Of a DNA stretch of 64,000 nt, positions 1 through 64,000 are shown piece by piece. Within the stretch, counting starts at the first letter, position 1, and every line of letters begins with the position of its first letter. The translations under genes and the position numbers were made by a program. Under the pieces are notes generated by a model that had not been told where the DNA came from, did not search any database, and saw nothing but the letters and a program-made list of their open reading frames with translations. The DNA is from a virus. The stretch is taken from positions 34,694-98,693 of IMG/VR virus record IMGVR_UViG_3300034060_000856, one strand, 5' to 3'.

Positions 1-1
1 A

Positions 2-343
2 ATTTTAGAAGAATTTAGTGATGACCAGCCTAAAGAGCTCTCATTAGATGAATGGAGTGATATATGGTATAATTTAAGACGTGAAAATAAAAGTTTTAAC
101 TATCCGGATATGAATGGTGTGTTTAGCTTTGGTAATCTTGATTTTATGTTAAGTGAAGACGGTAAGTCGTTAGAACTTATTGAGTTTTTAAGAAGTCCAC
201 GTAATTGGGGAGACGATTATGAACAAGGTTCTAATGTTCTTGAAAAATATTTTGATAAACTATCAAGTATTGTTAATAATTCTAATTTAGGTTTAAGACT
301 TAAAATGGGTCCTAGATACCATATGAAAATTGTAAAAGTCTAA
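2..343 (+). CDS. Uncharacterised protein, 5' end outside window
   Basis: An open frame runs from the first bases of the window to a TAA at 341-343, so the start lies upstream. An internal ATG at 110 is possible but the frame before it reads as ordinary coding sequence (acidic, Trp-containing). About 113 residues are visible, with no signal peptide or membrane segment, and I recognise no family. The next gene begins 4 bases later on the same strand, so the two are probably co-transcribed. It is real coding sequence by frame continuity and codon use; the function is unknown. Confidence 0.6.
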   Translation: MLEEFSDDQPKELSLDEWSDIWYNLRRENKSFNYPDMNGVFSFGNLDFMLSEDGKSLELIEFLRSPRNWGDDYEQGSNVLEKYFDKLSSIVNNSNLGLRLKMGPRYHMKIVKV

Positions 344-347
344 ACTT

Positions 348-641
348 ATGAAAAGATTACCCCCAGTTTTTATTAGAAGGTTTAACGGACATAAACTTGA
401 AAAAATTATGCGGAAGGGTGCTATTCACGCATATTTTGATACTACAAATAGAGAACAATTCAAAAAAGAATTGGCGTCATCGGCAGTTGATGGTTTTTTA
501 TATACAATACATAGAATTGAGTCGGAAGAAGAATTAACAAAAGAAGATATGGATACTATTGTTGACTATATTATTGGGATTTATGGTTCTGTAATGGATA
601 TGTATTATAATAATTTGAGAAAAGACTACCCAATGGGTTAA
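348..641 (+). CDS. Small uncharacterised protein
   Basis: A 97-residue soluble protein with a basic N-terminal third and an acidic middle; no motif is recognised. It sits 4 bases behind the truncated upstream gene with no promoter between them, which suggests one transcript. It lacks the LTESDL-type leader found in the following genes. The 70-base gap after it holds a phage late-promoter-like ATATTTAT, so it is probably the last gene of its unit. Confidence 0.6.
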   Translation: MKRLPPVFIRRFNGHKLEKIMRKGAIHAYFDTTNREQFKKELASSAVDGFLYTIHRIESEEELTKEDMDTIVDYIIGIYGSVMDMYYNNLRKDYPMG

Positions 642-689
642 TATCTGTAAAAAAGTTATATCATTAAAATAATTTTTTAAAACTTTGGT

Positions 690-697
690 ATATTTAT
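690..697 (+). promoter_or_regulatory. Phage late promoter-like motif (ATATTTAT)
   Basis: ATATTTAT lies 17 bases before the ATG of the next gene. The same octamer is found at a similar place before more than 30 genes in this window, always on the coding strand of the gene it precedes. Confidence 0.5.
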
Positions 698-713
698 AAA
701 TAAAATAATAATT

Positions 714-1049
714 ATGGGAAAATTTGTAATTTCAGAAGAAGAAAAAAAAAGAATACTTAATATGCACCAATCACAGTATTCAAAAAATGTGTTAAAAGAG
801 AATGTTAATGTTAGTAAAGGTAGTATGTTAAATAATGGTAAAACCATTTTAAGTATTGGTAAACCAATGATGGCTGGTAACCCACCGTCAACCGCTGTGT
901 TTATTGAAACTGAAAAAGGAAGTGGAGGAAATTTTGTTTGTAAAGCTCACGAAGCAAAAAAGTATTATCTACAACCAAATAGTACTAACCTACCACTAAC
1001 ACCAGAAGAATCTCAAGCATTATACGATACATATTGTAAGGCTGTTTAA
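714..1049 (+). CDS. Small protein with candidate capsid-targeting leader
   Basis: 111 residues. The N-terminus (MGKFVISEEEKKRILNMHQ) is a basic amphipathic helix of the variant family shared with the M23 peptidase at 1681 and the endolysin at 32713. The first (I/L)xE tripeptide after the helix is LKE at residues 27-29, a possible prohead-protease cut site, leaving an ~82-residue mature part with two cysteines and no known motif. It has its own late promoter motif upstream and a strong terminator downstream, so it is monocistronic. The role as a packaged internal protein is inferred from the leader only. Confidence 0.7.
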   Translation: MGKFVISEEEKKRILNMHQSQYSKNVLKENVNVSKGSMLNNGKTILSIGKPMMAGNPPSTAVFIETEKGSGGNFVCKAHEAKKYYLQPNSTNLPLTPEESQALYDTYCKAV

Positions 1050-1068
1050 TTTAAAATCAAAAAATATT

Positions 1069-1096
1069 AAACCCATCTAAATTCTAGGTGGGTTTT
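1069..1096 (+). terminator. Rho-independent terminator
   Basis: An inverted repeat of about 10 bp (AACCCATCTA / TAGGTGGGTT) with a 5-6 base loop is followed by a T run. It closes the 714-1049 transcript. Confidence 0.85.
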
Positions 1097-1119
1097 TAAT
1101 TTATACTATATTTATTTAT

Positions 1120-1662
1120 ATGGCAAAATACATCATTTCAAAAAAACAAACGCTACTACTTGAAGCCACAGATTCAAAAAAGGTTGCAAATAAATTACTT
1201 GCTAGTATTTTAAAAAGATATTATCCATATATTATTGGTGTTGAGATTGAAGAAAAAGATTATTATACAACATTGGTCAGTGCGAATATATACGTTGATT
1301 TAAATAAATTTTACCAAACTACAAACACAACACCACCTTTAGAATACCTTGAATATGATTATTTACTAGATTTATTAGAAGACCCAAGTTCGTATTTGAT
1401 GACTTATGTTGATGAAAAATACAAAAAATCTTTTGCTGCAGTATTTAACCACATTCTTGAAGAAAACCTACAAAAAATATATCAAACATTACCGACTCAT
1501 ATTATTAAGACCAAATTTCAAAATATCCCAGATGATTATGAACCATCAACCATATCACCAGAGTTTATACAAAAATGGAAAGAGGAACTTGAACCGGTTG
1601 ATTTAAGAATAGGGAAATTCATACCAACGGTTAACCTTGAAGAATTGAAAACTTTAAAATAA
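1120..1662 (+). CDS. Uncharacterised protein with short leader
   Basis: 180 residues. The N-terminus MAKYIISKKQTLLLEA is a short hydrophobic-basic helix ending in LLE (13-15), like the leaders of neighbouring genes. The rest is soluble, rich in Tyr, Leu and Lys, with a predicted mixed alpha/beta character but no recognised domain. A late-promoter motif ATATTTAT at 1108-1115 lies directly before the ATG, leaving almost no 5' untranslated region. It belongs to the run of leader-bearing small genes; a virion role is inferred. Confidence 0.7.
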   Translation: MAKYIISKKQTLLLEATDSKKVANKLLASILKRYYPYIIGVEIEEKDYYTTLVSANIYVDLNKFYQTTNTTPPLEYLEYDYLLDLLEDPSSYLMTYVDEKYKKSFAAVFNHILEENLQKIYQTLPTHIIKTKFQNIPDDYEPSTISPEFIQKWKEELEPVDLRIGKFIPTVNLEELKTLK

Positions 1663-1680
1663 CAAGATATTTATTTTATT

Positions 1681-2421
1681 ATGGGAAAAAAATTAATTAT
1701 AACAGAAGAAGAAAAAAGACAAATAAGAAAGTCATATGGTTTAAATGAAAACTTGCCAGAATTAGATGCCTTCCCAATTGCCGGTGGTAGATATAACATT
1801 GGTTACGATAATGATTGGGATGATTTTGGAAATCCTCGTGGTACCGCAAATTCAGATTATTCTAAAAAACCAACTTATGCTGGTGCTGGAGGACATTTAA
1901 AAGGACATATTGGTGTTGATATCTTTGGATCAAAAGGTACACCAATTTTGGCACCTGTTGATGGTAAAGTAAAGTTTGGTGGTAATGGGCTAACTGTTAT
2001 AATTGAGGATCCAGAAACCGGTTATTCACATTGGTTAGGACATTTAGATAGTAGAACTGTTGATGAAGGTGAATTTGTAACTGCTGGTACTAAAGTCGGT
2101 ACATTAGGTGATTCTGGTAATGCTAAAGGAACCGCACCACATTTACATTATAATATTTATAAAACCTCTAGTGGTTTTTATTCAGGAGAAGATCCTTTGG
2201 ACGTACTAAAAGGTGCTATGGATAAAAAAGGTGAAAACTTAAAAGATAAGGATCTTGATTCTATGGGCGAAAAATTTAAAAAAGCATTTAAAAACTTATT
2301 CAGTGATGAAGAAAAAAATGAAAAGGGTGAAATTAGTGCTAAAGATGAAGAAGATTTATGGGATAAAATGAAAAAGGCTGGAAGTACCTTTTTTAATAAA
2401 ATAGGAAATTTTTTTAATTAA
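1681..2421 (+). CDS. M23-family peptidoglycan endopeptidase with N-terminal leader
   Basis: 246 residues. A LytM/M23 zinc metallopeptidase core spans about residues 70-185: HxxxD at 76-80 (HIGVD) and HLH at 154-156 are the expected zinc ligands and catalytic histidine, so the enzyme should be active on peptide cross-links of murein. The N-terminal helix (MGKKLIITEEEKRQIRKSYG) with LNE at 21-23 looks like the capsid-targeting leader of neighbouring genes rather than a secretion signal. The C-terminal ~60 residues are charged and helical. A late motif lies at 1667-1674. A packaged or tail-associated wall-degrading enzyme is likely; which of these cannot be told from sequence. Confidence 0.9.
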   Translation: MGKKLIITEEEKRQIRKSYGLNENLPELDAFPIAGGRYNIGYDNDWDDFGNPRGTANSDYSKKPTYAGAGGHLKGHIGVDIFGSKGTPILAPVDGKVKFGGNGLTVIIEDPETGYSHWLGHLDSRTVDEGEFVTAGTKVGTLGDSGNAKGTAPHLHYNIYKTSSGFYSGEDPLDVLKGAMDKKGENLKDKDLDSMGEKFKKAFKNLFSDEEKNEKGEISAKDEEDLWDKMKKAGSTFFNKIGNFFN

Positions 2422-2422
2422 A

Positions 2423-2944
2423 ATGAAAAAATATATCCTAACAGAAGAACAAATAACAAAAGCTTTAACAAGTGGTGGAATCAAAAAAGGTATTGGTTTA
2501 AAAATCAATGAGGGTGATTCTTTTTATTATAAATCAGTTATAAAAGAATTTGACAACGAAGATGATTTTGAAGAATGGAAAGATAATCTACCGGAAGATC
2601 AAAAAGTAGTTGGTGTCATTGATATTAAAAATGATACAATTACAGAGTCCATAAAACCGGAAGAATTAAAAAGATTAAGGAGAATCCAGGAGGTTAGAGA
2701 TATTATAGATTTTCAAATGGAGATTCAATACCCTTGTAATTTTGATGATGGTGAAGAATATGCTGATTTTTGTATTGGAGAAGGAATGAGATTTTTCTAT
2801 GGTGATGAAGACTATGAGAGAGAAGACGATATTTTTGCCGATGAAACTGAAGATCATATGAGAGATGAAATTGAAGAAATGATGATTGATGAATATTATA
2901 ACCAACTAGTTGAGTTCTGGGAGGAAGAAAGTAAAGACTGTTAA
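2423..2944 (+). CDS. Acidic protein with candidate leader
   Basis: 173 residues, starting one base after the M23 gene stop, so translationally coupled. It opens with MKKYILTEEQITKAL, the common leader pattern, and reaches INE at residues 28-30. The remainder is strongly acidic (many Asp/Glu, several Tyr) without a recognised fold. The short acidic body and the leader resemble T4 internal-protein-like cargo, but that is inference. Confidence 0.7.
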   Translation: MKKYILTEEQITKALTSGGIKKGIGLKINEGDSFYYKSVIKEFDNEDDFEEWKDNLPEDQKVVGVIDIKNDTITESIKPEELKRLRRIQEVRDIIDFQMEIQYPCNFDDGEEYADFCIGEGMRFFYGDEDYEREDDIFADETEDHMRDEIEEMMIDEYYNQLVEFWEEESKDC

Positions 2945-2955
2945 TATTTGTAAAG

Positions 2956-4014
2956 ATGAAAATAATATTAACAGAATCACAATTAAAATTAATCACTGAA
3001 GCATCATTGGCTTATGATGAAGAATTTAAAAAACTTGTAAGGGGGTTTGAAGGTAAGGTTATTGACCCAACAACAAAAAAACACATTACTTATGATGATG
3101 AAACAGGAAAACCAATAACATCGTCAAAACAACTTAAAGGTACTATGACAATTGGTTATGGTACAACAGACGATATTTATCCAGAAATGAGACCTGGTCA
3201 AAAAATTTCAGATTCAGTTGCAAACGAATTACTCAGTAAAGGTATAACAAAAAAAGAAGACGATTTAAGAAGGTTATTACCTAATTTTGATAAATACCCA
3301 AGGTATGTTCGTGCCGCGTTATTAAACGCCAAATATAGAGGTGATTTAGGATCAAAAACAATTGAGTTAATAAATCAACGTAAGTGGGATTCTGTCTCAA
3401 GAGAGTACTTGGATCACTCAAACTATAAAAACCCAGATAAATTTCCTGGTGTTGTTGCTAGGATGAAATCTAATGGTGATGCGTTTGATAGATATGCGAA
3501 AGAATTGAAAAACCCAACCAAACAACAAACAACAACTCAAAATGATTTTACTGACCCAATACTTTTATCTTTAGAGTCAAGACTTAAAATGTCAACATCT
3601 ATGAAGGTTCATAGATTTAAAACAAATAAAGGTTATAGATTAGAAGTAGGGCCGTATCCACCACCAGCTAGAGAAGGACGTTATTTAGTATTTTTTAGGG
3701 ATGGAAGGATTATATGGTATAATGGAAATAATTTTGATAGCTATGTTGGTAGGTGGGGCAGTACAACATTAGTATTTAACCAAGTACAATCTAAAACTGG
3801 TATAACATCATTAAAGGACGCTTTAAATAATCCGGTAAAACATTTTGCAACAACTACAAAAACTGGTGGTGTGTATTACACCGTAAAACAAAATGATACA
3901 TTATCAAAAATTGCCGCAAATTACGATAAATCTGTTACACCACAATCAATAGTCAAATTGAATAATCTAAAGGGCGGAATCATACGACCTGGTCAAAAAT
4001 TAAGAATTAAATAA
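2956..4014 (+). CDS. GH24-like lysozyme with C-terminal LysM and N-terminal leader
   Basis: 352 residues. Residues 1-16 (MKIILTESQLKLITEA) form the leader with ITE at 13-15. Residues ~20-180 resemble phage lysozymes of family GH24: catalytic Glu32 in RGFEG, the TIGYGT turn at 65-70, and a late PGVVARM segment matching the conserved substrate-cleft helix. A middle domain of ~100 residues is unassigned. The last ~45 residues are a LysM repeat (YTVKQNDTLSKIA) that binds glycan. It follows the M23 gene in the same run, giving two different murein cuts. Cargo, tail lysin or endolysin are all possible; the holin-linked endolysin is more likely the GH19 gene at 32713. Confidence 0.88.
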   Translation: MKIILTESQLKLITEASLAYDEEFKKLVRGFEGKVIDPTTKKHITYDDETGKPITSSKQLKGTMTIGYGTTDDIYPEMRPGQKISDSVANELLSKGITKKEDDLRRLLPNFDKYPRYVRAALLNAKYRGDLGSKTIELINQRKWDSVSREYLDHSNYKNPDKFPGVVARMKSNGDAFDRYAKELKNPTKQQTTTQNDFTDPILLSLESRLKMSTSMKVHRFKTNKGYRLEVGPYPPPAREGRYLVFFRDGRIIWYNGNNFDSYVGRWGSTTLVFNQVQSKTGITSLKDALNNPVKHFATTTKTGGVYYTVKQNDTLSKIAANYDKSVTPQSIVKLNNLKGGIIRPGQKLRIK

Positions 4015-4092
4015 AAGTTTTAATTGATTTTTACGAACCAATGTTTAAACATTTGGAATCCAAGTAATATTTATTTGTATAAAATTTAATTT

Positions 4093-4557
4093 ATGAAAAA
4101 AGTAGTAAGACTAACAGAAGCTGATTTGACAAGAATTATTAAACGAGTAATTAGTGAAGCAACAAATGTACAATCACAAGAAAAGATTATGGTGCTTAGG
4201 AATAATGCTAAAGGAGAAGCAAAAATGAGTCCTTGTTGGACAAAAGGTATGTGTCCTAGAGTAGATGCTGGAAAAATTTATAGAAATGAGTGTGAAGTTT
4301 GTGCTGGACCTATAGCTGGTATTTTAATACCAACTGTTGGTGCTATTACTGGGGCAATTATTGGGATCACAAATAGAGCCGAACAACAAAAAAGAAGAGT
4401 TCAAGAGAACGAATGGATAAAAACTAACCCAGAACTTCAAGACAGAACGTTTACATATTTTAAAGATGGTAGTGTACAAGCAATTAAAGATGGATTTGCT
4501 GAAGATGTTATGATATTAGAAAAAGGTGGGACTTGGAAAAAATTAAGTGATTACTAA
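4093..4557 (+). CDS. Cys-containing protein with archetypal leader and glycine-rich hydrophobic segment
   Basis: 154 residues. It carries the clearest form of the leader, MKKVVRLTEADLTRIIKRVI followed by SE, with ISE at 20-22 then Ala. The mature part has four cysteines in about 30 residues (CWTKGMC ... CEVC), perhaps a small zinc or disulphide site, then a Gly/Ile-rich hydrophobic stretch (about residues 73-92) that could insert in a membrane, then a charged tail. A late motif ATATTTAT is at 4067-4074. The combination suggests a delivered membrane-active protein, but no family is recognised. Confidence 0.7.
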   Translation: MKKVVRLTEADLTRIIKRVISEATNVQSQEKIMVLRNNAKGEAKMSPCWTKGMCPRVDAGKIYRNECEVCAGPIAGILIPTVGAITGAIIGITNRAEQQKRRVQENEWIKTNPELQDRTFTYFKDGSVQAIKDGFAEDVMILEKGGTWKKLSDY

Positions 4558-4614
4558 ATAAAGAAAAAGTAATTGGTGTTTGACATAACGACATTTTTGT
4601 TTTATATTTTACAT

Positions 4615-5145
4615 ATGCCAAAAAAACAAAAATATACTTTAGAACAAATCAAAACAAAGACAACAGATAAACTGTTCAAAAAGTTAGAAGTTTTATATGA
4701 ACTATTTAAACGAAATCTAACTTTATATAAAAAATATAAAGCATTAGAAGACCAAGAATACGTTGAAATGTTTATTAGTATGTTTCGTAGTCCTATCTGG
4801 GACGTAACATCAACATCCTTTTTTAAAAGTGGTTTAAAGTCAACTTGTGTACCTGACATCAAATCTAAAGACAATGTTGATGATCATTTTATACAACGTG
4901 TTAAAGCTGCTAAGTTTCTTTTTGAAATTTTTTATGAGAATCCAAAAACAACCTTTGTTTCATTTTTAAATTTTTTAATAAAATACGGATCAACAATAGC
5001 TTTGACAAAAGAAGAACATAATCTTGTTACCAGTACTGCAAAGAAGAACAAAGAACTTATGAACTATCAAATATATGAATCTTGTGGTGTTGAAATACCT
5101 GGACTAAATGAACTTTTACAATCATTAGAAATAGAATCAACTTAA
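4615..5145 (+). CDS. Uncharacterised soluble protein under a host-type promoter
   Basis: 176 residues from the ATG at 4615. A GTG 14 codons upstream is in frame, but a host-like promoter overlaps that region, so the ATG is preferred. The promoter is TTG at 4580-4582, 20 bases, then TATATTTT at 4603-4610, one base off the TAnnTTTG consensus. The protein begins MPKKQKYTLEQIKTK, lacks the LTESDL leader, and is rich in Lys, Phe and Leu. It is probably expressed early, unlike its leader-bearing neighbours. Confidence 0.65.
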   Translation: MPKKQKYTLEQIKTKTTDKLFKKLEVLYELFKRNLTLYKKYKALEDQEYVEMFISMFRSPIWDVTSTSFFKSGLKSTCVPDIKSKDNVDDHFIQRVKAAKFLFEIFYENPKTTFVSFLNFLIKYGSTIALTKEEHNLVTSTAKKNKELMNYQIYESCGVEIPGLNELLQSLEIEST

Positions 5146-5183
5146 TTTTTTATTTTATTTGATATTTATAATAAAATATCAAA

Positions 5184-5735
5184 ATGAAAAAAGACATTCT
5201 TTTATCCGAAGACCAATTAAAAAAATTAATATATAAAATAATTAAAGAAGTTCGCGGTGGTTATGACGATTATGATGTTATGGCAACACACGCTGAATCC
5301 TCAATGAAAACAATGATCCATTCTCTCTCGGATCTTACAGCATCCTTATTGAATATGATCCAGTCAGTGGCATTTCTTGATGATCCAATCGGTTCTAAAG
5401 GTTTTTTTGAGTCTGCAAATGAATTTATTTCTTTAGTTGATGATTATAGGGATGTAAACAAAATTGTTTATAGAGACTTTTCTGAAGATGAAGTGATTAA
5501 CGCCGGACGGAAGCTTCTAAAAAAACTTAACACACTCCAAGAAAATTTAAGAAGGATACAAACATTTGGTAGAGAATTTTTTCAATCAAATGATGATTTT
5601 AAAGAAAAATTTAAAAATTACGCCATTGACGTTTTCCAAAGTATTCAAGATTATGACCAAACTCTTGAGAAAACACATAATATGTTTGCCGGAAGATTAT
5701 CTGGAAAGGGACGACAAAAAAACGAAGAATCTTAA
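5184..5735 (+). CDS. Helical protein with candidate capsid-targeting leader
   Basis: 183 residues. Leader MKKDILLSEDQLKKLIYKII ends in IKE at 20-22. The rest is predicted almost wholly helical with no cysteine and no known motif, possibly a coiled-coil packing protein. A late motif is at 5162-5169. The next gene starts 3 bases after its stop, so the two are coupled. Confidence 0.7.
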   Translation: MKKDILLSEDQLKKLIYKIIKEVRGGYDDYDVMATHAESSMKTMIHSLSDLTASLLNMIQSVAFLDDPIGSKGFFESANEFISLVDDYRDVNKIVYRDFSEDEVINAGRKLLKKLNTLQENLRRIQTFGREFFQSNDDFKEKFKNYAIDVFQSIQDYDQTLEKTHNMFAGRLSGKGRQKNEES

Positions 5736-5737
5736 AG

Positions 5738-5995
5738 ATGAGAAAAATAATAATAACAGAAAATCAACTACAATATGTTGTTGATTCAGTAGGTAAAAAA
5801 AAATCAATACAAGAATCAATTTATGATTCTGAAAAAATGTATTCTAAAGAATATGTTAATTCTGTAACTAGGACAGCACCCAAATACGTCAAAAAAGTAA
5901 TTAAAAATTTACCAGAATATGACTGTCCAAATCGTCCTGGTAAATGTGTTAAAATTCCAGAGATGATTTTTCAATATATAAAAGGTAATTTCTAG
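5738..5995 (+). CDS. Small protein with leader
   Basis: 85 residues. It begins MRKIIITENQL, identical over the first 11 residues to the protein at 6827, and reaches IQE at 24-26. The mature part would be about 59 residues, basic, with a CPNRPGKC pair of cysteines. It overlaps no other gene and follows 5184-5735 by 2 bases. Likely cargo by analogy. Confidence 0.65.
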   Translation: MRKIIITENQLQYVVDSVGKKKSIQESIYDSEKMYSKEYVNSVTRTAPKYVKKVIKNLPEYDCPNRPGKCVKIPEMIFQYIKGNF

Positions 5996-6028
5996 GTTAT
6001 TGGTATATTTATATATAAATAATATATT

Positions 6029-6334
6029 ATGAAAACAGTTAGACTAACAGAATCAGATTTAAGAAGAATAATTAATAGAATTTTAAAAGAAGACGAAATT
6101 GATTTAGCGGATGACGTTAAAGCATTTGAAGATCATAGTGACATTCCTGGATGCGATCCATCAAGTCTAGATTTTCAAATGTGTACAACAGAAGCTTTTA
6201 AAAAATTGCCAGCTGAAGAATTTCTTGCTTTATTTACAAAATTATCTAATCAATCTAAAGAACCATTAGAAAACCCAATGGAAAAAATGGGTACTATGGC
6301 AGAATCTAGAAGAAGAAGATACGGAAGAAAATAA
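6029..6334 (+). CDS. Small acidic protein with archetypal leader
   Basis: 101 residues. The leader MKTVRLTESDLRRIINRILK continues to E21, giving LKE at 19-21 followed by an acidic body and a basic Arg-rich tail (ESRRRRYGRK). A late motif is at 6005-6012. A strong hairpin right after its stop ends the transcript. No family recognised. Confidence 0.7.
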   Translation: MKTVRLTESDLRRIINRILKEDEIDLADDVKAFEDHSDIPGCDPSSLDFQMCTTEAFKKLPAEEFLALFTKLSNQSKEPLENPMEKMGTMAESRRRRYGRK

Positions 6335-6340
6335 AAAAAA

Positions 6341-6366
6341 TTGTTGGTATCAAGCGATACCAACAA
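6341..6366. terminator. Bidirectional terminator between convergent genes
   Basis: A perfect 11-bp inverted repeat (TTGTTGGTATC / GATACCAACAA) with an AAGC loop is flanked by an A run on the left and T-rich sequence on the right. It serves the 6029 gene and overlaps the last codons of the minus-strand FKBP gene. Confidence 0.8.
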
Positions 6367-6775
6367 TTTCTAAATCAAAAATTAACTTTTTTCCTGCTAA
6401 AGGGTGATTTGCATCCAAAACAACAGTTTCTTCTTTAACCTCTAATACGTTAAAATTTACAATACCCATAGGAGTTTCCGTTTGTAAAACGTGACCAACT
6501 TCTACTTCTTGTGGTACTCTATCTTTTGGTACTTCTTGAACCATACCTTCGTTTACATCACCATAAGCATCAGCTGATTCAATCTCAACAGTCTTTTTAT
6601 CACCAACTTGCATTTCTAATAAACCTTGTTCAAATCCACGAATAAGCTGTCCTTGTCCTAACGTTGCAACTAACGGCTCACGGCCTTCTGTCAATGATGA
6701 ATCAAAAATAGACCCATCTTCTAGTCTTCCTGTGTAATTTACAGTCACAGTACTGTTTTCATTAATTTTTGTCAT
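6350..6775 (-). CDS. FKBP-type peptidyl-prolyl isomerase (SlyD-like)
   Basis: 141 residues. The N-terminal half has the FKBP signature (VTVNYTGRLEDGSIFDSS, then a GQGQLIRGFEQGLLEMQVGD-type core) and the following region matches the insert-in-flap domain of SlyD-type isomerases, with an acidic segment and DANHPLAGK near the end. It lacks the histidine-rich tail of E. coli SlyD. It would catalyse prolyl isomerisation and act as a cytoplasmic folding helper. It is the only minus-strand gene in the first 8 kb and has a host-type promoter, so it is probably expressed early to assist later folding of phage proteins. Confidence 0.92.
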   Translation of the reverse strand: MTKINENSTVTVNYTGRLEDGSIFDSSLTEGREPLVATLGQGQLIRGFEQGLLEMQVGDKKTVEIESADAYGDVNEGMVQEVPKDRVPQEVEVGHVLQTETPMGIVNFNVLEVKEETVVLDANHPLAGKKLIFDLEIVGIA

Positions 6776-6789
6776 AACTTTTTTTTATA

Positions 6790-6820
6790 CAAAGTTAGAA
6801 TATTTATTTTAATAAGTCAA
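6790..6820 (-). promoter_or_regulatory. Host-type (Bacteroidetes) promoter for the FKBP gene
   Basis: On the minus strand: TTG (6820-6818), 20-base spacer, TAACTTTG (6797-6790), 14 bases before the ATG. It matches the known TTG / TAnnTTTG consensus. The plus-strand gene 6827 instead has the ATATTTAT motif at 6800-6807, inside the same 51-base gap. Confidence 0.8.
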
Positions 6821-6826
6821 ATTAAA

Positions 6827-7330
6827 ATGAGAAAAATTATTATCACAGAAAATCAATTAAGATTACTTTTAGAAAATCAAGAATATATTGATTCATTATT
6901 AGATAAAATAAGTACAAAGGGTGTTGAGTCATTAACTCCCAGTGAAAAGAAATATTTAGATGGTCTATCATCACACGAAGGGCATATGGATGATTACGAT
7001 AATCCAAACTATAAAGATGATTATGATGAAAGAAGAGGAGAGAAAATAACCTCATCATTACCAAACTTACCACAAGTACAATTTATTTTTGATTATGAAG
7101 AACGTGAGGGAGACGAAATACTATTATACGGATCCGTATATTTCCAAGGGAATGAATATATTGGTGTTATTATTACAAACAATAACGGAAATTTAATTGA
7201 CTTTGATTTTGAAATTGCAGAACTCAGCTATGATGAATCAGAAGTGACCAATTTACTAGATGATGCAGAAGGTTTAGAACACGAATTAAGTGTATTTTTT
7301 GAAGATGATGTTATTCCGACTTTAATGTAA
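6827..7330 (+). CDS. Acidic protein with leader
   Basis: 167 residues. Leader MRKIIITENQLRLLLENQ, with LLE at 14-16. The body is strongly acidic, first about 60 residues low-complexity Asp/Glu/Tyr, then a predicted beta-rich domain. Late motif at 6800-6807. It shares its first 11 residues with the gene at 5738, evidence that the leader is a movable module. No family recognised. Confidence 0.7.
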   Translation: MRKIIITENQLRLLLENQEYIDSLLDKISTKGVESLTPSEKKYLDGLSSHEGHMDDYDNPNYKDDYDERRGEKITSSLPNLPQVQFIFDYEEREGDEILLYGSVYFQGNEYIGVIITNNNGNLIDFDFEIAELSYDESEVTNLLDDAEGLEHELSVFFEDDVIPTLM

Positions 7331-7332
7331 CT

Positions 7333-7548
7333 ATGGTAGATTTTTTCAAATATCTTATAATCCAACTAATGAACAAATATGGTTCGTTTATGTGGTTTGG
7401 GACTCACCTATCTATGACACAAATAGAATGGCACTATTTAATTGAAACTTTTTTATGTATTTTTGTTAACTTTTTAATTTTATTTTCATTATATTTGCAA
7501 TACAAAGAAGAAGAAAATGAAAAATTACGAAAAACTAACAATACCTGA
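7333..7548 (+). CDS. Small membrane protein
   Basis: 71 residues from an ATG 2 bases after the preceding stop. One clear transmembrane helix (about residues 35-57, LIETFLCIFVNFLILF) with an acidic-basic cytoplasmic tail. It overlaps the next gene by 32 bases in another frame. It could be a small phage membrane effector; alternatively a chance frame, although the hydrophobic pattern favours a real gene. Confidence 0.5.
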   Translation: MVDFFKYLIIQLMNKYGSFMWFGTHLSMTQIEWHYLIETFLCIFVNFLILFSLYLQYKEEENEKLRKTNNT

Positions 7549-8107
7549 AGAATCCGCTTGGAATAGGAAAGGGTTATCTGCACGTATTTGGAGAAACCTA
7601 CATTGGAGAATAAGATACTTTATTGGTGGGTGTAAAAATATAATAAGGTGGATACCAACATTATATAAAGATAAGGATTGGGACGAATGGTATATCTACA
7701 CTATTTTACAAAAGAAAATTGAGTTCCAAAGAAAGGAAATTATCTATGCAAACCGTCATATACAAGTTGATCGTGATAATCGTGATATGACTATTGTTTT
7801 AAATCTCATAGAAAGAGTAAAAGAAGAACATTATGGGTCGGAGTATCTTGATTACTCTGAAAGTAAAATTAGATTTGAGGTAATTGAGGGGGATAGAGAG
7901 CTTTACTCAATGGAGGAAGATGTTATATCAGAAACTTATGATGACTATTTAAAAAAATATCCGTCAAGTGTTCGTAAAGTATTAAAAGAAAAACCTAACC
8001 TTAATAAAAAAGATTTGTGTTATTATGTTGCAAAACATAATGGAGAAAGGGCACACGATCTTTTACATAGAGTATTAAAAGAAAGAATGAAATTGTGGTG
8101 GGACTAA
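7517..8107 (+). CDS. Uncharacterised soluble protein
   Basis: 196 residues, basic and Trp/Arg-rich at the N-terminus, acidic in the middle, and rich in Arg/Lys at the C-terminus. The ATG is followed by an ordinary coding frame and is preceded by TATATTTG at 7490-7497, a match to the host-type -7 element, although the TTG spacing upstream is long. It lacks the LTESDL leader. Nothing is recognised; expression from a host-like promoter would put it among early genes. Confidence 0.65.
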   Translation: MKNYEKLTIPEESAWNRKGLSARIWRNLHWRIRYFIGGCKNIIRWIPTLYKDKDWDEWYIYTILQKKIEFQRKEIIYANRHIQVDRDNRDMTIVLNLIERVKEEHYGSEYLDYSESKIRFEVIEGDRELYSMEEDVISETYDDYLKKYPSSVRKVLKEKPNLNKKDLCYYVAKHNGERAHDLLHRVLKERMKLWWD

Positions 8108-8109
8108 AT

Positions 8110-8286
8110 GTGTACAAAGTAAAAAATAAAGAAACTTATAACCAGTTAAATTCGTTATTAGTTGGTTGGTGTTTTTTTAGACACGAAGATGGTGAATACT
8201 TTATTAAAGCACCACTTAATAAGACAATTAAAAATTTAATAGAAATGGGTTCTATTTTTGAGTTAAGTCAAAAGACGACTGAATAA
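8110..8286 (+). CDS. Small uncharacterised protein (non-ATG start)
   Basis: About 58 residues. No ATG is in frame; GTG codons at 8095, 8098 and 8110 are possible. The one at 8110 follows the upstream stop (TAA 8105-8107) closely, which would suit re-initiation. The product is soluble with GWCFFRHEDGEYFIKAP in the middle. Its 3' end overlaps a convergent minus-strand gene by 35 bases. Confidence 0.4.
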   Translation: MYKVKNKETYNQLNSLLVGWCFFRHEDGEYFIKAPLNKTIKNLIEMGSIFELSQKTTE

Positions 8287-8569
8287 TAATATCTTTTTTA
8301 TCCCCAACAACACTCCAAGCTCTTTGTACTAACATCTCTAACCCAATAGGGTAAACTTCGTCTAATTTTGTTGGGTCATCAACAAATAATGTAATATTTA
8401 TTAGGTGTGATTTTTTACTCCTTACATATGTTATGTTACTTATTTTCACATAACTACTTTCACCAAAAAGTTGAGTCAAATTTTTACATAATTGTTTGTC
8501 AAAAAATAGTTGTAGATATTTCTTTCTATTCATATAATAAATTATAACCAGCAAATGTTCATTTGACAA
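8252..8569 (-). CDS. Uncharacterised protein
   Basis: 105 residues if the first ATG is used; a second ATG 12 codons in (MNRKKYLQLFF) is also reasonable. It is predicted alpha/beta, with no motif. It is convergent with and overlaps the 8110 gene. It stands alone on the minus strand, so the assignment is less sure than for genes in runs. Confidence 0.45.
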   Translation of the reverse strand: MSNEHLLVIIYYMNRKKYLQLFFDKQLCKNLTQLFGESSYVKISNITYVRSKKSHLINITLFVDDPTKLDEVYPIGLEMLVQRAWSVVGDKKDIIIQSSFDLTQK

Positions 8570-8612
8570 GTTAAATTGTGTGTAATCATTAAAACTTTAA
8601 TATTTATTGTAT

Positions 8613-9206
8613 ATGAAATTTATACTTTTAATATTATTCTGTTTTAAAATTATTATAAGTATTGGACAATGTAATGGTGTACAATCTTTTACATTAAATC
8701 CGGCTCCAGTTAATAATACTTATAACCCAGGACAAGTGGTAACTATGTGTTATACAATGAATGGATATACTCAAGCTGGAACAAACTGGATTGAAGGATT
8801 TGATCTAACATTAGGACCGGGTTGGGGTTCAGTTACACCACAATCAGCTCCGGCAAACTGTGGTGGTAATGCAACTGGGGGTCAATGGGTTTGGAAGACT
8901 TCCGTAACCTCAACAACAACGCCAATTGTAACGGTTGGTCCTGGTTATTTCTTTGATTTAACCGTTGATGGTAACCCAGGTAATGATTTTGGTGATGCCG
9001 GATCCTGTGTTTGGACATTCTGTGTCACTTTAACTGTTACAAACGTATGTACACCACAAAATTTACTAATACAAGTAACTCCTGGATCAGATGGAATGTG
9101 GGGGAGTTACACAAGCACAACTTGTGACGTTGCAACACCTTTTGCCGTATTTAACGGAATAATAAACATAACCCTACCAACAGTAGGACCAATAAACCAT
9201 AATTAA
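8613..9206 (+). CDS. Secreted beta-rich surface protein
   Basis: 197 residues from the ATG at 8613; the TTG two codons earlier is less likely. An N-terminal signal peptide (MKFILLILFCFKIIISIGQ) precedes a Thr/Gly/Asn-rich beta-sandwich-like domain with several cysteines (YTMNGYTQAG, WVWKTSVTS). It ends LPTVGPINHN, nearly the same last motif as the next protein (PIQHN), a sequence typical of repeat boundaries in flavobacterial adhesins. A late motif is at 8600-8607. First of three secreted proteins in a row; export to the host cell surface is inferred. Confidence 0.75.
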   Translation: MKFILLILFCFKIIISIGQCNGVQSFTLNPAPVNNTYNPGQVVTMCYTMNGYTQAGTNWIEGFDLTLGPGWGSVTPQSAPANCGGNATGGQWVWKTSVTSTTTPIVTVGPGYFFDLTVDGNPGNDFGDAGSCVWTFCVTLTVTNVCTPQNLLIQVTPGSDGMWGSYTSTTCDVATPFAVFNGIINITLPTVGPINHN

Positions 9207-9209
9207 TTT

Positions 9210-9773
9210 ATGAAAAAACTATTATTTTCTCTTATGATGTTGATAACCGGAGTGGTATCAGCTCAATCAACAGTAAACCCAGACACAGTTTGCTACCAAA
9301 CTAACGGATCAACCTATACTGTACCCTCTTTAGGTGTTGGTTATACCTACACTTGGACAGTTTTAGCACCTGGAACACTAACATCCGGACAAGGTACTAA
9401 CTCAATCAACGTAAACTGGTCTGCTGCAGCGTCCGGATTGATAAATAACGCCATCTCTGTCGTTGCGACAAGCCCAAGTGGGTGTCAAAGTACCCCAGTT
9501 ACATTAAACGTGTTTATATTGCAAGTAATACCTACCATTACAGCTATTGGACCTTACTGTTCAACAGACCCTTGTGTCAATTTAGTAGGTGCTCCAGCAG
9601 GTGGTACTTGGTCTGGTACTGGTGTTAGTGGTAATCAGTTCTGTCCTAACCTTGCAAGTAGTGGTTCTAACACTGTAACTTATACTGTAACACAAGGCGG
9701 ATGTACGTTTTCAACAACAAGTACTGTAATTGTTAACGCTCAACCAGTATTATCGCCGATACAACACAATTAA
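9210..9773 (+). CDS. Secreted PKD/Ig-like repeat protein
   Basis: 187 residues. Signal peptide MKKLLFSLMMLITGVVSAQ with a cleavage site after AQ, then two Ig/PKD-like beta-sandwich repeats (YTWTVLAPGTLTSGQGTNSI; GGTWSGTGVSG with CxxDPC). These are common in Bacteroidetes surface adhesins exported through the type IX system. It ends SPIQHN. It starts 3 bases after the previous stop and overlaps the next ATG by one base, so the three genes form one operon, possibly a single adhesin divided over three cistrons. Confidence 0.8.
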   Translation: MKKLLFSLMMLITGVVSAQSTVNPDTVCYQTNGSTYTVPSLGVGYTYTWTVLAPGTLTSGQGTNSINVNWSAAASGLINNAISVVATSPSGCQSTPVTLNVFILQVIPTITAIGPYCSTDPCVNLVGAPAGGTWSGTGVSGNQFCPNLASSGSNTVTYTVTQGGCTFSTTSTVIVNAQPVLSPIQHN

Positions 9774-10342
9774 TGAGGTATATTTTACTAATATTATTCA
9801 TTTTTTACGGGTTTTTATCCTTCACACAACAATTTATTGAGATATGTGAAGGATATACACCCACTTATACCTATTTTTCAACAACAAATGACCCTGGAAA
9901 CAACGAATGGACGGTAAATGGACAGTATTTTTACACAGAAGAGCTAGAAATTACGTGGAATACACCCGGAAATTATCAAATTAACGTAATTAGGTATTCA
10001 GATGGCTGTCCATCGCCAGAAATGACCTATAATGTAGCCGTAACACAATGTCCAGAGCTCATTTATTGGATACCAAACACATTTACACCTAACCAAGATG
10101 AGTTTAATACCCTTTGGGGGCCTGTTTTTACCTCTGGATATGATGTTGATGGGTTTAAATTACTTGTTTTTAACCGTTGGGGTAACATTGTATGGGAATC
10201 TAACGACCCAAATGGCCGTTGGGACGGTACATATGACAATAAAATGTGTTTAGATGGTGTTTATACGTGGAAAATTAATTTTGGGGTAAAAAATACGGAC
10301 GAAAGGAAAGAAATACACGGTTTTGTGACTATAATTAGGTAA
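9773..10342 (+). CDS. Secreted protein with gliding-motility/T9SS type B C-terminal domain
   Basis: 189 residues. Signal peptide (MRYILLILFIFYGFLSFTQ), one short PKD-like domain, then from about residue 95 a CHU_C-type domain: IPNTFTPNQDEFN, FKLLVFNRWGNIVWES, WDGTYDNKMCLDGVYTWKI. This is the hallmark of the gliding-motility-associated C-terminal family, the type B sorting signal of the Bacteroidetes type IX secretion system. The protein should be exported and anchored by the host machinery. It is normally a host domain; here it lies in a phage operon (the start overlaps the previous stop). Roles could be adhesion, superinfection blocking or a fibre part. Confidence 0.9.
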   Translation: MRYILLILFIFYGFLSFTQQFIEICEGYTPTYTYFSTTNDPGNNEWTVNGQYFYTEELEITWNTPGNYQINVIRYSDGCPSPEMTYNVAVTQCPELIYWIPNTFTPNQDEFNTLWGPVFTSGYDVDGFKLLVFNRWGNIVWESNDPNGRWDGTYDNKMCLDGVYTWKINFGVKNTDERKEIHGFVTIIR

Positions 10343-10343
10343 T

Positions 10344-10790
10344 TTACCACAAAAAATCATCATTTTCGGTATTAATTTCTTCAATTTTGATAATTTTTAC
10401 GTTTTTTCCCTTATTTTTAACAGTAATTTCGTTTTCGTGGGGATAAAGTATGTTATTTCTAACAGTTTCACCCAAATTTATCTCATTTTTGGGTATTTTA
10501 GCCGTAATTAAGTAGTATTTGTCACCTAAACCGGTCAAATATGAGTGATTTGAGAGTAAATCAGCCTTATTTTCGGCAAAATGTGACCCAATTTCGTCAA
10601 AATTGATGTCTTTTTTGTCATTTACCCTTAAAATTCGGTATCCTTTGACCATTTCTGGTAGGTTTTTTAACCTATTTAGGTGGTATTTTAGCTCTTTTTC
10701 GGCCTCTTTTTCACTAAAATCCATCGTTTTTAGGGCTAAAATGAGCTCTTTTTTGTCTATTATTTCACTTAAAATGGGTAATAATTTCAT
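10344..10790 (-). CDS. Possible ADP-ribosyltransferase-like protein
   Basis: 148 residues. The C-terminal two thirds contain YRILRV (residues ~51-56), a LTGLGDKYYLITAKIP strand region, and YPHENEITV with an E-x-E. This order (Arg on the first strand, a strand after a loop, ExE near the end) is that of mono-ADP-ribosyltransferases such as those T4 uses to modify host proteins. The STS-like motif is not clear, so this is tentative. The gene is convergent with the T9SS operon (1-base gap). If right, its target would be a host protein early in infection; otherwise unknown. Confidence 0.55.
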   Translation of the reverse strand: MKLLPILSEIIDKKELILALKTMDFSEKEAEKELKYHLNRLKNLPEMVKGYRILRVNDKKDINFDEIGSHFAENKADLLSNHSYLTGLGDKYYLITAKIPKNEINLGETVRNNILYPHENEITVKNKGKNVKIIKIEEINTENDDFLW

Positions 10791-10807
10791 ATAAATAAAT
10801 ACTTTAA

Positions 10808-10963
10808 TTAACTCTTTTTCTTATTGTATTTGATTTCTACCTCATATGGGCCGGAATTTGACTTATAATTGTCATATTTCCAGATCAAAACACAATCTTC
10901 GTGTTTAATAACCCTCTCAAATGCCTTTCTTTCTACTTGTTTTTTAACTTTTTTGTCAATCAT
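10808..10963 (-). CDS. Small basic protein
   Basis: 51 residues, about a third of them lysine or arginine (MIDKKVKKQVERKAF...). TATATTTG on the minus strand at 10977-10970, a few bases before the ATG, fits a host-type -7 element, but no good TTG is seen at the right spacing. It precedes the 10344 gene on the same strand. A small nucleic-acid-binding or early regulatory protein is possible; no family recognised. Confidence 0.55.
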   Translation of the reverse strand: MIDKKVKKQVERKAFERVIKHEDCVLIWKYDNYKSNSGPYEVEIKYNKKKS

Positions 10964-10990
10964 AGGATACAAATATAATAATAATTATTT

Positions 10991-11018
10991 AAAAAAAGAA
11001 ACCCCTCTTGCGGAGGGG
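10991..11018 (-). terminator. Rho-independent terminator (minus strand)
   Basis: On the minus strand GAGGGG and CCCCTC form a 6-bp GC-rich stem with a short loop, here read as CCCCTC TTGCG GAGGGG on the plus strand, followed by TTTCTTTTTTT. It ends the transcript of the 11040-11273 gene. Confidence 0.75.
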
Positions 11019-11039
11019 AGTAAAAAACTTAATAAAATG

Positions 11040-11273
11040 TTAATCTTGGGGTTCTTTATTATCCTCTTTAAAGAAGTTTGTTAAAAATTTACCAACAACA
11101 CCAAATATGATTGATGATACGATCATAATTTTAAGTTCCTGTGGTGTAAAAATTTCTTTTAAACTGTCATACTGCCAGATACCACCAACAGCAATTATTG
11201 TAGCTACTGCTAATAATGAATCCCCAAGTTTTCTCCACTTTTTTGGGGTGGGTTTCCAATAATTTTTCATCAT
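11040..11273 (-). CDS. Small two-helix membrane protein (holin-like)
   Basis: 77 residues from the ATG pair at 11273/11270; the frame stays open further upstream, but that extension includes the late-promoter motif (ATAAATAT at 11287-11294, minus strand). There are two predicted transmembrane helices (LLAVATIIAVGGIW; IMIVSSIIFGVVGKF) with a charged N-terminus (KNYWKPTPKKWRK) and acidic tail. Size and topology fit a holin or a small phage membrane protein. The gene beside the endolysin at 32468 is a better holin candidate, so this may be a second one. Confidence 0.6.
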   Translation of the reverse strand: MMKNYWKPTPKKWRKLGDSLLAVATIIAVGGIWQYDSLKEIFTPQELKIMIVSSIIFGVVGKFLTNFFKEDNKEPQD

Positions 11274-11371
11274 AATTGTTTTTATAATAAATATCTTTAA
11301 ATTAAAAAAGGGACAGTAGCGAATTGTCCCTTTTGTGTTACCAATAACGGTAACGATCCTAAGCAAAACTT

Positions 11372-11911
11372 TTATTTACCTTTAATAATGTTTAAACACT
11401 GTTTTAAATATTCTTTAGCTCTAGCCGATGGTGTAAATTCATCATCTTTTGATTGTAAAGCTAAAACTCTCTCAATATCTTTTACTAATTCTGTACCGTG
11501 TTCATTTTCTTTATATAGTTCAGATATTTTATCTAATGCTTTATGACATTCACCAGTTGTTTCATCGTGATAGTTTTTATTTCTAAACTTATCTAAATGA
11601 TTCATCATTTCATAAGCCAAATGTGATCCACCATCTTTTACATCATTAGCCCAACGGATATTATTTAAAATACCTAAAGTATCAACCATTGAATTAACAC
11701 CAAAGGCTCTTTTTTTAATTCCGGGTGAATATTTCACATATTCATTTGCCTGACCAACCATTTCATCTAATGGTGTGATGTTTTCTGGAATACATCTAGG
11801 TTTTTTTTCTTTTTCTTCTTTAGCCGGACTAGACGGATTTGCATCTTCTTCTTTAAGAACTCTTTTAACGATTCTTTTGATATCTGACTCTGTCAATATA
11901 ATTTCTTTCAT
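11372..11911 (-). CDS. Helical protein with archetypal capsid-targeting-like leader
   Basis: 179 residues from the ATG at 11911, chosen because the leader starts there and a late motif (ATAAATAT on plus, 11929-11936) lies just upstream. Leader MKEIILTESDIKRIVKRVLK then EE, with LKE at 19-21. A Pro/Lys/Glu linker follows, then a helical domain with a few His and Cys (CIPENITPLDEMV, GECHKALD). Being on the minus strand shows that the leader is tied to the protein, not to one operon. Function unknown; cargo inferred. Confidence 0.72.
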   Translation of the reverse strand: MKEIILTESDIKRIVKRVLKEEDANPSSPAKEEKEKKPRCIPENITPLDEMVGQANEYVKYSPGIKKRAFGVNSMVDTLGILNNIRWANDVKDGGSHLAYEMMNHLDKFRNKNYHDETTGECHKALDKISELYKENEHGTELVKDIERVLALQSKDDEFTPSARAKEYLKQCLNIIKGK

Positions 11912-11987
11912 ATTATATATTTTTTTTAATAAATATTCTATAAACAATTAAATAATAAAGTATTTATAAACATAAATATCTATTGTT

Positions 11988-12578
11988 ATGGTAATTTTAG
12001 AAAATCTAATAAAGAAAGTTTTGAAAGAAGAGTTTTCAAAACCTATGGAATTGAAAAAACGTATAAAAATTTCAGAAAATTTAAAATACCATTTAGATAA
12101 TCAAATAACTTTATCTGAAAATATTTTTAGAATTTATTCACAGTCTTATTTTGATTTAATTAACGAAGTAAGAGATTTATATGAGGATAATTTAATTAAT
12201 TTAAATCAGGAAGATAAATGGGTCGTTGAAAGTGATTTAGGGAAATCTGTTTTAAGTGAGGAACAGTTTAATTACGAAGACTTTTATGGTTCTGTAGAAA
12301 ATGTAGATCTATTGAATGAGGCCGAGTATCAAGGAAGAAATGTACAACTTGGAAAAATTATGCAAGGGGACATTAAGAAGTTTAAAGTTTATGTTAAAAA
12401 CGACAAAGGAAAAGTTGTTAAAGTAAATTTTGGTTTTGGTGGTAAATCAGCAAAAGGTAAAAGAATGGTTATTAAAAAGAACAATCCAGAAAGAAGACGT
12501 TCTTTTAGAGCTAGACATAATTGTGATAATCCAGGCCCAAGATGGAAACCAAGATATTGGGCTTGTAAAACTTGGTAA
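11988..12578 (+). CDS. Leader protein with conserved C-terminal RARHNCD module
   Basis: 196 residues. Short leader MVILENLIKKVLKEE with LKE at 12-14. Residues ~110-196 form a basic domain (KKFKVYVKNDKGKVVKVNFG, ... SFRARHNCDNPGPRWKPRYW) that I recognise as a recurrent C-terminal module of virion-associated proteins in large T4-like marine phages, of unknown function. The two cysteines and His suggest a metal site. Late motif GTATTTAT at 11960-11967. Divergent from 11372. Confidence 0.75.
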   Translation: MVILENLIKKVLKEEFSKPMELKKRIKISENLKYHLDNQITLSENIFRIYSQSYFDLINEVRDLYEDNLINLNQEDKWVVESDLGKSVLSEEQFNYEDFYGSVENVDLLNEAEYQGRNVQLGKIMQGDIKKFKVYVKNDKGKVVKVNFGFGGKSAKGKRMVIKKNNPERRRSFRARHNCDNPGPRWKPRYWACKTW

Positions 12579-12580
12579 AA

Positions 12581-13378
12581 ATGAAACTATACGAAAAATT
12601 TATTAACCCTAGATATATCAAAATGTTCAACCACTTTTTACAAAAAGTTTGTGAACCAAAAATTAAACAAAAATATAATAGGGATGTTAAATTAACTTTA
12701 TATGGAATTTCTATTAAACCAAAAAATTCTAGTTATAATTTGATACCAAAAGATGAATTAACACAATCACAAGGAAAGGTTAGTTTTTTTATTGACTCTA
12801 ATCCTTCAAAGTTAACCCCACACAACTTTGTTGAGGGTTTAATCCTTGGTGATGGTAGAACATTTTTAAATTTACAAGATGCAACTTACTATGGGGGCGG
12901 GTTTGATAAATTCCTAGTTGATGTTCATTTTGACAAAAGACCACTATATCCTTTAGATTATGTTGCTGAAGATCCGATTACTGAAAATAAATTAGAATTT
13001 AAAAAAAATAATATAAAAACCAAGTTATTAAAAGAAAGTGTAATACTTGAATCTAGATACAATAAAAAAAGCGCTGCAAATTTTCTTTTTAGAAGAGTAA
13101 CAAAAGAAAAACTTGACGATGAATTTAAAGACACATACCAATACTATTCTGATAATTGGAGTAAAAGACATAAATACAGATTTGAAAATTTTGACCTATT
13201 TAAAAAAGTGTTTACAACAACTATAATGGATGGTGTACACGGAAGATTGATTGATGGTTTTTTAGAAACAGATGATGAAATTGGTGAACTTTATGATAAT
13301 GTATTGGAAATAATAGATGATATTTATGGTAATCGTATAGCAAGACTATGGACTCAAAAAACCGGTGAAAGAGTTTAA
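12581..13378 (+). CDS. Uncharacterised protein
   Basis: 265 residues from the ATG at 12581; a TTG nine bases earlier overlaps the upstream stop and is less likely. It begins MKLYEKFINPRYIKMFNHF with no leader motif. Soluble, rich in Asp/Lys/Tyr, with a predicted helical C-terminal half. It follows 11988 by 2 bases, so the two are co-translated and may act together. Convergent with the GMP reductase gene 13 bases on. Confidence 0.65.
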   Translation: MKLYEKFINPRYIKMFNHFLQKVCEPKIKQKYNRDVKLTLYGISIKPKNSSYNLIPKDELTQSQGKVSFFIDSNPSKLTPHNFVEGLILGDGRTFLNLQDATYYGGGFDKFLVDVHFDKRPLYPLDYVAEDPITENKLEFKKNNIKTKLLKESVILESRYNKKSAANFLFRRVTKEKLDDEFKDTYQYYSDNWSKRHKYRFENFDLFKKVFTTTIMDGVHGRLIDGFLETDDEIGELYDNVLEIIDDIYGNRIARLWTQKTGERV

Positions 13379-13391
13379 AAATTAAAGAATA

Positions 13392-14357
13392 TTAAGTTCT
13401 AATAACATATCTGACACTACTCAAACATTCTATCGAATTTGGGTTACCACCAGCATAAGAAATTGAACTTTGTAGTGATTCTTCAATATCATTTAATTTA
13501 TCAAAAATAGAAACGTCTTTATACGGTACTAATTTTCTGATACCCTCAATTCTATTTGCCTTACCAGATTGTGAAGATGATGCACTACCCCAAAATTCTT
13601 TGTACCAATGACCGTCTACTTCGTTTTTAAGTTTGTCTCCTGGTGAATCTATGTATCCAGATAACATACCACCAACCATAACCATAGAAGCCCCTAAAAC
13701 AAGACTTTTTGTAATATCACAATGTTCTTTTATTGACCCATCAGCAATAATTGGTTTTTTAGCCACCTTAACACACTTCTTAATCATTGATGCTTGCCAA
13801 CCACGATTACCAAATCCAGTTGAGTGATATGTAGTGCAAGCGGATCCCCCACCAATACCACATTTAACGGCGTCACAACCCCAAGACTCCAAATCAGTAA
13901 CGGCTTCTGGTGTACAGACATTCCCACCAATTAAAAATACATCTGGCATTTTATTTTTGATGTATTTAACCATTTTTTTCATTTTAATAGAATGACCGTG
14001 TGCAATATCTACAGTAATAAAGTGTGGTATTAAATCTTCTGATACAAGTTCATCAATTAGTTTATACGAATCGTCATTTACACCAACAGATATTGAAGAA
14101 ATTAAGTTATGTTCTTTCATATCTCTCACAAAAGAAACCTCATCAATATTAAATCTGTGTAATATATAAAAATAATCATCTTTTGCCAATTTTTTTGCTA
14201 GATTAATATCTATAATACTTTCCATATTTGCTGGAACTATCGGTAGTTTAAACCTATGACCACCAAATACACAAGTTGTATCACAATCACTTCTACTCTC
14301 AACACGACTAAAGTTTGGTAGTAATGTTATATTATCAAAATCAAATACTTTTTTCAT
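13392..14357 (-). CDS. guaC: GMP reductase (IMPDH/GMPR family)
   Basis: 321 residues, a complete (beta/alpha)8 IMPDH/GMPR enzyme without CBS domains. The catalytic loop is KCGIGGGSACTTYHSTGFG with Cys174, followed by GWQ, KPIIADGSI, GASMVMVGGM and the C-terminal SSISYAGG, the arrangement of GuaC2-type GMP reductases of Firmicutes and Bacteroidetes. It converts GMP to IMP with NADPH. As a phage gene it probably rebalances host purine pools for AT-rich DNA synthesis. It overlaps the thioesterase gene by 17 bases, so the two form an operon on the minus strand. Confidence 0.9.
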   Translation of the reverse strand: MKKVFDFDNITLLPNFSRVESRSDCDTTCVFGGHRFKLPIVPANMESIIDINLAKKLAKDDYFYILHRFNIDEVSFVRDMKEHNLISSISVGVNDDSYKLIDELVSEDLIPHFITVDIAHGHSIKMKKMVKYIKNKMPDVFLIGGNVCTPEAVTDLESWGCDAVKCGIGGGSACTTYHSTGFGNRGWQASMIKKCVKVAKKPIIADGSIKEHCDITKSLVLGASMVMVGGMLSGYIDSPGDKLKNEVDGHWYKEFWGSASSSQSGKANRIEGIRKLVPYKDVSIFDKLNDIEESLQSSISYAGGNPNSIECLSSVRYVIRT

Positions 14358-14763
14358 TCTCGTTATTTTTTTCTATTAGTTTTGTGATTCTATTTTTTCC
14401 TTTTTCACCAATTGGAATTGGGTTACCCTCTTCGTCAATTCTTACAAATCGTATATTTGTCTTTAAAACAACAACTTGATTCCCGGTATATACATTGTGA
14501 GCTCGGGCTTCCATATATAATGTTGTTGAACTGTTACCTAATACTGCTGGTTCACCATAGATCTTTAGTAACTGACCCTCCTTTGCTGGTTTTTCAAAGT
14601 TACATTTATCAATAGATACTGTAACCATTCTTGGTGTATCACATAACTGCATGGCATAACCAGCGGCAGAAGCATCAATCCAAGCTAGAAGTTTACCACC
14701 AAATAAATTTCCGTGAAAACCTAGGTCTGATTTTTTAATTGGGTGTGAATTTAATAATTCCAT
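14341..14763 (-). CDS. Hotdog-fold acyl-CoA thioesterase
   Basis: 140 residues. The signature GNLFGGKLLAWIDASAAGYA is that of the YciA/ACOT hotdog thioesterases; the Asp of the AWIDA helix is the expected catalytic residue. It hydrolyses acyl-CoA thioesters in the cytoplasm. It is the first gene of a two-gene minus-strand unit with GMP reductase. It has no virion leader. Likely a host-derived auxiliary metabolic gene that could shift lipid or CoA metabolism during infection. Confidence 0.88.
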   Translation of the reverse strand: MELLNSHPIKKSDLGFHGNLFGGKLLAWIDASAAGYAMQLCDTPRMVTVSIDKCNFEKPAKEGQLLKIYGEPAVLGNSSTTLYMEARAHNVYTGNQVVVLKTNIRFVRIDEEGNPIPIGEKGKNRITKLIEKNNENEKSI

Positions 14764-14766
14764 TTT

Positions 14767-14796
14767 TTGTTTTTTTAAAAAAAATACGTAAATTTG
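14767..14796 (+). promoter_or_regulatory. Possible host-type promoter upstream of 14830
   Basis: TTG at 14767-14769, 19-base spacer, TAAATTTG at 14789-14796. It lies in the gap between divergent genes. The 14830 gene also has a late-type CTATTTAT at 14815-14822, so it may be read early and late. Confidence 0.55.
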
Positions 14797-14829
14797 AAAT
14801 TATAGTCAAATCAACTATTTATTATTATT

Positions 14830-15414
14830 ATGTCAAAGGTGTTGTTAGAAGATTCTAGGTTAAGAAATGTGATCAGAACTATTGTTAAAGATATAATCAT
14901 CACCTACAAAGAAAATGGTGAGGGTGAGTTTTATTTGCCTAAAGGTGATGATGATTCGTATAATTTTCCTGGGTTTGAACACGACATTATAGTACAATTA
15001 AATTTAGTTGAAAATGGTGATATTGATGATTATGTTGCAAACGCTCATCTTTGGCAGGACACCGACATAATTGAAATTGGTCTTGAGTATAATCCGGAAA
15101 AAAAATCAAAAATACTATATGACGTTGTTGGTGAGATGAATGAATTGATTGCTCACGAACTTCGGCATATTTATCAAAGAGAAACCGGTATGTTTAATAT
15201 TAGTGGTAAAGAAAAAACTAACCCACTAAAATATTACACTCAACCTCACGAAATTGACGCACAAGTATTTGGTTTTAATAGATTAGCAAAACTATCAAAA
15301 AAACCATTTGATGTTGTTGTCAATAACTGGTTTGAAAAAAATAAAGAAACACACAGGTTAAACGATAAAGAGATTCAAAAAGTGATAAACTTAATAATGA
15401 AACATAAGAAATGA
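14830..15414 (+). CDS. Putative HExxH zinc metalloprotease with leader-like helix
   Basis: 194 residues. HELRH at 109-113 is a zincin HExxH motif (two His ligands and catalytic Glu); Glu141 in QPHEIDAQVFG is a candidate third ligand, as in gluzincin-like small proteases. The N-terminus MSKVLLEDSRLRNVIRTIVKD is a leader-type amphipathic helix though without a clean (I/L)xE end. A protease in the same leader family as the phage murein hydrolases suggests delivery with the DNA or a part in virion maturation. The substrate is unknown. Confidence 0.7.
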   Translation: MSKVLLEDSRLRNVIRTIVKDIIITYKENGEGEFYLPKGDDDSYNFPGFEHDIIVQLNLVENGDIDDYVANAHLWQDTDIIEIGLEYNPEKKSKILYDVVGEMNELIAHELRHIYQRETGMFNISGKEKTNPLKYYTQPHEIDAQVFGFNRLAKLSKKPFDVVVNNWFEKNKETHRLNDKEIQKVINLIMKHKK

Positions 15415-15818
15415 AAAATGTACCAGAAAATTATTTGAGTAAAATTAAAACGATGAAAAACGTTATACTAACCACTTCTGGTCTATTATCTGAATATGGT
15501 AACTCCATTAGTTTAGAACTTGGTGATATTGATTACAACCAAAACGTCAATGACGTTTACGAAATTGTGTTAGAATTAAAATTAACAGATGTTTATTGTC
15601 CAGATTGTGATCACGAGCCCAATATGGTAAGTAATACGATAAATGAAATTATTAAAAAAATATATAAAGGGTGTAATTTTGGTTTGACAGGTGATTTACA
15701 ATTTAAAAATTCATTTATGTCAACAAGAGGTGTCTTATTGTACGAAACTAAATTGTGGAGGGATAATTTTGAATATATAGTTTTTGGTATTTTTATTGAT
15801 CCAGGACAAAAATATTAA
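15411..15818 (+). CDS. Uncharacterised protein
   Basis: 135 residues, overlapping the stop of the metalloprotease gene (ATGA), so translationally coupled. Contains CPDCDH, a possible metal-binding knot, and a predicted beta-rich body. A second ATG at codon 15 (MKNVILTTSG) could be the true start. A link to the upstream protease (partner or inhibitor) is suggested only by coupling. Confidence 0.55.
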   Translation: MKNVPENYLSKIKTMKNVILTTSGLLSEYGNSISLELGDIDYNQNVNDVYEIVLELKLTDVYCPDCDHEPNMVSNTINEIIKKIYKGCNFGLTGDLQFKNSFMSTRGVLLYETKLWRDNFEYIVFGIFIDPGQKY

Positions 15819-16432
15819 TTTCCAAACTTTTTTACAATTCCTTGTAATAGGTTTTTTATCATAGACCCACTTAACGTTACACCAACAAAACCAATTACTC
15901 TTTTTATCATTTCTTCAATTTCCATAGAAGAATGACCTTGCGAATATTCATATAATTCAGGTATTATTGGTATTATAAAAGTATAGGCCATCATATTTGA
16001 TATTTTTGAAACCGGTATTGCTAGACTACCAATAAAAGAAATAAAATAATCTTTTAACTCTGATGCTTTATTTAACATATGGTCAAATTCTTGAATTAAA
16101 GATTTTTCTTTTACCTTATCTAAAACTTTTTTCAGACCTTCTTTATTGGTTGTAAAATACGTTAAAATAACCCCTGTTGAAAGTAATGCTAATTCCGTAT
16201 TTGTTAATTCTGGATAATTACCTTTTATAAATTCAGCTATTGGTCTAACAAATCCGGCGATTGTAACACCCCACGTTGCTAAAAATTCAAGATCTAAACC
16301 AATCTGTTTTTTTGACTCTGAAGAGACGGTTTTAAAAAACTTTTTTAGTGATTGTAATTTATCAACAACATTATTTGTTCTTTCTTCAAATATTATTTTT
16401 TTGTATTGTGATTCTGTCAAAATAAACTTCAT
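15815..16432 (-). CDS. Membrane protein with leader
   Basis: 205 residues. Leader MKFILTESQYKKIIFEER with IFE at 14-16, then a charged helix and several hydrophobic segments (about residues 53-70, 78-93, 110-135, 180-195). A leader-bearing membrane protein would fit an ejected protein that inserts in the cell envelope. The late motif ATAAATAT (plus strand reading) is at 16438-16445. Convergent overlap of 4 bases with 15411. Confidence 0.65.
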   Translation of the reverse strand: MKFILTESQYKKIIFEERTNNVVDKLQSLKKFFKTVSSESKKQIGLDLEFLATWGVTIAGFVRPIAEFIKGNYPELTNTELALLSTGVILTYFTTNKEGLKKVLDKVKEKSLIQEFDHMLNKASELKDYFISFIGSLAIPVSKISNMMAYTFIIPIIPELYEYSQGHSSMEIEEMIKRVIGFVGVTLSGSMIKNLLQGIVKKFGN

Positions 16433-16437
16433 AACAA

Positions 16438-16459
16438 ATAAATATTTCGCTATATTTAT
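16438..16459. promoter_or_regulatory. Divergent pair of late promoter motifs
   Basis: ATATTTAT occurs on the minus strand (16445-16438) for the 15815 gene and separately on the plus strand (16452-16459) for the 16466 gene, both in a 33-base gap. Each gene thus has its own correctly oriented copy, which argues that the motif is a promoter rather than general AT richness. Confidence 0.6.
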
Positions 16460-16465
16460 ATTTGT

Positions 16466-16792
16466 ATGGCAAAGAAAATTAAATATGTAAAAAATGCACC
16501 ACTAGAGGTTGGTGACAATGTTGTTTGTATGCATATGGCTGACGACTTTTCAGCTGTGGCAGGAGGAACACCAGGTATTGTACAAACGGTTAGTAATGTT
16601 GGTGGACAAAATATTTATTACGTTAAATGGCGTAGTGGTTCAAAATTAGCATTATTAGAAGGTGTTGATATGTGGAAAAAAGTTGTTGAAGAAGACGATG
16701 ACGAAGAGGGACAAGAAGATTTAGCAGAAGGTATCTTGTTTGTAACAACAAAGAATAATCTGTTAAAAGAAATAAAAAGAAAAAAATATTAA
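16466..16792 (+). CDS. Small SH3/KOW-like protein
   Basis: 108 residues. Residues 10-60 (LEVGDNVVCMH ... GTPGIVQTV ... YYVKWRSG) have the pattern of an SH3-like or KOW barrel as seen in small nucleic-acid or protein-binding modules. A low-complexity Glu/Asp stretch and a basic tail follow. No leader. It starts the long plus-strand run to 25.5 kb. Confidence 0.6.
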   Translation: MAKKIKYVKNAPLEVGDNVVCMHMADDFSAVAGGTPGIVQTVSNVGGQNIYYVKWRSGSKLALLEGVDMWKKVVEEDDDEEGQEDLAEGILFVTTKNNLLKEIKRKKY

Positions 16793-16795
16793 AAT

Positions 16796-17401
16796 ATGAA
16801 CTCTTACTTTTTTAAAATGACAAAAGAAGAAAAACAAAACATTTTAGACTCACATAAAAGTGTCTATGATGGTTTTGCAACACAGTATGGTCAAAATACA
16901 AATCAACAACCTTTATACGTTCAAGACTTTGCAAACGACAAAAATGGTATTACTGTTAACAACAAAGGAGAAGTAAAAACATATACAAATATGAATATCA
17001 ATGAACGTTTTGATAGTAGAGATAAAATTGCTGACGGACCACACGATTTACAAAATGGTACTGTTGATTTTAGAGGTACACCAGATATGTCAGAGGTGAA
17101 TAGTGAATATTTTCACGATTTAAAGTCATCACCAAACGAAGATGAGGTAGAATTTATTTCATTAGGTATTGATGAACCAGAAAGTGAAGAAAGTGAAGAA
17201 GAACCATTTGACGATTATAACGATTTAAGTATGTATAACCCATATTATGGTAGTGACGATTATGATATAGATGAACCAACTGACAATACTGAAGATGATT
17301 ATGATGTATTTTCAGAATTAGGTGTGGAAGAAAAACCAGAAGTGATTGAGAAAATAAACGAGTCTTTAGATATGTTTAAAAGATTCAAAAGATATAATTA
17401 A
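16796..17401 (+). CDS. Acidic protein with variant leader
   Basis: 201 residues. The N-terminus MNSYFFKMTKEEKQNILDSH is close to the variant leaders at 714, 1681 and 32713 (EEKxxI...SH/MH). The body is highly acidic (EPESEESEEEPFDDYND), low complexity, lacking cysteine. It starts 3 bases after the previous stop. Possibly a DNA-mimic-like or packaging filler protein; function unknown. Confidence 0.65.
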   Translation: MNSYFFKMTKEEKQNILDSHKSVYDGFATQYGQNTNQQPLYVQDFANDKNGITVNNKGEVKTYTNMNINERFDSRDKIADGPHDLQNGTVDFRGTPDMSEVNSEYFHDLKSSPNEDEVEFISLGIDEPESEESEEEPFDDYNDLSMYNPYYGSDDYDIDEPTDNTEDDYDVFSELGVEEKPEVIEKINESLDMFKRFKRYN

Positions 17402-17402
17402 A

Positions 17403-17708
17403 ATGGAAATACTGGAAATCGTCAATTATTATCTTTACGAAGATACTAAAAGATTAGAGGTTTCTTTTCGTTTAACTTCTGATACGGAAGATGAAATTAG
17501 AAATGATATACTCAACCTAGACGAAGCTGAAGAATTTGGATATGAATTGGTCAAAGATACTTTGAGTTTTTTTGACGTATCCGATGAAGAAGAAGATGAT
17601 GACGATTTTGAAGATTTTGATACAATAGATGAGGACGTTTTACAAAACTTCCTAAATGAGTATTATGTTGTTTACCCAGATAAATTACCCAAAAGTGAAC
17701 TAGTATAA
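17403..17708 (+). CDS. Small acidic protein
   Basis: 101 residues with about a third Asp/Glu, including an EEDDDDFEDFD stretch. No motif. It begins one base after the previous stop and its TAATG overlaps the next start, so the genes 16796 to 19191 are tightly coupled. Confidence 0.6.
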   Translation: MEILEIVNYYLYEDTKRLEVSFRLTSDTEDEIRNDILNLDEAEEFGYELVKDTLSFFDVSDEEEDDDDFEDFDTIDEDVLQNFLNEYYVVYPDKLPKSELV

Positions 17709-17953
17709 TGGAATTAGATGTAATATTGGGTTTAATGAGTAAATACACAAGGACACATAAAAATGAACTTGACGAAGAAGGTGAAGGTGCCCCAGAATCT
17801 GGTACATCAGCACCGGCTGCGGCTAGTGGTTACCCAACAGTTACAAAATGGGAGACAGGTCTTACAAGAAGTGTTGCAAACACAATTGACGATAAAGTTA
17901 CTTGGAAGTCTTTAAATAAAATAACGAGAGGAAAAGCAAATACATTATTATGA
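17708..17953 (+). CDS. Small uncharacterised protein
   Basis: 81 residues. Helical N-terminus (MELDVILGLMSKYTRTHKNEL), an Ala/Gly/Ser/Pro linker and a basic C-terminal segment (WKSLNKITRGKANTLL). The start overlaps the previous stop (TAATG) and its stop overlaps the next start (ATGA). Pattern resembles other leader plus linker proteins of this phage but the fit is weak. Confidence 0.55.
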   Translation: MELDVILGLMSKYTRTHKNELDEEGEGAPESGTSAPAAASGYPTVTKWETGLTRSVANTIDDKVTWKSLNKITRGKANTLL

Positions 17954-19191
17954 GCAATTTAGATGATGTAATAAAGGATATATTGGGTAATATGTATTAT
18001 GATGTTAGTGATACGTTGTCTGAACAAAAATTAGTTAAAGGGGTACAAACACCAGCTCTTACAAATTATTTAAATCAATCTAAAACAAACCCTTTATCGG
18101 TAGGAATTGATCCACTTGGGATTTTTAATAAACAAAAAACCCCACAACCTTCTGTAGGTGTGTCTAATCAAATTGTTCAGTTTGACACTTGTGTTAGGGG
18201 GATGTCATTTAGAATTGCCGCTAGAGGTTCAGATTTTGGAATCAAACCAATAACTTGGTTAAATAGAGACGAACCTTATAATCAAGATAAAGCACGTATG
18301 TTTTTTGGTACTGCGTGTAAATTTTGGTCAAAAATTCCAAGCACTAGTCAATTTGTTGAGCCTAGCGATCAATACTTCTTCAACCAGGAAACACTATTAC
18401 CTTGTCAGGCAATATACAATAATGAAAGGTATACCGCTTATAATACGACTGATCAAGAAATACAAAAAAATAAAACAAAAAATAGATATAATACTTTTGT
18501 GTCAAATTTACAAAAAATTGGACAAAAAAAATGGAATGAAATTTTAAAAAAAAGTAATGGACAAATTTTTAAATCTGGTAATGGTTGGTTTGAAGCAAAT
18601 GGAAAAAAAATTCCCGCGAGAGAATACACATATGAAAAAAATTGTATAAGAATTACTGAAGATGTCTGTTTGAAATTAAGTTGGCAATCTTTACATTTAA
18701 ATTCAAATGTTGGGATGAAAACATTTGCAACAATAGATAGAAGAAAGGATAAAAACCGCCCAACAAAAATTAATTGGTGTGCTTGCACTGGAAAACAACT
18801 ATCTTTTGATAATTTAACTTCAGAAAATAAAGCAGATTATTACGCCACAACTAATTTTAAATATCCTTGGGATTATACATACATTGGGTTTAAAAACTGC
18901 GCTGCTGGCAGTGGCGAATGTTTAATGGAACCACAAAAAATAGTCCCTGTTGATATTCAATTTAAATTACCGGGCAATGAAATAGGCTCTTTAGATTTTC
19001 AACAAAAACAAAATTTACTTCAAAAAAATGAAGTGCCTATGGAAAATGCTATAAGATATAATTTATATGGTGTACCTTATGATGCTTCAGCTACTTTTGG
19101 TAAACAGCCGACAATTACACCAGAAGAAATTCAAAAAAGACAACAAGCTTTGGCTTTATTCGGTAATGGTGCGATAATACCTGGAACTTAA
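17950..19191 (+). CDS. Uncharacterised late protein, possible virion component
   Basis: 413 residues. The N-terminal helix MSNLDDVIKDILGNMYYDV leads to LSE at 23-25. The body has a dozen cysteines, rather many for a cytoplasmic protein, and Asn/Lys-rich segments. No family recognised. The upstream coupling (ATGA) and the three large leader genes that follow suggest a set of co-packaged or baseplate-linked proteins. Confidence 0.65.
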   Translation: MSNLDDVIKDILGNMYYDVSDTLSEQKLVKGVQTPALTNYLNQSKTNPLSVGIDPLGIFNKQKTPQPSVGVSNQIVQFDTCVRGMSFRIAARGSDFGIKPITWLNRDEPYNQDKARMFFGTACKFWSKIPSTSQFVEPSDQYFFNQETLLPCQAIYNNERYTAYNTTDQEIQKNKTKNRYNTFVSNLQKIGQKKWNEILKKSNGQIFKSGNGWFEANGKKIPAREYTYEKNCIRITEDVCLKLSWQSLHLNSNVGMKTFATIDRRKDKNRPTKINWCACTGKQLSFDNLTSENKADYYATTNFKYPWDYTYIGFKNCAAGSGECLMEPQKIVPVDIQFKLPGNEIGSLDFQQKQNLLQKNEVPMENAIRYNLYGVPYDASATFGKQPTITPEEIQKRQQALALFGNGAIIPGT

Positions 19192-19196
19192 AAATT

Positions 19197-21416
19197 ATGA
19201 AAAAAATAGATAACATATTATTTGAAGAACTAAACCGAATTAAAGCCCTTTTAAACGAACAAAGTGTAAAAAGTGATAGACTAGGTACAACAGGACAATT
19301 TCAAAGTTTTGTTCCACAAACACCAAAATTTAAAGGTAAATTAGTTCCATCTTTATCACAAAATGAACAGTATAGATCAAAATTTTTGAAGGATCCTTGT
19401 GAACTTTCTGGTGTTGATGCGTTTTATAGACAAAAAATGGTTGACGTTCCTGGGTACTATTCCGATTTTAAATTAGGGGAATGTTCTGCTGTGGAGTATT
19501 TTGGAGGACAAGAAACCGCACTAAACACTATGAATATTAATAGAAATATTTACCAAGACGAACAAGGTTATTTTTTTAAAGTAAATACAGAAGGTAGTAC
19601 TAAAGAAACACAATTTGACGTTTCAATATACTTACCGCAAGATGAGTTTTTTAAACAATTACAAGGCAAAGCTAAATCATTTATTACTTTTTCTACGTGT
19701 CCTGCGGCTTGTAAATACAAACAAGGTCAACAATTAAATGATGATGAACAAAGTTCTAGATATGTACTTTTGTATCAATTAGCTGATCCTAGTAAAGCCA
19801 CAGAAACTAGTATTGCAACGCCACAAGGAATACAAACGTTTGGTTTAGAAACTATAGATAGAGGTTGGCAGTTCTCAACCGTAAATGTTTTAGAATCTGG
19901 TTATTACTCGGTTTCAAATCCAGAACAAATGGCAACTTCAGAAATAAAAGAATATACAAGCACTGATTATGGTGAAAATCAAGCTAGAAGTGAATTTGAT
20001 ATATGGTATGATGGTACTGCCGGTACAATAGCTCAAATAGGTATTGCCGTATTATTATCATACGTAACAGCTGGCGCAGCCGCTCCATATCTTGCCGCAA
20101 TTGAGTCACAAGGCGCTAGAATTTTTGCAAATTTAGCTTTGCAAACAACCGTTGAGTTAACCGTTGCAATACCTGAAGCGGTATATCTTTACGGTAGAGG
20201 AATGAACAGTAATGCGGCCTTTGTGATAATGCTATCATTAATTCCAGTTGTACAAGCAAAAGTATTTAAAGGTGAATTTGCGGATCCGGCAGCATTTGGT
20301 TATGTCCACGAATTAACAAGAAGATATGGTACTGGTCAGTTTAAAACACCGGCGGATTTAAAAAGATATGTAAATAGTTTAGGAAAAACAGAAAAAGCAT
20401 CTCTTGAAAAATTATTAAAAGGGACACAGGATGCTTTAATTGCTAATGGTGGAAAAATGGCACAAGAAGAAGTTGCTGCAGTTATGGGGCTTGTTTTAAA
20501 AAATTCAGATACTGGAATAAATAAAATTGGATTTAGTTTAGGTCGTGTTGGTTATGAACAAATTATAGCACAATATGTACCAACCGCAACTCAAAATTTG
20601 ATTAAAAATGCAACATCTTTATTCGGGACACTTGGGTCAACATTATTGATCCACCCAATTACGGCATACCTAATAAAAGATGCCGATTGGGTCAAAAATC
20701 CACAAAAAATAGATATTGCACAAAAAACTTTAGAAAAGATTTTTAATTCTCAAAAAGATAAAAATAAAGAAAAAGTACAAAAAGAAGTAAAAGGTTTACA
20801 GACAAAAATAGAAAAAGCAGCATATAATCAAAATAAATCAGAGGTCATCCAACCTATTTACGATTTAATTTTTTATATAGACGATTTATTAAAAATTGCG
20901 GAAAATAAGATAGTACTTGGACAAAGTTTAGAAGTTTTAAAAACCCAGTATAAAAGTGTAATAATTGGTCAATTACTATCGGAAATTGCTAGGGCTATTT
21001 ATGAAGAAATGAAAGCTAGTCAAGGGGCTTCTTCTCCGACTGCGAATTATTTAGACCAAAATGGGTTACCGGTATCAACAAAACCTTGGTTTGAGATTCA
21101 GATCGAAACTTGTAAATCTGAAGAACTTTATAAAATGAAACAACTAAACTTTACAAATATTGATAATCCTAGTGATATTGAAATAAAAAGAGCTTGTTCA
21201 TTTAGAGATTTTATTAGGTCAACATATCCTAGTATGGCTAATTTAAAACATTGTGGTTTTTATGAAGAAGGGGAACAAGTTCCACCACCAAAATGGTTTT
21301 ATATAAAAGATTGTGAATTTAAGAAAATTTGGAATGGGGTTGAAACTAAAACCAATAAAAGATATTGTGAATTGTGGCTAGAATCGTTAATTAACAAAAA
21401 AAAACAAAAAGTATAA
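19197..21416 (+). CDS. Large protein with leader and membrane-active central segment
   Basis: 739 residues. Leader MKKIDNILFEELNRIKALLN with LNE at 19-21. Residues ~275-350 contain hydrophobic, Ala/Gly-rich segments (IAQIGIAVLLSYVTAGAAAPYL; AFVIMLSLIPVVQAK) and another near 460-500, while the remainder is hydrophilic. This layout is reminiscent of large ejection or pilot proteins that enter the envelope with the DNA, though no homology is recognised. It carries 10 or more cysteines, clustered near the ends. Confidence 0.65.
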   Translation: MKKIDNILFEELNRIKALLNEQSVKSDRLGTTGQFQSFVPQTPKFKGKLVPSLSQNEQYRSKFLKDPCELSGVDAFYRQKMVDVPGYYSDFKLGECSAVEYFGGQETALNTMNINRNIYQDEQGYFFKVNTEGSTKETQFDVSIYLPQDEFFKQLQGKAKSFITFSTCPAACKYKQGQQLNDDEQSSRYVLLYQLADPSKATETSIATPQGIQTFGLETIDRGWQFSTVNVLESGYYSVSNPEQMATSEIKEYTSTDYGENQARSEFDIWYDGTAGTIAQIGIAVLLSYVTAGAAAPYLAAIESQGARIFANLALQTTVELTVAIPEAVYLYGRGMNSNAAFVIMLSLIPVVQAKVFKGEFADPAAFGYVHELTRRYGTGQFKTPADLKRYVNSLGKTEKASLEKLLKGTQDALIANGGKMAQEEVAAVMGLVLKNSDTGINKIGFSLGRVGYEQIIAQYVPTATQNLIKNATSLFGTLGSTLLIHPITAYLIKDADWVKNPQKIDIAQKTLEKIFNSQKDKNKEKVQKEVKGLQTKIEKAAYNQNKSEVIQPIYDLIFYIDDLLKIAENKIVLGQSLEVLKTQYKSVIIGQLLSEIARAIYEEMKASQGASSPTANYLDQNGLPVSTKPWFEIQIETCKSEELYKMKQLNFTNIDNPSDIEIKRACSFRDFIRSTYPSMANLKHCGFYEEGEQVPPPKWFYIKDCEFKKIWNGVETKTNKRYCELWLESLINKKKQKV

Positions 21417-21497
21417 ATCAAAAAACATAAATAAAAAAAAATAGATTTTATTATATTTTTTTTATTTATTTAATATATTTATTAAAAAATGTAAAAT

Positions 21498-23525
21498 ATG
21501 AAAAATTCAAAACTACTCCTTGAGGAGGTTTTTAGAATGCGCGAACTTATGGGGTTTCCCTCAACTGATAAAGTCTTAAATTTATTAAAAGAAAGTGTTG
21601 GTGAAGGAATAAATGATTTTTGGAAATTTTTAGGGAAGGAATTAGCTTCTACTACTGACGAAGCAACAAAACTTACCAACATACAGAAGGCCTACGATGG
21701 TTTAGATGCTTTAGACAAAAATACGATTGACGAGTTCATAAGAATTAAAAGAGGAGTTAGTGGTAGCTTTACAATCACCGATTTGATGAGTCTTTATAAA
21801 ACTAAAGGATTACAACAATTAGTTAATGATATGGCAAATGATCAAGCACGATTACAACAATTACTTATAAAAAACCGTTTTAGCTTTAATATCCGTCCTG
21901 GTGAAAATATTATTACTTCAACAACAAGACTTTTAAACGATCCAAATATCTCAGATGAGGTAAAAGGAATTTATCAAAAAACACAACAAATGGCAAAAAA
22001 TCCTAGTGAAGTAGTTGGTGAATCAGAATTGGAGGCCTATTTAACCCAAATGGTTAAATTTAAAAATTCCCCAGAGTTCAAAAAGTTGAGTTCAGATGTA
22101 CAAGACGATATAAATAAAACGTATGACGAATTGAATGCCATACAAGTTAAGGCTGAAAAAGAAAGAATTGCTTTTGAAGCGTCGATTGAACCTGGTAGGT
22201 ATGATGACGATGTGTTAGCTGATGTTGACACAAATCTTGGTGATGATTTTGAAGCAGAACAAATCATAACAAGAGCTGAAGATGAAGCCGGTGATGCCGC
22301 AAGAGGTGCTGATGAGACTGGTGGTCGAACATATAGTATGCCAGAAGTAGAAGAAGAACGAATTGTAGAACTATCCATAGATGAAATAAGGACTCAAAAA
22401 TACACCGGTATGGATGATATGTTATTAAAACAAGAATATGCAGTATTGATTGCAGGTATTAAAGGTAATAAAGTTAAATTCCCATTTGATAAAAACGTCC
22501 TAGCTCTATTCAAAGAAATGGAACAAAGAGGTTTATTAAAAAATGATGATCTTGTTGGTAATATTTTAGCTAGTAACATCACAATGAACCCTAATGTTAT
22601 TGCAATGCAAAAATTATTATCTGAATATGAAATATATAAAAAGAAAATGTTGAAAGACAATGTTAAAATTGTTGGTCCTGATGGTATCCTTAAAGATAGT
22701 GCACCATTAGATTTTGTTGATTGGGCAATTAAAAATAAAAGAACAATACCAACTAATGTAAATTCACAAACTTTACTAAATAAAACTTCGGAGTATTTAG
22801 ATTTTGTTTTTCTATGGCCACTTAGAAGACTCATTGGTAAAAGTACAGAGCAAGGAAGTTTCTCTAGAGCTTTACTTAATTTATTATTAGGATATGGGGG
22901 TGGAGCATCTCTTGGTTGGGGTTTTTACGCCTCTTTAAAAAGTTATGGTCAAGCTGGAATTAGTTTTTTGGATTCAACACCTATCGCACAAAAACAAGCA
23001 ATAAAAACTGGTTTAAAAACTTACTTTACTTATGATAATCCTCAATTAATTATTAATGGTGAAACAGAGTCTATCTATGGTACAAGTATTGACCAAAGTA
23101 GACAAGCAAACATACAATTTAAAAATGCCACACCAACACCAATTTTTGATTTAGATATTAAACAAAGACAGTTTTCATTGGATCCTGGCATAGTAATAAA
23201 GGGTAAAACATATAATGCATTTCTTATTAATTTTGGTGAAGGTAATTTTATTACACAAGGTTCAGAAAATTTTGGTAATAAAAATATATTAGTTGCAATA
23301 ACCCAATCAACTAAAACACCTACAACCACAACTCAAAAAGGAACAGAAGCAATTTTTAAAACCTCAAATTTCGCACAAGGTAAAACAATAACAGCATTTG
23401 TTTATAAAGGAATTGTAAATAACAAAGAACAATACGAAGTGAAATTCTATTCAAATACAGATCCTGATAAAAATGTAGTATCAAGAACATATTACTTTGA
23501 TGGTACTAATTGGACAAAAAATTAA
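21498..23525 (+). CDS. Large protein with leader, possible ejected or internal protein
   Basis: 675 residues. Leader-like start MKNSKLLLEEVFRMRELMGF with LKE at 30-32. The first 330 residues are helical and acidic (EDEAGDAARGADETGG); one hydrophobic Gly-rich stretch lies at about 455-475 (LLNLLLGYGGGASLGWGFY); the C-terminal part is beta-rich. A late motif at 21475-21482 is its own promoter after an 80-base AT-rich gap. Function unknown; grouped with 19197 and 23537 by position. Confidence 0.65.
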   Translation: MKNSKLLLEEVFRMRELMGFPSTDKVLNLLKESVGEGINDFWKFLGKELASTTDEATKLTNIQKAYDGLDALDKNTIDEFIRIKRGVSGSFTITDLMSLYKTKGLQQLVNDMANDQARLQQLLIKNRFSFNIRPGENIITSTTRLLNDPNISDEVKGIYQKTQQMAKNPSEVVGESELEAYLTQMVKFKNSPEFKKLSSDVQDDINKTYDELNAIQVKAEKERIAFEASIEPGRYDDDVLADVDTNLGDDFEAEQIITRAEDEAGDAARGADETGGRTYSMPEVEEERIVELSIDEIRTQKYTGMDDMLLKQEYAVLIAGIKGNKVKFPFDKNVLALFKEMEQRGLLKNDDLVGNILASNITMNPNVIAMQKLLSEYEIYKKKMLKDNVKIVGPDGILKDSAPLDFVDWAIKNKRTIPTNVNSQTLLNKTSEYLDFVFLWPLRRLIGKSTEQGSFSRALLNLLLGYGGGASLGWGFYASLKSYGQAGISFLDSTPIAQKQAIKTGLKTYFTYDNPQLIINGETESIYGTSIDQSRQANIQFKNATPTPIFDLDIKQRQFSLDPGIVIKGKTYNAFLINFGEGNFITQGSENFGNKNILVAITQSTKTPTTTTQKGTEAIFKTSNFAQGKTITAFVYKGIVNNKEQYEVKFYSNTDPDKNVVSRTYYFDGTNWTKN

Positions 23526-23536
23526 TTTAAGTAAAA

Positions 23537-25555
23537 ATGGGTAAATGTAAAGGTAAAATAGTAGACTGTGATGGACCATATGATTGTTATGATCCGTCTG
23601 ATGATGAATGCTATAAAAATGTTGGTAATTCAAAACCACAACCAGTGCCAGATAATAATAAGAAAAAAACAACTCCGATACCAGCACCAGTACCAAAAAA
23701 TGTCTGTAAGGATGACTACGGTATTGAAATATCTGATAAATTTTTCGATCCGGAAATGAAAACAGAAAGGGGTATTAAAGCTTTTAAAGACTTTTTAAAA
23801 AAATATTATCCAGAGTTAGTAACAAGAATTGCAGGTAGTCCAGATAATTTAGATAAAGCTAAATATAATGATTGTATTGTTATTAAACTTTTCAATACAT
23901 CTGATCCAGTAAGAAACAGAATTATTGGTGATTATGTGTATGATGATTGGAAGGACTTTGTTAATGGTTGGGAAAACTCAACAAGTAAAACACCTGAAGA
24001 ATTTCAAACCTGGTTGAGGCGTGAAAAAAAATCAAGTGGGAAAATAAACGCAACAAAAGAAGATTGGGAAAAAATAGTTGGCGAGGGTTGGTTTTCATCT
24101 GGAGGAAGAATATCAGAAATAAACAACAATACGGTTCTTCTATATAAGTACGATTCTCAAGATAATATACTTAAATTTGATGCTTTAACCGAAACAGGTG
24201 AACTTGATTTTGAAAAGATCAAATCTGATTTAGAAGTTAAGGATGGTAGTATTAGTTATTATTATAATACATACCCAGTTGATTATACTGGTGATGTATT
24301 ATACCCTAAAATTTCTGATGAATATCAACTCTATTTAGGTGAAACAGGTTCTTTAAGAACAAAGAAAACAGCAACTATTGGTCTTGAGAGTCCTGTTGTA
24401 CTTAAAGAAAACTATTTTAGAAAATTTCTTTTAGAAAAAATAAGAGAAAAGAATGTATATAAGACTATTTTTGTTGAGGATATAAAAACACCACAGACAT
24501 CACAACCAACTGTTATTGGAAAACGTGGTGGTACTAAAATCAATACTGAAACAAAAACAGAAACAGATGTTTTCGGGTTAAACAATCCAGAAAATAATTT
24601 GGTAACTACCGAAGCAAAAAAGAATTTCATTAATACTAAAACACCAACGATTCAAATTCTAATTAATAGAGGTGCGAGATCAAATGACTTTTTAGCTTGG
24701 AATACACTAGCTGCTTCATTGGATGCTACAGAATTGACATATAAAGATAAAGACGGTAAAGACATAACAATTGATGAAAATAATTCATTTAATGTTGGCG
24801 AACCAGCACAAAAGGGTCAATATACTGAACAACCATTTTATAATGTTTTAAATATAACCGGTAACGAATTAAACACCGGAAAAATTTACACACCAATATC
24901 GGTTACAAATAAACAACCATATATAGATGTTAAAGTAAGTATTCCTTTTTGTAGAACACAATTAATTAATTATTTAAAAGACGGTTTAAGTCAAAATTAT
25001 TCAGGTAATCCCCAACAAAATTGGAATAGAAAATATGAAATCTGTGGTTGTAACCAAAGAGGTGGATATGAACCATTTAAATTCTATCGTAAATTACCAC
25101 AATTCGGAAAAAATCAAACTGGTCGTGAAAAACTAGATGTAAGACCAAATTCTTCTGTCTTTACTCAAACTGACAAGATTATAAATCCGGAAACGGGAGA
25201 GGAAGAAGTTTTTGTTGGTGATGTTGGGGGATCAGCGTCTCCATTTATACCGGTACTCAATAAGAAATTAAATTGGGAAGAAATAAAAAACATACTTAGC
25301 GGTGGGATTTATAAAAGTAGAGATGGTGTTAATAGAACAATTGATTCAGAATTAGTTATAGCTGGTTTTGACGAAGGTGGTGATTGTGTAAGTAATAAAT
25401 TTATAAGTGCATACCCATATAAACCAACAACAGAAATACAAAAAGAATCATTTGATGAAAGAATTGATAATAAACTTTTAGAGTCAATTAAAGATAAAAA
25501 TAAAAAAGAAAGTATAATAGAGAACGTTCTTAAAAATTTACTAAAAGATAAATAA
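23537..25555 (+). CDS. Large uncharacterised protein
   Basis: 672 residues, starting 11 bases after the previous stop. It opens with a Cys-rich stretch (MGKCKGKIVDCDGPYDCYD) rather than the usual leader, followed by a Pro/Lys linker and a mixed alpha/beta body with a few Cys. The C-terminus is helical and charged (LLESIKDKNKKESIIENVLK). The N-terminal four-cysteine group might bind a metal. It ends the long late operon. Confidence 0.6.
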   Translation: MGKCKGKIVDCDGPYDCYDPSDDECYKNVGNSKPQPVPDNNKKKTTPIPAPVPKNVCKDDYGIEISDKFFDPEMKTERGIKAFKDFLKKYYPELVTRIAGSPDNLDKAKYNDCIVIKLFNTSDPVRNRIIGDYVYDDWKDFVNGWENSTSKTPEEFQTWLRREKKSSGKINATKEDWEKIVGEGWFSSGGRISEINNNTVLLYKYDSQDNILKFDALTETGELDFEKIKSDLEVKDGSISYYYNTYPVDYTGDVLYPKISDEYQLYLGETGSLRTKKTATIGLESPVVLKENYFRKFLLEKIREKNVYKTIFVEDIKTPQTSQPTVIGKRGGTKINTETKTETDVFGLNNPENNLVTTEAKKNFINTKTPTIQILINRGARSNDFLAWNTLAASLDATELTYKDKDGKDITIDENNSFNVGEPAQKGQYTEQPFYNVLNITGNELNTGKIYTPISVTNKQPYIDVKVSIPFCRTQLINYLKDGLSQNYSGNPQQNWNRKYEICGCNQRGGYEPFKFYRKLPQFGKNQTGREKLDVRPNSSVFTQTDKIINPETGEEEVFVGDVGGSASPFIPVLNKKLNWEEIKNILSGGIYKSRDGVNRTIDSELVIAGFDEGGDCVSNKFISAYPYKPTTEIQKESFDERIDNKLLESIKDKNKKESIIENVLKNLLKDK

Positions 25556-25564
25556 TAAGAAACT

Positions 25565-25661
25565 TGTTTGGTGTAGTTACCGAATAAGGATAAACCATCT
25601 AAAGAAAGGGAGGTGTTCAGTTTATCTAGCAGAATAGGAGCTTAGGTTCCTATTTTGTTTT
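25565..25661 (+). ncRNA. Candidate small structured RNA with terminator
   Basis: Non-coding stretch after the late operon. GATAAAC at 25589-25595 pairs with GTTTATC at 25620-25626, enclosing a purine-rich loop (AAAGAAAGGGAGG), and a second hairpin ATAGGA / TCCTAT (25634-25653) is followed by TTTTGTTTT. The second hairpin is a likely terminator; the first makes this more than a simple terminator. It could be a 3' UTR-derived RNA. No known riboswitch recognised. Confidence 0.45.
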
Positions 25662-25695
25662 AAGGTTGGGCTATATTTATTATTAAATATCTTTT

Positions 25696-26292
25696 ATGTT
25701 TTCAGTGGTAATACCAACAATGTGGCAAAGTGAATATCTTTTACTTATGCTACCAATATACGAAAATTGTGATTTAGTAGTGGAAGTCATATTGATAGAT
25801 AATGCTTTTGAAAAAAAACCGAATTTAACAGATTTTAAAAAAATTAGATATTATTCAGAATTTAAAAATATTTTTGTAAACCCAGCATGGAATGTTGGTT
25901 ACAAACTGGCTAAACACAAAATCATTTTAGCAAATGATGATATATTAATTGAAAATTTAACAGAAGTTTTACAAGAAATAAAAAATTCTAATTTTGATAT
26001 TATAGGTGTTAGTTGGGAGCAAAGTAACACTTTAAGAATTGAAGAGATTGACGAATTTAAAAGATCCGGATTTGGATGTTTTATGTATGTAAAACATTAT
26101 ACAACAATTCCAGAAAATTATCTAATATTTAGAGGTGATTATATTTTATTCCAAAATAACACTAGGAGGGGTGAATTATTCAATCCAAAGATAAAAGGTG
26201 AAATTGGTAAAACAAGAAAAAGCGATGAGACACTAAGAGAAATTTCATTAAATGATCTGTGTAAATATTCCCAAAACAATTTAAATGTATGA
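25696..26292 (+). CDS. Glycosyltransferase-like protein (GT-A fold, GT2-related)
   Basis: 198 residues. Begins MFSVVIPTMWQSEYLL, the first strand of a GT-A fold; NPAWNVGYKLA and ILANDDILI give the nucleotide-sugar and DxD-like (NDD) motifs. Short for the family, lacking the acceptor-binding half. It overlaps the next glycosyltransferase by 4 bases, so the two work together. Late motif at 25673-25680. Likely modifies phage structural proteins or host surface glycans. Confidence 0.75.
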   Translation: MFSVVIPTMWQSEYLLLMLPIYENCDLVVEVILIDNAFEKKPNLTDFKKIRYYSEFKNIFVNPAWNVGYKLAKHKIILANDDILIENLTEVLQEIKNSNFDIIGVSWEQSNTLRIEEIDEFKRSGFGCFMYVKHYTTIPENYLIFRGDYILFQNNTRRGELFNPKIKGEIGKTRKSDETLREISLNDLCKYSQNNLNV

Positions 26293-27260
26293 ATAAAATT
26301 TTTGACATAACGGTTGTAATCCCAACGTATAATAACATTGAATATCTTGAAGAAATGCTAGAGTCTATAAATAACTCTAAACAAAATTATACAGTTGAGG
26401 TTCTAGTTGGTATTGACGGTTGTAAAAAAACTTTGGACTTTGTTAAAACCAATTTTTTTGACGAGAATGTAAGGTTTCTTTTTTTTGAACAAAATGGTGG
26501 CCCGTATACAATAAAAAATACCCTAGTACAAAAAGCAAGTGCGGAAAAAATAATTTTTTTTGATTCTGATGATTTAATGTCAGAAAATTTAATACCAAAA
26601 ATAATAAAGACATTGGATTTGTTTAAGATTTGTAAATTTCGTTATAAAAACTTTATTTATAATAAAACTGATAATTATAAACAATCGGTTTCATATGGTG
26701 AAGGTGTTTTTGGTATAACAAAAAGTTTATTTTTAGAAATGAATGGGTTTGAGCCTTGGATTTGTGCTGCAGATAGTGATTTTTGGGGTAGGGTATATAA
26801 ATCAAATGTAAAAGCTAGATTTATAAATGAAATATTAATGCTTCGCAGAATACATAATAATCAATTAACAAAAAGAAATGATACTGGAATGCGATCAACT
26901 TTGCGAGCTTATTATTGGAAATTAAGTAAGTCAAAAAGAGGAAATGGTAACCCATCTTTTTTGAGTGTTCGAAAATACTTTGAAATCCACGATGTTAATT
27001 CAGAAAGATTAAAATTTGAACAAATTAGTATTTTAAGAAAAAAGGAAGTTCTAATTGAGAGTGTAAAATCGGTATTAATGTCTAACAATTTAATTGTTCC
27101 ACCATCGAAACCAAAAAAACAACCTCCAGTCGAGTTAAACTACGATCTTGTAAATAAGTTAATGATAAAAAAATTAAATCAAACTCAAGAACAAGAAAAA
27201 AAACCAAGTTTAATCCCAGATAGACAAAATCTTTTTGATTTAAAAAGAAAAAAGGTTTGA
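26289..27260 (+). CDS. Family 2 glycosyltransferase
   Basis: 323 residues. GT2 features: DITVVIPTYNNIEYLEEML, VGIDGC, and the catalytic metal motif FFDSDDLM. The RIHNNQLTKRNDTGM region is shared with the paralogue at 31591. The C-terminal ~60 residues are basic and Pro-rich, beyond the normal domain. It transfers a sugar from a nucleotide donor in the cytoplasm. Coupled to the upstream GT gene. Confidence 0.88.
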   Translation: MNKIFDITVVIPTYNNIEYLEEMLESINNSKQNYTVEVLVGIDGCKKTLDFVKTNFFDENVRFLFFEQNGGPYTIKNTLVQKASAEKIIFFDSDDLMSENLIPKIIKTLDLFKICKFRYKNFIYNKTDNYKQSVSYGEGVFGITKSLFLEMNGFEPWICAADSDFWGRVYKSNVKARFINEILMLRRIHNNQLTKRNDTGMRSTLRAYYWKLSKSKRGNGNPSFLSVRKYFEIHDVNSERLKFEQISILRKKEVLIESVKSVLMSNNLIVPPSKPKKQPPVELNYDLVNKLMIKKLNQTQEQEKKPSLIPDRQNLFDLKRKKV

Positions 27261-27300
27261 TATATTATATAATATTTTTTATCTTTATAAAAAAGAAAAT

Positions 27301-27480
27301 ATGTACGTAATAGTTAAACACATCAAATTAGAGGAAAGTAAAAAAAGAGTTCCTGTTATCTTACTTAATACTCAAAGTGAAATTTGGGAATTTGACACAG
27401 AAAAAGAGGCTGAAAAAATGAGAGAAGTTTTTGAATTAAATTCAGATTCGGGACATATTTACGAAATTAAAAGGATTTAA
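27301..27480 (+). CDS. Small uncharacterised protein
   Basis: 59 residues (MYVIVKHIKLEESKKRVPVI...). Predicted beta-beta-alpha, with EIWEFDTEKEAEKMREVFE, similar in layout to small phage proteins with a single ferredoxin-like half. The ATG lies 40 bases after the previous stop. No promoter clear. Confidence 0.6.
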   Translation: MYVIVKHIKLEESKKRVPVILLNTQSEIWEFDTEKEAEKMREVFELNSDSGHIYEIKRI

Positions 27481-27495
27481 TAAAAATGTTATACT

Positions 27496-27600
27496 ATGGA
27501 AGAAATACTTGAAGAAATCCATTTTGAGTTTGTTGATTCGGACGATTTCATACATTTTATAAAATTATTGGTAGAATTACAACAAACTGAAGATAACTGA
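27496..27600 (+). CDS. Micro-protein
   Basis: 34 residues, acidic and helical (MEEILEEIHFEFVDSDDFIHF). It starts 15 bases after the previous stop and ends just before the late motif of the 27613 gene. Short, so support is limited to its position in a gene run and its clean frame. Confidence 0.4.
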   Translation: MEEILEEIHFEFVDSDDFIHFIKLLVELQQTEDN

Positions 27601-27612
27601 TATTTATTTTAT

Positions 27613-28044
27613 ATGAAAGTAAGATTAACTGAATCAGAATTAGTTTCTTTGATAGAAAAAATCATCAAAGAAGAAAGAACAACTATGGATGATATTAAAT
27701 ACATACATCCAGAGACAGGGAAAGAATGTCTTATAAAAGTTGCAAAACACAAATATACAAATAGGTTTGGTGCTGAATATGGATCTATTTTGGTTTGTGA
27801 TGAATATGGTGATGGTGAATATATGACCGTTGCCGAATTACCAATTAATGGTTCTAGTTTTGAAGAGGTGAGTGATATGATATGTAATAATCTTGAACGA
27901 GTATTTGAGATTTTAAACAAAATGTTAGCTGGCGAAAGTGAAGAAATAACAGAAGATTATAGTAAATACAGTAAATGGGATGTTATAGACCAGCCTATTG
28001 TTTGTTCAGGTAGACCAAAAAGGAAAAGAAGTTGGGAAGCTTAG
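27613..28044 (+). CDS. Protein with archetypal leader
   Basis: 143 residues. Leader MKVRLTESELVSLIEKIIKE with IKE at 18-20 followed by Glu-Arg. The mature body is acidic and predicted alpha/beta (LIKVAKHKYTNRFGAEYGSI), ending in a basic KRKRSW tail. Late motif ATATTTAT at 27600-27607 lies directly before it. It ends by convergent overlap of 4 bases with the RgpF-like gene. Confidence 0.7.
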   Translation: MKVRLTESELVSLIEKIIKEERTTMDDIKYIHPETGKECLIKVAKHKYTNRFGAEYGSILVCDEYGDGEYMTVAELPINGSSFEEVSDMICNNLERVFEILNKMLAGESEEITEDYSKYSKWDVIDQPIVCSGRPKRKRSWEA

Positions 28045-28925
28045 TTAATGACAATTAATTTTTGTTTTTCTTTATAAACTAAACAACCAAAAATTCGTTC
28101 CATTGCATGATTTGGTGATGGTTCGTAAACATAACCACTTGGAAGTGTTGTTAATATTTTATCTATATTATTTGGGGTTAAATATTTTTTTAAAACACTG
28201 TTTCTAACCCAGAAAACGGTACCACCAACAAAAAAACAATTATTGTGGTTATTAGGTGTGTTAAAAATTCTAAAAATAGAGTTCATTTCTTTAATATTTG
28301 TTGAAAAATTATTATATTGTTTAAATCCAACCATACCACATTCTGGATTATGTTTAAATTCATTTAAAATATTATTAACTTTTAGTTCGTTTAATAATAC
28401 ACCATCCATTAAACGTTTAAACCAACCATTACCTGAATTTTTTGCTGCAACAATACCTTTATTTAAGACACCTCTTGACGGTGTTTGAGTACTACCCAAA
28501 CCAGCTTTAGTGTGTATTTTTAATATTAAATCAGTTTTTGGATCTACGTGTTTATAGGTATATAAAAAACCACCAATATCAACACCTTTATTTGGTGAAG
28601 ATATTATTTTAGCGTTTGGTTTAAACTTTTTTATTCTATCCTCAATCAATATATTATTTGTATACTTTCTCTTTTCTTTAATTCCGTGTTTTAAATAGTG
28701 TCTAATAGCTAGAGGTTCTGTTTTAACACCATTTGGTATAAGGTCTGGATTTAAACTTGTGTATTTGGACCAGATAAAATCTGCCGGAAGATTATTGTCA
28801 AATTGTGTTTCTTTTATTGGTAAATTCACATATAAATCATATTCTACTTTTAAATTATTCAAATAAGGTATAATTTCTTCCCACATATTTGTATGATATA
28901 AGTGAATACAGACAGCAATTTTCAT
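28041..28925 (-). CDS. RgpF-like glycan synthesis protein (rhamnan synthesis F family)
   Basis: 294 residues. Hallmarks of the RgpF/rhamnan-synthesis family: an early IHLYHTNMWEEI, NKGVDIGGFLYTY, ILKIHTKAG, the FFVGGTVFWVRN segment, and a late HAMERIFG. These are putative GT-B-like glycosyltransferases that build rhamnose-glucose cell-surface polymers. Late motif (ATAAATAT 28931-28938, minus strand). A phage copy may remodel the host surface glycan or decorate virions. Confidence 0.82.
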   Translation of the reverse strand: MKIAVCIHLYHTNMWEEIIPYLNNLKVEYDLYVNLPIKETQFDNNLPADFIWSKYTSLNPDLIPNGVKTEPLAIRHYLKHGIKEKRKYTNNILIEDRIKKFKPNAKIISSPNKGVDIGGFLYTYKHVDPKTDLILKIHTKAGLGSTQTPSRGVLNKGIVAAKNSGNGWFKRLMDGVLLNELKVNNILNEFKHNPECGMVGFKQYNNFSTNIKEMNSIFRIFNTPNNHNNCFFVGGTVFWVRNSVLKKYLTPNNIDKILTTLPSGYVYEPSPNHAMERIFGCLVYKEKQKLIVIN

Positions 28926-28950
28926 ATTTAATAAATATGTAAAAATAAAT

Positions 28951-28981
28951 TTGGTAGATTAAAAAATTATTTATACTTTTG
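28951..28981 (+). promoter_or_regulatory. Host-type promoter
   Basis: TTG at 28951-28953, 20-base spacer, TACTTTTG at 28974-28981, four bases before the ATG at 28986. Sequence from the TTG to the -7 element is nearly repeated at 29383-29413. Confidence 0.8.
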
Positions 28982-28985
28982 TTTT

Positions 28986-29291
28986 ATGATAACATTTAAG
29001 GATATAGAGTTTATACCACATCCAACTGGTGAAGGATCACAAGGACTGATTTTTTTTCCTGGTGGATACGGACTTTCAGTTGTTAGATTTAAACATCCTT
29101 ATAATGTCAGATATTCGTCTTACACAGATGATAAAACCTGGGAGGTTGCAATTTTAAAAGGAACAAAAAATCATTGGGATATCTGTTATGATACAGAACT
29201 AACAAATGATGTTTTGGCTTACCAAACAGAAGAAGATATAAATAAAATAATTAAACACGTTCAAAGATTATATAACGATGAAAATAATTGA
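28986..29291 (+). CDS. Conserved small phage protein
   Basis: 101 residues with FPGGYGLSVVRF, TWEVAILKG and ICYDTELTNDVLAY, a set of motifs I recall in small hypothetical proteins of many phages; no function known. Driven by a host-type promoter, hence probably early. The next small gene overlaps its 3' end by 14 bases. Confidence 0.7.
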   Translation: MITFKDIEFIPHPTGEGSQGLIFFPGGYGLSVVRFKHPYNVRYSSYTDDKTWEVAILKGTKNHWDICYDTELTNDVLAYQTEEDINKIIKHVQRLYNDENN

Positions 29292-29394
29292 GATCACATA
29301 TCAAGAAATTAAGATGGCTACAAGACCAAATGTGTATCGTAATAAAAAAAAATACACAAGAAAAGAAAAGTTTAAAAAAAATTTGGTAGATTAA
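29278..29394 (+). CDS. Small basic protein
   Basis: 38 residues, about 40% Lys/Arg (MATRPNVYRNKKKYTRKEKF within it). It starts inside the preceding gene in another frame (ATGAAAATAATTGA overlap); an internal ATG at 29314 could also serve. Very basic small proteins like this may bind nucleic acid. Confidence 0.45.
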   Translation: MKIIEITYQEIKMATRPNVYRNKKKYTRKEKFKKNLVD

Positions 29395-29413
29395 AAAATT
29401 ATTTATATCTTTG
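29383..29413 (+). promoter_or_regulatory. Host-type promoter
   Basis: TTG at 29383-29385, 20 bases, TATCTTTG at 29406-29413, five bases before the ATG. The region from AATTTGGTAGATTAAAAAAT onward is almost identical to the promoter at 28951, a local duplication. Confidence 0.82.
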
Positions 29414-29417
29414 TCTT

Positions 29418-29570
29418 ATGATTACGTTAGAAAACATTGGAAAGTTTAAAATGTCTTACGATTTAGCTAGACAACAAAAAAAAGAAACCTTTATGTTCGA
29501 AGGATCTGAAGTACTTGTTGGTTATGCAAAATATGTAATCCAACATTTTGACGGTCTTTTAAAAAAGTAA
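29418..29570 (+). CDS. Small protein
   Basis: 50 residues (MITLENIGKFKMSYDLARQQ...). The start resembles the start of the 28986 protein (MITFKDI...), consistent with a duplicated promoter and gene start. No function recognised. Probably early. Confidence 0.55.
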   Translation: MITLENIGKFKMSYDLARQQKKETFMFEGSEVLVGYAKYVIQHFDGLLKK

Positions 29571-29575
29571 ATTTG
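29548..29575 (+). promoter_or_regulatory. Possible host-type promoter for lipoprotein and tRNA cluster
   Basis: TTG at 29548-29550, 17 bases, TAAATTTG at 29568-29575, overlapping the previous stop codon. It would transcribe the lipoprotein at 29595 and may read on into the tRNA genes, before which no other promoter is visible. Confidence 0.5.
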
Positions 29576-29594
29576 TTAAATTAAAATTTGTATT

Positions 29595-29966
29595 ATGAAA
29601 AAACTATTTTTTATCCCTATCTGCATCGGTGTATTATTATTATCAAGTTGTGAACCGAAAGATCCCTCAATACTTAAAGTATATGTCAGAACCTCAACAA
29701 ATAGTTTGGTTGATAACGCCAGAGTGGTTGTAATCGGTGACCAACAATCAAATCCTGCGACAATGGATTTTGTGGATACGATTTACACTAATTCATCTGG
29801 TTTTGCAACATTAAATATGGATCAGTATTTTGACAAATATCGTAATGGTGATCAAAACACAACCGGATATTTTGACATTATTGTGGATAATGATATTGCT
29901 TCCGGTTCTGGTAAAGTAAGATGTAGGATTCACACAACGTCTGTTGAAACAGTTTATATACAATAG
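29595..29966 (+). CDS. Lipoprotein with Ig-like domain
   Basis: 123 residues. Signal peptide ending in the lipobox LLSSC (Cys19), so lipid-anchored after cleavage by signal peptidase II. The mature part begins EPKDPS and forms a carboxypeptidase-regulatory-like beta domain (VYVRTSTNSLVDNARVVVIG, TNSSGFATLNM). Such lipoproteins in phages can alter the host envelope or block superinfection. The first tRNA starts 9 bases after its stop. Confidence 0.8.
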   Translation: MKKLFFIPICIGVLLLSSCEPKDPSILKVYVRTSTNSLVDNARVVVIGDQQSNPATMDFVDTIYTNSSGFATLNMDQYFDKYRNGDQNTTGYFDIIVDNDIASGSGKVRCRIHTTSVETVYIQ

Positions 29967-29975
29967 GTTTTAAAT

Positions 29976-30081
29976 AGTCAAGTGGCGGAATTGGCAGACG
30001 CTGGGAGATAATACTCAAAACTCCCTGGGATAAGGTGAATTGCATACTTGTCCCGTGAAGGTTCGAATCCTTCTTTGACTA
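29976..30081 (+). tRNA. tRNA-Leu(CAA)-like, with 6-nt insertion in anticodon arm
   Basis: Acceptor AGTCAAG / TTTGACT, D-arm GCGGAATTGGCAGACGC and T-arm GAAGG-TTCGAAT-CCTTC are all regular. The anticodon arm reads GGGAG - ATAATA - CTCAAAA - CTCCC: without ATAATA (30008-30013) the 5-bp stem closes a normal 7-nt loop with T33 and anticodon CAA. The variable arm is unusually long, an 8-bp stem GGGATAAG / CTTGTCCC with a 12-nt loop. 106 nt in all; CCA is not encoded. Confidence 0.75.
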
Positions 30082-30087
30082 CATAAA

Positions 30088-30256
30088 GATGATAGGATGC
30101 GTAGAACAACGGACACGGAGAGGTGTTCGCAAGGGTACACACTAAGGATAGGTCTTCAATCTAATATAACTGTATTGATGTAACAACCCGACTCTCTAAT
30201 GGTGTGTGAAGTCATTACGACGGGATTCCTGATAAAGTTGTTCATCATTTTTTTTT
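30088..30256 (+). ncRNA. Candidate structured RNA A in tRNA cluster
   Basis: No open frame. GATGAT and GAACAAC near the start (30088-30110) pair with GTTGTTC and ATCAT at 30238-30248, and the 3' strand runs into an eight- to nine-T tract, so the RNA is closed on itself and self-terminating. Internal complementarity includes ACACAC (about 30145) with GTGTGT (about 30203). About 169 nt. It has no T-loop, so it is not a tRNA. No known family recognised. Confidence 0.5.
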
Positions 30257-30257
30257 C

Positions 30258-30290
30258 AGCACCCGTAGCTCAGCTGGATAGAGCAACAAA
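30258..30290 (+). other. Orphan tRNA 5' half
   Basis: AGCACCCGTAGCTCAGCTGG followed by ATAGAGCAAC is a good acceptor-plus-D-arm of a bacterial Arg-type tRNA, but no matching 3' half follows. Instead a complete tRNA-Arg starts at 30292. It looks like the relic of a tRNA whose 3' part was replaced. Confidence 0.6.
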
Positions 30291-30291
30291 T

Positions 30292-30363
30292 AGCTCCATA
30301 GTTAAATGGATATAACGAATCTCTTCTAAAGATTAGTTCCTAGTTCGATTCTAGGTGGGGCTA
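30292..30363 (+). tRNA. tRNA-Arg(UCU)
   Basis: 72-nt canonical tRNA: acceptor AGCTCCA / TGGGGCT (7 bp with one wobble), D-arm GTTA/TAAC, anticodon arm AATCT-CTTCTAA-AGATT (anticodon TCT), T-arm CCTAG-TTCGATT-CTAGG, discriminator A. It is the only fully regular tRNA of the cluster. It reads AGA, a codon favoured in AT-rich genomes. CCA is not encoded. Confidence 0.92.
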
Positions 30364-30400
30364 CAGGCAGAAGCTCAACTGAAGAAAAAATAGGGTGGTT

Positions 30401-30499
30401 AGTCAGGTGGCGGAGAGGAAACGCTAACTATGGATAGTCTGCGGAGTGGAACATAGTCCTATACTCCAATGATCACAGGTTCGAATCCTGTCCTGACTA
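30401..30499 (+). tRNA. tRNA-Ser(GGA)-like, with 14-nt insertion in anticodon arm
   Basis: Acceptor AGTCAGG / CCTGACT (perfect), D-arm GCGGAGAGGAAACGC and T-arm ACAGG-TTCGAAT-CCTGT. The anticodon stem ACTAT (30427-30431) / ATAGT (30453-30457) is perfect only if 14 nt (30432-30445) are left out; the loop is then GTGGAAC with T33, anticodon GGA and A37. The insertion lies between positions 31 and 32, as in the other interrupted tRNAs here. 99 nt. Confidence 0.7.
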
Positions 30500-30514
30500 C
30501 TAAAAATAAAAATT

Positions 30515-30706
30515 ATGGAATTAATATTGTATGGAATTATTGGATGTTTGATGGGTAGTTTAATTGTGTTAATTACACTAAACCTATTTAAGTCAAAACC
30601 CTCAATTGACTATCAGGAGTTAATTAAACGATCTGAAGAACGATTAGATAAGTCAAAAAAGTATGGTGAAGAGTTAGACAGAATGTTAGAAGAAATGAAA
30701 AAATAG
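30515..30706 (+). CDS. Small single-pass membrane protein
   Basis: 63 residues. One transmembrane helix near the N-terminus (YGIIGCLMGSLIVLITLNLF) and a charged helical cytoplasmic tail rich in Lys/Glu. The layout recalls small phage spanin-like or anti-host membrane proteins, but no family is recognised. Its TAG stop supplies the first two bases (AG) of the following tRNA, so the mature tRNA must be cut from within the reading frame's end. Confidence 0.65.
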   Translation: MELILYGIIGCLMGSLIVLITLNLFKSKPSIDYQELIKRSEERLDKSKKYGEELDRMLEEMKK

Positions 30707-30830
30707 TCAGGTGGCGGAATGGTAGACGCTATGAATAAAGGTTAATAGTAAAGATGACGCAGAGTAACCTTGAAAGACCCATAAGTGAAGCTCATAAGTT
30801 ATCGTATAGGTTCGAATCCTGTCCTGACTA
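30705..30830 (+). tRNA. tRNA-like gene with ~50-nt insertion, identity unclear
   Basis: Acceptor AGTCAGG / CCTGACT, Leu/Ser-type D-arm GCGGAATGGTAGACGC and T-arm ATAGG-TTCGAAT-CCTGT are sound. The centre is 76 nt. One reading is stem TATGA (30730-30734) / TCATA (30792-30796) with loop GTGAAGC and a 50-nt insertion that itself holds a 7-bp hairpin AAGGTTA / TAACCTT. Another uses GGTT / GACC around CTTGAAA (Ser TGA). The anticodon is therefore undecided. 126 nt. Confidence 0.6.
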
Positions 30831-30845
30831 CTAAAATAAAACAAT

Positions 30846-30941
30846 ATGGAAAATAGAAATAAAGAAGCGATTAGAGAAGCAGTGATCGGAGTGTTATTAT
30901 GTTCTGCTTTGGTTTATATATTTTATTTAATCCTTAATTAA
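30846..30941 (+). CDS. Micro membrane protein
   Basis: 31 residues (MENRNKEAIREAVIGVLLCS...), a charged N-terminus and one transmembrane helix ending in LILN. It lies between two tRNA genes. The hydrophobic profile is that of a real membrane micro-protein, not random translation. Confidence 0.5.
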   Translation: MENRNKEAIREAVIGVLLCSALVYIFYLILN

Positions 30942-30953
30942 CAAATAATATAT

Positions 30954-31028
30954 AGTCAGGTGGTGTAATTGGTAGCACAACTCCGTAATAGGGAGGAGGT
31001 TATACAGGTTCGAGTCCTGTCCTGACTA
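30954..31028 (+). tRNA. tRNA-like gene, possible 3-nt insertion, anticodon uncertain
   Basis: 75 nt. Acceptor AGTCAGG / CCTGACT, D-arm GTGTAATTGGTAGCAC, T-arm ACAGG-TTCGAGT-CCTGT are regular. The anticodon stem can be CTCC / GGAG in two registers. With a normal 4-nt variable loop (TTAT) the loop region is 10 nt (GTAATAGGGA), giving ATAGGGA with T33 and anticodon AGG after a 3-nt insertion; the other register gives AAT. Neither is usual in bacteria. Confidence 0.65.
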
Positions 31029-31195
31029 CAACCGGTTACTTGATTCCTGGTAGTAGAGTAACAACCGTTGGAGAATTCGGGATATCTCGTGAATGGTGGT
31101 GTAAGGTGAGAAGAACTTACGATGGTGGAGTACCAAAAACAAAAGAAACGAGACATGTGGGTGATCATATGTTGGTGCAAATCTCCACCTTTTTT
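31029..31195 (+). ncRNA. Candidate structured RNA B in tRNA cluster
   Basis: Starts directly at the 3' end of a tRNA. Hairpins: GTTACT (31035-31040) / AGTAAC (31057-31062), GTAAG / CTTAC (about 31102-31120), and a long-range GGTGGAG (31124-31130) / CTCCACC (31183-31189) stem followed by TTTTTT, which serves as terminator. No convincing gene on either strand. Not a known family to me. Confidence 0.5.
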
Positions 31196-31214
31196 AAAAT
31201 TAAAAAAAAATATT

Positions 31215-31277
31215 ATGACACCACTATTGTTATTATTCTTTATATTGTTTATATTTGTAATAAGAAAAAGACGATAA
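31215..31277 (+). CDS. Micro membrane peptide (paralogue of 32274)
   Basis: 20 residues, MTPLLLLFFILFIFVIRKRR: one hydrophobic helix with an Arg/Lys end. A close relative lies at 32274 (MIPILFIIFILFTFTVREKD), also after an RNA or GT gene. The shared M-x-P start, helix length and basic end argue for a real gene. Resembles very small toxins or membrane-perturbing peptides. Confidence 0.5.
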   Translation: MTPLLLLFFILFIFVIRKRR

Positions 31278-31362
31278 ACTTCAGTTCCCATACAGCGGTG
31301 AGATGGGCTAAGTTATATACAATTCCTCGGTGCTGGGAGTAGAAGGCTGAAGAGTCGTTTTT
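31271..31362 (+). ncRNA. Candidate structured RNA C in tRNA cluster
   Basis: ACGA and CTTCAG at the start (31271-31284) pair with CTGAAG and TCGT at the end (31347-31358), followed by five T. The inside has GCGGTGAGATGG and CTCGGTGCTGGGAG segments that could pair further. About 92 nt. It runs straight into the following tRNA-like gene, so the T run may act as terminator or processing signal. Confidence 0.45.
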
Positions 31363-31444
31363 GTCAGGAGTGTAAAAAGCATCGGTGCCGAATCCTTCCG
31401 TTGAGGAAGGTTGCTCATTGTGGGTTCGAATCCCACCCTGACAA
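31362..31444 (+). tRNA. tRNA-like gene with degenerate D-arm
   Basis: 83 nt. Acceptor TGTCAGG / CCTGACA (perfect, extendable to 8 bp) and T-arm GTGGG-TTCGAAT-CCCAC are sound. The D-arm is poor (AGTGTAAAAAGCA, no GG) and the centre is a strong hairpin CCTTCC-GTTGA-GGAAGG without a T33 loop. It may be a tRNA relic, a tRNA mimic, or one with an insertion I could not place. Anticodon not assigned. Confidence 0.5.
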
Positions 31445-31460
31445 CTAAAAATTAAAAAAT

Positions 31461-31576
31461 AGTATGGTAGCTTAACTGGTAAAGTGTTTGGTGAGTAGTA
31501 AAAGGTAGGGAGTCGCGACCCAATAATATACAATAAGTCTTGTCAAAAGTTATGGGTTCGGATCCCATCCAAACTA
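31461..31576 (+). tRNA. tRNA-like gene with ~45-nt insertion in anticodon arm
   Basis: 116 nt. Acceptor AGTATGG / CCAAACT (6 of 7 pairs), D-arm GCTTAACTGGTAAAGT, variable AGTT and T-arm ATGGG-TTCGGAT-CCCAT are regular for a class I tRNA. Stem TTTGG (31487-31491) / TCAAA (31543-31547) encloses 51 nt. With a one-base shift (TTTG / CAAA) and the insertion after position 31 the loop would be GTCTTGT, anticodon CTT (Lys), but this is uncertain. The insertion contains TCGCGA and GGG / CCC. Confidence 0.6.
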
Positions 31577-31590
31577 CAAAAATTAAAATT

Positions 31591-32277
31591 ATGGAAAAAA
31601 AAGAAATTTCAATATTAATACCAACAATAAATAATTTGGAATATATTCAAATTACGCTAGATTCAATTATAAAGTCGTGTGAAGGATTTGATTATGAAAT
31701 TTTAATTGGGATCGATTCTTGTCAAGAAACACTACAGTTTTTTAGGTCAAATAAACAAAATGATAATGTAAAAACATTTTTTTCGGAAAAAAATGTTGGT
31801 GCTTATGTGATTAGAAATTCATTAGTATTAAAATCAACAAAAAAAAATATTTTATTTTTTGATTCTGATGATATTATGGGTGAAAAAATGATTGAGACCG
31901 TCTTATCTGAATTAAAAGATGATAATTTTATTAGGTCAAAACATTTAAGATTTTATGATGACGGAACAAAAAGTGTGAATATTTCCCATTGTCAAATTTG
32001 TTTACGTAAAGAAGTTTTTTTAAAACTAAATGGTTTTGAACCTTGGCCAATTACGGCAGACACAGATCTGATAAAAAGATTAGAATATAATAAATTTAAA
32101 CCGGTTGAGTCAACGGAGGTTCTTTTTAATAAAAGAATACATAAAAATTCTTTAACACAACAAAAAAATACTGGATTTGGGTCTCCACTTAGGAATATGT
32201 ATGCAAACCTAATCAAAAAAAGATCTGGAAAAGTTTCACCAAAAATTTTAACAACAACAGACTTAATTGAATTATGA
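31591..32277 (+). CDS. Family 2 glycosyltransferase (paralogue of 26289)
   Basis: 228 residues from the ATG at 31591, just after the last tRNA; a longer frame would run back into the tRNA. ISILIPTINNLEYI, IGIDSCQETL, FFDSDDIM and RIHKNSLTQQKNTGF match the GT2 enzyme at 26289 position by position, without the basic tail. The pair arose by duplication. The DSDD motif should bind the metal and nucleotide sugar. Its stop overlaps the start of a micro-protein (ATGA). Confidence 0.87.
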   Translation: MEKKEISILIPTINNLEYIQITLDSIIKSCEGFDYEILIGIDSCQETLQFFRSNKQNDNVKTFFSEKNVGAYVIRNSLVLKSTKKNILFFDSDDIMGEKMIETVLSELKDDNFIRSKHLRFYDDGTKSVNISHCQICLRKEVFLKLNGFEPWPITADTDLIKRLEYNKFKPVESTEVLFNKRIHKNSLTQQKNTGFGSPLRNMYANLIKKRSGKVSPKILTTTDLIEL

Positions 32278-32354
32278 TACCAATATTGTTTATTATCTTT
32301 ATTTTATTTACCTTTACGGTAAGAGAAAAAGATAGGTTTTCTCATTGTGATTAA
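32274..32354 (+). CDS. Micro membrane peptide (paralogue of 31215)
   Basis: 26 residues, MIPILFIIFILFTFTVREKD followed by RFSHCD. Overlaps the GT stop by 4 bases. Same plan as the 20-residue peptide at 31215: MxP start, one helix, then a charged end. Real on the strength of that repeat and of translational coupling. Confidence 0.5.
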   Translation: MIPILFIIFILFTFTVREKDRFSHCD

Positions 32355-32467
32355 TCCGGTAATGAATACCTAAAAAAACCTCAAGAAATTTCTTAAAATT
32401 AAAGAAGACTAATTTTTATTGTTTTTAGATATTTATTGTTATAAAATAAACATTAAAAACAATTTAA

Positions 32468-32635
32468 ATGAAATTTTCAAAAGAACGAATCCTTGGTATT
32501 ATTAGACACACATTAACGTTTGTAGGTGGTATTATGGTAATGAAAGGTCTTGTTGATGAAACAACTGTGACTGAAATTATTGGTGGTGTTATTACACTTA
32601 CTGGTACTATCTGGTCTGTAATTGACAAAAAGTAA
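32468..32635 (+). CDS. Holin (Pam3-gp28-like)
   Basis: 55 residues. The pattern IIRHTLTFVGGIMVMKGLVDE then EIIGGVITLTGTIWSVIDKK, two hydrophobic helices around a short acidic turn, matches small phage holins of the Pam3-gp28 type. It forms membrane lesions for lysis timing. It is followed by a terminator and then by the GH19 endolysin gene: a lysis cassette. Late motif at 32429-32436. Confidence 0.8.
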   Translation: MKFSKERILGIIRHTLTFVGGIMVMKGLVDETTVTEIIGGVITLTGTIWSVIDKK

Positions 32636-32653
32636 ATTTTAATCATTTTTACT

Positions 32654-32682
32654 AAAACCCCATCTTTTAGGTGGGGTTTTTT
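32654..32682 (+). terminator. Rho-independent terminator
   Basis: AAAACCCCA / TGGGGTTTT stem of 9 bp with a short loop and T run, separating holin and endolysin genes, which therefore have separate late promoters. Confidence 0.85.
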
Positions 32683-32712
32683 ATTTTATCTAATATTTAT
32701 ATATAAAAAATT

Positions 32713-33492
32713 ATGAAAAGACTCATAACTGAAGACGAAGAAAAAAATATAAAACAAATGCATTCTATGGATGAAGGGATGTTGTCTGATCTTATTGATA
32801 AGGTTAAATCTTCTGATACCGTACAAAATATAAAAAAGAAATTTGAAGATTTATTTGGTGTTAAACTAGGTGATGACGATAAAGAAGATACTGATGATGG
32901 TGGTGAATATACTGGTAGTGTTGAGTATACTGGTGGTGGTATGGATTCAGACCAAAAGAAAAATATGGGTCTTATTTTAAAAGCGTTAGAAAGTGCTGGA
33001 GTGACGGATCCTAAATCACAAATTGGTATTTTATCTGTTATAAAAAAAGAAAGTAATTTTAAATTGGGAGATGAAATTGGATACTGCAGTACTTCTGATT
33101 CCAGAATTGAGTCTATTTTTGGTGCTAGAGGTAAGAAATGTAAATCAATGAAATGTAACGATAAAGAATTTTTTGATTGTTTATATGGTTATAAATCTGG
33201 TGTGAATTTAGGTAATACCGAACCCGGTGATGGTTATAAGTATTTGGGTAGAGGTTTTCACGGTTTAACCGGTAAGGCAAACTACAAAAAATATGGTATT
33301 TCTGATCCGGAATCATTAAATGACGACCCAAAAGTTGCGGCTAAAGAAGTTGCGGATTTTTTCAAACCACACGTAAAAGATTTTGATAGTGTTGAGGACG
33401 CTGTTACGGAAATGAATAGAATTAATTCCGGAGGATCACAATTTGGACTTTCTAAAGCGCTTGAAGCCTCAAGTGGTTTTAATGTCAAATAA
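32713..33492 (+). CDS. Endolysin, GH19 (chitinase-like) muramidase
   Basis: 259 residues. The first ~20 (MKRLITEDEEKNIKQMHSMD) are a variant of the common leader, then an acidic Gly/Thr linker (to ~80). The catalytic domain (85-259) is of lysozyme-like GH19 type: Glu113 in VIKKESNF, then GYKYLGRGFHGLTGKANYKK, the signature substrate-groove segment. It cleaves murein or chitin-like glycan. Adjacent to the holin, so lytic release is the first guess, but the leader raises the option of packaging. Late motif at 32693-32700. Confidence 0.87.
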   Translation: MKRLITEDEEKNIKQMHSMDEGMLSDLIDKVKSSDTVQNIKKKFEDLFGVKLGDDDKEDTDDGGEYTGSVEYTGGGMDSDQKKNMGLILKALESAGVTDPKSQIGILSVIKKESNFKLGDEIGYCSTSDSRIESIFGARGKKCKSMKCNDKEFFDCLYGYKSGVNLGNTEPGDGYKYLGRGFHGLTGKANYKKYGISDPESLNDDPKVAAKEVADFFKPHVKDFDSVEDAVTEMNRINSGGSQFGLSKALEASSGFNVK

Positions 33493-33495
33493 TTT

Positions 33496-33525
33496 TTGGT
33501 AATTTAAAAATAATTTATATCTTTG
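33496..33525 (+). promoter_or_regulatory. Host-type promoter
   Basis: TTG at 33496-33498, 19 bases, TATCTTTG at 33518-33525, four bases before the ATG at 33530. Matches the Bacteroidetes consensus exactly. Confidence 0.82.
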
Positions 33526-33529
33526 TGGT

Positions 33530-34012
33530 ATGAATATATTTTTTCTAGATTTTGACACAAAAAAATGCGCTGAGTATCATTGTGATAAACACGTTGTAAA
33601 AATGATACTAGAGACGGCCCAGTTACTCTGTGGTACTCATTGGGTTATTGGTTCAGAAGCACCATACAAGTTATCACACAAAAACCACCCTTGTGCCATT
33701 TGGGTAAGAGAATCTTTATCTAATTATCTTTATTTATGTGATCTAGGTTTAGAGTTATGTAAGGAATATACTTACCGGTATGGAAAAAGACATAAATCCC
33801 AGGATATAATAGAGTGGTGTATAATTAACAAACCAAACATTCACGATAAATTATTTACAGAGCCACCTAGGGCGATGCCTGATGAATATAAAGTTGTTAG
33901 TGTTACTGAATCTTACCGCAATTACTATGTTGGTGCTAAATCTAATTTCACAACCTGGAAAAATAGATCAATTCCAGATTGGTTCGTTTATCAAGGTACA
34001 ACTGTAATATAA
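33530..34012 (+). CDS. Conserved phage protein with HCDKHVVKM signature
   Basis: 160 residues. [20 protein letters not shown] then [13 protein letters not shown], later PCAIWVRES and AMPDEYK, and a C-terminal [12 protein letters not shown] ... W define a family common in T4-like phages; some relatives are labelled pyrimidine-dimer glycosylase-like but I cannot confirm that here. Conserved His and Cys suggest metal or catalysis. Early-type promoter. It overlaps the convergent fibre gene by 22 bases. Confidence 0.7.
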
Positions 34013-35661
34013 TCTTTAAACTCATAGAACAAATACCCATTTGTTGGTTGACCCATTTGTCCATTATTTGACCTAATTGAAATACTATATGTACCAGGTG
34101 TGTTATATTGAACGGTAACTGGTCTGTAATTTTGTATTTGATTTATTGGGACTTGTACAGTACCTCCACCACACGAAGATGGTTTAGAATATGTGAATGT
34201 TGCAGTACTAATCGCATTTAAAACGTCTAGACCGACTTCAGCCCAGTCACCAGTTGGGAAACTGTAGAAATTTAATAAACTAAAGTTTGGGGCTGATGTG
34301 TTAAATGTATTTGTCGGTACTTGTACTGGGTTATTAACATACTGACCACCCTCAAAGTAAATTCGGTTTTTTGCAAATACACCATTAGTAACAGGAAAAC
34401 CTTGTGTCCAATTTGGTAATACTGTGATATTACTACCAACAGTTATTATTTGTGGTTGAATTGGTGACCCACTTAAACAAGTAAGCTCTGAATTTGTTTT
34501 TAAATCCAATAAAGAGTTTGGTCCTATTTTCCTAGGTTGGTTATCTGGACAAGAAACATTTGCACCCCAAACTGATTTATTATATAAAACACCATCAAAA
34601 CCAGTAAATGGTGACGGTGTCCTTACTGTTACATATGCAAATGTAGGTGTTGCAGCACTTTTATAAAAAGTCCAAAGCTTATATGAATCAATATTATTAA
34701 ATGTTGGTGAACCCTCAAAATTCGGAATACCCAAACATTGTGGATCATTTTCAACATAACTATCGAATGGACTTTGACACGGACTATTAAGAATTGTTTG
34801 GTTATTCCAAATTAATGTCATTGTGTCTGGACTTATCTGATAATTAAAACCTACTTGAACATTACCAATAGCGGTACCTAAATTTATTTGGTATGTCCTT
34901 GTTGCTGGAGCACTAACATTTGAGCTTGCTGTTAATCCGAAATTAGTACCACATCCTATGATTTGGATATTAGGTGAAGGTGTTGGTGTTGGTGGTGGAT
35001 TAAACGTTGATGTTGGTGTTGGTGATATTTTTGGTACTGGTATAAACTGTATTGTCTGTGTTGGTGTTGGTGTTGGCGTTTTTGTTGGTGTTGGTGTTGG
35101 TGTTGGTGTTCTTGTAACAGTTGGTGTTGGTGTTGGTGTTGGCGTAAAACCAATTGTGGGTGTTACAGTAGGTGTAGGAGTAGGAGATGGTGGCGGACAA
35201 AAACAATCAATACCACCATAAGTAATTACTGAAAAAGTTATTGGTGCGTTACTTGCATCTACATAAGTTTCAATACTATTATTTCTAATACAACCAGACA
35301 ATGTATATGTTTGACCACCCTCAACAAATTGTGTAAAAATATTGCCACAACAATCTTTCCACTGCATAAATCCTTTATCTTTAGGTATAACTGTTGCACC
35401 AACCTTACAATCATATATACAGTCTAAATAACTAGATATTTGTTCATTAGTAAAGTTTCCATAAGCTGATAGACAATTTCTAATTAAATTATAGTCTGTT
35501 GAACTATTCAAAATAGTAGCGCAACCTATTAATAAAGTTGGGTTAGTAATTCCTAGTGTTGTGTTTAAACAGTTTACAACATTGACTGGTATTCCAGTTG
35601 GCCCAACCGTTAAGGTTGATGTATAAGCTGAAAGAATTGATTGTATATTAATAGTTGGCAT
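33991..35661 (-). CDS. Fibre/adhesin-like protein with Pro-Thr linker (copy 1)
   Basis: 556 residues. N-terminal domain (1-160, with CxxC-containing repeats CIYDCKVGA and CCGNIFTQF), a long Pro-Thr repeat linker ([18 protein letters not shown] ... about 165-225), then a beta-rich C-terminal domain ending VP. The next gene upstream (35677) has the same plan and a closely similar N-terminus, so they are tandem paralogues. Such rigid PT linkers separate a virion-binding from a receptor-binding domain. No signal peptide. A virion fibre is the likely role. Confidence 0.7.
34973..35073 (+). repeat. 101-bp exact repeat, copy in first PT-linker gene
   Basis: By eye, identical over 101 bases to 36680-36780. 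It codes (minus strand) for the end of the linker and the junction to the C-terminal domain. Exact identity at DNA level next to diverged sequence points to recent recombination or gene conversion. The flanking part is (GGTGTT)n-like. Confidence 0.8.
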
Positions 35662-35676
35662 ATTTTTATTTTTTTA

Positions 35677-37365
35677 CTAAACAACGGTTATATGATTTTT
35701 AAATCTGTACCAATAACAAGGTAATGAACCACTTTGTGTGTGAGTTTTTACCGTAATATCATATGTTCCTGGTGTGTTATAAACAACACTAAAAGGTTTT
35801 AAAGTATGTAGTACTTGTGGGATAATACTAAACGTTTGTCCAGAACTTGGTCCACATTCAACAAGATAAGGCCAAGGACCTTGTGATGTGTTAGTACCAA
35901 ATTTGAATTGAGTACCAAAAAAAGTTAAATCTGGTAAAGCTGTGGAATAGTAATAACTAACTTGTGGATACCAAGTATTTTGCCAGTTTGGTGAAAATGG
36001 TATTGTGGAAACTGACACAGGATTTGGAGCAGGAAACCCACCTTCAGTCCAAACTGTATGAATTATACCACCAACACTATTACTCCCAGTAGGTGGGATT
36101 TCCCAAGATGGTAAAATTGTTAATACTGTATTGGCAGGTATTGTAATTGGTGTTAATGTATCACCAGTTAAACAATTATATTGATCTGGGGTTTGAAGTC
36201 TTTTTAAAGATGTTGAATTAATAGGTGCACTAGGTCTACCGTCTGGACAAGTAAGTGACACACTATATATTGATTCTATACAAGTATCACCTGCGTGTTG
36301 AGAGGGTGTTCTCATTACAAGGTATGCAAATGTCGGTGAAGCGGTTGGTTTATGAAACGAGGCTTTTAGACCACAGTTTCCAGTTTCTATATCACCACTT
36401 AAATATGGGGCGTTCCAAGGAGCTAATTGTTCACCGGTATTACATTGTGGGTCAGCATAACAAAAAGCGTAATAATTCCCATTACAACCAGTCTCAATTA
36501 CAGTTTGCCCATCATATATCACGGTCGCCCTATCACTACAGGAAATAACGTCTAATGTCAATGATACATTACCAATTTGTGTTCCTAAATTCACTTTATA
36601 TATAAAAGTTTGTGGCCCAATAATCGTCTGTTGAAGTGTTGGCCCAACTGATGTTTCACAACCAATTGTTGGTATGTTTGGTGAAGGTGTTGGTGTTGGT
36701 GGTGGATTAAACGTTGATGTTGGTGTTGGTGATATTTTTGGTACTGGTATAAACTGTATTGTCTGTGTTGGTGTTGGTGTAATTGTCTGTGTTGGTGTAA
36801 TTGTTGGTGTTGGTGTTCTTGTTGGCGTTACGGTTGCCGTTGGTGTTGGTGTAAAACCAATTGTAGGTGTAACAGTAGGTGTAGGGGTTGGTGACGGTGG
36901 AGGACAATCACAATTAACACCACCATATGTTATTGAGGAGAAGCTTATCGCTTGGTTGTTGTTATTAACATAAGACTGTATTGAGTTTGTTTTAACACAA
37001 CCAGTTATTACGTAAGTTTCATTATTAATAAATTGAATATTTGTATTATTACAACAATCCTTCCATTGAAAAAGTCCTTTATCTAAAGAAGATACTGTTG
37101 CACCAACCCTACAGTTACTTATACAATCAATTAAAGCTTGAATTTGTGCGTCAGAAAAAGTACCATATTGTGATAAACAATTTCTTATGTATGTATAATC
37201 GGCTGATGATGCCATTCCCCAAATACAACCTAAAGGTAGTGTAACGTTTTGGATACCTAAAACCGAAGTTATACAGTTTTTAACTTGTTGTGTTGGTTTG
37301 AACGCTTGGGCGTATTTTGATTCAGAGTATCCAGAAAGAATTGATTGTACGTTAATAATTGGCAT
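35677..37365 (-). CDS. Fibre/adhesin-like protein with Pro-Thr linker (copy 2)
   Basis: 562 residues, starting MPIINVQSILSGY against [13 protein letters not shown] in copy 1. Conserved N-terminal domain and PT linker, but a more divergent C-terminal domain: the usual pattern of receptor-binding variation. Late motif (ATAAATAT 37393-37400, minus strand). Transcribed before copy 1 with a 15-base gap. Function inferred from architecture. Confidence 0.7.
   Translation of the reverse strand: MPIINVQSILSGYSESKYAQAFKPTQQVKNCITSVLGIQNVTLPLGCIWGMASSADYTYIRNCLSQYGTFSDAQIQALIDCISNCRVGATVSSLDKGLFQWKDCCNNTNIQFINNETYVITGCVKTNSIQSYVNNNNQAISFSSITYGGVNCDCPPPSPTPTPTVTPTIGFTPTPTATVTPTRTPTPTITPTQTITPTPTQTIQFIPVPKISPTPTSTFNPPPTPTPSPNIPTIGCETSVGPTLQQTIIGPQTFIYKVNLGTQIGNVSLTLDVISCSDRATVIYDGQTVIETGCNGNYYAFCYADPQCNTGEQLAPWNAPYLSGDIETGNCGLKASFHKPTASPTFAYLVMRTPSQHAGDTCIESIYSVSLTCPDGRPSAPINSTSLKRLQTPDQYNCLTGDTLTPITIPANTVLTILPSWEIPPTGSNSVGGIIHTVWTEGGFPAPNPVSVSTIPFSPNWQNTWYPQVSYYYSTALPDLTFFGTQFKFGTNTSQGPWPYLVECGPSSGQTFSIIPQVLHTLKPFSVVYNTPGTYDITVKTHTQSGSLPCYWYRFKNHITVV
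36680..36780 (+). repeat. 101-bp exact repeat, copy in second PT-linker gene
   Basis: Second copy of the 34973-35073 block, at the same place in the paralogous gene. Short hexamer repeats (GGTGTT / GGTGTA) follow and encode the alternating Pro-Thr linker. Confidence 0.8.
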
Positions 37366-37446
37366 TTTTTATTAAAATTTATGTTTATACCAATAAATAT
37401 ATAATTTATCTTATTATTTGATATTTATTAATAAAAAACAAAAAAT

Positions 37447-39612
37447 ATGGCAGAAATAATTATAACAGATCCGGTTGGTGGTAAGTCAACAACAGTAAGA
37501 TGTGGTTTATGTAATACGGCGTTAGGACCTAATTCGGTTGTTCTTGCCGGTAAATTTAATATAAATGAAGGAACTTGGTCATCAATACTTGGTGGTACTT
37601 ATAATGTATTAAAAGATACATCAAGTCACTCAATAATTGGAAATGGTAAATTAAATAGTTCTGACCAAAATTATGCAGTAATTGGTGGTGGTGTGTATAA
37701 CACTATTTCTGGTTCTTACTCAACGATAAGTGGTGGTAGAAGTAACACTATGACGTGTAATTCTAGGTATTCTGGGATTAATGGTGGTAGATTGAACATT
37801 ATAAACTCATTTTACGGGTCTATTGTTGGTGGGTGTTTAAATTCTGTAAGTGGTAGAAATGATATTATTGGTGGTGGGTGTTGTAATATTACAACTTGCG
37901 ATTCCGAATCATCAACAATTACTGGTGGTGAAAACAATATTTCAAACGGTTATGGTATGTCAATTAATGGTGGTTATGGAAATTCTGGTTCAGGGTATTT
38001 TAACAACCTATCAGGTGCTGAAAATACTGGTGACGCAATGTTTGGTAATGTATCCGGTTTTCAAAACACAGTTTCAAACGCTTACGAATCAACAATTAAT
38101 GGTGGTTTTGCAAACACTATTGAGTCATATACCTTTTCTTGTTTTCACACAATTGGTGGTGGTAAACAAAATACAATTACTTCATTATATGGATCAACAA
38201 TTGCCGGTGGTAGATTTAATAATTCGTCTGAAATATTCTCAACAGTATCCGGTGGATATTTTAATACCGTAACAGGTTCATATTCTTCTATATTAGGTGG
38301 TTGTCAAAATACGGTTACTTGTTCTAATTCATTTATTTTATCATCTAATTCATTACTTACAGGTCAAAATTCAGTAATTTTGGGTGGGATTTCAGTTACT
38401 GGAACTGCGGACAACACCGTTTATATTCCAAAACTTAATGTTTCATCAACATCTGGATTCCCAACATATAAATTAGGTATTGATTATGACAATAATGTTG
38501 TCACATACACGGGTGATGCACTTAATGATATAATAATCAAAGAATCTGTTGGTATACAATCAACAGTAAGAACTGATTTATCAAATACCGCAAGTGGTTA
38601 TCAATCATCAGTATTAGGAGGTGGACTTAACACCGCAACCGGTGATTATAGTACTATTGGTGGTGGTACAACTAATTTAGCAATAGGTTTAGGCTCAAAT
38701 GTTAGTGGCGGACAAGCAAACACATCATCACAATCATCATTTATTGGTGGTGGAGGAGGAAACTTCGCTGGTGAGTTTGGTTCAATATCAAGTATTAGTG
38801 CCGTAACAAGTGCGAGTTCTATTACAGATGGTATCTACATAGTCTCAACAACTGGAACGTCGTTAGGTTTTGGTGCGTTATTCTCAATACAGTTTTCTTC
38901 TGACACAATTGTAGATATAACAATTGATAACCCAGGTTTTAATTACCTAACTGGTGATACATTAACCGTACCTGGCTACGCGTTTGGTGGATCCAGTCCA
39001 GCGGATGATGTTATAATTACAGCTTTATCTACAACAACTAACCAATACAATGTTGTTGATGGTGGTTTTGCAAATGTAATTAAAGGTAATTATTCAAAAG
39101 TTGGTGGTGGAAGTTTAAATACCGTATCTGGTGATTACTCATCAACAATTGGTGGAACACAACAACAAATTATTGGTGATTTATCAAGTGCGATTTCATC
39201 AAGTGGTGTTACAATTTCTGGTGATAGTATTGTTGTTTTAGGTGTAAATGATATTACAGCAACAACTAGTAATACAGTTTATTTACCTAGTGTTGAAATG
39301 ACCGGTTCTTTAAGTAGAAATATCACTACAGTAGACGCAACCATTGATCCAAATTTAATAGGTTCTGATAGTATTGTTTTTTATGAAACACCAAGTCCTG
39401 GTGGGACTATTTACTTACCAGCAGCAAAACCAGGTAAAGAAATTATCCTAATTAGGATAGGGAATACAAATTCAGCTTTTGTAGCTGGTACTGGTTCAGC
39501 TAAAATAAATGGAGTTGGTATAGCTCAAAACTTACCAACAGTTTTGTACACCAAAACAACATTTATTAGTAATGGTACTGACTGGTACGCTAATGATGGA
39601 TCACCAATTTAA
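37447..39612 (+). CDS. Large GG-N-T-SG repeat fibre protein
   Basis: 721 residues. More than 20 copies of a loose ~14-16-residue repeat of the form xxNTxSGxYSTIxGG, the pattern of the YadA-type left-handed beta-roll head seen in trimeric adhesins and phage fibres. Residues ~445-545 are a separate inserted domain (GFGALFSIQF ... NPGFNYLTGDTLTVPG) with a counterpart in the gene at 53511. The last 80 residues form a C-terminal cap. No signal peptide, so a phage fibre rather than a secreted adhesin. Late motif at 37421-37428. Confidence 0.82.
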   Translation: MAEIIITDPVGGKSTTVRCGLCNTALGPNSVVLAGKFNINEGTWSSILGGTYNVLKDTSSHSIIGNGKLNSSDQNYAVIGGGVYNTISGSYSTISGGRSNTMTCNSRYSGINGGRLNIINSFYGSIVGGCLNSVSGRNDIIGGGCCNITTCDSESSTITGGENNISNGYGMSINGGYGNSGSGYFNNLSGAENTGDAMFGNVSGFQNTVSNAYESTINGGFANTIESYTFSCFHTIGGGKQNTITSLYGSTIAGGRFNNSSEIFSTVSGGYFNTVTGSYSSILGGCQNTVTCSNSFILSSNSLLTGQNSVILGGISVTGTADNTVYIPKLNVSSTSGFPTYKLGIDYDNNVVTYTGDALNDIIIKESVGIQSTVRTDLSNTASGYQSSVLGGGLNTATGDYSTIGGGTTNLAIGLGSNVSGGQANTSSQSSFIGGGGGNFAGEFGSISSISAVTSASSITDGIYIVSTTGTSLGFGALFSIQFSSDTIVDITIDNPGFNYLTGDTLTVPGYAFGGSSPADDVIITALSTTTNQYNVVDGGFANVIKGNYSKVGGGSLNTVSGDYSSTIGGTQQQIIGDLSSAISSSGVTISGDSIVVLGVNDITATTSNTVYLPSVEMTGSLSRNITTVDATIDPNLIGSDSIVFYETPSPGGTIYLPAAKPGKEIILIRIGNTNSAFVAGTGSAKINGVGIAQNLPTVLYTKTTFISNGTDWYANDGSPI

Positions 39613-39632
39613 AATTATTTTTTTAAAATTAT

Positions 39633-39663
39633 TTGACTCATAAATAAAATTATTGTAAGTTTG
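39633..39663 (+). promoter_or_regulatory. Host-type promoter
   Basis: TTG at 39633-39635, 20 bases, TAAGTTTG at 39656-39663, upstream of the 39687 gene. Confidence 0.78.
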
Positions 39664-39686
39664 TAATATATTTAAAAACAAACAAA

Positions 39687-39836
39687 ATGAGTGAGACACA
39701 AAATGAAGTATTAGACGTTGAGATCTACGGATATGTAAACGCTGAAGGACAAAGAGTTTTTACACCAAATTTAGAGTTTGCCCACATTATGGCAACAAAA
39801 TACGGTACAGAACATGTCTTTATAGAAAAAAAATAA
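39687..39836 (+). CDS. Small acidic protein
   Basis: 49 residues (MSETQNEVLDVEIYGYVNAE...). Single beta-beta-alpha like unit with FTPNLEFAHIMATKYGTEH. Own host-type promoter. It lies immediately upstream of the promoter of the giant RNA. Function unknown. Confidence 0.6.
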   Translation: MSETQNEVLDVEIYGYVNAEGQRVFTPNLEFAHIMATKYGTEHVFIEKK

Positions 39837-39855
39837 AAAAAATTTACAAAAAGAT

Positions 39856-39886
39856 TTGACAAATCAAAAAAAATGTCTTAACTTTG
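39856..39886 (+). promoter_or_regulatory. Host-type promoter of the giant RNA
   Basis: TTG at 39856-39858, 20 bases, TAACTTTG at 39879-39886. Transcription would start near 39893, at the base of the first hairpin of the RNA. Confidence 0.8.
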
Positions 39887-39892
39887 TAAAAC

Positions 39893-40776
39893 AATTCGGA
39901 AATGACCGAATACGTTCTTTGAAAAATGAATTATCCTTTCAGGAGTAAGTAATGAAACTGATAAAGATATTGGGCCGTGTATAGTCCATAAAATAAACTG
40001 GGAAACCAGGATAAAGTGAGTAAGTTGTGTTAACTTATTTGCGGTTTAGGCAACTGAACTTGAGTACACAAGCGGGATACCGTTTAATCTTTAGTACCGA
40101 GGGCAACGCTGTAGGGAAAGTGGTTAGGTGAATTGGCAATGTGGGTTGTCAGTTTGAGATGGGAACATCAATAGGAATAACCCGTAGGAATTATGCAAAA
40201 AATAGAGTTATCCAATTTTATTATTGCGTGTTCCAGTATCATAGGATACTTAAAACCGAAAGGTATGTTGATGTACAGGTGGTGCTGTTATTAACCTTGA
40301 TTAAGTCTTACCAAAGATTTGATTTCGAAGTAGTCTAGAAATATTGAGATGGGGACATTTCACAGAGTAGTTGAGTATCGATTCGTCCAAAAGATGAATT
40401 GGCTCGGTTGACAGACCACTACTTTGATAATCCACAACACAACATTTATTACATATGGATGTAAATCATAAAATAATAATGGAAAAGTGTCTGTCAGGTT
40501 TGGATGAAAGGTGACTACATAGTAATGAGCCGTTCATTGCACACAAGGATCCCAAGTCTGAGTGTAATTATCCGAAAAACCTTTAGTCCCGCAAGGACGA
40601 ACTGGGGAGGCATCCTCAAAAAGAGTCAAGTAAGATGAGAGTAATTCAAACCTCAAGGAGTGGTAAACCTAAAAGACCGTCACTGGGAAATACTTCTCAA
40701 AAGGAAGTGGATACGAAGGGAAACAATAATCCTTCCAAAGGTTCTCAATCACAGGTGTAATCTCAACCTTTTTTTT
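39893..40776 (+). ncRNA. Giant structured non-coding RNA (GOLLD/ROOL-like candidate)
   Basis: About 880 bases without a credible gene (one 65-codon chance frame), G+C clearly above the genome, with its own promoter and terminator. Hairpins visible: ATTCGG/CCGAAT at the 5' end; CTGG-GAAA-CCAG (39998-40009) with a GNRA loop; ACC-GAAA-GGT near 40256; GTCC-CGCAA-GGAC near 40587; ACTTC/GGAAGT near 40692. Terminator AAGGTT / AACCTT then T8 at the end. A boxA-like GTTCTTTGAAA is at 39914-39924. Size, phage setting and nearby tmRNA/tRNAs match the known giant phage RNAs GOLLD and ROOL; membership is not proven. Confidence 0.72.
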
Positions 40777-40806
40777 AAAATTTAAGATCTTATTAAAAAA
40801 AATTAG

Positions 40807-40835
40807 GGGTAACAAGTTGTTACCCTTTCCTTTTT
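40807..40835 (+). terminator. Second terminator after giant RNA
   Basis: GGGTAAC (40807-40813) / GTTACCC (40819-40825) with a 5-nt loop, followed by TTTCCTTTTT. It backs up the terminator that closes the giant RNA. Confidence 0.75.
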
Positions 40836-40888
40836 ACAAAAAATTTGATATATATTAGTATAATAAACTTTAATTAATCTTATTCAAA

Positions 40889-41047
40889 ATGAAAAAATTA
40901 TTTTTAATTTCTTTAACAATTTTCTCGACAATTTCTCTTATGACATCTTGTGGTGAAAACGGAACTGGAAACGCAACAGCTAACGCAACACCAGAAGCGA
41001 CTGTTGAAGCTACGGCCGTTGTAAAAGATACTACTGCTACTAAGTAA
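40889..41047 (+). CDS. Small lipoprotein
   Basis: 52 residues. Signal peptide with lipobox LMTSC (Cys21), then a mature tail of about 30 residues rich in Ala/Thr/Glu (GENGTGNATANATPEAT...). This looks like a host-type short lipoprotein. It lies between the giant RNA and the tmRNA and has its own terminator. Possibly a superinfection-exclusion or envelope-stress factor; no family. Confidence 0.7.
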   Translation: MKKLFLISLTIFSTISLMTSCGENGTGNATANATPEATVEATAVVKDTTATK

Positions 41048-41070
41048 TTAGGATATGTCCTAAAAAAGAA

Positions 41071-41098
41071 AACCCACTTCAAAAGAGTGGGTTTTTTA
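41071..41098 (+). terminator. Rho-independent terminator
   Basis: AACCCACT / AGTGGGTT stem of 8 bp with loop TCAAAAG and a T run; ends the lipoprotein transcript just before the convergent tmRNA 3' end. Confidence 0.88.
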
Positions 41099-41100
41099 AT

Positions 41101-41508
41101 TGGTGGATCCGGAGAGTTTCGAACTCTCGTCCGGCTCGTTTTGTCTAAAAGACAACTACATGCTTAGGTTGGTATTTTCTAATACCCCAAAATATTTGGT
41201 TTTAATTTGACCAAAAACAAAGTTGATCTGTTCTTCACCATCGTAAATCAACAACCAATGGACGACTCGATTTCGGGTTCAGTCGTATTCCACCTTAGTC
41301 ACTTCTGTTCCTGAGCGTATGTGAACCGGCTCGCGTTTCCGTAAACTTATTAAGCTACAGTAACTTCAGAACCTCTTAGTAAACCAAGAGTTTCCATTTT
41401 GTTTAGCAAATTGCCAGTTGTTTTTCTAAATCAGTTTTTAACGAGATTAATTCAGTCTCGGCATGCGTCTAAAATTCAACCAACGCCCGTCAATTCCAAT
41501 ACGGACCC
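41101..41508 (-). tRNA. ssrA: tmRNA (ssrA)
   Basis: 408 nt on the minus strand. 5' GGGTCCG pairs with 3' CGGATCC, followed by an encoded ACCA end. The T-arm is GAGAG-TTCGAAA-CTCTC, and the 5' part has the conserved GACGGGC...GCATGCCGAG...CTCG element of tmRNAs. The tag frame ends GTAGCTTAATAA. Read back from the stop, the tag is about GNLLNKMETLGLLRGSEVTV followed by Ala (41353-41415), 21 residues, ending VTVA instead of the usual LAA or similar; a hairpin lies inside it. It rescues stalled ribosomes and tags nascent chains. Phage tmRNAs are rare but known. Confidence 0.93.
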
Positions 41509-41529
41509 ATATTTTCAAAGAACTATACA

Positions 41530-41560
41530 CAAATATAAGCATATTTTTAAATAAATACAA
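41530..41560 (-). promoter_or_regulatory. Host-type promoter of tmRNA
   Basis: Minus strand: TTG (41560-41558), 20 bases, TATATTTG (41537-41530). A boxA-like GTTCTTTGAAA (41523-41513) comes between it and the mature 5' end at 41508, the same element as in the giant RNA leader. Confidence 0.82.
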
Positions 41561-41574
41561 ATATATTCAAAGTT

Positions 41575-42177
41575 TTAAGTGTTAATATTTGATAATCTGT
41601 TATTATTATGAATAACTAGTCTTGTATATCCATTTGGAAGCAACTTTATTGTTTTTGTAATCAAATTCATTTTATGGTGCATTTGTTCAAAAATAAAATG
41701 TTTATTTACTATTTGACAAAGTGATACATGCATTGATACAAAGTTATGTGAATATCTAGTCTTCATTGGTTTAATAGTCTTTGACTTAAAAAGGTATAGG
41801 TTTGGTTGACTTTGAATTAACATAGTATTAATACCCGACTGTAGTGTTTTAACTTTATTCCACTCTATTTGTATTTTTTGAATGTAATTTTCCCTCATCC
41901 AATCATCAAAATCGTGTCTTGTTTGAATCTCAAAAAAATCTTGTTGTAAAAATTTTTGAATTTCAGTAATATTTTTAAAAAATAATGTATTAATTTTGGG
42001 ATCAATTAACTCTCTAATAATTTCTTTATGTTTTTCATTAACAGTAAAACATAGTGTAAAATTTTTATTGATCTGTGAATTAATCCCAGGAAAAAATGTT
42101 TCTTTTGCAACCTTTAAATATTTTTTAAATAACTGGTCGTCTTGAAAATTTGCTCTAACAACTACAACGTGTTTCAT
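41575..42177 (-). CDS. Putative rhamnosyl/glycosyltransferase-like protein
   Basis: 200 residues. MKHVVVVRANFQDDQLFKKYL at the start and TRHDFDDWM near residue 86 (a DxDD metal motif) are like those of the putative rhamnosyl transferase family. The C-terminal half is basic with MHVSLCQIV. Shorter than the family average, possibly lacking the last part. Late motif shared with the divergent 42198 gene. It adds to the glycosyltransferase set of the phage. Confidence 0.62.
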   Translation of the reverse strand: MKHVVVVRANFQDDQLFKKYLKVAKETFFPGINSQINKNFTLCFTVNEKHKEIIRELIDPKINTLFFKNITEIQKFLQQDFFEIQTRHDFDDWMRENYIQKIQIEWNKVKTLQSGINTMLIQSQPNLYLFKSKTIKPMKTRYSHNFVSMHVSLCQIVNKHFIFEQMHHKMNLITKTIKLLPNGYTRLVIHNNNRLSNINT

Positions 42178-42185
42178 AATTTGAT

Positions 42186-42199
42186 ATATTTATAAATAT
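42186..42199. promoter_or_regulatory. Palindromic bidirectional late promoter
   Basis: ATATTTATAAATAT is a perfect palindrome giving an ATATTTAT copy on each strand. It sits between the divergent genes 41575 (minus) and 42198 (plus), overlapping the latter's ATG. Confidence 0.55.
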
Positions 42200-43256
42200 G
42201 TCTAGTAAAACTTATGAATTTTTAATGTCTTTAGCAAAAGGTGAAGAACATAGCCGCTGGGATTATCCGGACGATTTAATTTACGATGTAAAAACATCTA
42301 ATTCCGGTACCGGAACAAAAATTGTAATCGCAATTGATAAAGATGATGATTTTTTAGATATAATAGGTATTGAAGAAGAAACTAATGATAGGTGGGTTTG
42401 GAATAGGTTTTTATATTCTAATGATAACTACGACACATACCAGTATAACGATGACTGGAATGAAGGATACTTAATCAACAATTTTAATGAAGAAAATGTT
42501 GATCGAGTAAATGAAATTTTAAAATATACAAACCCAACCTTGAAATTAGATTTGGATAGTGAAAATTCGCGAACTAACGTTTCTCGTTTTTTACAGTCAA
42601 CGTTTGAAAGTGAGGTTAATGATATTATCTATGAATATATGGTTTTAGACACGGATTGTAAAACGCGGGCAATTAAAGAAGTACTTGTAAAAGAAACTTC
42701 TAATCCGTTTAGTAGGTTTGGTATTATAGAAATAACGCACGCATACAAATACGAAACAACTGTAGGTATCCTACTTAGTTTGTATAAAATGATGAAAGCA
42801 GAAGATGACGATTTAAAAGAGTTGTTAAGAAAAATTGATGAAAAATACAATTCAAATGTTGATAGAGGTGGTTGGGATGAACTGGAGTATAATGTGTATT
42901 GTGATGACTTTGATACTGAGGAACTTCAAAGAAAGATTGAGACTGAACTTGAGAGTATGTTAGAAAAAGCACAAGAAAATTTGAGTGATGGGGGTGATTT
43001 TGAAGAATATAATAAATTATATAGTAAAGTTATGTCTCTTGGTGGATTTGAAAAGCTTATTGACATACCAGAAAAGGGGATTCAGGTAATTTTTGAAAAA
43101 ATAGATCCGGATACAAATAAACTTGTTTTCAAATTATATAAAAGTACGGGGTCACTTGAGAAACGTTCTGTTGACAACCTAGAAGATCTAAATTTAGAAC
43201 TGTACCACCCAGAGTTATTTGAAAGTATTAGAAATATATTAAAAAAACTTTTGTAA
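42198..43256 (+). CDS. Uncharacterised acidic protein
   Basis: 352 residues, rich in Asp, Glu and Asn, predicted mostly helical after residue 100 with a coiled-coil-like region around 240-290. No leader and no motif. Its end overlaps the -33 element of the next promoter. Function unknown. Confidence 0.62.
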   Translation: MSSKTYEFLMSLAKGEEHSRWDYPDDLIYDVKTSNSGTGTKIVIAIDKDDDFLDIIGIEEETNDRWVWNRFLYSNDNYDTYQYNDDWNEGYLINNFNEENVDRVNEILKYTNPTLKLDLDSENSRTNVSRFLQSTFESEVNDIIYEYMVLDTDCKTRAIKEVLVKETSNPFSRFGIIEITHAYKYETTVGILLSLYKMMKAEDDDLKELLRKIDEKYNSNVDRGGWDELEYNVYCDDFDTEELQRKIETELESMLEKAQENLSDGGDFEEYNKLYSKVMSLGGFEKLIDIPEKGIQVIFEKIDPDTNKLVFKLYKSTGSLEKRSVDNLEDLNLELYHPELFESIRNILKKLL

Positions 43257-43280
43257 ATCAAAATATTCTTTATACATTTG
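43251..43280 (+). promoter_or_regulatory. Host-type promoter
   Basis: TTG at 43251-43253, 19 bases, TACATTTG at 43273-43280, four bases before the ATG of the peptidase gene. Confidence 0.82.
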
Positions 43281-43284
43281 TTGT

Positions 43285-44070
43285 ATGGAAAGAAATTTTG
43301 AATTACTAAAAAAGGTATTGTCTGTCCCAACAAAGACTTATCAAGAAGATTTAATGATTGATTTTATTACAACTTGGTTGGACGAAAATCACATACCTTA
43401 TTATGTAGATAATTTTTATAATATCTACGCAACAAAACAAACTGATGAAAATACCCAGTATTTTCCTTGTGTTGTTGCACACACAGACACGGTACATACG
43501 ATTGATTCTATCAACGTTGTTGAGGAAATGTTACCCAATGCTCAAAAAGAAATTAAACTGTCCTTAAAAGCGTATAATGATAGTGGTGAACCAACCGGTA
43601 TTGGTGGTGATGATAAATGTGGTGTCTATGGTTGTCTTGAGTTATTAAAAGAATTACCCAATTTAAAAGCCGCATTTTTTGTTGCGGAAGAAACTGGTTG
43701 TAAAGGTTCTTTTAATGCTGATCCCAAGTTTTTTGAAAATGTCGGTTATGCAATACAGTTTGATGCACCAGAAAATAATATGATTTCAGAGTATCTTATG
43801 TCAAAACCTATGTTTAATAGAGAATCGGAATTTTTTAATGTTGGTGGTCGTTTAATAACAGAACATTTTCCAGGTGATACCAAATACCATAAACACCCCT
43901 ACACCGACATTTTCCCTTTAAACCAAAATTTTGGTCTATCTTGTTTTAATATTTCAATCGGTTATTACAACTATCACACAAGAAATGAATATGTTGTTGT
44001 GGAAGATACCTATAATGGTATTAAAGTTGGTAAACTAATGATAGAAGAACTTGGGTATACCAAACATTAA
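43285..44070 (+). CDS. M20/M28-type zinc aminopeptidase-like protein
   Basis: 261 residues. Metal-ligand motifs in order: HTDTVH (66-71), GGDDKCG (107-113), FVAEETGCKGS (Glu135/136 catalytic region), a central FDAPENN, and a C-terminal YHTRNEYVVVED where the last His ligand is expected. This is a compact di-zinc exopeptidase without the dimerisation domain of PepT. It hydrolyses peptides in the cytoplasm; a phage copy may supply amino acids. Early-type promoter. Confidence 0.82.
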   Translation: MERNFELLKKVLSVPTKTYQEDLMIDFITTWLDENHIPYYVDNFYNIYATKQTDENTQYFPCVVAHTDTVHTIDSINVVEEMLPNAQKEIKLSLKAYNDSGEPTGIGGDDKCGVYGCLELLKELPNLKAAFFVAEETGCKGSFNADPKFFENVGYAIQFDAPENNMISEYLMSKPMFNRESEFFNVGGRLITEHFPGDTKYHKHPYTDIFPLNQNFGLSCFNISIGYYNYHTRNEYVVVEDTYNGIKVGKLMIEELGYTKH

Positions 44071-44071
44071 C

Positions 44072-44101
44072 AAAAAGGGAGGGTTTTTAATCCTCCTTTT
44101 T
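44072..44101. terminator. Bidirectional terminator between convergent genes
   Basis: AAAAAGG(G)AGG / CCTCCTTTTT forms an ~8-10-bp hairpin with T runs on both sides, ending the peptidase and ClpC transcripts. Confidence 0.78.
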
Positions 44102-46147
44102 CTTTCTTCCTTTTTTCTTTGGTTCTGGTTTTGACCTATCTTCAATTTCTATTGTTTGGTCTTCACCTTCTCCTTTTACAAATAACATATATTCTTTTTC
44201 TTCCAAAACTTCATTTGTTAATATTTTTTCTGAAATAAGATCTTCTATTTTATCCTGTATTGCACGTTTAATTGGTCTAGCACCATATTGTTCATCAAAA
44301 CCAACTTTAGCTATTAAATCAATAACAGACGACTCATAAGAAACCTTATATCTCATTGCAGCAAGCCTAGATATCAACTTATCAATTTCAAGTTTTACAA
44401 TTTTATCAATGTGTTCTTTCACTAAAGAATTAAAAATAACAACATCGTCAATTCTATTTAAAAATTCTGGTGCAAAAAACTTACGTAATTCTTTCTTCAA
44501 AACATCTCGTTTATATTCTTCTTGAACCGCCTCACTACTATTACTCGTTTTAAAACCAACACCGCTTCCAAAATCTTGAACTCTTCTAACCCCAATGTTT
44601 GAAGTCATAATAATCAAACAGTTTTTAAAATTAATTTTCCTACCTAGACCGTCTGTCATATGTCCATCATCTAACATTTGAAGTAGTGTTGAGAATATGT
44701 CTTTATTTGCTTTCTCAATCTCATCAAAAAGAATGACACAGTACGGTTTATTTTTTACCTGTTCTGTTAATTGTCCCCCTTCTTCGTGACCAACGTATCC
44801 TGGAGGAGAACCAATAAGTCTTGATATTGTGTGTTTTTCTTGATATTCAGACATATCAACACGAATCAAACTATCTTCGCTACCAAAAATTTCTTTCGCT
44901 AGTTTTTTCGCTAAGAATGTTTTACCAACACCGGTTGATCCTAGAAATATAAATGAACCAATTGGTCTATTTGGATCCTTAATCCCAACCCTATTTCGTC
45001 TAATTGCTTTTGATATTTTTTTAACGGCTTCTTCTTGACCAATCACATAGTCGTTAAGGGAGTCTTCTAAATTAACAAGTGAATTTTTTTCATCAATGTT
45101 AATTTTATTAACTGGTATTTTGGTCATATTTGAGACAACCTCATAGATCAAATCTTCTGGAATACCACGTTTACTAGTCCTTAACCCATCTTCAAATTTC
45201 TTTTTTTCTTCGTCAAGTTTCATTAAGATACTTTTTTCACGATCACGAAGTTCTGCCGCCATTTCATACTTTTGTTTTTTAATAACATCGGCTTTTTCTT
45301 GTTTTATATCAACAGCTTCTTGTTTTAATATCTCAATGTGTTCAGGAAGTTTAATATCAATTTGCATACGTGAACCAACCTCATCTAAAATATCAAATGC
45401 TTTATCTGGAAATTCACGATCGGTAATATATCTATCAGCTAACTCAACACACAACCAAAGTGATTCATCTGTATAATGTACTTTGTGGTGTTCTTCGTAT
45501 TTTTCCTTACTTTGTTTTAGAATTTGAAATGTTTCTTCTTTGGTGGAGGGGTCAACAATAATTTTTTGAAATCTTCTTTCTAAAGCTCCGTCTTTTTCAA
45601 AATGTTTTCTGTATTCGTCAAGTGTTGTGGCACCGATACATTGTATTTCTCCCCTAGATAGGGCTGGTTTAAAGATATTTGACGCGTCAAGTGACCCAGA
45701 ACTATTACCAGCACCAACCATTGTGTGGATTTCATCAATAAAAATTATAATGTTTGGGGTTGCCTGTAATTCTTCAATAATTACTTTCATTCGTTCCTCA
45801 AATTGTCCACGATATTTTGTACCGGCAACAATAGAATTAATATCTAAAGATACAATCCGTTTATCTGCTAAATTTTTTGGACATTCCCCACTATGGATCA
45901 TCATTGCAAGACCCTCAACAATTGCCGTTTTACCAGCACCGGGTTCACCAATGATAATTGGGTTATTTTTCTTTCTTCTAGATAATACTTGAGCAATACG
46001 TAAGATTTCTTTTTGTCTACCAATTACTGGGTCCAATTTACCTTGCTCCGCTGCTTTTATTAAATCTTTACTGAAATTATCTAAAACTGGTGTACCACCG
46101 TCTTTTTTCTTTCCTTTATCACCATCGTCTATAAATTCTATTGCCAT
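44087..46147 (-). CDS. clpC: ClpC-like AAA+ unfoldase lacking the N domain
   Basis: 686 residues from the ATG at 46147; the frame extends 5 codons to a TTG, less likely. Two AAA+ modules: Walker A GEPGAGKT (67-74) and GSTGVGKT (about 400), both with DEIH/DEIE Walker B. Between them a UVR-like motif (YEMAAELRDRE), typical of ClpC. A VGF tripeptide in the second module fits the ClpP-docking loop. The N-terminal substrate-binding domain (~140 residues) is missing. It probably works with host ClpP and altered substrate choice, for example host-factor turnover or virion assembly. A near-consensus host-type promoter (TTG-N20-TAAATTTT) lies upstream. Confidence 0.9.
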   Translation of the reverse strand: MAIEFIDDGDKGKKKDGGTPVLDNFSKDLIKAAEQGKLDPVIGRQKEILRIAQVLSRRKKNNPIIIGEPGAGKTAIVEGLAMMIHSGECPKNLADKRIVSLDINSIVAGTKYRGQFEERMKVIIEELQATPNIIIFIDEIHTMVGAGNSSGSLDASNIFKPALSRGEIQCIGATTLDEYRKHFEKDGALERRFQKIIVDPSTKEETFQILKQSKEKYEEHHKVHYTDESLWLCVELADRYITDREFPDKAFDILDEVGSRMQIDIKLPEHIEILKQEAVDIKQEKADVIKKQKYEMAAELRDREKSILMKLDEEKKKFEDGLRTSKRGIPEDLIYEVVSNMTKIPVNKINIDEKNSLVNLEDSLNDYVIGQEEAVKKISKAIRRNRVGIKDPNRPIGSFIFLGSTGVGKTFLAKKLAKEIFGSEDSLIRVDMSEYQEKHTISRLIGSPPGYVGHEEGGQLTEQVKNKPYCVILFDEIEKANKDIFSTLLQMLDDGHMTDGLGRKINFKNCLIIMTSNIGVRRVQDFGSGVGFKTSNSSEAVQEEYKRDVLKKELRKFFAPEFLNRIDDVVIFNSLVKEHIDKIVKLEIDKLISRLAAMRYKVSYESSVIDLIAKVGFDEQYGARPIKRAIQDKIEDLISEKILTNEVLEEKEYMLFVKGEGEDQTIEIEDRSKPEPKKKGRKKKED

Positions 46148-46262
46148 AATCTTTTTCTTCAAAATTTAGGTATAAAATTACGGTATGTCAACAATTTAAA
46201 AACCGAGTATTATATACAATTAAGTTTGGGTTACTATAATATTTATTATAAAATTTTAGATT

Positions 46263-46508
46263 ATGGCAATTTTAAAGGAAGAAATCAAAGGAACAAAAAT
46301 TATCAATGAAATTGAGTCGTCAAATATTGTAAAAACAGAATACGACACTGCGACAAAAAAATTAGTTACAGAATTTAAAAATGGTATTCGTTATGAATAT
46401 GACGATGTACCACACCAGTTATATACGTCATTTAGAACTGCAAAATCACAAGGAAGTTTTTTTAATACAAACATTTCAAAAATTTTTAAATATAAGAAAT
46501 TGAGTTAA
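46263..46508 (+). CDS. KTSC-domain protein
   Basis: 81 residues. Residues ~15-80 fit the small KTSC domain: SSNIVKTEYDTATKKLVTEF, GIRYEYDDVP, then SQGSFFNTNI. The domain is widespread in bacteria and phages, with unclear, possibly RNA-linked function. Late motif at 46239-46246. It follows the divergent ClpC gene. Confidence 0.8.
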   Translation: MAILKEEIKGTKIINEIESSNIVKTEYDTATKKLVTEFKNGIRYEYDDVPHQLYTSFRTAKSQGSFFNTNISKIFKYKKLS

Positions 46509-46533
46509 TTCATTTTTCTAATATTTATAACTA

Positions 46534-47265
46534 ATGGATAATGAATTATTAAAAAGTTTTGAACCCCAAACAAAGTTAAATACAAAAGTTTGGGAGGGTA
46601 GTAGTGGGTCTCCTAAAATGAAATCAGAAATTAGGGATGGCTTACTCCAGATCGCTTATGAATTTATTGAGTTTCTTGATGTGGACATTGTTGTGACCGA
46701 TATAATCCTTACAGGATCATTATCAAATTACAATTGGTCCAAATATTCCGACTTTGATTTACACATTGTTGCAAATTTTGAACAATATAATCAAAACCAA
46801 GTTAAGTTATATGAAACATTATTTAATCTTAAAAAAATGTTGTTTAATCAAAAACACGACATTACAATTAAAGGTTATGAAGTTGAGTTATATGTACAAA
46901 ACGAAACTGAATCACATTTTTCTACCGGTGTTTATTCTGTGCTTTTTGATGAATGGTCTAATGTCCCTAAAAGAGAAAAAGTAAGTGTTGATAAAGAGTT
47001 GTTAAAAGAAAAATCTAAACAATGGATGAACATTATAGACAACCTTATAGAGACAATTAAAGATGATGATGTTAGAACCGCTAAAGAACTAGTACAAAAA
47101 TATAAGGACAAATTGAAAAAGTTTAGGTCTTGTGGTTTAGAAAAAGATGGTGAGTATTCTACTGAAAATTTGGTGTTTAAAATTTTAAGAAGAAACGGTT
47201 ATATAGAAAAACTAAATGATTTATCTACAAAAATTATTGATAAGAAATTGTCAATGAACCAATAA
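46534..47265 (+). CDS. Predicted nucleotidyltransferase
   Basis: 243 residues. IILTGSLSNYNWSKYSDFDL has the Gly-Ser and Asp-x-Asp (residues 61-62, 73-75) of the polymerase-beta-type nucleotidyltransferase fold; a third acidic residue is likely in GYEVELYV. The second half is helical. Similar proteins are found in T4-like marine phages. It may adenylylate or nucleotidylate RNA or protein; the substrate is unknown. Late motif at 46520-46527. Confidence 0.75.
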   Translation: MDNELLKSFEPQTKLNTKVWEGSSGSPKMKSEIRDGLLQIAYEFIEFLDVDIVVTDIILTGSLSNYNWSKYSDFDLHIVANFEQYNQNQVKLYETLFNLKKMLFNQKHDITIKGYEVELYVQNETESHFSTGVYSVLFDEWSNVPKREKVSVDKELLKEKSKQWMNIIDNLIETIKDDDVRTAKELVQKYKDKLKKFRSCGLEKDGEYSTENLVFKILRRNGYIEKLNDLSTKIIDKKLSMNQ

Positions 47266-47340
47266 TTTGTAAAAAAATAAAATAATCTTAATATTTGATA
47301 TATTTATTAAGAAAAAATAATTTATTCAAAAAAATATACT

Positions 47341-48927
47341 ATGGGAGGACTTAAACCTATTGGAAGTGAAAAATTACAAGGCATGGACAAAATCCGTAGA
47401 ATTATGGAAATTGCCAGATACAATGAAATTTTACCTAACTCAATCAATGAAAATGAAAAAAATGAATATTCGTTAGATTTAGCGGATGGAAATACATATC
47501 ACATTGTTAAAGAAAGATTGGGATACATAATCAAAAAAGGGCTTAATGAGTCTACAACTGACTACATTGATCCTATGAAAAATAGAAAATATTTTCCATC
47601 TTACTCACAAGCACTGAAAAAGCTAAATTTGATGGCAAAAGAATTTAACGTTTTATATGAAAACGTAGAGGGGACTTCGTTATTTAACGAAGAAAAAAAA
47701 AAGTATAAACTAAAATTAGGATCATCTAAAAAGAGTTCAACACCAACATCTACTGACGCTGTTGGTGGTCTAGGTATTAGTGCTCCCGCACCAGTACCAG
47801 CACCTATTACACCGGCGCCGGCCTCAACACCTATGACTCCGCCAATGGATATGGGTGGAGAAAACAAACCAACAGATTTAGCATCAACACCATCTACTAG
47901 TGGTGATTTGTCAGTTCCAGATTCTGAAGAACCAACTGATGATTTATCAACACCACCTATGGATGATACCTCTATGGGTGAAAAACCAATGGATAGTGAG
48001 GAAGAACCAATGGACACAGAAGAAGAGCCAATGGATAATGAAGAAGAACCAGAAGATAATGAAGAAGAACCAGAAGATAAAGAATCTAAAGGTGGTTCAT
48101 CATTTAAATTTATACAAAAACTTACCGGTAAATTAGCACAAAAAATCAGAACATATTCTGAAGATAGTGAAATTGACAGTAAAGATGCGAAATATATTCT
48201 TAATTCTATTTTATCCGCAATTGATGTTGATAGTTTAGATGAAGATGATGTTGATGACATTATCGCACGTTTAGAAGGTGAAGACGAAGATGAAGATGAA
48301 AATATGGACACTGATACTATGGACGACGAAGAAGAACCAATAGATAATGAAGAAGAGTCAATTGATAATGAAGAAGAATCGTCTATAGGATCGGAAGAAA
48401 GTGTAAGCCCTATGAGAGGTATGAGAAAACCACCAATGAAAAAAACGTCAGCACCACCAATGGGTGAAATAGGTGAGACTATGAGTTTACCGGACGCAAT
48501 TAATAAAAGTGTTGGTATTAGGTATAATTCGGCTATTCAAGATGAGTTGGGTGAGGATTTAGAAAATGAGTATCCAAAACACGGATCAAGGTTTGAAAGA
48601 AAACCAAGATTTTATGATGATTTTGAGATGTTCGGTGAATCAAAAGTAGATAAAATTATTTCAAAATATTTTGAGGTTTCAAGTGAACAAGTAATTGCAG
48701 AAGAAAGAAAAAAAATAAGTTTGTTAGAACAAAAAGAAAAAAATGTTTATAAAACAAATAGTAATATTAGAAAACTTTCTGAAACTATCAAACAAGAAAA
48801 GTCCGCGCTTAAATTTATGGAAAAATACCCCAATTCAAAATTATTAGGAAAAACAAATAAAGGTAATTTGGTTTTTGAAGAAGGGTTTGTTAACACAAAA
48901 ATTACAACAAACGGTACTGTAATATGA
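47341..48927 (+). CDS. Acidic Pro/Thr-rich structural-type protein
   Basis: 528 residues. N-terminal ~120 residues are helical and mixed charge, followed by a Pro/Thr/Ser and Glu/Asp low-complexity region (repeats of MDxEEEP, residues ~215-250 and again ~320-350), and a C-terminal coiled coil. The composition resembles prohead core or scaffold-type proteins. Late motif at 47300-47307. The next gene starts within its stop (ATGA). A structural role is inferred. Confidence 0.62.
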   Translation: MGGLKPIGSEKLQGMDKIRRIMEIARYNEILPNSINENEKNEYSLDLADGNTYHIVKERLGYIIKKGLNESTTDYIDPMKNRKYFPSYSQALKKLNLMAKEFNVLYENVEGTSLFNEEKKKYKLKLGSSKKSSTPTSTDAVGGLGISAPAPVPAPITPAPASTPMTPPMDMGGENKPTDLASTPSTSGDLSVPDSEEPTDDLSTPPMDDTSMGEKPMDSEEEPMDTEEEPMDNEEEPEDNEEEPEDKESKGGSSFKFIQKLTGKLAQKIRTYSEDSEIDSKDAKYILNSILSAIDVDSLDEDDVDDIIARLEGEDEDEDENMDTDTMDDEEEPIDNEEESIDNEEESSIGSEESVSPMRGMRKPPMKKTSAPPMGEIGETMSLPDAINKSVGIRYNSAIQDELGEDLENEYPKHGSRFERKPRFYDDFEMFGESKVDKIISKYFEVSSEQVIAEERKKISLLEQKEKNVYKTNSNIRKLSETIKQEKSALKFMEKYPNSKLLGKTNKGNLVFEEGFVNTKITTNGTVI

Positions 48928-49331
48928 GTTATTTGATATATATAAATGGGTTAGGATCTAATTATAGGGGTGAAAACATTTATGAGTTTATTTTTACGGA
49001 TTCTATGGATGAGGTTTGGGGTGAGAATTGGGAAGCAAGGCCAGCTAATGGATACCCAAGTCCACCTGACATAGAACATATTAAAAAAGTAGGAACATTA
49101 ACACACGAAACTGTAACATTAGAACTTGTACAAAATTCTGATGTTTTTTCGGTTCAAGATTCAATTGATGGTGTTATCGCTTTAGGTTGGGAAAAAGAAG
49201 ATGAAATAGATTTTTCATTAGTCAAAAGATTGGTTTTTAAATATGGAGACCAAGAACAAGATGTTAAAGATAAATTATACGAGAGAGACCTCGTATTACA
49301 ATTTGAAAAAAAGGTAGTGTATGAAAACTAA
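48924..49331 (+). CDS. Uncharacterised protein
   Basis: 135 residues (MSYLIYINGLGSNYRGENIY...). Predicted beta-rich, acidic, with no leader. Small neck or baseplate wedge proteins of T4-like phages have similar size but no relationship is recognised. Start overlaps the previous stop, and its own stop overlaps the next start by a few bases. Confidence 0.62.
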   Translation: MSYLIYINGLGSNYRGENIYEFIFTDSMDEVWGENWEARPANGYPSPPDIEHIKKVGTLTHETVTLELVQNSDVFSVQDSIDGVIALGWEKEDEIDFSLVKRLVFKYGDQEQDVKDKLYERDLVLQFEKKVVYEN

Positions 49332-50517
49332 AAAAAATGTTGGGGTATTATTAGAAAATGGGATTCATTTTAATACTGTTATGAGCTTGAGTGATAAACA
49401 AGTAGGTGTTTTAGCTGAAAGATTTTTTAAATCTAAACCTATGGGTGATGTTGAGCAAGCAAAAAAAGATTCATTACAGGGTATGAGGGCTTTTATTGAT
49501 AATAATATGAGTTTAGCAGATCCTGCTAATAAACTATCTGATAATCAAGTATTAGATTTGATTAAAGGGGCTGCTCGTTGGGCAAAATCACCTAATGGTT
49601 CTAAATTTAATAAAATGGCGGCTGAAATATATAGAATAGCAAAACCGTTATTTGAAGGCAGTAAAGGAGAAACCAACGAGGTACAAACTTATAGCACACA
49701 AACTAAAGTTTTTAATCCGACATCATCAACAGATAAAGGTGAATTTGATAAAGTAGTAAATAACAGTCCAGATCCTAAACAAATTACAATGACAAAAAAT
49801 AATCAAGTTGCCGTAACAACTGGAAATGTACCAAATTTAGAAGAAGACGTTGTTAGTGAAAGATTTGAATCAGAGGCACAACAAGGGTTCTTCTGGGCTA
49901 AATGTAATACAAGTAAGGGTGTTAAAAAGAAAAAATGGTGTGAAATGGCAAGAAAGTTTTCTGATGAAACATCAAAAAAACAATATAAAAAAATGCCAGA
50001 AAAAAAAGAAACTGACGAAAATTATGAAAAGTTTTTAGAAGAGCGGATATTTGAAATGATAGAAAGACACGTAGAGCCCTCAATGACAAAACGTGACTTT
50101 ATAAAGTCTATCCAAGAAAAAAAGAATGGTTCAGAAAATTTTATGTTGGAAAACCCAAAAAAAAATAGTATGTTTGCACAAGATGAAGGTCTAGAGATGA
50201 AAAGACCAATTGGTAAACTATATTCAAAAGAGATGAAAGAAAATACAAAAGAAAAAGAAAGAACAACAACAAAACCTGGTATTAAAACACCAACCAGAAG
50301 AAAAAATCCACATAAGGATCCAGCACCGGGTGTTGAGGAACAACCAAAAGCAAAAGGTGGTGAAAAAGAAGCACCGTCTAAACCAGGAATTAAAACACCT
50401 ACAAGAAGAAAAAATCCACACAGAGATCCGGCTCCGGGAGTTAAAGAACAACCAAAAGCTGAAAACCAAAAAAATGACTTTATGTCGGCAATAACATCAA
50501 TATTAAACAACGCATAA
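49321..50517 (+). CDS. Basic protein with internal tandem repeat
   Basis: 398 residues. MKTKKNVGVLLENGIHFN opens the protein. A Lys/Glu-rich region follows, with WAKCNTSKGVKKKKWCEMA near residue 195. From residue 318 a 36-residue repeat starting KPGIKTPTRRKNPHxDPAPG occurs twice (318 and 354). The DNA repeats differ at many third positions, so the duplication is old and kept by selection. Overlaps both neighbours by a few bases. Confidence 0.65.
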   Translation: MKTKKNVGVLLENGIHFNTVMSLSDKQVGVLAERFFKSKPMGDVEQAKKDSLQGMRAFIDNNMSLADPANKLSDNQVLDLIKGAARWAKSPNGSKFNKMAAEIYRIAKPLFEGSKGETNEVQTYSTQTKVFNPTSSTDKGEFDKVVNNSPDPKQITMTKNNQVAVTTGNVPNLEEDVVSERFESEAQQGFFWAKCNTSKGVKKKKWCEMARKFSDETSKKQYKKMPEKKETDENYEKFLEERIFEMIERHVEPSMTKRDFIKSIQEKKNGSENFMLENPKKNSMFAQDEGLEMKRPIGKLYSKEMKENTKEKERTTTKPGIKTPTRRKNPHKDPAPGVEEQPKAKGGEKEAPSKPGIKTPTRRKNPHRDPAPGVKEQPKAENQKNDFMSAITSILNNA

Positions 50518-50519
50518 AA

Positions 50520-51902
50520 ATGGGAAATAGAGGAGAATTAGAAAAACTTATAAGAAAAATTGTAAATGAAGCGCCAGTTGATTATGGTGATTATCCAGAA
50601 AGAATGGACCCACGAACTCAACAAAAAATTGAAGATCCAGAAGGTATATATTCCAAAAACAGAGCGTTTAAAGGTGGTGTTTCAGATGTAGAAAGATTGA
50701 CAGGTTCTAGATTCAAAGAAATTGTAGATTACGTAAAAAGATATTTTAGTACTGATATGAATATTTCAGATCCTCAAGTTAAAAGAGCAATTCAAATGGA
50801 ACAAATGTTGTCTGTAAGACAAGCAATGCAAATTGAGCCTAGATATAGAGAGCAATTAAGGGATTTAGCCGTAGAGATTGCCGCTAAAGAAGAAGGTTGG
50901 TTAGATAGTAGTATGACAATGGAACAAGCTGTTGAGCAAGGGTTAATTGTTAAAGTTAGAAAAGAAGGTGGTATTGTCTATGAATTTGATTTTGTCAATA
51001 TGCTAACTTTCTTGGGTGAACAAAGAATTGATCCAGCGATATTCCAAATGAAACCACAAAAAGCCGAAAAACTACCATTACCTCCAAATTTTTCATTTGA
51101 TGTTGATGAATTAACACCAGATGAACAAAAACAACTAGAGATTGAGAAACGAAACGTGATCAATGCTATTATAATGGGTAAGGGAAAACGTGGTCAGTTT
51201 GCTTTTCAAATGTATAAAGATAGATTAGATGCTATTGATCCAGGACTATACGTTTTGTACAATAAAATTATGGGTGCAAATGACTTGATGTATTTTACTA
51301 GTGAAGATTTAATTGAGGCTCTTGGTGGAAATGCGGCAGGTGCTGCAGGTAAAATGCAACAAAGTGGTGATGATGAAGAAGATGACGATGATGACCAAGG
51401 TGGTGAAGAACAAGATGAAAATGACACATATTATGCAAATGGTGTTATTTTTCCAATCTTACTTCACGAGTTATTCAAATCATTCTCAATCATTTCATCT
51501 AGACATCAATGGAAAGATATGGATCCGGAAATGGCAAGACAAGTAATGGGTCAAACCGATACAATGGAAAACGAACCAATGAATTTTCGTGTAGGTGCAG
51601 AACTTGTTAGAAAATTAAGAAGACTTTTACCGGACGAATTAACAGTTGATGTTGAAGGAAAAAAATATGTTCCTTACTTTGAGCAATTACTTTATAGTAT
51701 ACCGGCTCAAGAATTTCTTAAAGATGTTATTGCAAACGTTGTTTCTGATGATAAGTCAGATAATGAAAAAGCACAAAAAAGATTTAGAGAGTTATTACAA
51801 CAAGCAAAGTCTTTATATCAAAAATATCAAAGTGATGACGATGATGATGACTATGAAGATGACGAAGAAGACGATGATATCCTTACAAGACTAGGTTTAT
51901 AA
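50520..51902 (+). CDS. Leader protein, acidic, possible virion component
   Basis: 460 residues. Short leader MGNRGELEKLIRKIVNEAP (VNE at 15-17). The body is helical, with two acidic low-complexity stretches (DDEEDDDDDQGGEEQDEND about 285-303; a longer one at the C-terminus). Middle segments such as ILLHELFKSFSIISSRH recur in structural proteins of large phages, but I cannot name it. Coupled to 49321 by a 3-base spacer. A strong terminator follows. Confidence 0.65.
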   Translation: MGNRGELEKLIRKIVNEAPVDYGDYPERMDPRTQQKIEDPEGIYSKNRAFKGGVSDVERLTGSRFKEIVDYVKRYFSTDMNISDPQVKRAIQMEQMLSVRQAMQIEPRYREQLRDLAVEIAAKEEGWLDSSMTMEQAVEQGLIVKVRKEGGIVYEFDFVNMLTFLGEQRIDPAIFQMKPQKAEKLPLPPNFSFDVDELTPDEQKQLEIEKRNVINAIIMGKGKRGQFAFQMYKDRLDAIDPGLYVLYNKIMGANDLMYFTSEDLIEALGGNAAGAAGKMQQSGDDEEDDDDDQGGEEQDENDTYYANGVIFPILLHELFKSFSIISSRHQWKDMDPEMARQVMGQTDTMENEPMNFRVGAELVRKLRRLLPDELTVDVEGKKYVPYFEQLLYSIPAQEFLKDVIANVVSDDKSDNEKAQKRFRELLQQAKSLYQKYQSDDDDDDYEDDEEDDDILTRLGL

Positions 51903-51921
51903 TTTAAAATAAAATTGTCCT

Positions 51922-51961
51922 AACCCCCTTTTTTAGTAGAAATATTAGAGAGGGGGTTTTT
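51922..51961 (+). terminator. Rho-independent terminator
   Basis: AACCCCC(T) / (A)GGGGGTT, 7-8 bp with a long loop, then TTTTC. It ends the 47341-51902 operon. Confidence 0.8.
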
Positions 51962-52047
51962 CTTTTTATAAAAAAAATGAAATAATAGTAATATTACCAA
52001 AATTGTAAATATTTATTAGTAAATAAAAAAATTAAAAACAAAAAACT

Positions 52048-53256
52048 ATGCCTTTAAATGTAGATTTATTAAACACGGGATGTCTTTTAATAAATGGAAG
52101 TCCAATAACAAGTTTATATGAAACTGGTTCTGGATACTGCTCAACGCAAAGAGTTGGTGTTAGTGCTGATGCTAGTGGTGAGTATTCAACCGTAGGTGGC
52201 GGATTTAAAAACACATCAAGTGGTTATAGTTCATTTGTTGGTGGTGGTCGTAATAACACATCAAGTGGTTGTTATTCTTTTGTTGGTGGCGGTAGAAATA
52301 ATAACGCAAAATTAGATTATTCAACCGTAGGTGGTGGATGTAGAAACACAATAGATACAATTACAACACAGAGTGGGTATTATGTTTACGCCTCAACAAT
52401 TGGTGGTGGTTCTTGTAATACAATATCATCTTACAGTGCGGATTATGATTCTTACGGTAATACAATTGCCGGAGGAACTTCTAATGTAACTGTTTCATCA
52501 TATTATAATGGACAAACAATTGGTGGTGGAATACAAAACACAACAAGTGGAAATTACTCAACCATAAGTGGTGGATTATATAACACATCAAGTGCTTATT
52601 TTTCAACCGTAAGTGGTGGATTTTGTAACACATCAAGTTGTTATTATTCAACCGTTGGTGGTGGAAGGCAAAACAAATCAAGTAGTGATTCTTCAACCGT
52701 AAGTGGTGGATTATGTAACACATCAAGTGGACGTTATTCAAATGTAGGTGGAGGACGACAAAACACATCAATTGAATGGTATTCAACCGTAAGTGGTGGA
52801 TATTGCAACACAACAAGTGGAAATTATTCAACCGTAAGTGGTGGACGTAGAAACACATCAATTGGACAAAATTCAACCATAAGTGGTGGATTTAATAACG
52901 AATCAAGTTGTAATTTTTCAACCGTAAGTGGTGGTCGTCAAAACACATCAAGTGGTGTCAATTCAACCGTAGGTGGTGGAAGATGTAACACAGCAAGTTG
53001 TTATTATTCAACCGTAAGTGGCGGACGGGAAAACACATCAATAAATGGTTGTTCGGCGATACTTGGAGGACAATACAATACAGCACAACACGATTGTTCA
53101 TTTATTGTTGGTAGTGGAATTTCTAGTACGGCAGCAAATACATTACATATAAATTGTTTAAATATAAAAGATCTACCAAATGAAACCGCAATTGGGTTAC
53201 CTTTAGGTACAGTATTTTATGACTCATCAACTTGTAATTTGTGTGTGTGTTTATAA
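52048..53256 (+). CDS. YadA-head-like repeat fibre protein (MPLNVD family, copy A)
   Basis: 402 residues. N-terminal anchor MPLNVDLLNTGCLLINGSPI, shared by the four fibre genes that follow. Residues ~40-370 are about 20 repeats of NTSSGxYSTVSGG type that should form a trimeric left-handed beta-roll, then a short C-terminal cap. An ATATTTAT is at 52009-52016. The shared anchor implies that the proteins compete for, or share, one attachment site on the virion. Confidence 0.82.
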   Translation: MPLNVDLLNTGCLLINGSPITSLYETGSGYCSTQRVGVSADASGEYSTVGGGFKNTSSGYSSFVGGGRNNTSSGCYSFVGGGRNNNAKLDYSTVGGGCRNTIDTITTQSGYYVYASTIGGGSCNTISSYSADYDSYGNTIAGGTSNVTVSSYYNGQTIGGGIQNTTSGNYSTISGGLYNTSSAYFSTVSGGFCNTSSCYYSTVGGGRQNKSSSDSSTVSGGLCNTSSGRYSNVGGGRQNTSIEWYSTVSGGYCNTTSGNYSTVSGGRRNTSIGQNSTISGGFNNESSCNFSTVSGGRQNTSSGVNSTVGGGRCNTASCYYSTVSGGRENTSINGCSAILGGQYNTAQHDCSFIVGSGISSTAANTLHINCLNIKDLPNETAIGLPLGTVFYDSSTCNLCVCL

Positions 53257-53292
53257 CATAAAAAATAATAAATTAAATAAAAAAAATAAAAA

Positions 53293-53487
53293 ATGGAAAA
53301 CGTAGAAAAAAAAGTATTGTTCAAATATGATGAACCAGTTACAATTGGTGAACATAAAGTAAAAGCAATTAGACAAGTCCCAAGAGGAATTAGATTCAGA
53401 ACTGAAAATGGGCCAGTCCTTAAAGAGGTTGAAACAAAAGAAACTTGGACTGAAGAAGAATTACACGAATTAATAAATAAAAAATAA
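53293..53487 (+). CDS. Small fibre-linked protein (copy A)
   Basis: 64 residues (MENVEKKVLFKYDEPVTIGE ...). Nearly identical in plan to the gene at 54648 (same MENVExKVLF start and KETWTEEELHEL end). Each lies directly behind a repeat fibre gene, so it is probably a fibre assembly chaperone or cap. Acidic-basic soluble protein, no known domain. Confidence 0.72.
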   Translation: MENVEKKVLFKYDEPVTIGEHKVKAIRQVPRGIRFRTENGPVLKEVETKETWTEEELHELINKK

Positions 53488-53510
53488 ACAAAAATTAAAA
53501 ACAAAAAATT

Positions 53511-54626
53511 ATGCCTTTAAATGTTGATAGAATAAACGCAGGTTCAATATTGATTAACGGAAGTCCAATATTAAACCTTTATGAAACTGGTTCTGGGTAT
53601 TGCTCAACAGTTAGATCTGGAATTAATAGTATTGTTTCTGGTGATTGTTCAGTAATTGCTGGTGGATACTATAATACAATAATTGAAATTAGTTGTGCTT
53701 CAACAATTAGTGGAGGTAGACGTAATACAACTGTGGGTAGGTTTTCAACAATTGGCGGTGGATGTGATAACCAATCTGGTACGGAGGGATTTGTAGATGG
53801 ATGGAATAATGTTATTTATGGTGGAACTTTAAATAATCTTGTTTGGGAAGGTCCATTTTCACCATCTAGTGGGTCAACATTAAGTGGATACGGTGCTGAG
53901 TTTAGCTTCTATTTTAATGGTATGGGTTCTGTTTCGTTAGACATTATTAACAGAGGTTTTGGATATAAAAACGGTGATGTATTATTATTTAATGGTAATT
54001 TATTTTCTGGTGGTGCGACTCCTACAGATAATGTAACATTTAGTGTTTATGTAAGTAATAATGGTTATGCAACCGTAGGTGGTGGTAAAGAAAATACCGC
54101 ATCTGGAGAATACTCAACAATTAGTGGTGGTTATGAAAATACCGCATCGGGTTATGCGTCAACAGTTTCTGGTGGATACCAAAACGAAACGCGTTGTAGT
54201 TACTCAACTGTAAGTGGTGGGTATCAAAACACAGTGTTAGGTCGTTCATCAACAATTTCTGGTGGGTATGATAATACAGTATCCGGTTATTACTCAATAA
54301 TTAATGGTGGTTGTAGAAATACAATAAGTGGAACTTATTCAACAATAAGTGGTGGTTATGATAATACAGCTTTAGGTGATCGTTCAATAATTAATGGTGG
54401 GGGTAATAATACTGTTGCTAATACTAGTAATAATTCATCAATACTTGGTGGGTTTAGTAATGTTGTTACAAATGCTAACGCACACGTAATAGGTTCTGGA
54501 ATATCAAGTACTGCTGATGACACTTTACATATAAACTCTTTACACTTTAGTAATATACCAACATCGTCAGCTGGTTTAGCAACTGGTATGGTGTGGAGTG
54601 ATTCTGGAATGTTATGTATTGTATAA
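53511..54626 (+). CDS. YadA-head-like repeat fibre protein (MPLNVD family, copy B)
   Basis: 371 residues. Anchor MPLNVDRINAGSILINGSPI, then ESTISGG-like repeats interrupted at ~residues 105-185 by a domain (YGAEFSFYFNG ... NRGFGYKNGDVLLFNG) related to that in the 37447 protein, then more repeats and a short cap. The inserted domain probably is a side-domain for receptor contact. The spacer before the ATG (AAAACAAAAAATT) repeats that of its neighbours. Confidence 0.82.
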   Translation: MPLNVDRINAGSILINGSPILNLYETGSGYCSTVRSGINSIVSGDCSVIAGGYYNTIIEISCASTISGGRRNTTVGRFSTIGGGCDNQSGTEGFVDGWNNVIYGGTLNNLVWEGPFSPSSGSTLSGYGAEFSFYFNGMGSVSLDIINRGFGYKNGDVLLFNGNLFSGGATPTDNVTFSVYVSNNGYATVGGGKENTASGEYSTISGGYENTASGYASTVSGGYQNETRCSYSTVSGGYQNTVLGRSSTISGGYDNTVSGYYSIINGGCRNTISGTYSTISGGYDNTALGDRSIINGGGNNTVANTSNNSSILGGFSNVVTNANAHVIGSGISSTADDTLHINSLHFSNIPTSSAGLATGMVWSDSGMLCIV

Positions 54627-54647
54627 ATTAAATAAAAAATAAAAAAA

Positions 54648-54842
54648 ATGGAAAACGTAGAAAGAAAAGTATTATTCACTTATGAAGAACCGATTACAAT
54701 TGGTGAAAATAAAGTAAAAAAAATTAAACAAACACCAAAAGGGATTAAATTTAAAACTGAAGACGGTCCCGTATTGGTAGAGGTTGAAGCAAAAGAAACT
54801 TGGACTGAAGAAGAATTACACGAATTATTAAACAATAAATAG
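54648..54842 (+). CDS. Small fibre-linked protein (copy B)
   Basis: 64 residues, paralogue of 53293 with about two thirds identical positions. Conserved pairing with the fibre gene upstream supports duplication of a two-gene cassette. Confidence 0.72.
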   Translation: MENVERKVLFTYEEPITIGENKVKKIKQTPKGIKFKTEDGPVLVEVEAKETWTEEELHELLNNK

Positions 54843-54866
54843 ACAAATAAAAAAAAACAAAAAATT

Positions 54867-55232
54867 ATGCCTTTAAATGTAGATTTAATAAACACAGGAG
54901 CCTTGTATATTGATGGGACTGAAGTTGGCGGTACTGTAATTGATAATGAAGGAAATGCGATTATTGCAAATACTTCAGATAATTTAGTAAATGTTGCTAG
55001 TGGTGCAACGCATCAAATTCCTTTATTTTCTGGTCTATTATTAGTAAACGACCACGATTTGGGTCTTGTCGAATTATGGCTTGCCGGTGGTGGGAATAGT
55101 CAACTAGTAAACTCAACTGATTCAACTAATAGTACACTAGAACAAAATGGATTGGGTTATGAATGGACAAATGTTGATGGTTTAGGTGGTCCTTTTACTT
55201 TCACAGTTATCAAAACAAGAAATGAAGCGTAA
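54867..55232 (+). CDS. Short MPLNVD-family fibre protein
   Basis: 121 residues. The anchor MPLNVDLINTGALYIDGTEV is shared with the repeat fibres, but the rest is a single beta-rich domain without GG-N repeats. It could be a base or tip protein, or a truncated fibre. Preceded by the same AT-rich spacer. Confidence 0.68.
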   Translation: MPLNVDLINTGALYIDGTEVGGTVIDNEGNAIIANTSDNLVNVASGATHQIPLFSGLLLVNDHDLGLVELWLAGGGNSQLVNSTDSTNSTLEQNGLGYEWTNVDGLGGPFTFTVIKTRNEA

Positions 55233-55258
55233 ATAAACAAATAAAAAAACAAAAAATT

Positions 55259-55702
55259 ATGCCATTAAATGTAGATAAAATCTCAACTGGTTCGCTGGTT
55301 GTAAACGGAACTGAAATAAATAACGGTACCGCACATTATGAATTAGACTTTGACCAAACCAGTTTTTTAACAGTAAACACAACAAAAGGTATTATTGACA
55401 TTCTTGGTATGGGTACAGGTGCTTTATACACACCAGCACCAGCTTTTAGTTCTACTACTGCTTTTTATATTAATAATCCAGATCTTGATCTTACGGTTGG
55501 TAATAGAGAAAACATATACATGCAGTATTCTGTGTATTATTCAAGAACTACTTCAGATAATACAATTCCATATGTAATATCAACAGGTGTTCTTGCAAAT
55601 GGAATAGAGTTTAGTCTGTATAATGCAAACCCAGCTACTGCCGGAGTTAATAACTGGGATGGTGCTTTGTATGTATATTATGAGTTATATACTCTTAATT
55701 AA
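55259..55702 (+). CDS. Short MPLNVD-family fibre protein
   Basis: 147 residues. Anchor MPLNVDKISTGSLVVNGTEI followed by a different beta-rich domain (FDQTSFLTVNTTKGIIDILG ... YVISTGVLANGIEFSLYNAN) that looks like a small receptor-binding or virion surface domain. The last gene of the fibre array before a terminator. Confidence 0.68.
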   Translation: MPLNVDKISTGSLVVNGTEINNGTAHYELDFDQTSFLTVNTTKGIIDILGMGTGALYTPAPAFSSTTAFYINNPDLDLTVGNRENIYMQYSVYYSRTTSDNTIPYVISTGVLANGIEFSLYNANPATAGVNNWDGALYVYYELYTLN

Positions 55703-55720
55703 TTAAAAACAAATTTTTAT

Positions 55721-55754
55721 AAAACCCCCATTTTAGAAATAATTTGGGGGTTTT
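55721..55754 (+). terminator. Rho-independent terminator
   Basis: AAAACCCCCA / TGGGGGTTTT, 10 bp, 14-nt loop. It closes the fibre cluster; the ATATTTAT late motif for the terminase follows directly at 55756-55763. Confidence 0.88.
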
Positions 55755-55777
55755 GATATTTATATAGAAATATCTTT

Positions 55778-57550
55778 ATGGCACTAACAAAAGAACAAGT
55801 AATGTTAGAATACGTAAGATGTATGAAAGATACACCTTACGCTTTAAGAACTTACCTACAAACATATGATAATACAGTATCAAGATATGTACCTCTGGAG
55901 TTGTTCCCAGATCAGGTGTCACTTCTTAAAGATTATGAAGATTACGAAGAAAATATCGCTTTAAAATATCGTCAAGCTGGTGTATCAACAGTAACTGCCG
56001 CTTGGGTATCAAAAAAACTTGTATTTGCAAAAAAAGAACAACCAGAAAAAATATTGATTATTGCCAACAAACTTGATACGTCAATGGAGATGGCAAATAA
56101 AATTAGAGCATTTGTAGACCAATGGCCAAAATGGGTTGGTGCTCAATTTTCACCAGATAAAAACTCACAAAGACATTATAAATTAACAAATGGTTGTGAA
56201 GTAAAAGCTGTTGCGACATCACGAGATGCCTTGAGGGGTTATACACCTACGGTACTTGTATTTGATGAGGCCGCGTTTATTGAAGCTGATGGTGATTTCT
56301 GGGCGGCTTGTATGGCGTCCCTATCTACGGGTGGTAAAGTAATTGTTGTATCAACACCAAATGGTTATGACCCAATTTATTATGATGTTTATAGTCAAGC
56401 AATAAAAGGTATTAATAATTTTAAAATCTCTGAAATGTTTTGGTGGAAAGATCCAAGATATTCAAAAGAGTTATTTTTGGTACCAACTGATGATATGGTT
56501 GATTATCTATTAAATAAAGACGAAAAAGACCATTCTGGTAATATATCCTTTGCTGATATTGACGCATACGAAAGAGACTATGAAAAAATAAAGGAATATT
56601 TCACCCAAGGATATAAACCTTGTTCACCTTGGTATGAAAAAATGGTTAAAAAGTTAAAATACGATAAACGTAAAATTAACCAAGAGCTTAACTGTGAATT
56701 TCTGGGGTCTGGTGACAACGTATTTGAATCAAAACAATTAGAATATATTAAACAAACCACGTTAGAGGATGCCCCAACTAAATTAATGGGAAATTCTTTA
56801 TGGATGTGGAAAGAACCAGAACAAGGACACAAATACATTATGGGTGTTGACGTATCTCGTGGTGATAGTGAAGATTTTTCATCCATTCAAATAATTGATT
56901 TTGACGAAAGAGAACAAGTTTTAGAATATGTTGGGAAAATACCACCTGATGCCCTAGCTGAAATTGCATATAAGTGGGGATTAATGTATAATGCGTTTTG
57001 TGTTGTGGATATTACCGGTGGTATGGGTATTACAACGGTTAGAAAAATGCAAGAACTTGGTTATAAGAATTTATATATTGATGGTGTTGACTCAATGAAT
57101 ATATGGGCGGTTAATAAAACTGCTGTTGATAAAATACCAGGAATTAACTTTAATAATAAACGTGTTCAAATTATTGCCGCGTTTGAGGAATATGTGAGAC
57201 ATAAATTCAAAATTAAAAGTGTTCGTTTGTATAATGAGATGAACACATTTGTATATGTAAATGGAAGACCTGACCATCAAAGGGGACAGCACGATGACCT
57301 TATTATGGGTATATCAATGGCTATTTATGTTGGCGAATCTTCATTTTCAAAACTTGAGAAAGTTACGGAAAAAACAAAGGTTATGATTGAGTCCTGGACT
57401 GTGTCAGATAACAATAACATTGGGAAACAACTACATTTTGACCCCGTTTTACCTAGTTTGCCCGGAATGGTGGATAGATACGGTAGAGAAATTAACACAC
57501 CAACTAAAAATGATTATATGACATATTCTTGGTTATTTGGTGGAAGATAA
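55778..57550 (+). CDS. Terminase large subunit (gp17-like)
   Basis: 590 residues. ATPase: adenine-binding region PDQVSLLKD, a Walker A-like RQAGVSTV (65-72), Walker B VLVFDEA (159-165) and coupling motif STPNG (192-196). Nuclease half from about 350: GVDVSRGDSED, FCVVDITGG, and a late QHDDLIMG, the metal-binding aspartates of the RNase H-like fold. It powers DNA packaging into the prohead through the portal and cuts concatemers. Close to T4 gp17 in length and layout. A small subunit is not seen nearby. Confidence 0.95.
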   Translation: MALTKEQVMLEYVRCMKDTPYALRTYLQTYDNTVSRYVPLELFPDQVSLLKDYEDYEENIALKYRQAGVSTVTAAWVSKKLVFAKKEQPEKILIIANKLDTSMEMANKIRAFVDQWPKWVGAQFSPDKNSQRHYKLTNGCEVKAVATSRDALRGYTPTVLVFDEAAFIEADGDFWAACMASLSTGGKVIVVSTPNGYDPIYYDVYSQAIKGINNFKISEMFWWKDPRYSKELFLVPTDDMVDYLLNKDEKDHSGNISFADIDAYERDYEKIKEYFTQGYKPCSPWYEKMVKKLKYDKRKINQELNCEFLGSGDNVFESKQLEYIKQTTLEDAPTKLMGNSLWMWKEPEQGHKYIMGVDVSRGDSEDFSSIQIIDFDEREQVLEYVGKIPPDALAEIAYKWGLMYNAFCVVDITGGMGITTVRKMQELGYKNLYIDGVDSMNIWAVNKTAVDKIPGINFNNKRVQIIAAFEEYVRHKFKIKSVRLYNEMNTFVYVNGRPDHQRGQHDDLIMGISMAIYVGESSFSKLEKVTEKTKVMIESWTVSDNNNIGKQLHFDPVLPSLPGMVDRYGREINTPTKNDYMTYSWLFGGR

Positions 57551-57562
57551 TATTTATAAAAA

Positions 57563-57817
57563 ATGGGTTTAGAAAAAAGAAGAAGATCTGGAAATTATAT
57601 TGGTGGTTCACGACTTATTGTTGATGGACAGAACATATATAATGTAAAAAAATTCCAGTTAACATTTAATAAACAAATTATCACAAAAGAAAGTACAAGG
57701 GAAATAATACCGATTACGACAACAACAACCACAATCCCTGTTACAACTTGTTATATTGAAACACAACTTTTTGAAGACATAACAACACAAGGTTTTGACA
57801 ATTTAATCTGGTGTTAA
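57563..57817 (+). CDS. Small protein between terminase and portal
   Basis: 84 residues, MGLEKRRRSGNYIGGSRLIV ... then a Thr-rich stretch (TTTTTTIPVTT) and a Cys near the end. Late motif at 57550-57557. In T4 the sheath and tube genes occupy this place, so the order is condensed. No family recognised. Confidence 0.6.
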   Translation: MGLEKRRRSGNYIGGSRLIVDGQNIYNVKKFQLTFNKQIITKESTREIIPITTTTTTIPVTTCYIETQLFEDITTQGFDNLIWC

Positions 57818-57859
57818 TGAAAGTATTTATAAAGATATAAAAATATCTACATTTAGAAT

Positions 57860-59713
57860 ATGGCAGAAAATAATAATAATTTTACAATATTCCAAAGGTT
57901 ATCACAAACTTTTGGCCCAAATGGTTTATTACAACAAGATATACCAACTTATAAATTTGACAAAAAAGAGTTATTAAGAACAACAGATAAACAAGAATAC
58001 GAAAAGGAGAAACTTCAAGCACAACAATCGTTGTATTTGGCCGGTCAATGGACAAAAATTGAGAATAACCTTTATAGTCAAGCTGTTTACTACGAACCAA
58101 CAAGATTGGCTGCGTTCTATGACTACGAATCTATGGAGTTTACACCGGAAATCTCAACAGCTCTTGATATTTATGCTGAAGAATCTACAACAGCTAATGA
58201 AGATGGTTATATTTTACAAGTTTATTCCGAATCAAAAAGAATTAAAGCAATTCTTGTTGAGTTATTTAATAATGTTTTAGATATTAACACGAATTTACAA
58301 ATGTGGATTAGAAACACTTGTAAATATGGGGATAATTTTGTTTACTTAAAACTAGATCCAGAGAAAGGTATTGTTGGTTGTATGCAATTACCTAACATAG
58401 AGATAGAGAGACTAGAGCGTGGTATGCTTGCTAGATCTGTAAATGCTGAAGTTGACCCAAAACAAAAAGGTTTACGTTTTCACTGGAAGGTAAAAGATAT
58501 GGAATTTAACGCTTGGGAGGTAGCACATTTTAGATTACTTGGTGATGATAGAAAACTTCCTTATGGTACATCAATGTTAGAAAAAGCACGTCGTATTTGG
58601 AAACAATTAATGTTATCAGAAGATGCGATGTTGATATATAGAACGTCTAGAGCACCGGAAAGAAGGGTATTTAAGGTATTTGTTGGAAATATGGATGATA
58701 AGGATGTTGAACCATATGTACAACGTGTTGCAAACAAATTTAAACGTGATCAAGTGGTTGATAAAAATACTGGAAATGTAGATTTAAGGTTTAACCAAAT
58801 GGCTGTTGACCAAGATTACTTTATACCAGTGAGGGATCCTGCGGCGGCGATGCCAATTGATACATTACCCGGAGCACAAAACTTATCTGAAATTGCTGAT
58901 ATTGAGTACATACAGAAAAAACTTGTAACAGCACTTCGTGTACCAAAAGCGTATTTAGGTTTTGAGGAAGTTGTTGGTGATGGTAAGAATTTATCGTTAC
59001 AAGACATTCGTTTTGCAAGAACAATTAATAAAATTCAAAAAGCAATGATTGCTGAATTAAATAAAGTTGCAATCATTCATTTATTTTTATTGGGTTTTGA
59101 GGATGAATTACAAAACTTTACTTTAGGTCTTACAAATCCATCAAAACAAGCGGATTTATTAATGGTTGACGTTTGGAAAGAAAAAGTTTTACTATATAAA
59201 GATCTTGTTACACCGATTGCGGAAACATTAGCGCCAACATCAGCTACTTGGGCTAAAAAACACATTTTTAATTTTTCAGATGAAGATATTAAACTTGATA
59301 TTCAACAACAACGACTTGAGAGAGCTGTATCTGCTGAACTTACAAATACGCCTACCGTAATTACACATACTGGTTTATTTGACAATGTGGATAGACTTTA
59401 CAAATCAACAACTGGTAGTACTGAACCCGCTGGAACTGAAGAAGGTGAAGAAGCTGGAGGATTACCATCGTTAGGAGGTGGACCACCAAAACCACCGTCA
59501 TTAGGGGGATTAGGGGGAAGTCCTTCATCTCCACCACCACCTCCAGGAGGTGAGCCGGGTGGGTTACCACCACTTCCAGAAAACAAAGAAAACAATTTAA
59601 ATATATTGTTAGAAAGTGACGATATTTTGGGTGATAAGTACATTGATTTATCAAAAGCTAGAAATTCTTTGGGTACAATGGAGGATGCACTTAGCAAATT
59701 GTTAAAAGACTAA
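57860..59713 (+). CDS. Portal protein (gp20-like)
   Basis: 617 residues. The N-terminal half has typical gp20 segments: EFTPEISTALDIYAEESTT, WIRNTCKYGDNFVYLKL, NAWEVAHFRLLGDD, and later IEYIQKKLVTALRVPKAYLG, FEEVVGDGKNLS and a helical channel part. The last ~90 residues are a Gly/Pro-rich linker and acidic helix absent from T4 gp20. It forms the twelve-part ring at the head vertex. Position after the terminase and before the protease fits the T4 order. Confidence 0.93.
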   Translation: MAENNNNFTIFQRLSQTFGPNGLLQQDIPTYKFDKKELLRTTDKQEYEKEKLQAQQSLYLAGQWTKIENNLYSQAVYYEPTRLAAFYDYESMEFTPEISTALDIYAEESTTANEDGYILQVYSESKRIKAILVELFNNVLDINTNLQMWIRNTCKYGDNFVYLKLDPEKGIVGCMQLPNIEIERLERGMLARSVNAEVDPKQKGLRFHWKVKDMEFNAWEVAHFRLLGDDRKLPYGTSMLEKARRIWKQLMLSEDAMLIYRTSRAPERRVFKVFVGNMDDKDVEPYVQRVANKFKRDQVVDKNTGNVDLRFNQMAVDQDYFIPVRDPAAAMPIDTLPGAQNLSEIADIEYIQKKLVTALRVPKAYLGFEEVVGDGKNLSLQDIRFARTINKIQKAMIAELNKVAIIHLFLLGFEDELQNFTLGLTNPSKQADLLMVDVWKEKVLLYKDLVTPIAETLAPTSATWAKKHIFNFSDEDIKLDIQQQRLERAVSAELTNTPTVITHTGLFDNVDRLYKSTTGSTEPAGTEEGEEAGGLPSLGGGPPKPPSLGGLGGSPSSPPPPPGGEPGGLPPLPENKENNLNILLESDDILGDKYIDLSKARNSLGTMEDALSKLLKD

Positions 59714-59734
59714 TATTTATAATAAAAACATATT

Positions 59735-60454
59735 ATGGAATTTGGATTATTAAAAACAAAAATAGAAGAATCTTTAACTAACTCCTTCAATAGAAAGACA
59801 CTTAAAAAGGATATGTTTGTCTTTAATGAATTAGTTTTGGAAAATAAAAATATTGCAAGATTATATTTTTTATATGACGAATTATCTTCAAATAAAGGAC
59901 TTAATGAGAGTTTAGCCGGTGAATTTTTAAGTGAATCTGTTAAACTTTATACTCAAATTTCAAAAAATATTTCAAAAACTAGTCTAAAGGAAATTCAAAT
60001 GTGGGTTGGTCATTTAAAGTGTGAAAACAAATATAAACATATTGATAATCTTTTTTCTAATAATGTTGGATCATTGGAAGCCAAACTTAAAAGTAAGTCT
60101 TTAGTTGTGGAATCGTTGAAAAAAGAAAAAATTGTCTATGAAAATTCAGAAATTAAGTTACCACTAAATAAAGTTGTTGATGTCGCAAACAAAACTGTTA
60201 ACGATTATTTGTCAAAACTTGACGAGAGTGAAAAAAAAGACTTATTAAAAGTTTTAAAAGAAGACGAATCAAAACTTGAGATAGAATTTGATGTGTTAAA
60301 AGAAAGTGTTATCTCTAGATTATCTAATTTGAAAAAAGACGAGGTTGAGGATGAGGTTTTAAACACAATCAACGAAACAATGTCAAAGGTAGAAAAAGAA
60401 ACTTTTAGTAGAGATGGTTATTTGAAACTAAAGAGGTTAAATAACAATATTTAA
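59735..60454 (+). CDS. Head-region protein (gp67/gp68-like position)
   Basis: 239 residues, mostly helical, Lys/Glu/Ser-rich, with EFLSESVKLYTQI early and KVEKETFSRDGYLKLKRLN at the end. It lies between portal and protease, the place of the prohead core proteins gp67 and gp68 in T4, but is longer and shows no clear similarity. A core or neck role is inferred. Late motif at 59713-59720. Confidence 0.62.
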   Translation: MEFGLLKTKIEESLTNSFNRKTLKKDMFVFNELVLENKNIARLYFLYDELSSNKGLNESLAGEFLSESVKLYTQISKNISKTSLKEIQMWVGHLKCENKYKHIDNLFSNNVGSLEAKLKSKSLVVESLKKEKIVYENSEIKLPLNKVVDVANKTVNDYLSKLDESEKKDLLKVLKEDESKLEIEFDVLKESVISRLSNLKKDEVEDEVLNTINETMSKVEKETFSRDGYLKLKRLNNNI

Positions 60455-60636
60455 GAGTTATTTTGTATCTTTTGACGATAGATCGCTTTATTCTTTTGTT
60501 GTCTTTCTATCACAGATTTTTTAGTGTATTCCCGTCTATCATTTAAATGACTATTTTGTCTGGTTCTAATAACCTTACTTTTTAATTCTTTGATAGCTCT
60601 TTCAATATCACCCTTCTTTACGTTTACTATTAGCAT
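60451..60636 (-). CDS. rpsU: Ribosomal protein bS21 homologue
   Basis: 61 residues, MLIVNVKKGDIERAIKELKS ... with Lys/Arg-rich KVIRTR and the C-terminal KSVIERQQKNKAIYRQ. Pattern and length match bS21, which binds the 30S platform near the anti-Shine-Dalgarno region. Like some other phage copies it may replace the host subunit and favour phage mRNAs. It is the only minus-strand gene in the head module and overlaps the stop of the upstream gene by 4 bases. There is no Shine-Dalgarno sequence before it, unlike many host rpsU genes in Bacteroidetes. Confidence 0.88.
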   Translation of the reverse strand: MLIVNVKKGDIERAIKELKSKVIRTRQNSHLNDRREYTKKSVIERQQKNKAIYRQKIQNNS

Positions 60637-60716
60637 ATTAGTTTTTTATTATATTGATATATACTTTAATTTTATGTAAATTTTTAAAAAATAAACATAT
60701 GTAGTATGAAAAATAT

Positions 60717-61184
60717 ATGAAAAAAGGTAAAACTGAAAAGTTAAATGGTTTTAAAACCAGCAAAGTTCACTATGGAACAGTAGATTCTAAAAATTTTAAA
60801 TCACTTTATTTAAACATCCAAACTTGGGTAGAACCAAAAAAGGACACTGAAAATTGGTCGGGGGTTGTCTCAAACACATCAAGGTCAATTAAACACTCTA
60901 TCTATAATAGATTAGATCAAAATTTCCTCAAACAAAATTTTATTGTTGATTTAGATTTAAGAACAAGTGGGATACAAGTAAAAAAGAAGTCGTTTATGAA
61001 TCTTGAGATTACATTATTCTTAAACGATGAAATTGATTTTAAATCACCAACATTAAAAAAAGAATTAAAAAAATTAACAAAAGATATATACTCGGATGTT
61101 TTGGTAAAACACGAATATTTTAAGTTTTATCTTACAAAATACGGAAATTCAAAACCACAAAAAGTAAAAACCGAAAATATTTAG
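60717..61184 (+). CDS. Uncharacterised head-module protein
   Basis: 155 residues (MKKGKTEKLNGFKTSKVHYG...), basic, predicted beta-beta-alpha with KPSLKKELKKLTKDIY-like charged end. It lies just before the protease, where T4 carries small core or neck genes. No leader. A structural or assembly role is inferred from position only. Confidence 0.6.
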   Translation: MKKGKTEKLNGFKTSKVHYGTVDSKNFKSLYLNIQTWVEPKKDTENWSGVVSNTSRSIKHSIYNRLDQNFLKQNFIVDLDLRTSGIQVKKKSFMNLEITLFLNDEIDFKSPTLKKELKKLTKDIYSDVLVKHEYFKFYLTKYGNSKPQKVKTENI

Positions 61185-61205
61185 TATTTATAATAAAAAT
61201 TAAAT

Positions 61206-61931
61206 ATGAAAATTTTAGGGCCAAACGATACTGGTAAAGGAATCCTTATTGAGTATGACGCTGGATACATAAATCCAAAGTCTATGGACAACCATTTTAT
61301 AATGGAGTCAAAAAGTTTTATGGATCACTCAAAACCATTTGAATTTTATGCCGTATTACAAAAATACGACACACCCAATAGGAATGGTAGAATCTATCCG
61401 GAAAAAATTTTAAAAAGAGAATCTGAAAATTATAAAAAGATGATTGAGAAGGGCACGGCTCTTTCTGAACTTAATCATCCAGAGTCTTCTCTTATTGATC
61501 TTGATCGTGTTTCACATATGATAACAGATATTTGGTGGGATGGTCCAGTATTATTAGGTAAATTAAAATTATTAACTTCACCTGGTTTTCACGAAAGGGG
61601 TATTGTATCAACAAAAGGTGATATGGCGGCCAACTATCTACGTCAAGGTGTTACGTTAGGTATTTCTTCTCGTGGTGTTGGTTCTTTAAAAAAGGTTGGT
61701 GAACAAAATGAAGTACAAGATGATTTTGAATTGATTTGTTTTGACCTTGTTTCCTCACCATCAACACCGGGTGCTTATTTATTTTTAGATAAAGATGATA
61801 GACACAAGTTTGATGAAAATTTAGAAGAGGAAAAAAGAATGAATATAGAACGAGCCACTGGTATGGAATCTTCCTCTGTTGATAAGACAAAAAAATTAAT
61901 GGATAAATTAACAGCATTTCTTGATAAATAA
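61206..61931 (+). CDS. Prohead protease (gp21-like)
   Basis: 241 residues. Motifs of the T4 gp21/herpesvirus-type head maturation protease: NRNGRIYP (58-65), His91 in LNHPES, Ser in GISSRGVGS (152-160) and FDLVSSPSTPGA (179-190), where the third catalytic residue and oxyanion region lie. T4 gp21 cuts after (L/I)xE. It is the obvious partner for the (I/L)xE-ending leaders on about 20 proteins in this window. The late motif lies at 61184-61191. Confidence 0.95.
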   Translation: MKILGPNDTGKGILIEYDAGYINPKSMDNHFIMESKSFMDHSKPFEFYAVLQKYDTPNRNGRIYPEKILKRESENYKKMIEKGTALSELNHPESSLIDLDRVSHMITDIWWDGPVLLGKLKLLTSPGFHERGIVSTKGDMAANYLRQGVTLGISSRGVGSLKKVGEQNEVQDDFELICFDLVSSPSTPGAYLFLDKDDRHKFDENLEEEKRMNIERATGMESSSVDKTKKLMDKLTAFLDK

Positions 61932-61939
61932 AAAAAAGT

Positions 61940-63085
61940 ATGAAAAAAGTAATTAGACTAACAGAATCAGATTTAACTCGTATTGTTAAACGAGTAATCC
62001 AAGAACAATCTGAACACGTCAAAAACCTTTATAAATCTTGGGCTAATAAAAGGAGTGGAAATCCAGAAAAAGCATTATCAATTATTGATGATGTTTTTAA
62101 ATACCAAAATAAATTATCAAAAAAAGATTTTGCACAATATTCTTCATACGAAGAATTGGTTGGTGATTTAAATAGAATTAAACAAGATGCCAAATCAACT
62201 GACGCCACAAAACTTTATGAGGATAGTGAGTTATTGGTATTGGCGGCAAACACCTGGGAAGCAAGTTGTAAATATGGTGCGGGATCTAAATGGTGTACAA
62301 CCGCAAAAGATAGTGATTCTTATTGGAATAGACATAATCAAACAGGGACCGAGTTCTTTTGGATATTTAAAAATAAACCACAATCTGATCCAAACCACAA
62401 ATTTTCATATCACATTAAATTAAATGGTAAACCAGATTGGTGTAATGCAGTTAATGATTGTATGGGAGATGAAAGATTATCAGGAAACTCATACCCAAAA
62501 AAACATCCAAAATACAATGAAATAATTAATAAATTACAAGAATTTCATAAATCAAGAGATTTAACTGAAAAATTCGCAATAGAACAAAAAAATAAAAAAT
62601 ATATTTCAGATTTAGTAGCTGACAATTATGACTATATAATTTACAGCCTTGATTTAGAAAGAATAATAAAAGAACACTTTGATTTTGCATATAATGATTC
62701 TCTTGATCAGTTTTTAGATTACGAGATTGAAGAAATGGTACCACGTAGTCTTGAATTAGATGACGAAGAGGGTATTTCCCAATTTAAAGAAGATTTGAAA
62801 AAATATCTTTCTGATCAAAAACCAGAATTACCCCAAATTAAATTTACCCAATTTATTGGTGATTTGTCTTATGTTATATATGATACATTAATCAAAAAAT
62901 TTAATATAAACGCTGGTGAACCAATAGAAGAACAAATTGAAGAAAATGATATTAATTTTGAAGTTGTGCTTGATAAAATTGATGATTATGAATTGGACGA
63001 AATTATATCTGAGTTTATCTCAACAGAAGTTAATGATTTAATATATGATATTGCGACCAGATATGCCTTTGATTATCAACCATAA
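61940..63085 (+). CDS. Leader protein inserted between protease and scaffold
   Basis: 381 residues. Leader MKKVIRLTESDLTRIVKRVI continues to Q21-E22 (IQE 20-22), almost the same as the 4093 protein. Then a region with KYGAGSKWCTTAKDSDS (about 113-129), a recurring phage motif of unknown role with Gly, Trp and Cys, and a long acidic helical tail. It begins 8 bases after the protease stop. Its place beside the protease in the head operon suggests that it is packaged or processed; T4 has nothing here. Confidence 0.72.
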   Translation: MKKVIRLTESDLTRIVKRVIQEQSEHVKNLYKSWANKRSGNPEKALSIIDDVFKYQNKLSKKDFAQYSSYEELVGDLNRIKQDAKSTDATKLYEDSELLVLAANTWEASCKYGAGSKWCTTAKDSDSYWNRHNQTGTEFFWIFKNKPQSDPNHKFSYHIKLNGKPDWCNAVNDCMGDERLSGNSYPKKHPKYNEIINKLQEFHKSRDLTEKFAIEQKNKKYISDLVADNYDYIIYSLDLERIIKEHFDFAYNDSLDQFLDYEIEEMVPRSLELDDEEGISQFKEDLKKYLSDQKPELPQIKFTQFIGDLSYVIYDTLIKKFNINAGEPIEEQIEENDINFEVVLDKIDDYELDEIISEFISTEVNDLIYDIATRYAFDYQP

Positions 63086-63136
63086 TATTTGACTAATTAA
63101 AAAATAAGTTTTATAATTATATCAAATTAATATATT

Positions 63137-63352
63137 ATGGAACAAGGAGAAAAATATTTTGTAGCAAAAATCACATCAGATTTGTTAGATTCAGAATCTG
63201 GAAGAGTGAAAAAAGTAAAAGAAGAAAAATTGGTTATGGGTTATACCCCAACGGATGTTGAGGCGAAAGTAACCAAAATCTATGAAAATTACACGATGGA
63301 TTGGAGAATCACGGCAATCACTGAAAGTAAAATTGATGAAGTGATAGAATAA
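63137..63352 (+). CDS. DUF4494-like small protein
   Basis: 71 residues. MEQGEKYFVAKITSDLL ... KKVKEEKLVMGYTPTDVEAK resembles small DUF4494-type proteins found in Bacteroidetes and their phages. Acidic-basic beta-alpha unit; function unknown. Resemblance judged by eye only. Confidence 0.58.
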   Translation: MEQGEKYFVAKITSDLLDSESGRVKKVKEEKLVMGYTPTDVEAKVTKIYENYTMDWRITAITESKIDEVIE

Positions 63353-63374
63353 AAAAAATAAAAATTATTTTTTT

Positions 63375-63410
63375 AAAAGGGGAGTATCTTATGGTATTCC
63401 CTTTTTTTTT
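63375..63410 (+). terminator. Rho-independent terminator
   Basis: AAAAGGG / CCCTTTT with inner pairing around TTAT and a run of at least eight T. It ends the 61206-63352 unit, and a late motif (63442-63449) restarts transcription for the scaffold gene. Confidence 0.75.
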
Positions 63411-63463
63411 ATACCAAAATTAAACTTTTTCTAATTTTCATATATTTATTTGTTATAAAAAGA

Positions 63464-64000
63464 ATGAATAATATGAAAAACAAAAATTCAGATATTGAAG
63501 ATGCAATATTCCAGATAAGAAACTTGGAAGAAGCTCTCAATAGAAATGCACAAGGAATACTTGCTTCTACGATGAAGGAAGAAATCAGTTCGTTAGTAAA
63601 AGAATCTCTTAAAGAGGCTGAAGAAGAGGAAGAAGAGATTGACACAGACGTTGCTACTATGGATGATGATGCGGAAGCTGACGTTGCCACTATGGATGAT
63701 TCAGAAGAGATGAATTTTATGGGTGACGAAGAAGACGACGATGAGTCAGAAGAAGTAGAAACTGATAATTTACCTGCACCTACTATGGATGCTGATTTAG
63801 ATGATGAAGACGAAGAAACAATTGACGCTACTGGTTTCAGTGACGATGAGGTTGTTACAGTTTTCAGAAGTTTAGAACCATCTGATAGTATTGTAGTTAA
63901 AAAAGACAATAATATGTTACATCTAAAAGATACAGAAAAAGATGTTGAGTATTTGATCCAGCTTGGTGAGTCTGAAGAAGATGAGTATGAAATGAAAGAA
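63464..64000 (+). CDS. Acidic scaffold-like protein, 3' end outside window
   Basis: At least 179 residues and still open at the window edge. Start at ATG 63464 (a second ATG at 63473). N-terminal ~50 residues are a coiled-coil-like helix (DIEDAIFQIRNLEEALNRNA, SLVKESLKEAE with LKE), followed by an extremely acidic stretch with repeats of DVATMDD. Place (after prohead protease, before where the major capsid protein is expected) and composition fit the prohead scaffold core protein gp22 of T4. Confidence 0.7.
   Translation, partial: MNNMKNKNSDIEDAIFQIRNLEEALNRNAQGILASTMKEEISSLVKESLKEAEEEEEEIDTDVATMDDDAEADVATMDDSEEMNFMGDEEDDDESEEVETDNLPAPTMDADLDDEDEETIDATGFSDDEVVTVFRSLEPSDSIVVKKDNNMLHLKDTEKDVEYLIQLGESEEDEYEMKE

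What the first reader, a model, noticed from the sequence alone, without database searches (positions are those of the whole stretch)
41347..41415. Phage tmRNA with an unusual degradation tag
The tag frame that ends in TAATAA reads about GNLLNKMETLGLLRGSEVTV plus Ala: 21 residues, longer than the usual 8-15, and ends VTVA rather than LAA-like. Other frames stop early or do not end at the typical place. If used, host ClpXP may not recognise it; the phage also carries a ClpC-like unfoldase (44087), which might.
Basis: partly seen in the sequence, partly recalled or inferred. Interest (0 to 1): 0.7.

Follow-up and report, generated by a model that had tools for sequence, protein, structure and literature searches.

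The report
Phage tmRNA with long conserved tag
Large uncultured phages, apparently infecting Bacteroidota, carry their own ribosome-rescue RNA that would mark unfinished proteins with a long peptide tag found in none of the bacterial genomes scanned, next to a gene for a protein-unfolding machine that may read it.

Summary
Window 41508-41101 (minus strand) is a tmRNA (Rfam, 99.6 bits) with a 21-codon tag, GNLLNKMETLGLLRGSEVTVA. Of 98 phage tmRNA matches read, 96 carry tags of this one family: 59 versions, 21-22 residues, all ending in Ala, always with A at -4. All those found through the neighbouring clpC gene, without using the tag, have it. Only this frame shows protein-level selection (pN/pS 0.32, P about 1e-10; other frames 0.72 and 3.1). 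A tag pattern found at least 119 viral contig stretches but one stretch, not a tmRNA, in 257 Gb of bacterial and archaeal genomes. Of 43 clpC loci with enough downstream sequence, 42 have the tmRNA or its tag downstream. The unfoldase is ClpC without its N domain but with the ClpP-docking [VIM]GF loop; some relatives also encode ClpP or SmpB. Best explanation: a phage ribosome-rescue RNA whose tag is a degron suited to the phage's own N-domain-less ClpC. tmRNA and frame are close to certain. Which protease reads the tag is untested; the hydrophobic-Ala end leaves host ClpXP possible. New variant of a known kind.

The parts
41101..41508 (-). tmRNA (ssrA) gene with encoded CCA end and G3-U70 pair in the acceptor stem
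   Evidence: Rfam RF00023, 99.6 bits, full model; G-T at pair 3:70 in 95 of 98 phage matches
41353..41415 (-). tag reading frame, 21 codons: GNLLNKMETLGLLRGSEVTVA, resume codon GGC at 41415
   Evidence: frame-specific purifying selection
41347..41352 (-). two successive TAA stop codons
   Evidence: sequence
41419..41419 (-). A at position -4 of the resume codon, equivalent to E. coli A86
   Evidence: A in 96 of 96 phage tmRNAs with this tag; role of A86 from PMC2481249
41530..41560 (-). Bacteroidota-type promoter TTG-N20-TATATTTG, 21 bases before the tmRNA 5' end
   Evidence: such a promoter upstream of 69 of 85 phage tmRNAs, 0.6 expected from shuffles
41069..41097 (.). inverted repeat followed by T run, likely shared terminator of the tmRNA and the facing short ORF (read by eye)
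   Evidence: sequence
44087..46162 (-). clpC-like AAA+ unfoldase, 691 aa: two AAA+ rings and ClpC-type middle domain, no N domain, GVGF ClpP-docking loop; same strand, upstream of the tmRNA
   Evidence: Pfam and PHROG phrog_4871; phmmer to ClpC structures; loop and N-domain check in 76 relatives
43285..44070 (+). M20-like peptidase gene between clpC and the tmRNA; used as control gene, not claimed as part of the mechanism
40363..40769 (+). GOLLD RNA facing the tmRNA; conserved neighbour in many relatives, functional link unknown
   Evidence: Rfam RF02032 314 bits

Best explanation
The window carries a working phage tmRNA. During infection the host ribosome and SmpB (in a few relatives the phage's own SmpB) would use it to rescue ribosomes stalled on broken mRNA, appending Ala plus GNLLNKMETLGLLRGSEVTVA. 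The tag would act as a two-part degron: a conserved front half (G-N-V/T-L/F-x-K-M/L-x-x-L/I-G-L-I/L/V-R) and a small-hydrophobic plus Ala C-terminus. It would be read chiefly by the phage's own N-domain-less ClpC, encoded a few kb upstream, which passes substrates to ClpP (host ClpP, or phage ClpP in some relatives). Supported by sequence: the tmRNA, its frame, conservation, Bacteroidota-type promoter, clpC linkage and ClpP-docking loop. Inferred: expression, tagging, degradation, and that ClpC rather than host ClpXP is the main reader.
For: tmRNA: Rfam full-length match and 56 of 81 related records above cut-off; A at -4 in 96 of 96 and G-T at pair 3:70 in 95 of 98; Bacteroidota promoter before 69 of 85. 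Tag: one family in 96 of 98 matches and in all those reached through clpC without tag bias; frame-specific selection. Virus-specific: at least 119 viral stretches versus one stretch, inside a protein gene, in 257 Gb of prokaryote genomes. Coupling: 44 of 47 records found by tag alone carry this clpC, and 40 of 40 with both mapped have the tmRNA 0.9-6.0 kb downstream on the same strand; 42 of 43 clpC loci with at least 6.5 kb downstream have tmRNA or tag. ClpC: [VIM]GF loop in essentially all, N domain absent in all 76 examined. Tag distances track ClpC (r 0.74) more than the peptidase between them (r 0.28). ClpP in 12 and SmpB in 2 of 31 IMG/VR records, SmpB beside the tmRNA.
Against: No expression or tagging data. 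Gene proximity is not proof of a substrate relation. Distance correlations are not corrected for shared ancestry, with one control gene. Tags end in -VA, -AA, -TA, -GA or -IA, which host ClpXP might accept. Many relatives, including 304 kb and 273 kb records, show no ClpP or SmpB and would need the host's. The bacterial hosts' own tags could not be read here.
Confidence: 0.5

Rival explanations
1. Supplementary rescue only: the phage tmRNA adds rescue capacity when host mRNA is shredded, and the tag is degraded by host ClpXP (or other host proteases) through its hydrophobic-Ala-COO- end. The long front half is a spacer or adaptor site and ClpC is linked for other reasons.
For: All tags end in Ala after V/A/T/G/I; published work says changes at the last two alanines of ssrA raise KM with little effect on Vmax (PMC7652416). 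Large records without ClpP or SmpB.
Against: The front half is strongly conserved (G1 and G11 invariant, L12 in 64 of 65, K6 in 56 of 65), unlike a spacer; the canonical YALAA end is lost throughout; near-constant clpC neighbour.
Confidence: 0.27
2. The tag is not mainly a degron: it rescues ribosomes but protects, localises or signals, for example sparing truncated phage proteins from host ClpXP, or serving as a ligand that regulates phage ClpC.
For: Loss of the canonical YALAA end and strong conservation of the front half.
Against: The conserved C-terminal hydrophobic-Ala is what a C-degron needs; a neighbouring unfoldase with a ClpP loop points to degradation.
Confidence: 0.17
3. Chance or decayed element: a tmRNA relic, or a tag read in another frame.
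For: ARAGORN does not detect it; some relatives score low.
Against: Frame-specific selection with P about 1e-10, invariant A at -4 and Ala end, promoters retained.
Confidence: 0.03

Closest known systems
Bacterial one-piece tmRNA (ssrA, Rfam RF00023)
   Same: Full-length covariance-model match, G3-U70 acceptor pair, A four bases before the resume codon, Gly resume codon, Ala-ending tag
   Different: 21-22 residue tag of a virus-specific family with a conserved front half, ending V-x-V-A-like instead of YALAA; the published tag range is 8-35, usual 10 (PMC3968760)
Phage tmRNAs already reported (mycobacteriophages Bxz1, Wildcat and others, Bacillus phage G in PMC4131195; Maribacter phage Panino in PMC11590407; huge phages with tmRNA and SmpB in PMC7162821)
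   Same: Phage-borne tmRNA genes, one of them in a phage of a flavobacterium
   Different: Their tags were not compared here. The passages read describe no conserved long tag family and no tmRNA-clpC linkage, and the literature searches returned none. No cultured-phage record matched this tag.
ClpC (Bacillus and Staphylococcus type)
   Same: Two AAA+ rings, ClpC-type middle domain, ClpP-docking loop; 728 bits to a ClpC structure
   Different: The N domain is missing in all relatives examined, so adaptor-dependent selection by that domain is not available

Membership tests
tmRNA (RF00023) | Covariance-model match over the whole model above the curated cut-off | tested here: met
   99.6 bits versus 47, model 1-374
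tmRNA (RF00023) | tRNA-like domain able to take Ala: G3-U70 and CCA end | tested here: met
   GGG...TCCACCA in the window; G-T at pair 3:70 in 95 of 98
tmRNA (RF00023) | Resume codon with the key A four bases upstream | tested here: met
   A in 96 of 96; role from PMC2481249
tmRNA (RF00023) | Internal tag frame ending at a stop, under coding constraint | tested here: met
tmRNA (RF00023) | Charged with Ala, binds SmpB, tags nascent chains on ribosomes | not testable with these tools
   needs biochemistry
Canonical ssrA degron (...YALAA) | C-terminus LAA or YALAA | tested here: not met
   last four residues VTVA 38, AVVA 12, VAVA 10, VVAA 8 and others of 96; none ends LAA
Canonical ssrA degron (...YALAA) | Degraded by ClpXP | not testable with these tools
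   needs degradation assay
ClpC unfoldase | Two AAA+ domains with Walker A, and ClpC-type middle domain | tested here: met
   Walker A pattern in 75 (D1) and 72 (D2) of 76 relatives
ClpC unfoldase | ClpP-docking loop | tested here: met
   GVGF in the window; VGF or IGF in 67 of 76 by pattern, MGF or IGF by eye in the unmatched ones printed
ClpC unfoldase | N-terminal domain | tested here: not met
   no Clp_N match; in-frame extension upstream of the match at most 74 aa in 76 relatives

The most novel reading that the evidence does not exclude
A private viral protein-quality-control pathway: phage tmRNA writes a virus-specific degron that only the phage's N-domain-less ClpC (with host or phage ClpP) reads, in some lineages complete with phage SmpB and ClpP, so that clearing of stalled polypeptides during infection is separated from host ClpXP.
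Probability: 0.35. Interest if true: 0.82.

Novelty: new variant of a known kind. Interest (0 to 1): 0.62.

Why it matters
Phage tmRNAs have been noted for years without a settled purpose. Here a conserved, virus-only tag and a linked unfoldase give a concrete, testable reason: the phage may write and read its own degradation signal. If true, it would be a natural tag-protease pair orthogonal to the host's, useful for controlled protein turnover, and evidence that phages take over the output of ribosome rescue as well as ribosome rescue itself.

Tried and rejected
DNA search of cultured phages with the tmRNA and a protein search with the tag: no match. SmpB not found in the window's own record, nor ClpP by tblastn with a relative's protein; the record is a 98.7 kb linear contig, so absence is weak. 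The single tag-pattern hit in prokaryote genomes (L160) was rejected: no tmRNA in Rfam; by eye it lies inside a protein-coding gene. Canonical G-x-x-x-Y/F-A-L-A-A tags in viral contigs: 72 pattern hits, only 3 passing my strict filter and confirmed as tmRNA, none with this clpC in the fetched DNA. My first tmRNA regex was too strict to count with; positional tag finding was used instead. Could not read tags of bacterial Bacteroidota genomes. Search of the phage's other ORFs for tag-like sequence or endings: none. A possible FeoA-like look of LGLLRGSEVTV was dropped, since other family members do not share it. PHROG labels of ClpP as head maturation protease were not followed for G038: the neighbours tested were not head genes and it matches true ClpP structures.

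Full report
Observation. Rfam's tmRNA model matches window 41508..41101 on the minus strand end to end (99.6 bits, gathering score 47). ARAGORN does not call it, which may be why such genes go unannotated. Reading from the Gly codon at 41415 gives 21 codons, GNLLNKMETLGLLRGSEVTVA, then TAA TAA down to 41347. The neighbouring frames stop after 3 and 16 codons. The charged Ala would make the appended peptide 22 residues.

Is the frame real? I fetched relatives in two independent ways. First, 80 viral loci were found through the neighbouring unfoldase gene, and 56 of the 81 viral records searched (these plus one pattern hit) have a tmRNA above cut-off. Of 98 tmRNA matches read, 96 carry one tag family with 59 distinct sequences, 88 of 21 and 8 of 22 residues. 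The two others come from one 484 kb phage record with a different tmRNA and a short tRNA-like match. The first set (58 sequences: the window, one pattern hit and 56 reached through clpC, where the tag played no part in selection) belongs to the family without exception. Position -4 is A in all 96, matching E. coli A86, whose mutation abolishes or badly harms activity (PMC2481249). Every tag ends in Ala. In 27 independent close pairs the tag frame has 65.5 synonymous and 60.5 nonsynonymous changes, pN/pS 0.32, P 1.2e-10, while the other frames give 0.72 and 3.14 (all-pairs version). The most conserved reading frame is how the tag frame was settled in Carsonella (PMC4131195).

Where it occurs. 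The tag pattern matched one stretch in 257 Gb from 84,980 bacterial and archaeal species, L160, which is not a tmRNA. No cultured phage record matched the tag. The pattern covers the 21-residue form only. Upstream of 69 of 85 of these tmRNAs is a Bacteroidota-type promoter, TTG-N17-23-TAnnTTTG, against 0.6 expected, so the hosts are probably Bacteroidota and the tmRNA has its own promoter. Records reach 321 kb; all are linear contigs of uncertain completeness.

The unfoldase. The 691-residue protein at 44087-46162 is closest by sequence to ClpC among solved structures (728 bits). It lacks the N domain in the window and in all 76 relatives examined. The ClpP-docking loop is GVGF in the window and VGF or IGF in 67 of 76 by pattern, with MGF or IGF in the unmatched ones I printed. 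It is tightly linked: 44 of 47 records found by tag alone carry it, and in 40 of 40 mapped cases the tmRNA is on the same strand 0.9-6.0 kb downstream. From the other side, 43 clpC loci have at least 6.5 kb of downstream sequence. 40 contain a tmRNA from my set. L062 has the tag and a tmRNA 3' end, and L066 has a sub-cut-off tmRNA (39.9 bits) whose tag reads DNTLSKMATLGLTREAVVVAA by eye. Only L073 has none. Pairwise tag distances follow ClpC distances (r 0.74) as closely as the rest of the tmRNA (0.72), but much less the peptidase gene lying between them (0.28). Given the rest of the tmRNA the tag-ClpC correlation is still 0.45 (permutation P 0.001). This is suggestive only: permutation ignores ancestry and there is one control gene.

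Other parts of the pathway. In 31 IMG/VR records, ClpP was found in 12 and SmpB in 2; of three 484-642 kb database phages all three have a ClpP match and two have SmpB. In both IMG/VR cases SmpB lies beside the tmRNA (G031: SmpB 83981-84397, tmRNA 83042-83455; G083: SmpB 208807-209220, tmRNA 209677-210063). The ClpP of G038 matches true ClpP structures (164 bits) and the neighbouring genes tested are not head genes; the Ser-His-Asp triad looks intact by eye. Large records such as 304 kb G020 and 273 kb G084 show neither, so host factors would be needed there.

Mechanism. Trans-translation by the phage tmRNA follows from its anatomy and from established tmRNA biology. What the tag does is inference. 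The front half is conserved (G1 and G11 invariant; L12, K6 and R14 mostly so), followed by an acidic or polar stretch and a V-x-V-A-like end. A front half that is more than a spacer, a C-terminus of the kind AAA+ pores grip, and a neighbouring unfoldase without an adaptor-binding N domain together favour direct recognition by phage ClpC. Host ClpXP is not excluded: published work says changes at the last two alanines of ssrA raise KM but hardly change Vmax (PMC7652416). I put the private-reader model at about 0.5, host ClpXP as the main reader at 0.27, and a non-degron role at 0.17.

Novelty. Phage tmRNAs are known (PMC4131195, PMC7162821, PMC11590407), and tags of 8-35 residues are on record (PMC3968760). 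The literature searches returned no report of a conserved virus-specific long tag or of tmRNA-clpC linkage; that is limited to the open papers held. The tags of the previously reported phage tmRNAs and of the bacterial hosts were not compared here.

Noticed in passing
window 29976-30081, 30705-30830, 31461-31576: Three tRNA genes with extra sequence: 51- and 57-base segments where the anticodon loop region (7-9 bases) should be, and a 13-base loop plus long variable arm. ARAGORN without an intron option misses them. They look like short intron-like inserts in phage tRNAs.
   Followed up: partly
window 40363-40769 and relatives (e.g. G020, G025, G011, G084): A GOLLD RNA faces the tmRNA's 3' end, often within a few hundred bases; GOLLD was found in 28 of 48 related phage records, mostly in this place. 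Two 635-642 kb phages also have GOLLD near clpC but no detected full-length tmRNA.
   Followed up: partly
L323 (LR756508.1 92434-92880): A 484 kb phage has a different tmRNA whose likely tag frame runs 36 codons (GVNNADYESAGFTAEDFAQMDGES...), and a second 112-base tmRNA-like match at 414804-414915.
   Followed up: no
L333:7388-8065: Phage-encoded ClpP (225 aa) in a 321 kb relative, outside the head genes; PHROG profiles call it head maturation protease, which looks wrong here.
   Followed up: partly
L371, L386, L392: Viral contigs carrying tmRNAs with canonical tags GESNYALAA, GEEQFALAA and GERTYALAA, without this clpC in the fetched DNA; L392 is in a 184 kb contig with several tRNAs.
   Followed up: no
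L415 12011-12406: Related tmRNA whose resume codon appears to be GAC (Asp) instead of GGC, with the same tag family.
   Followed up: partly
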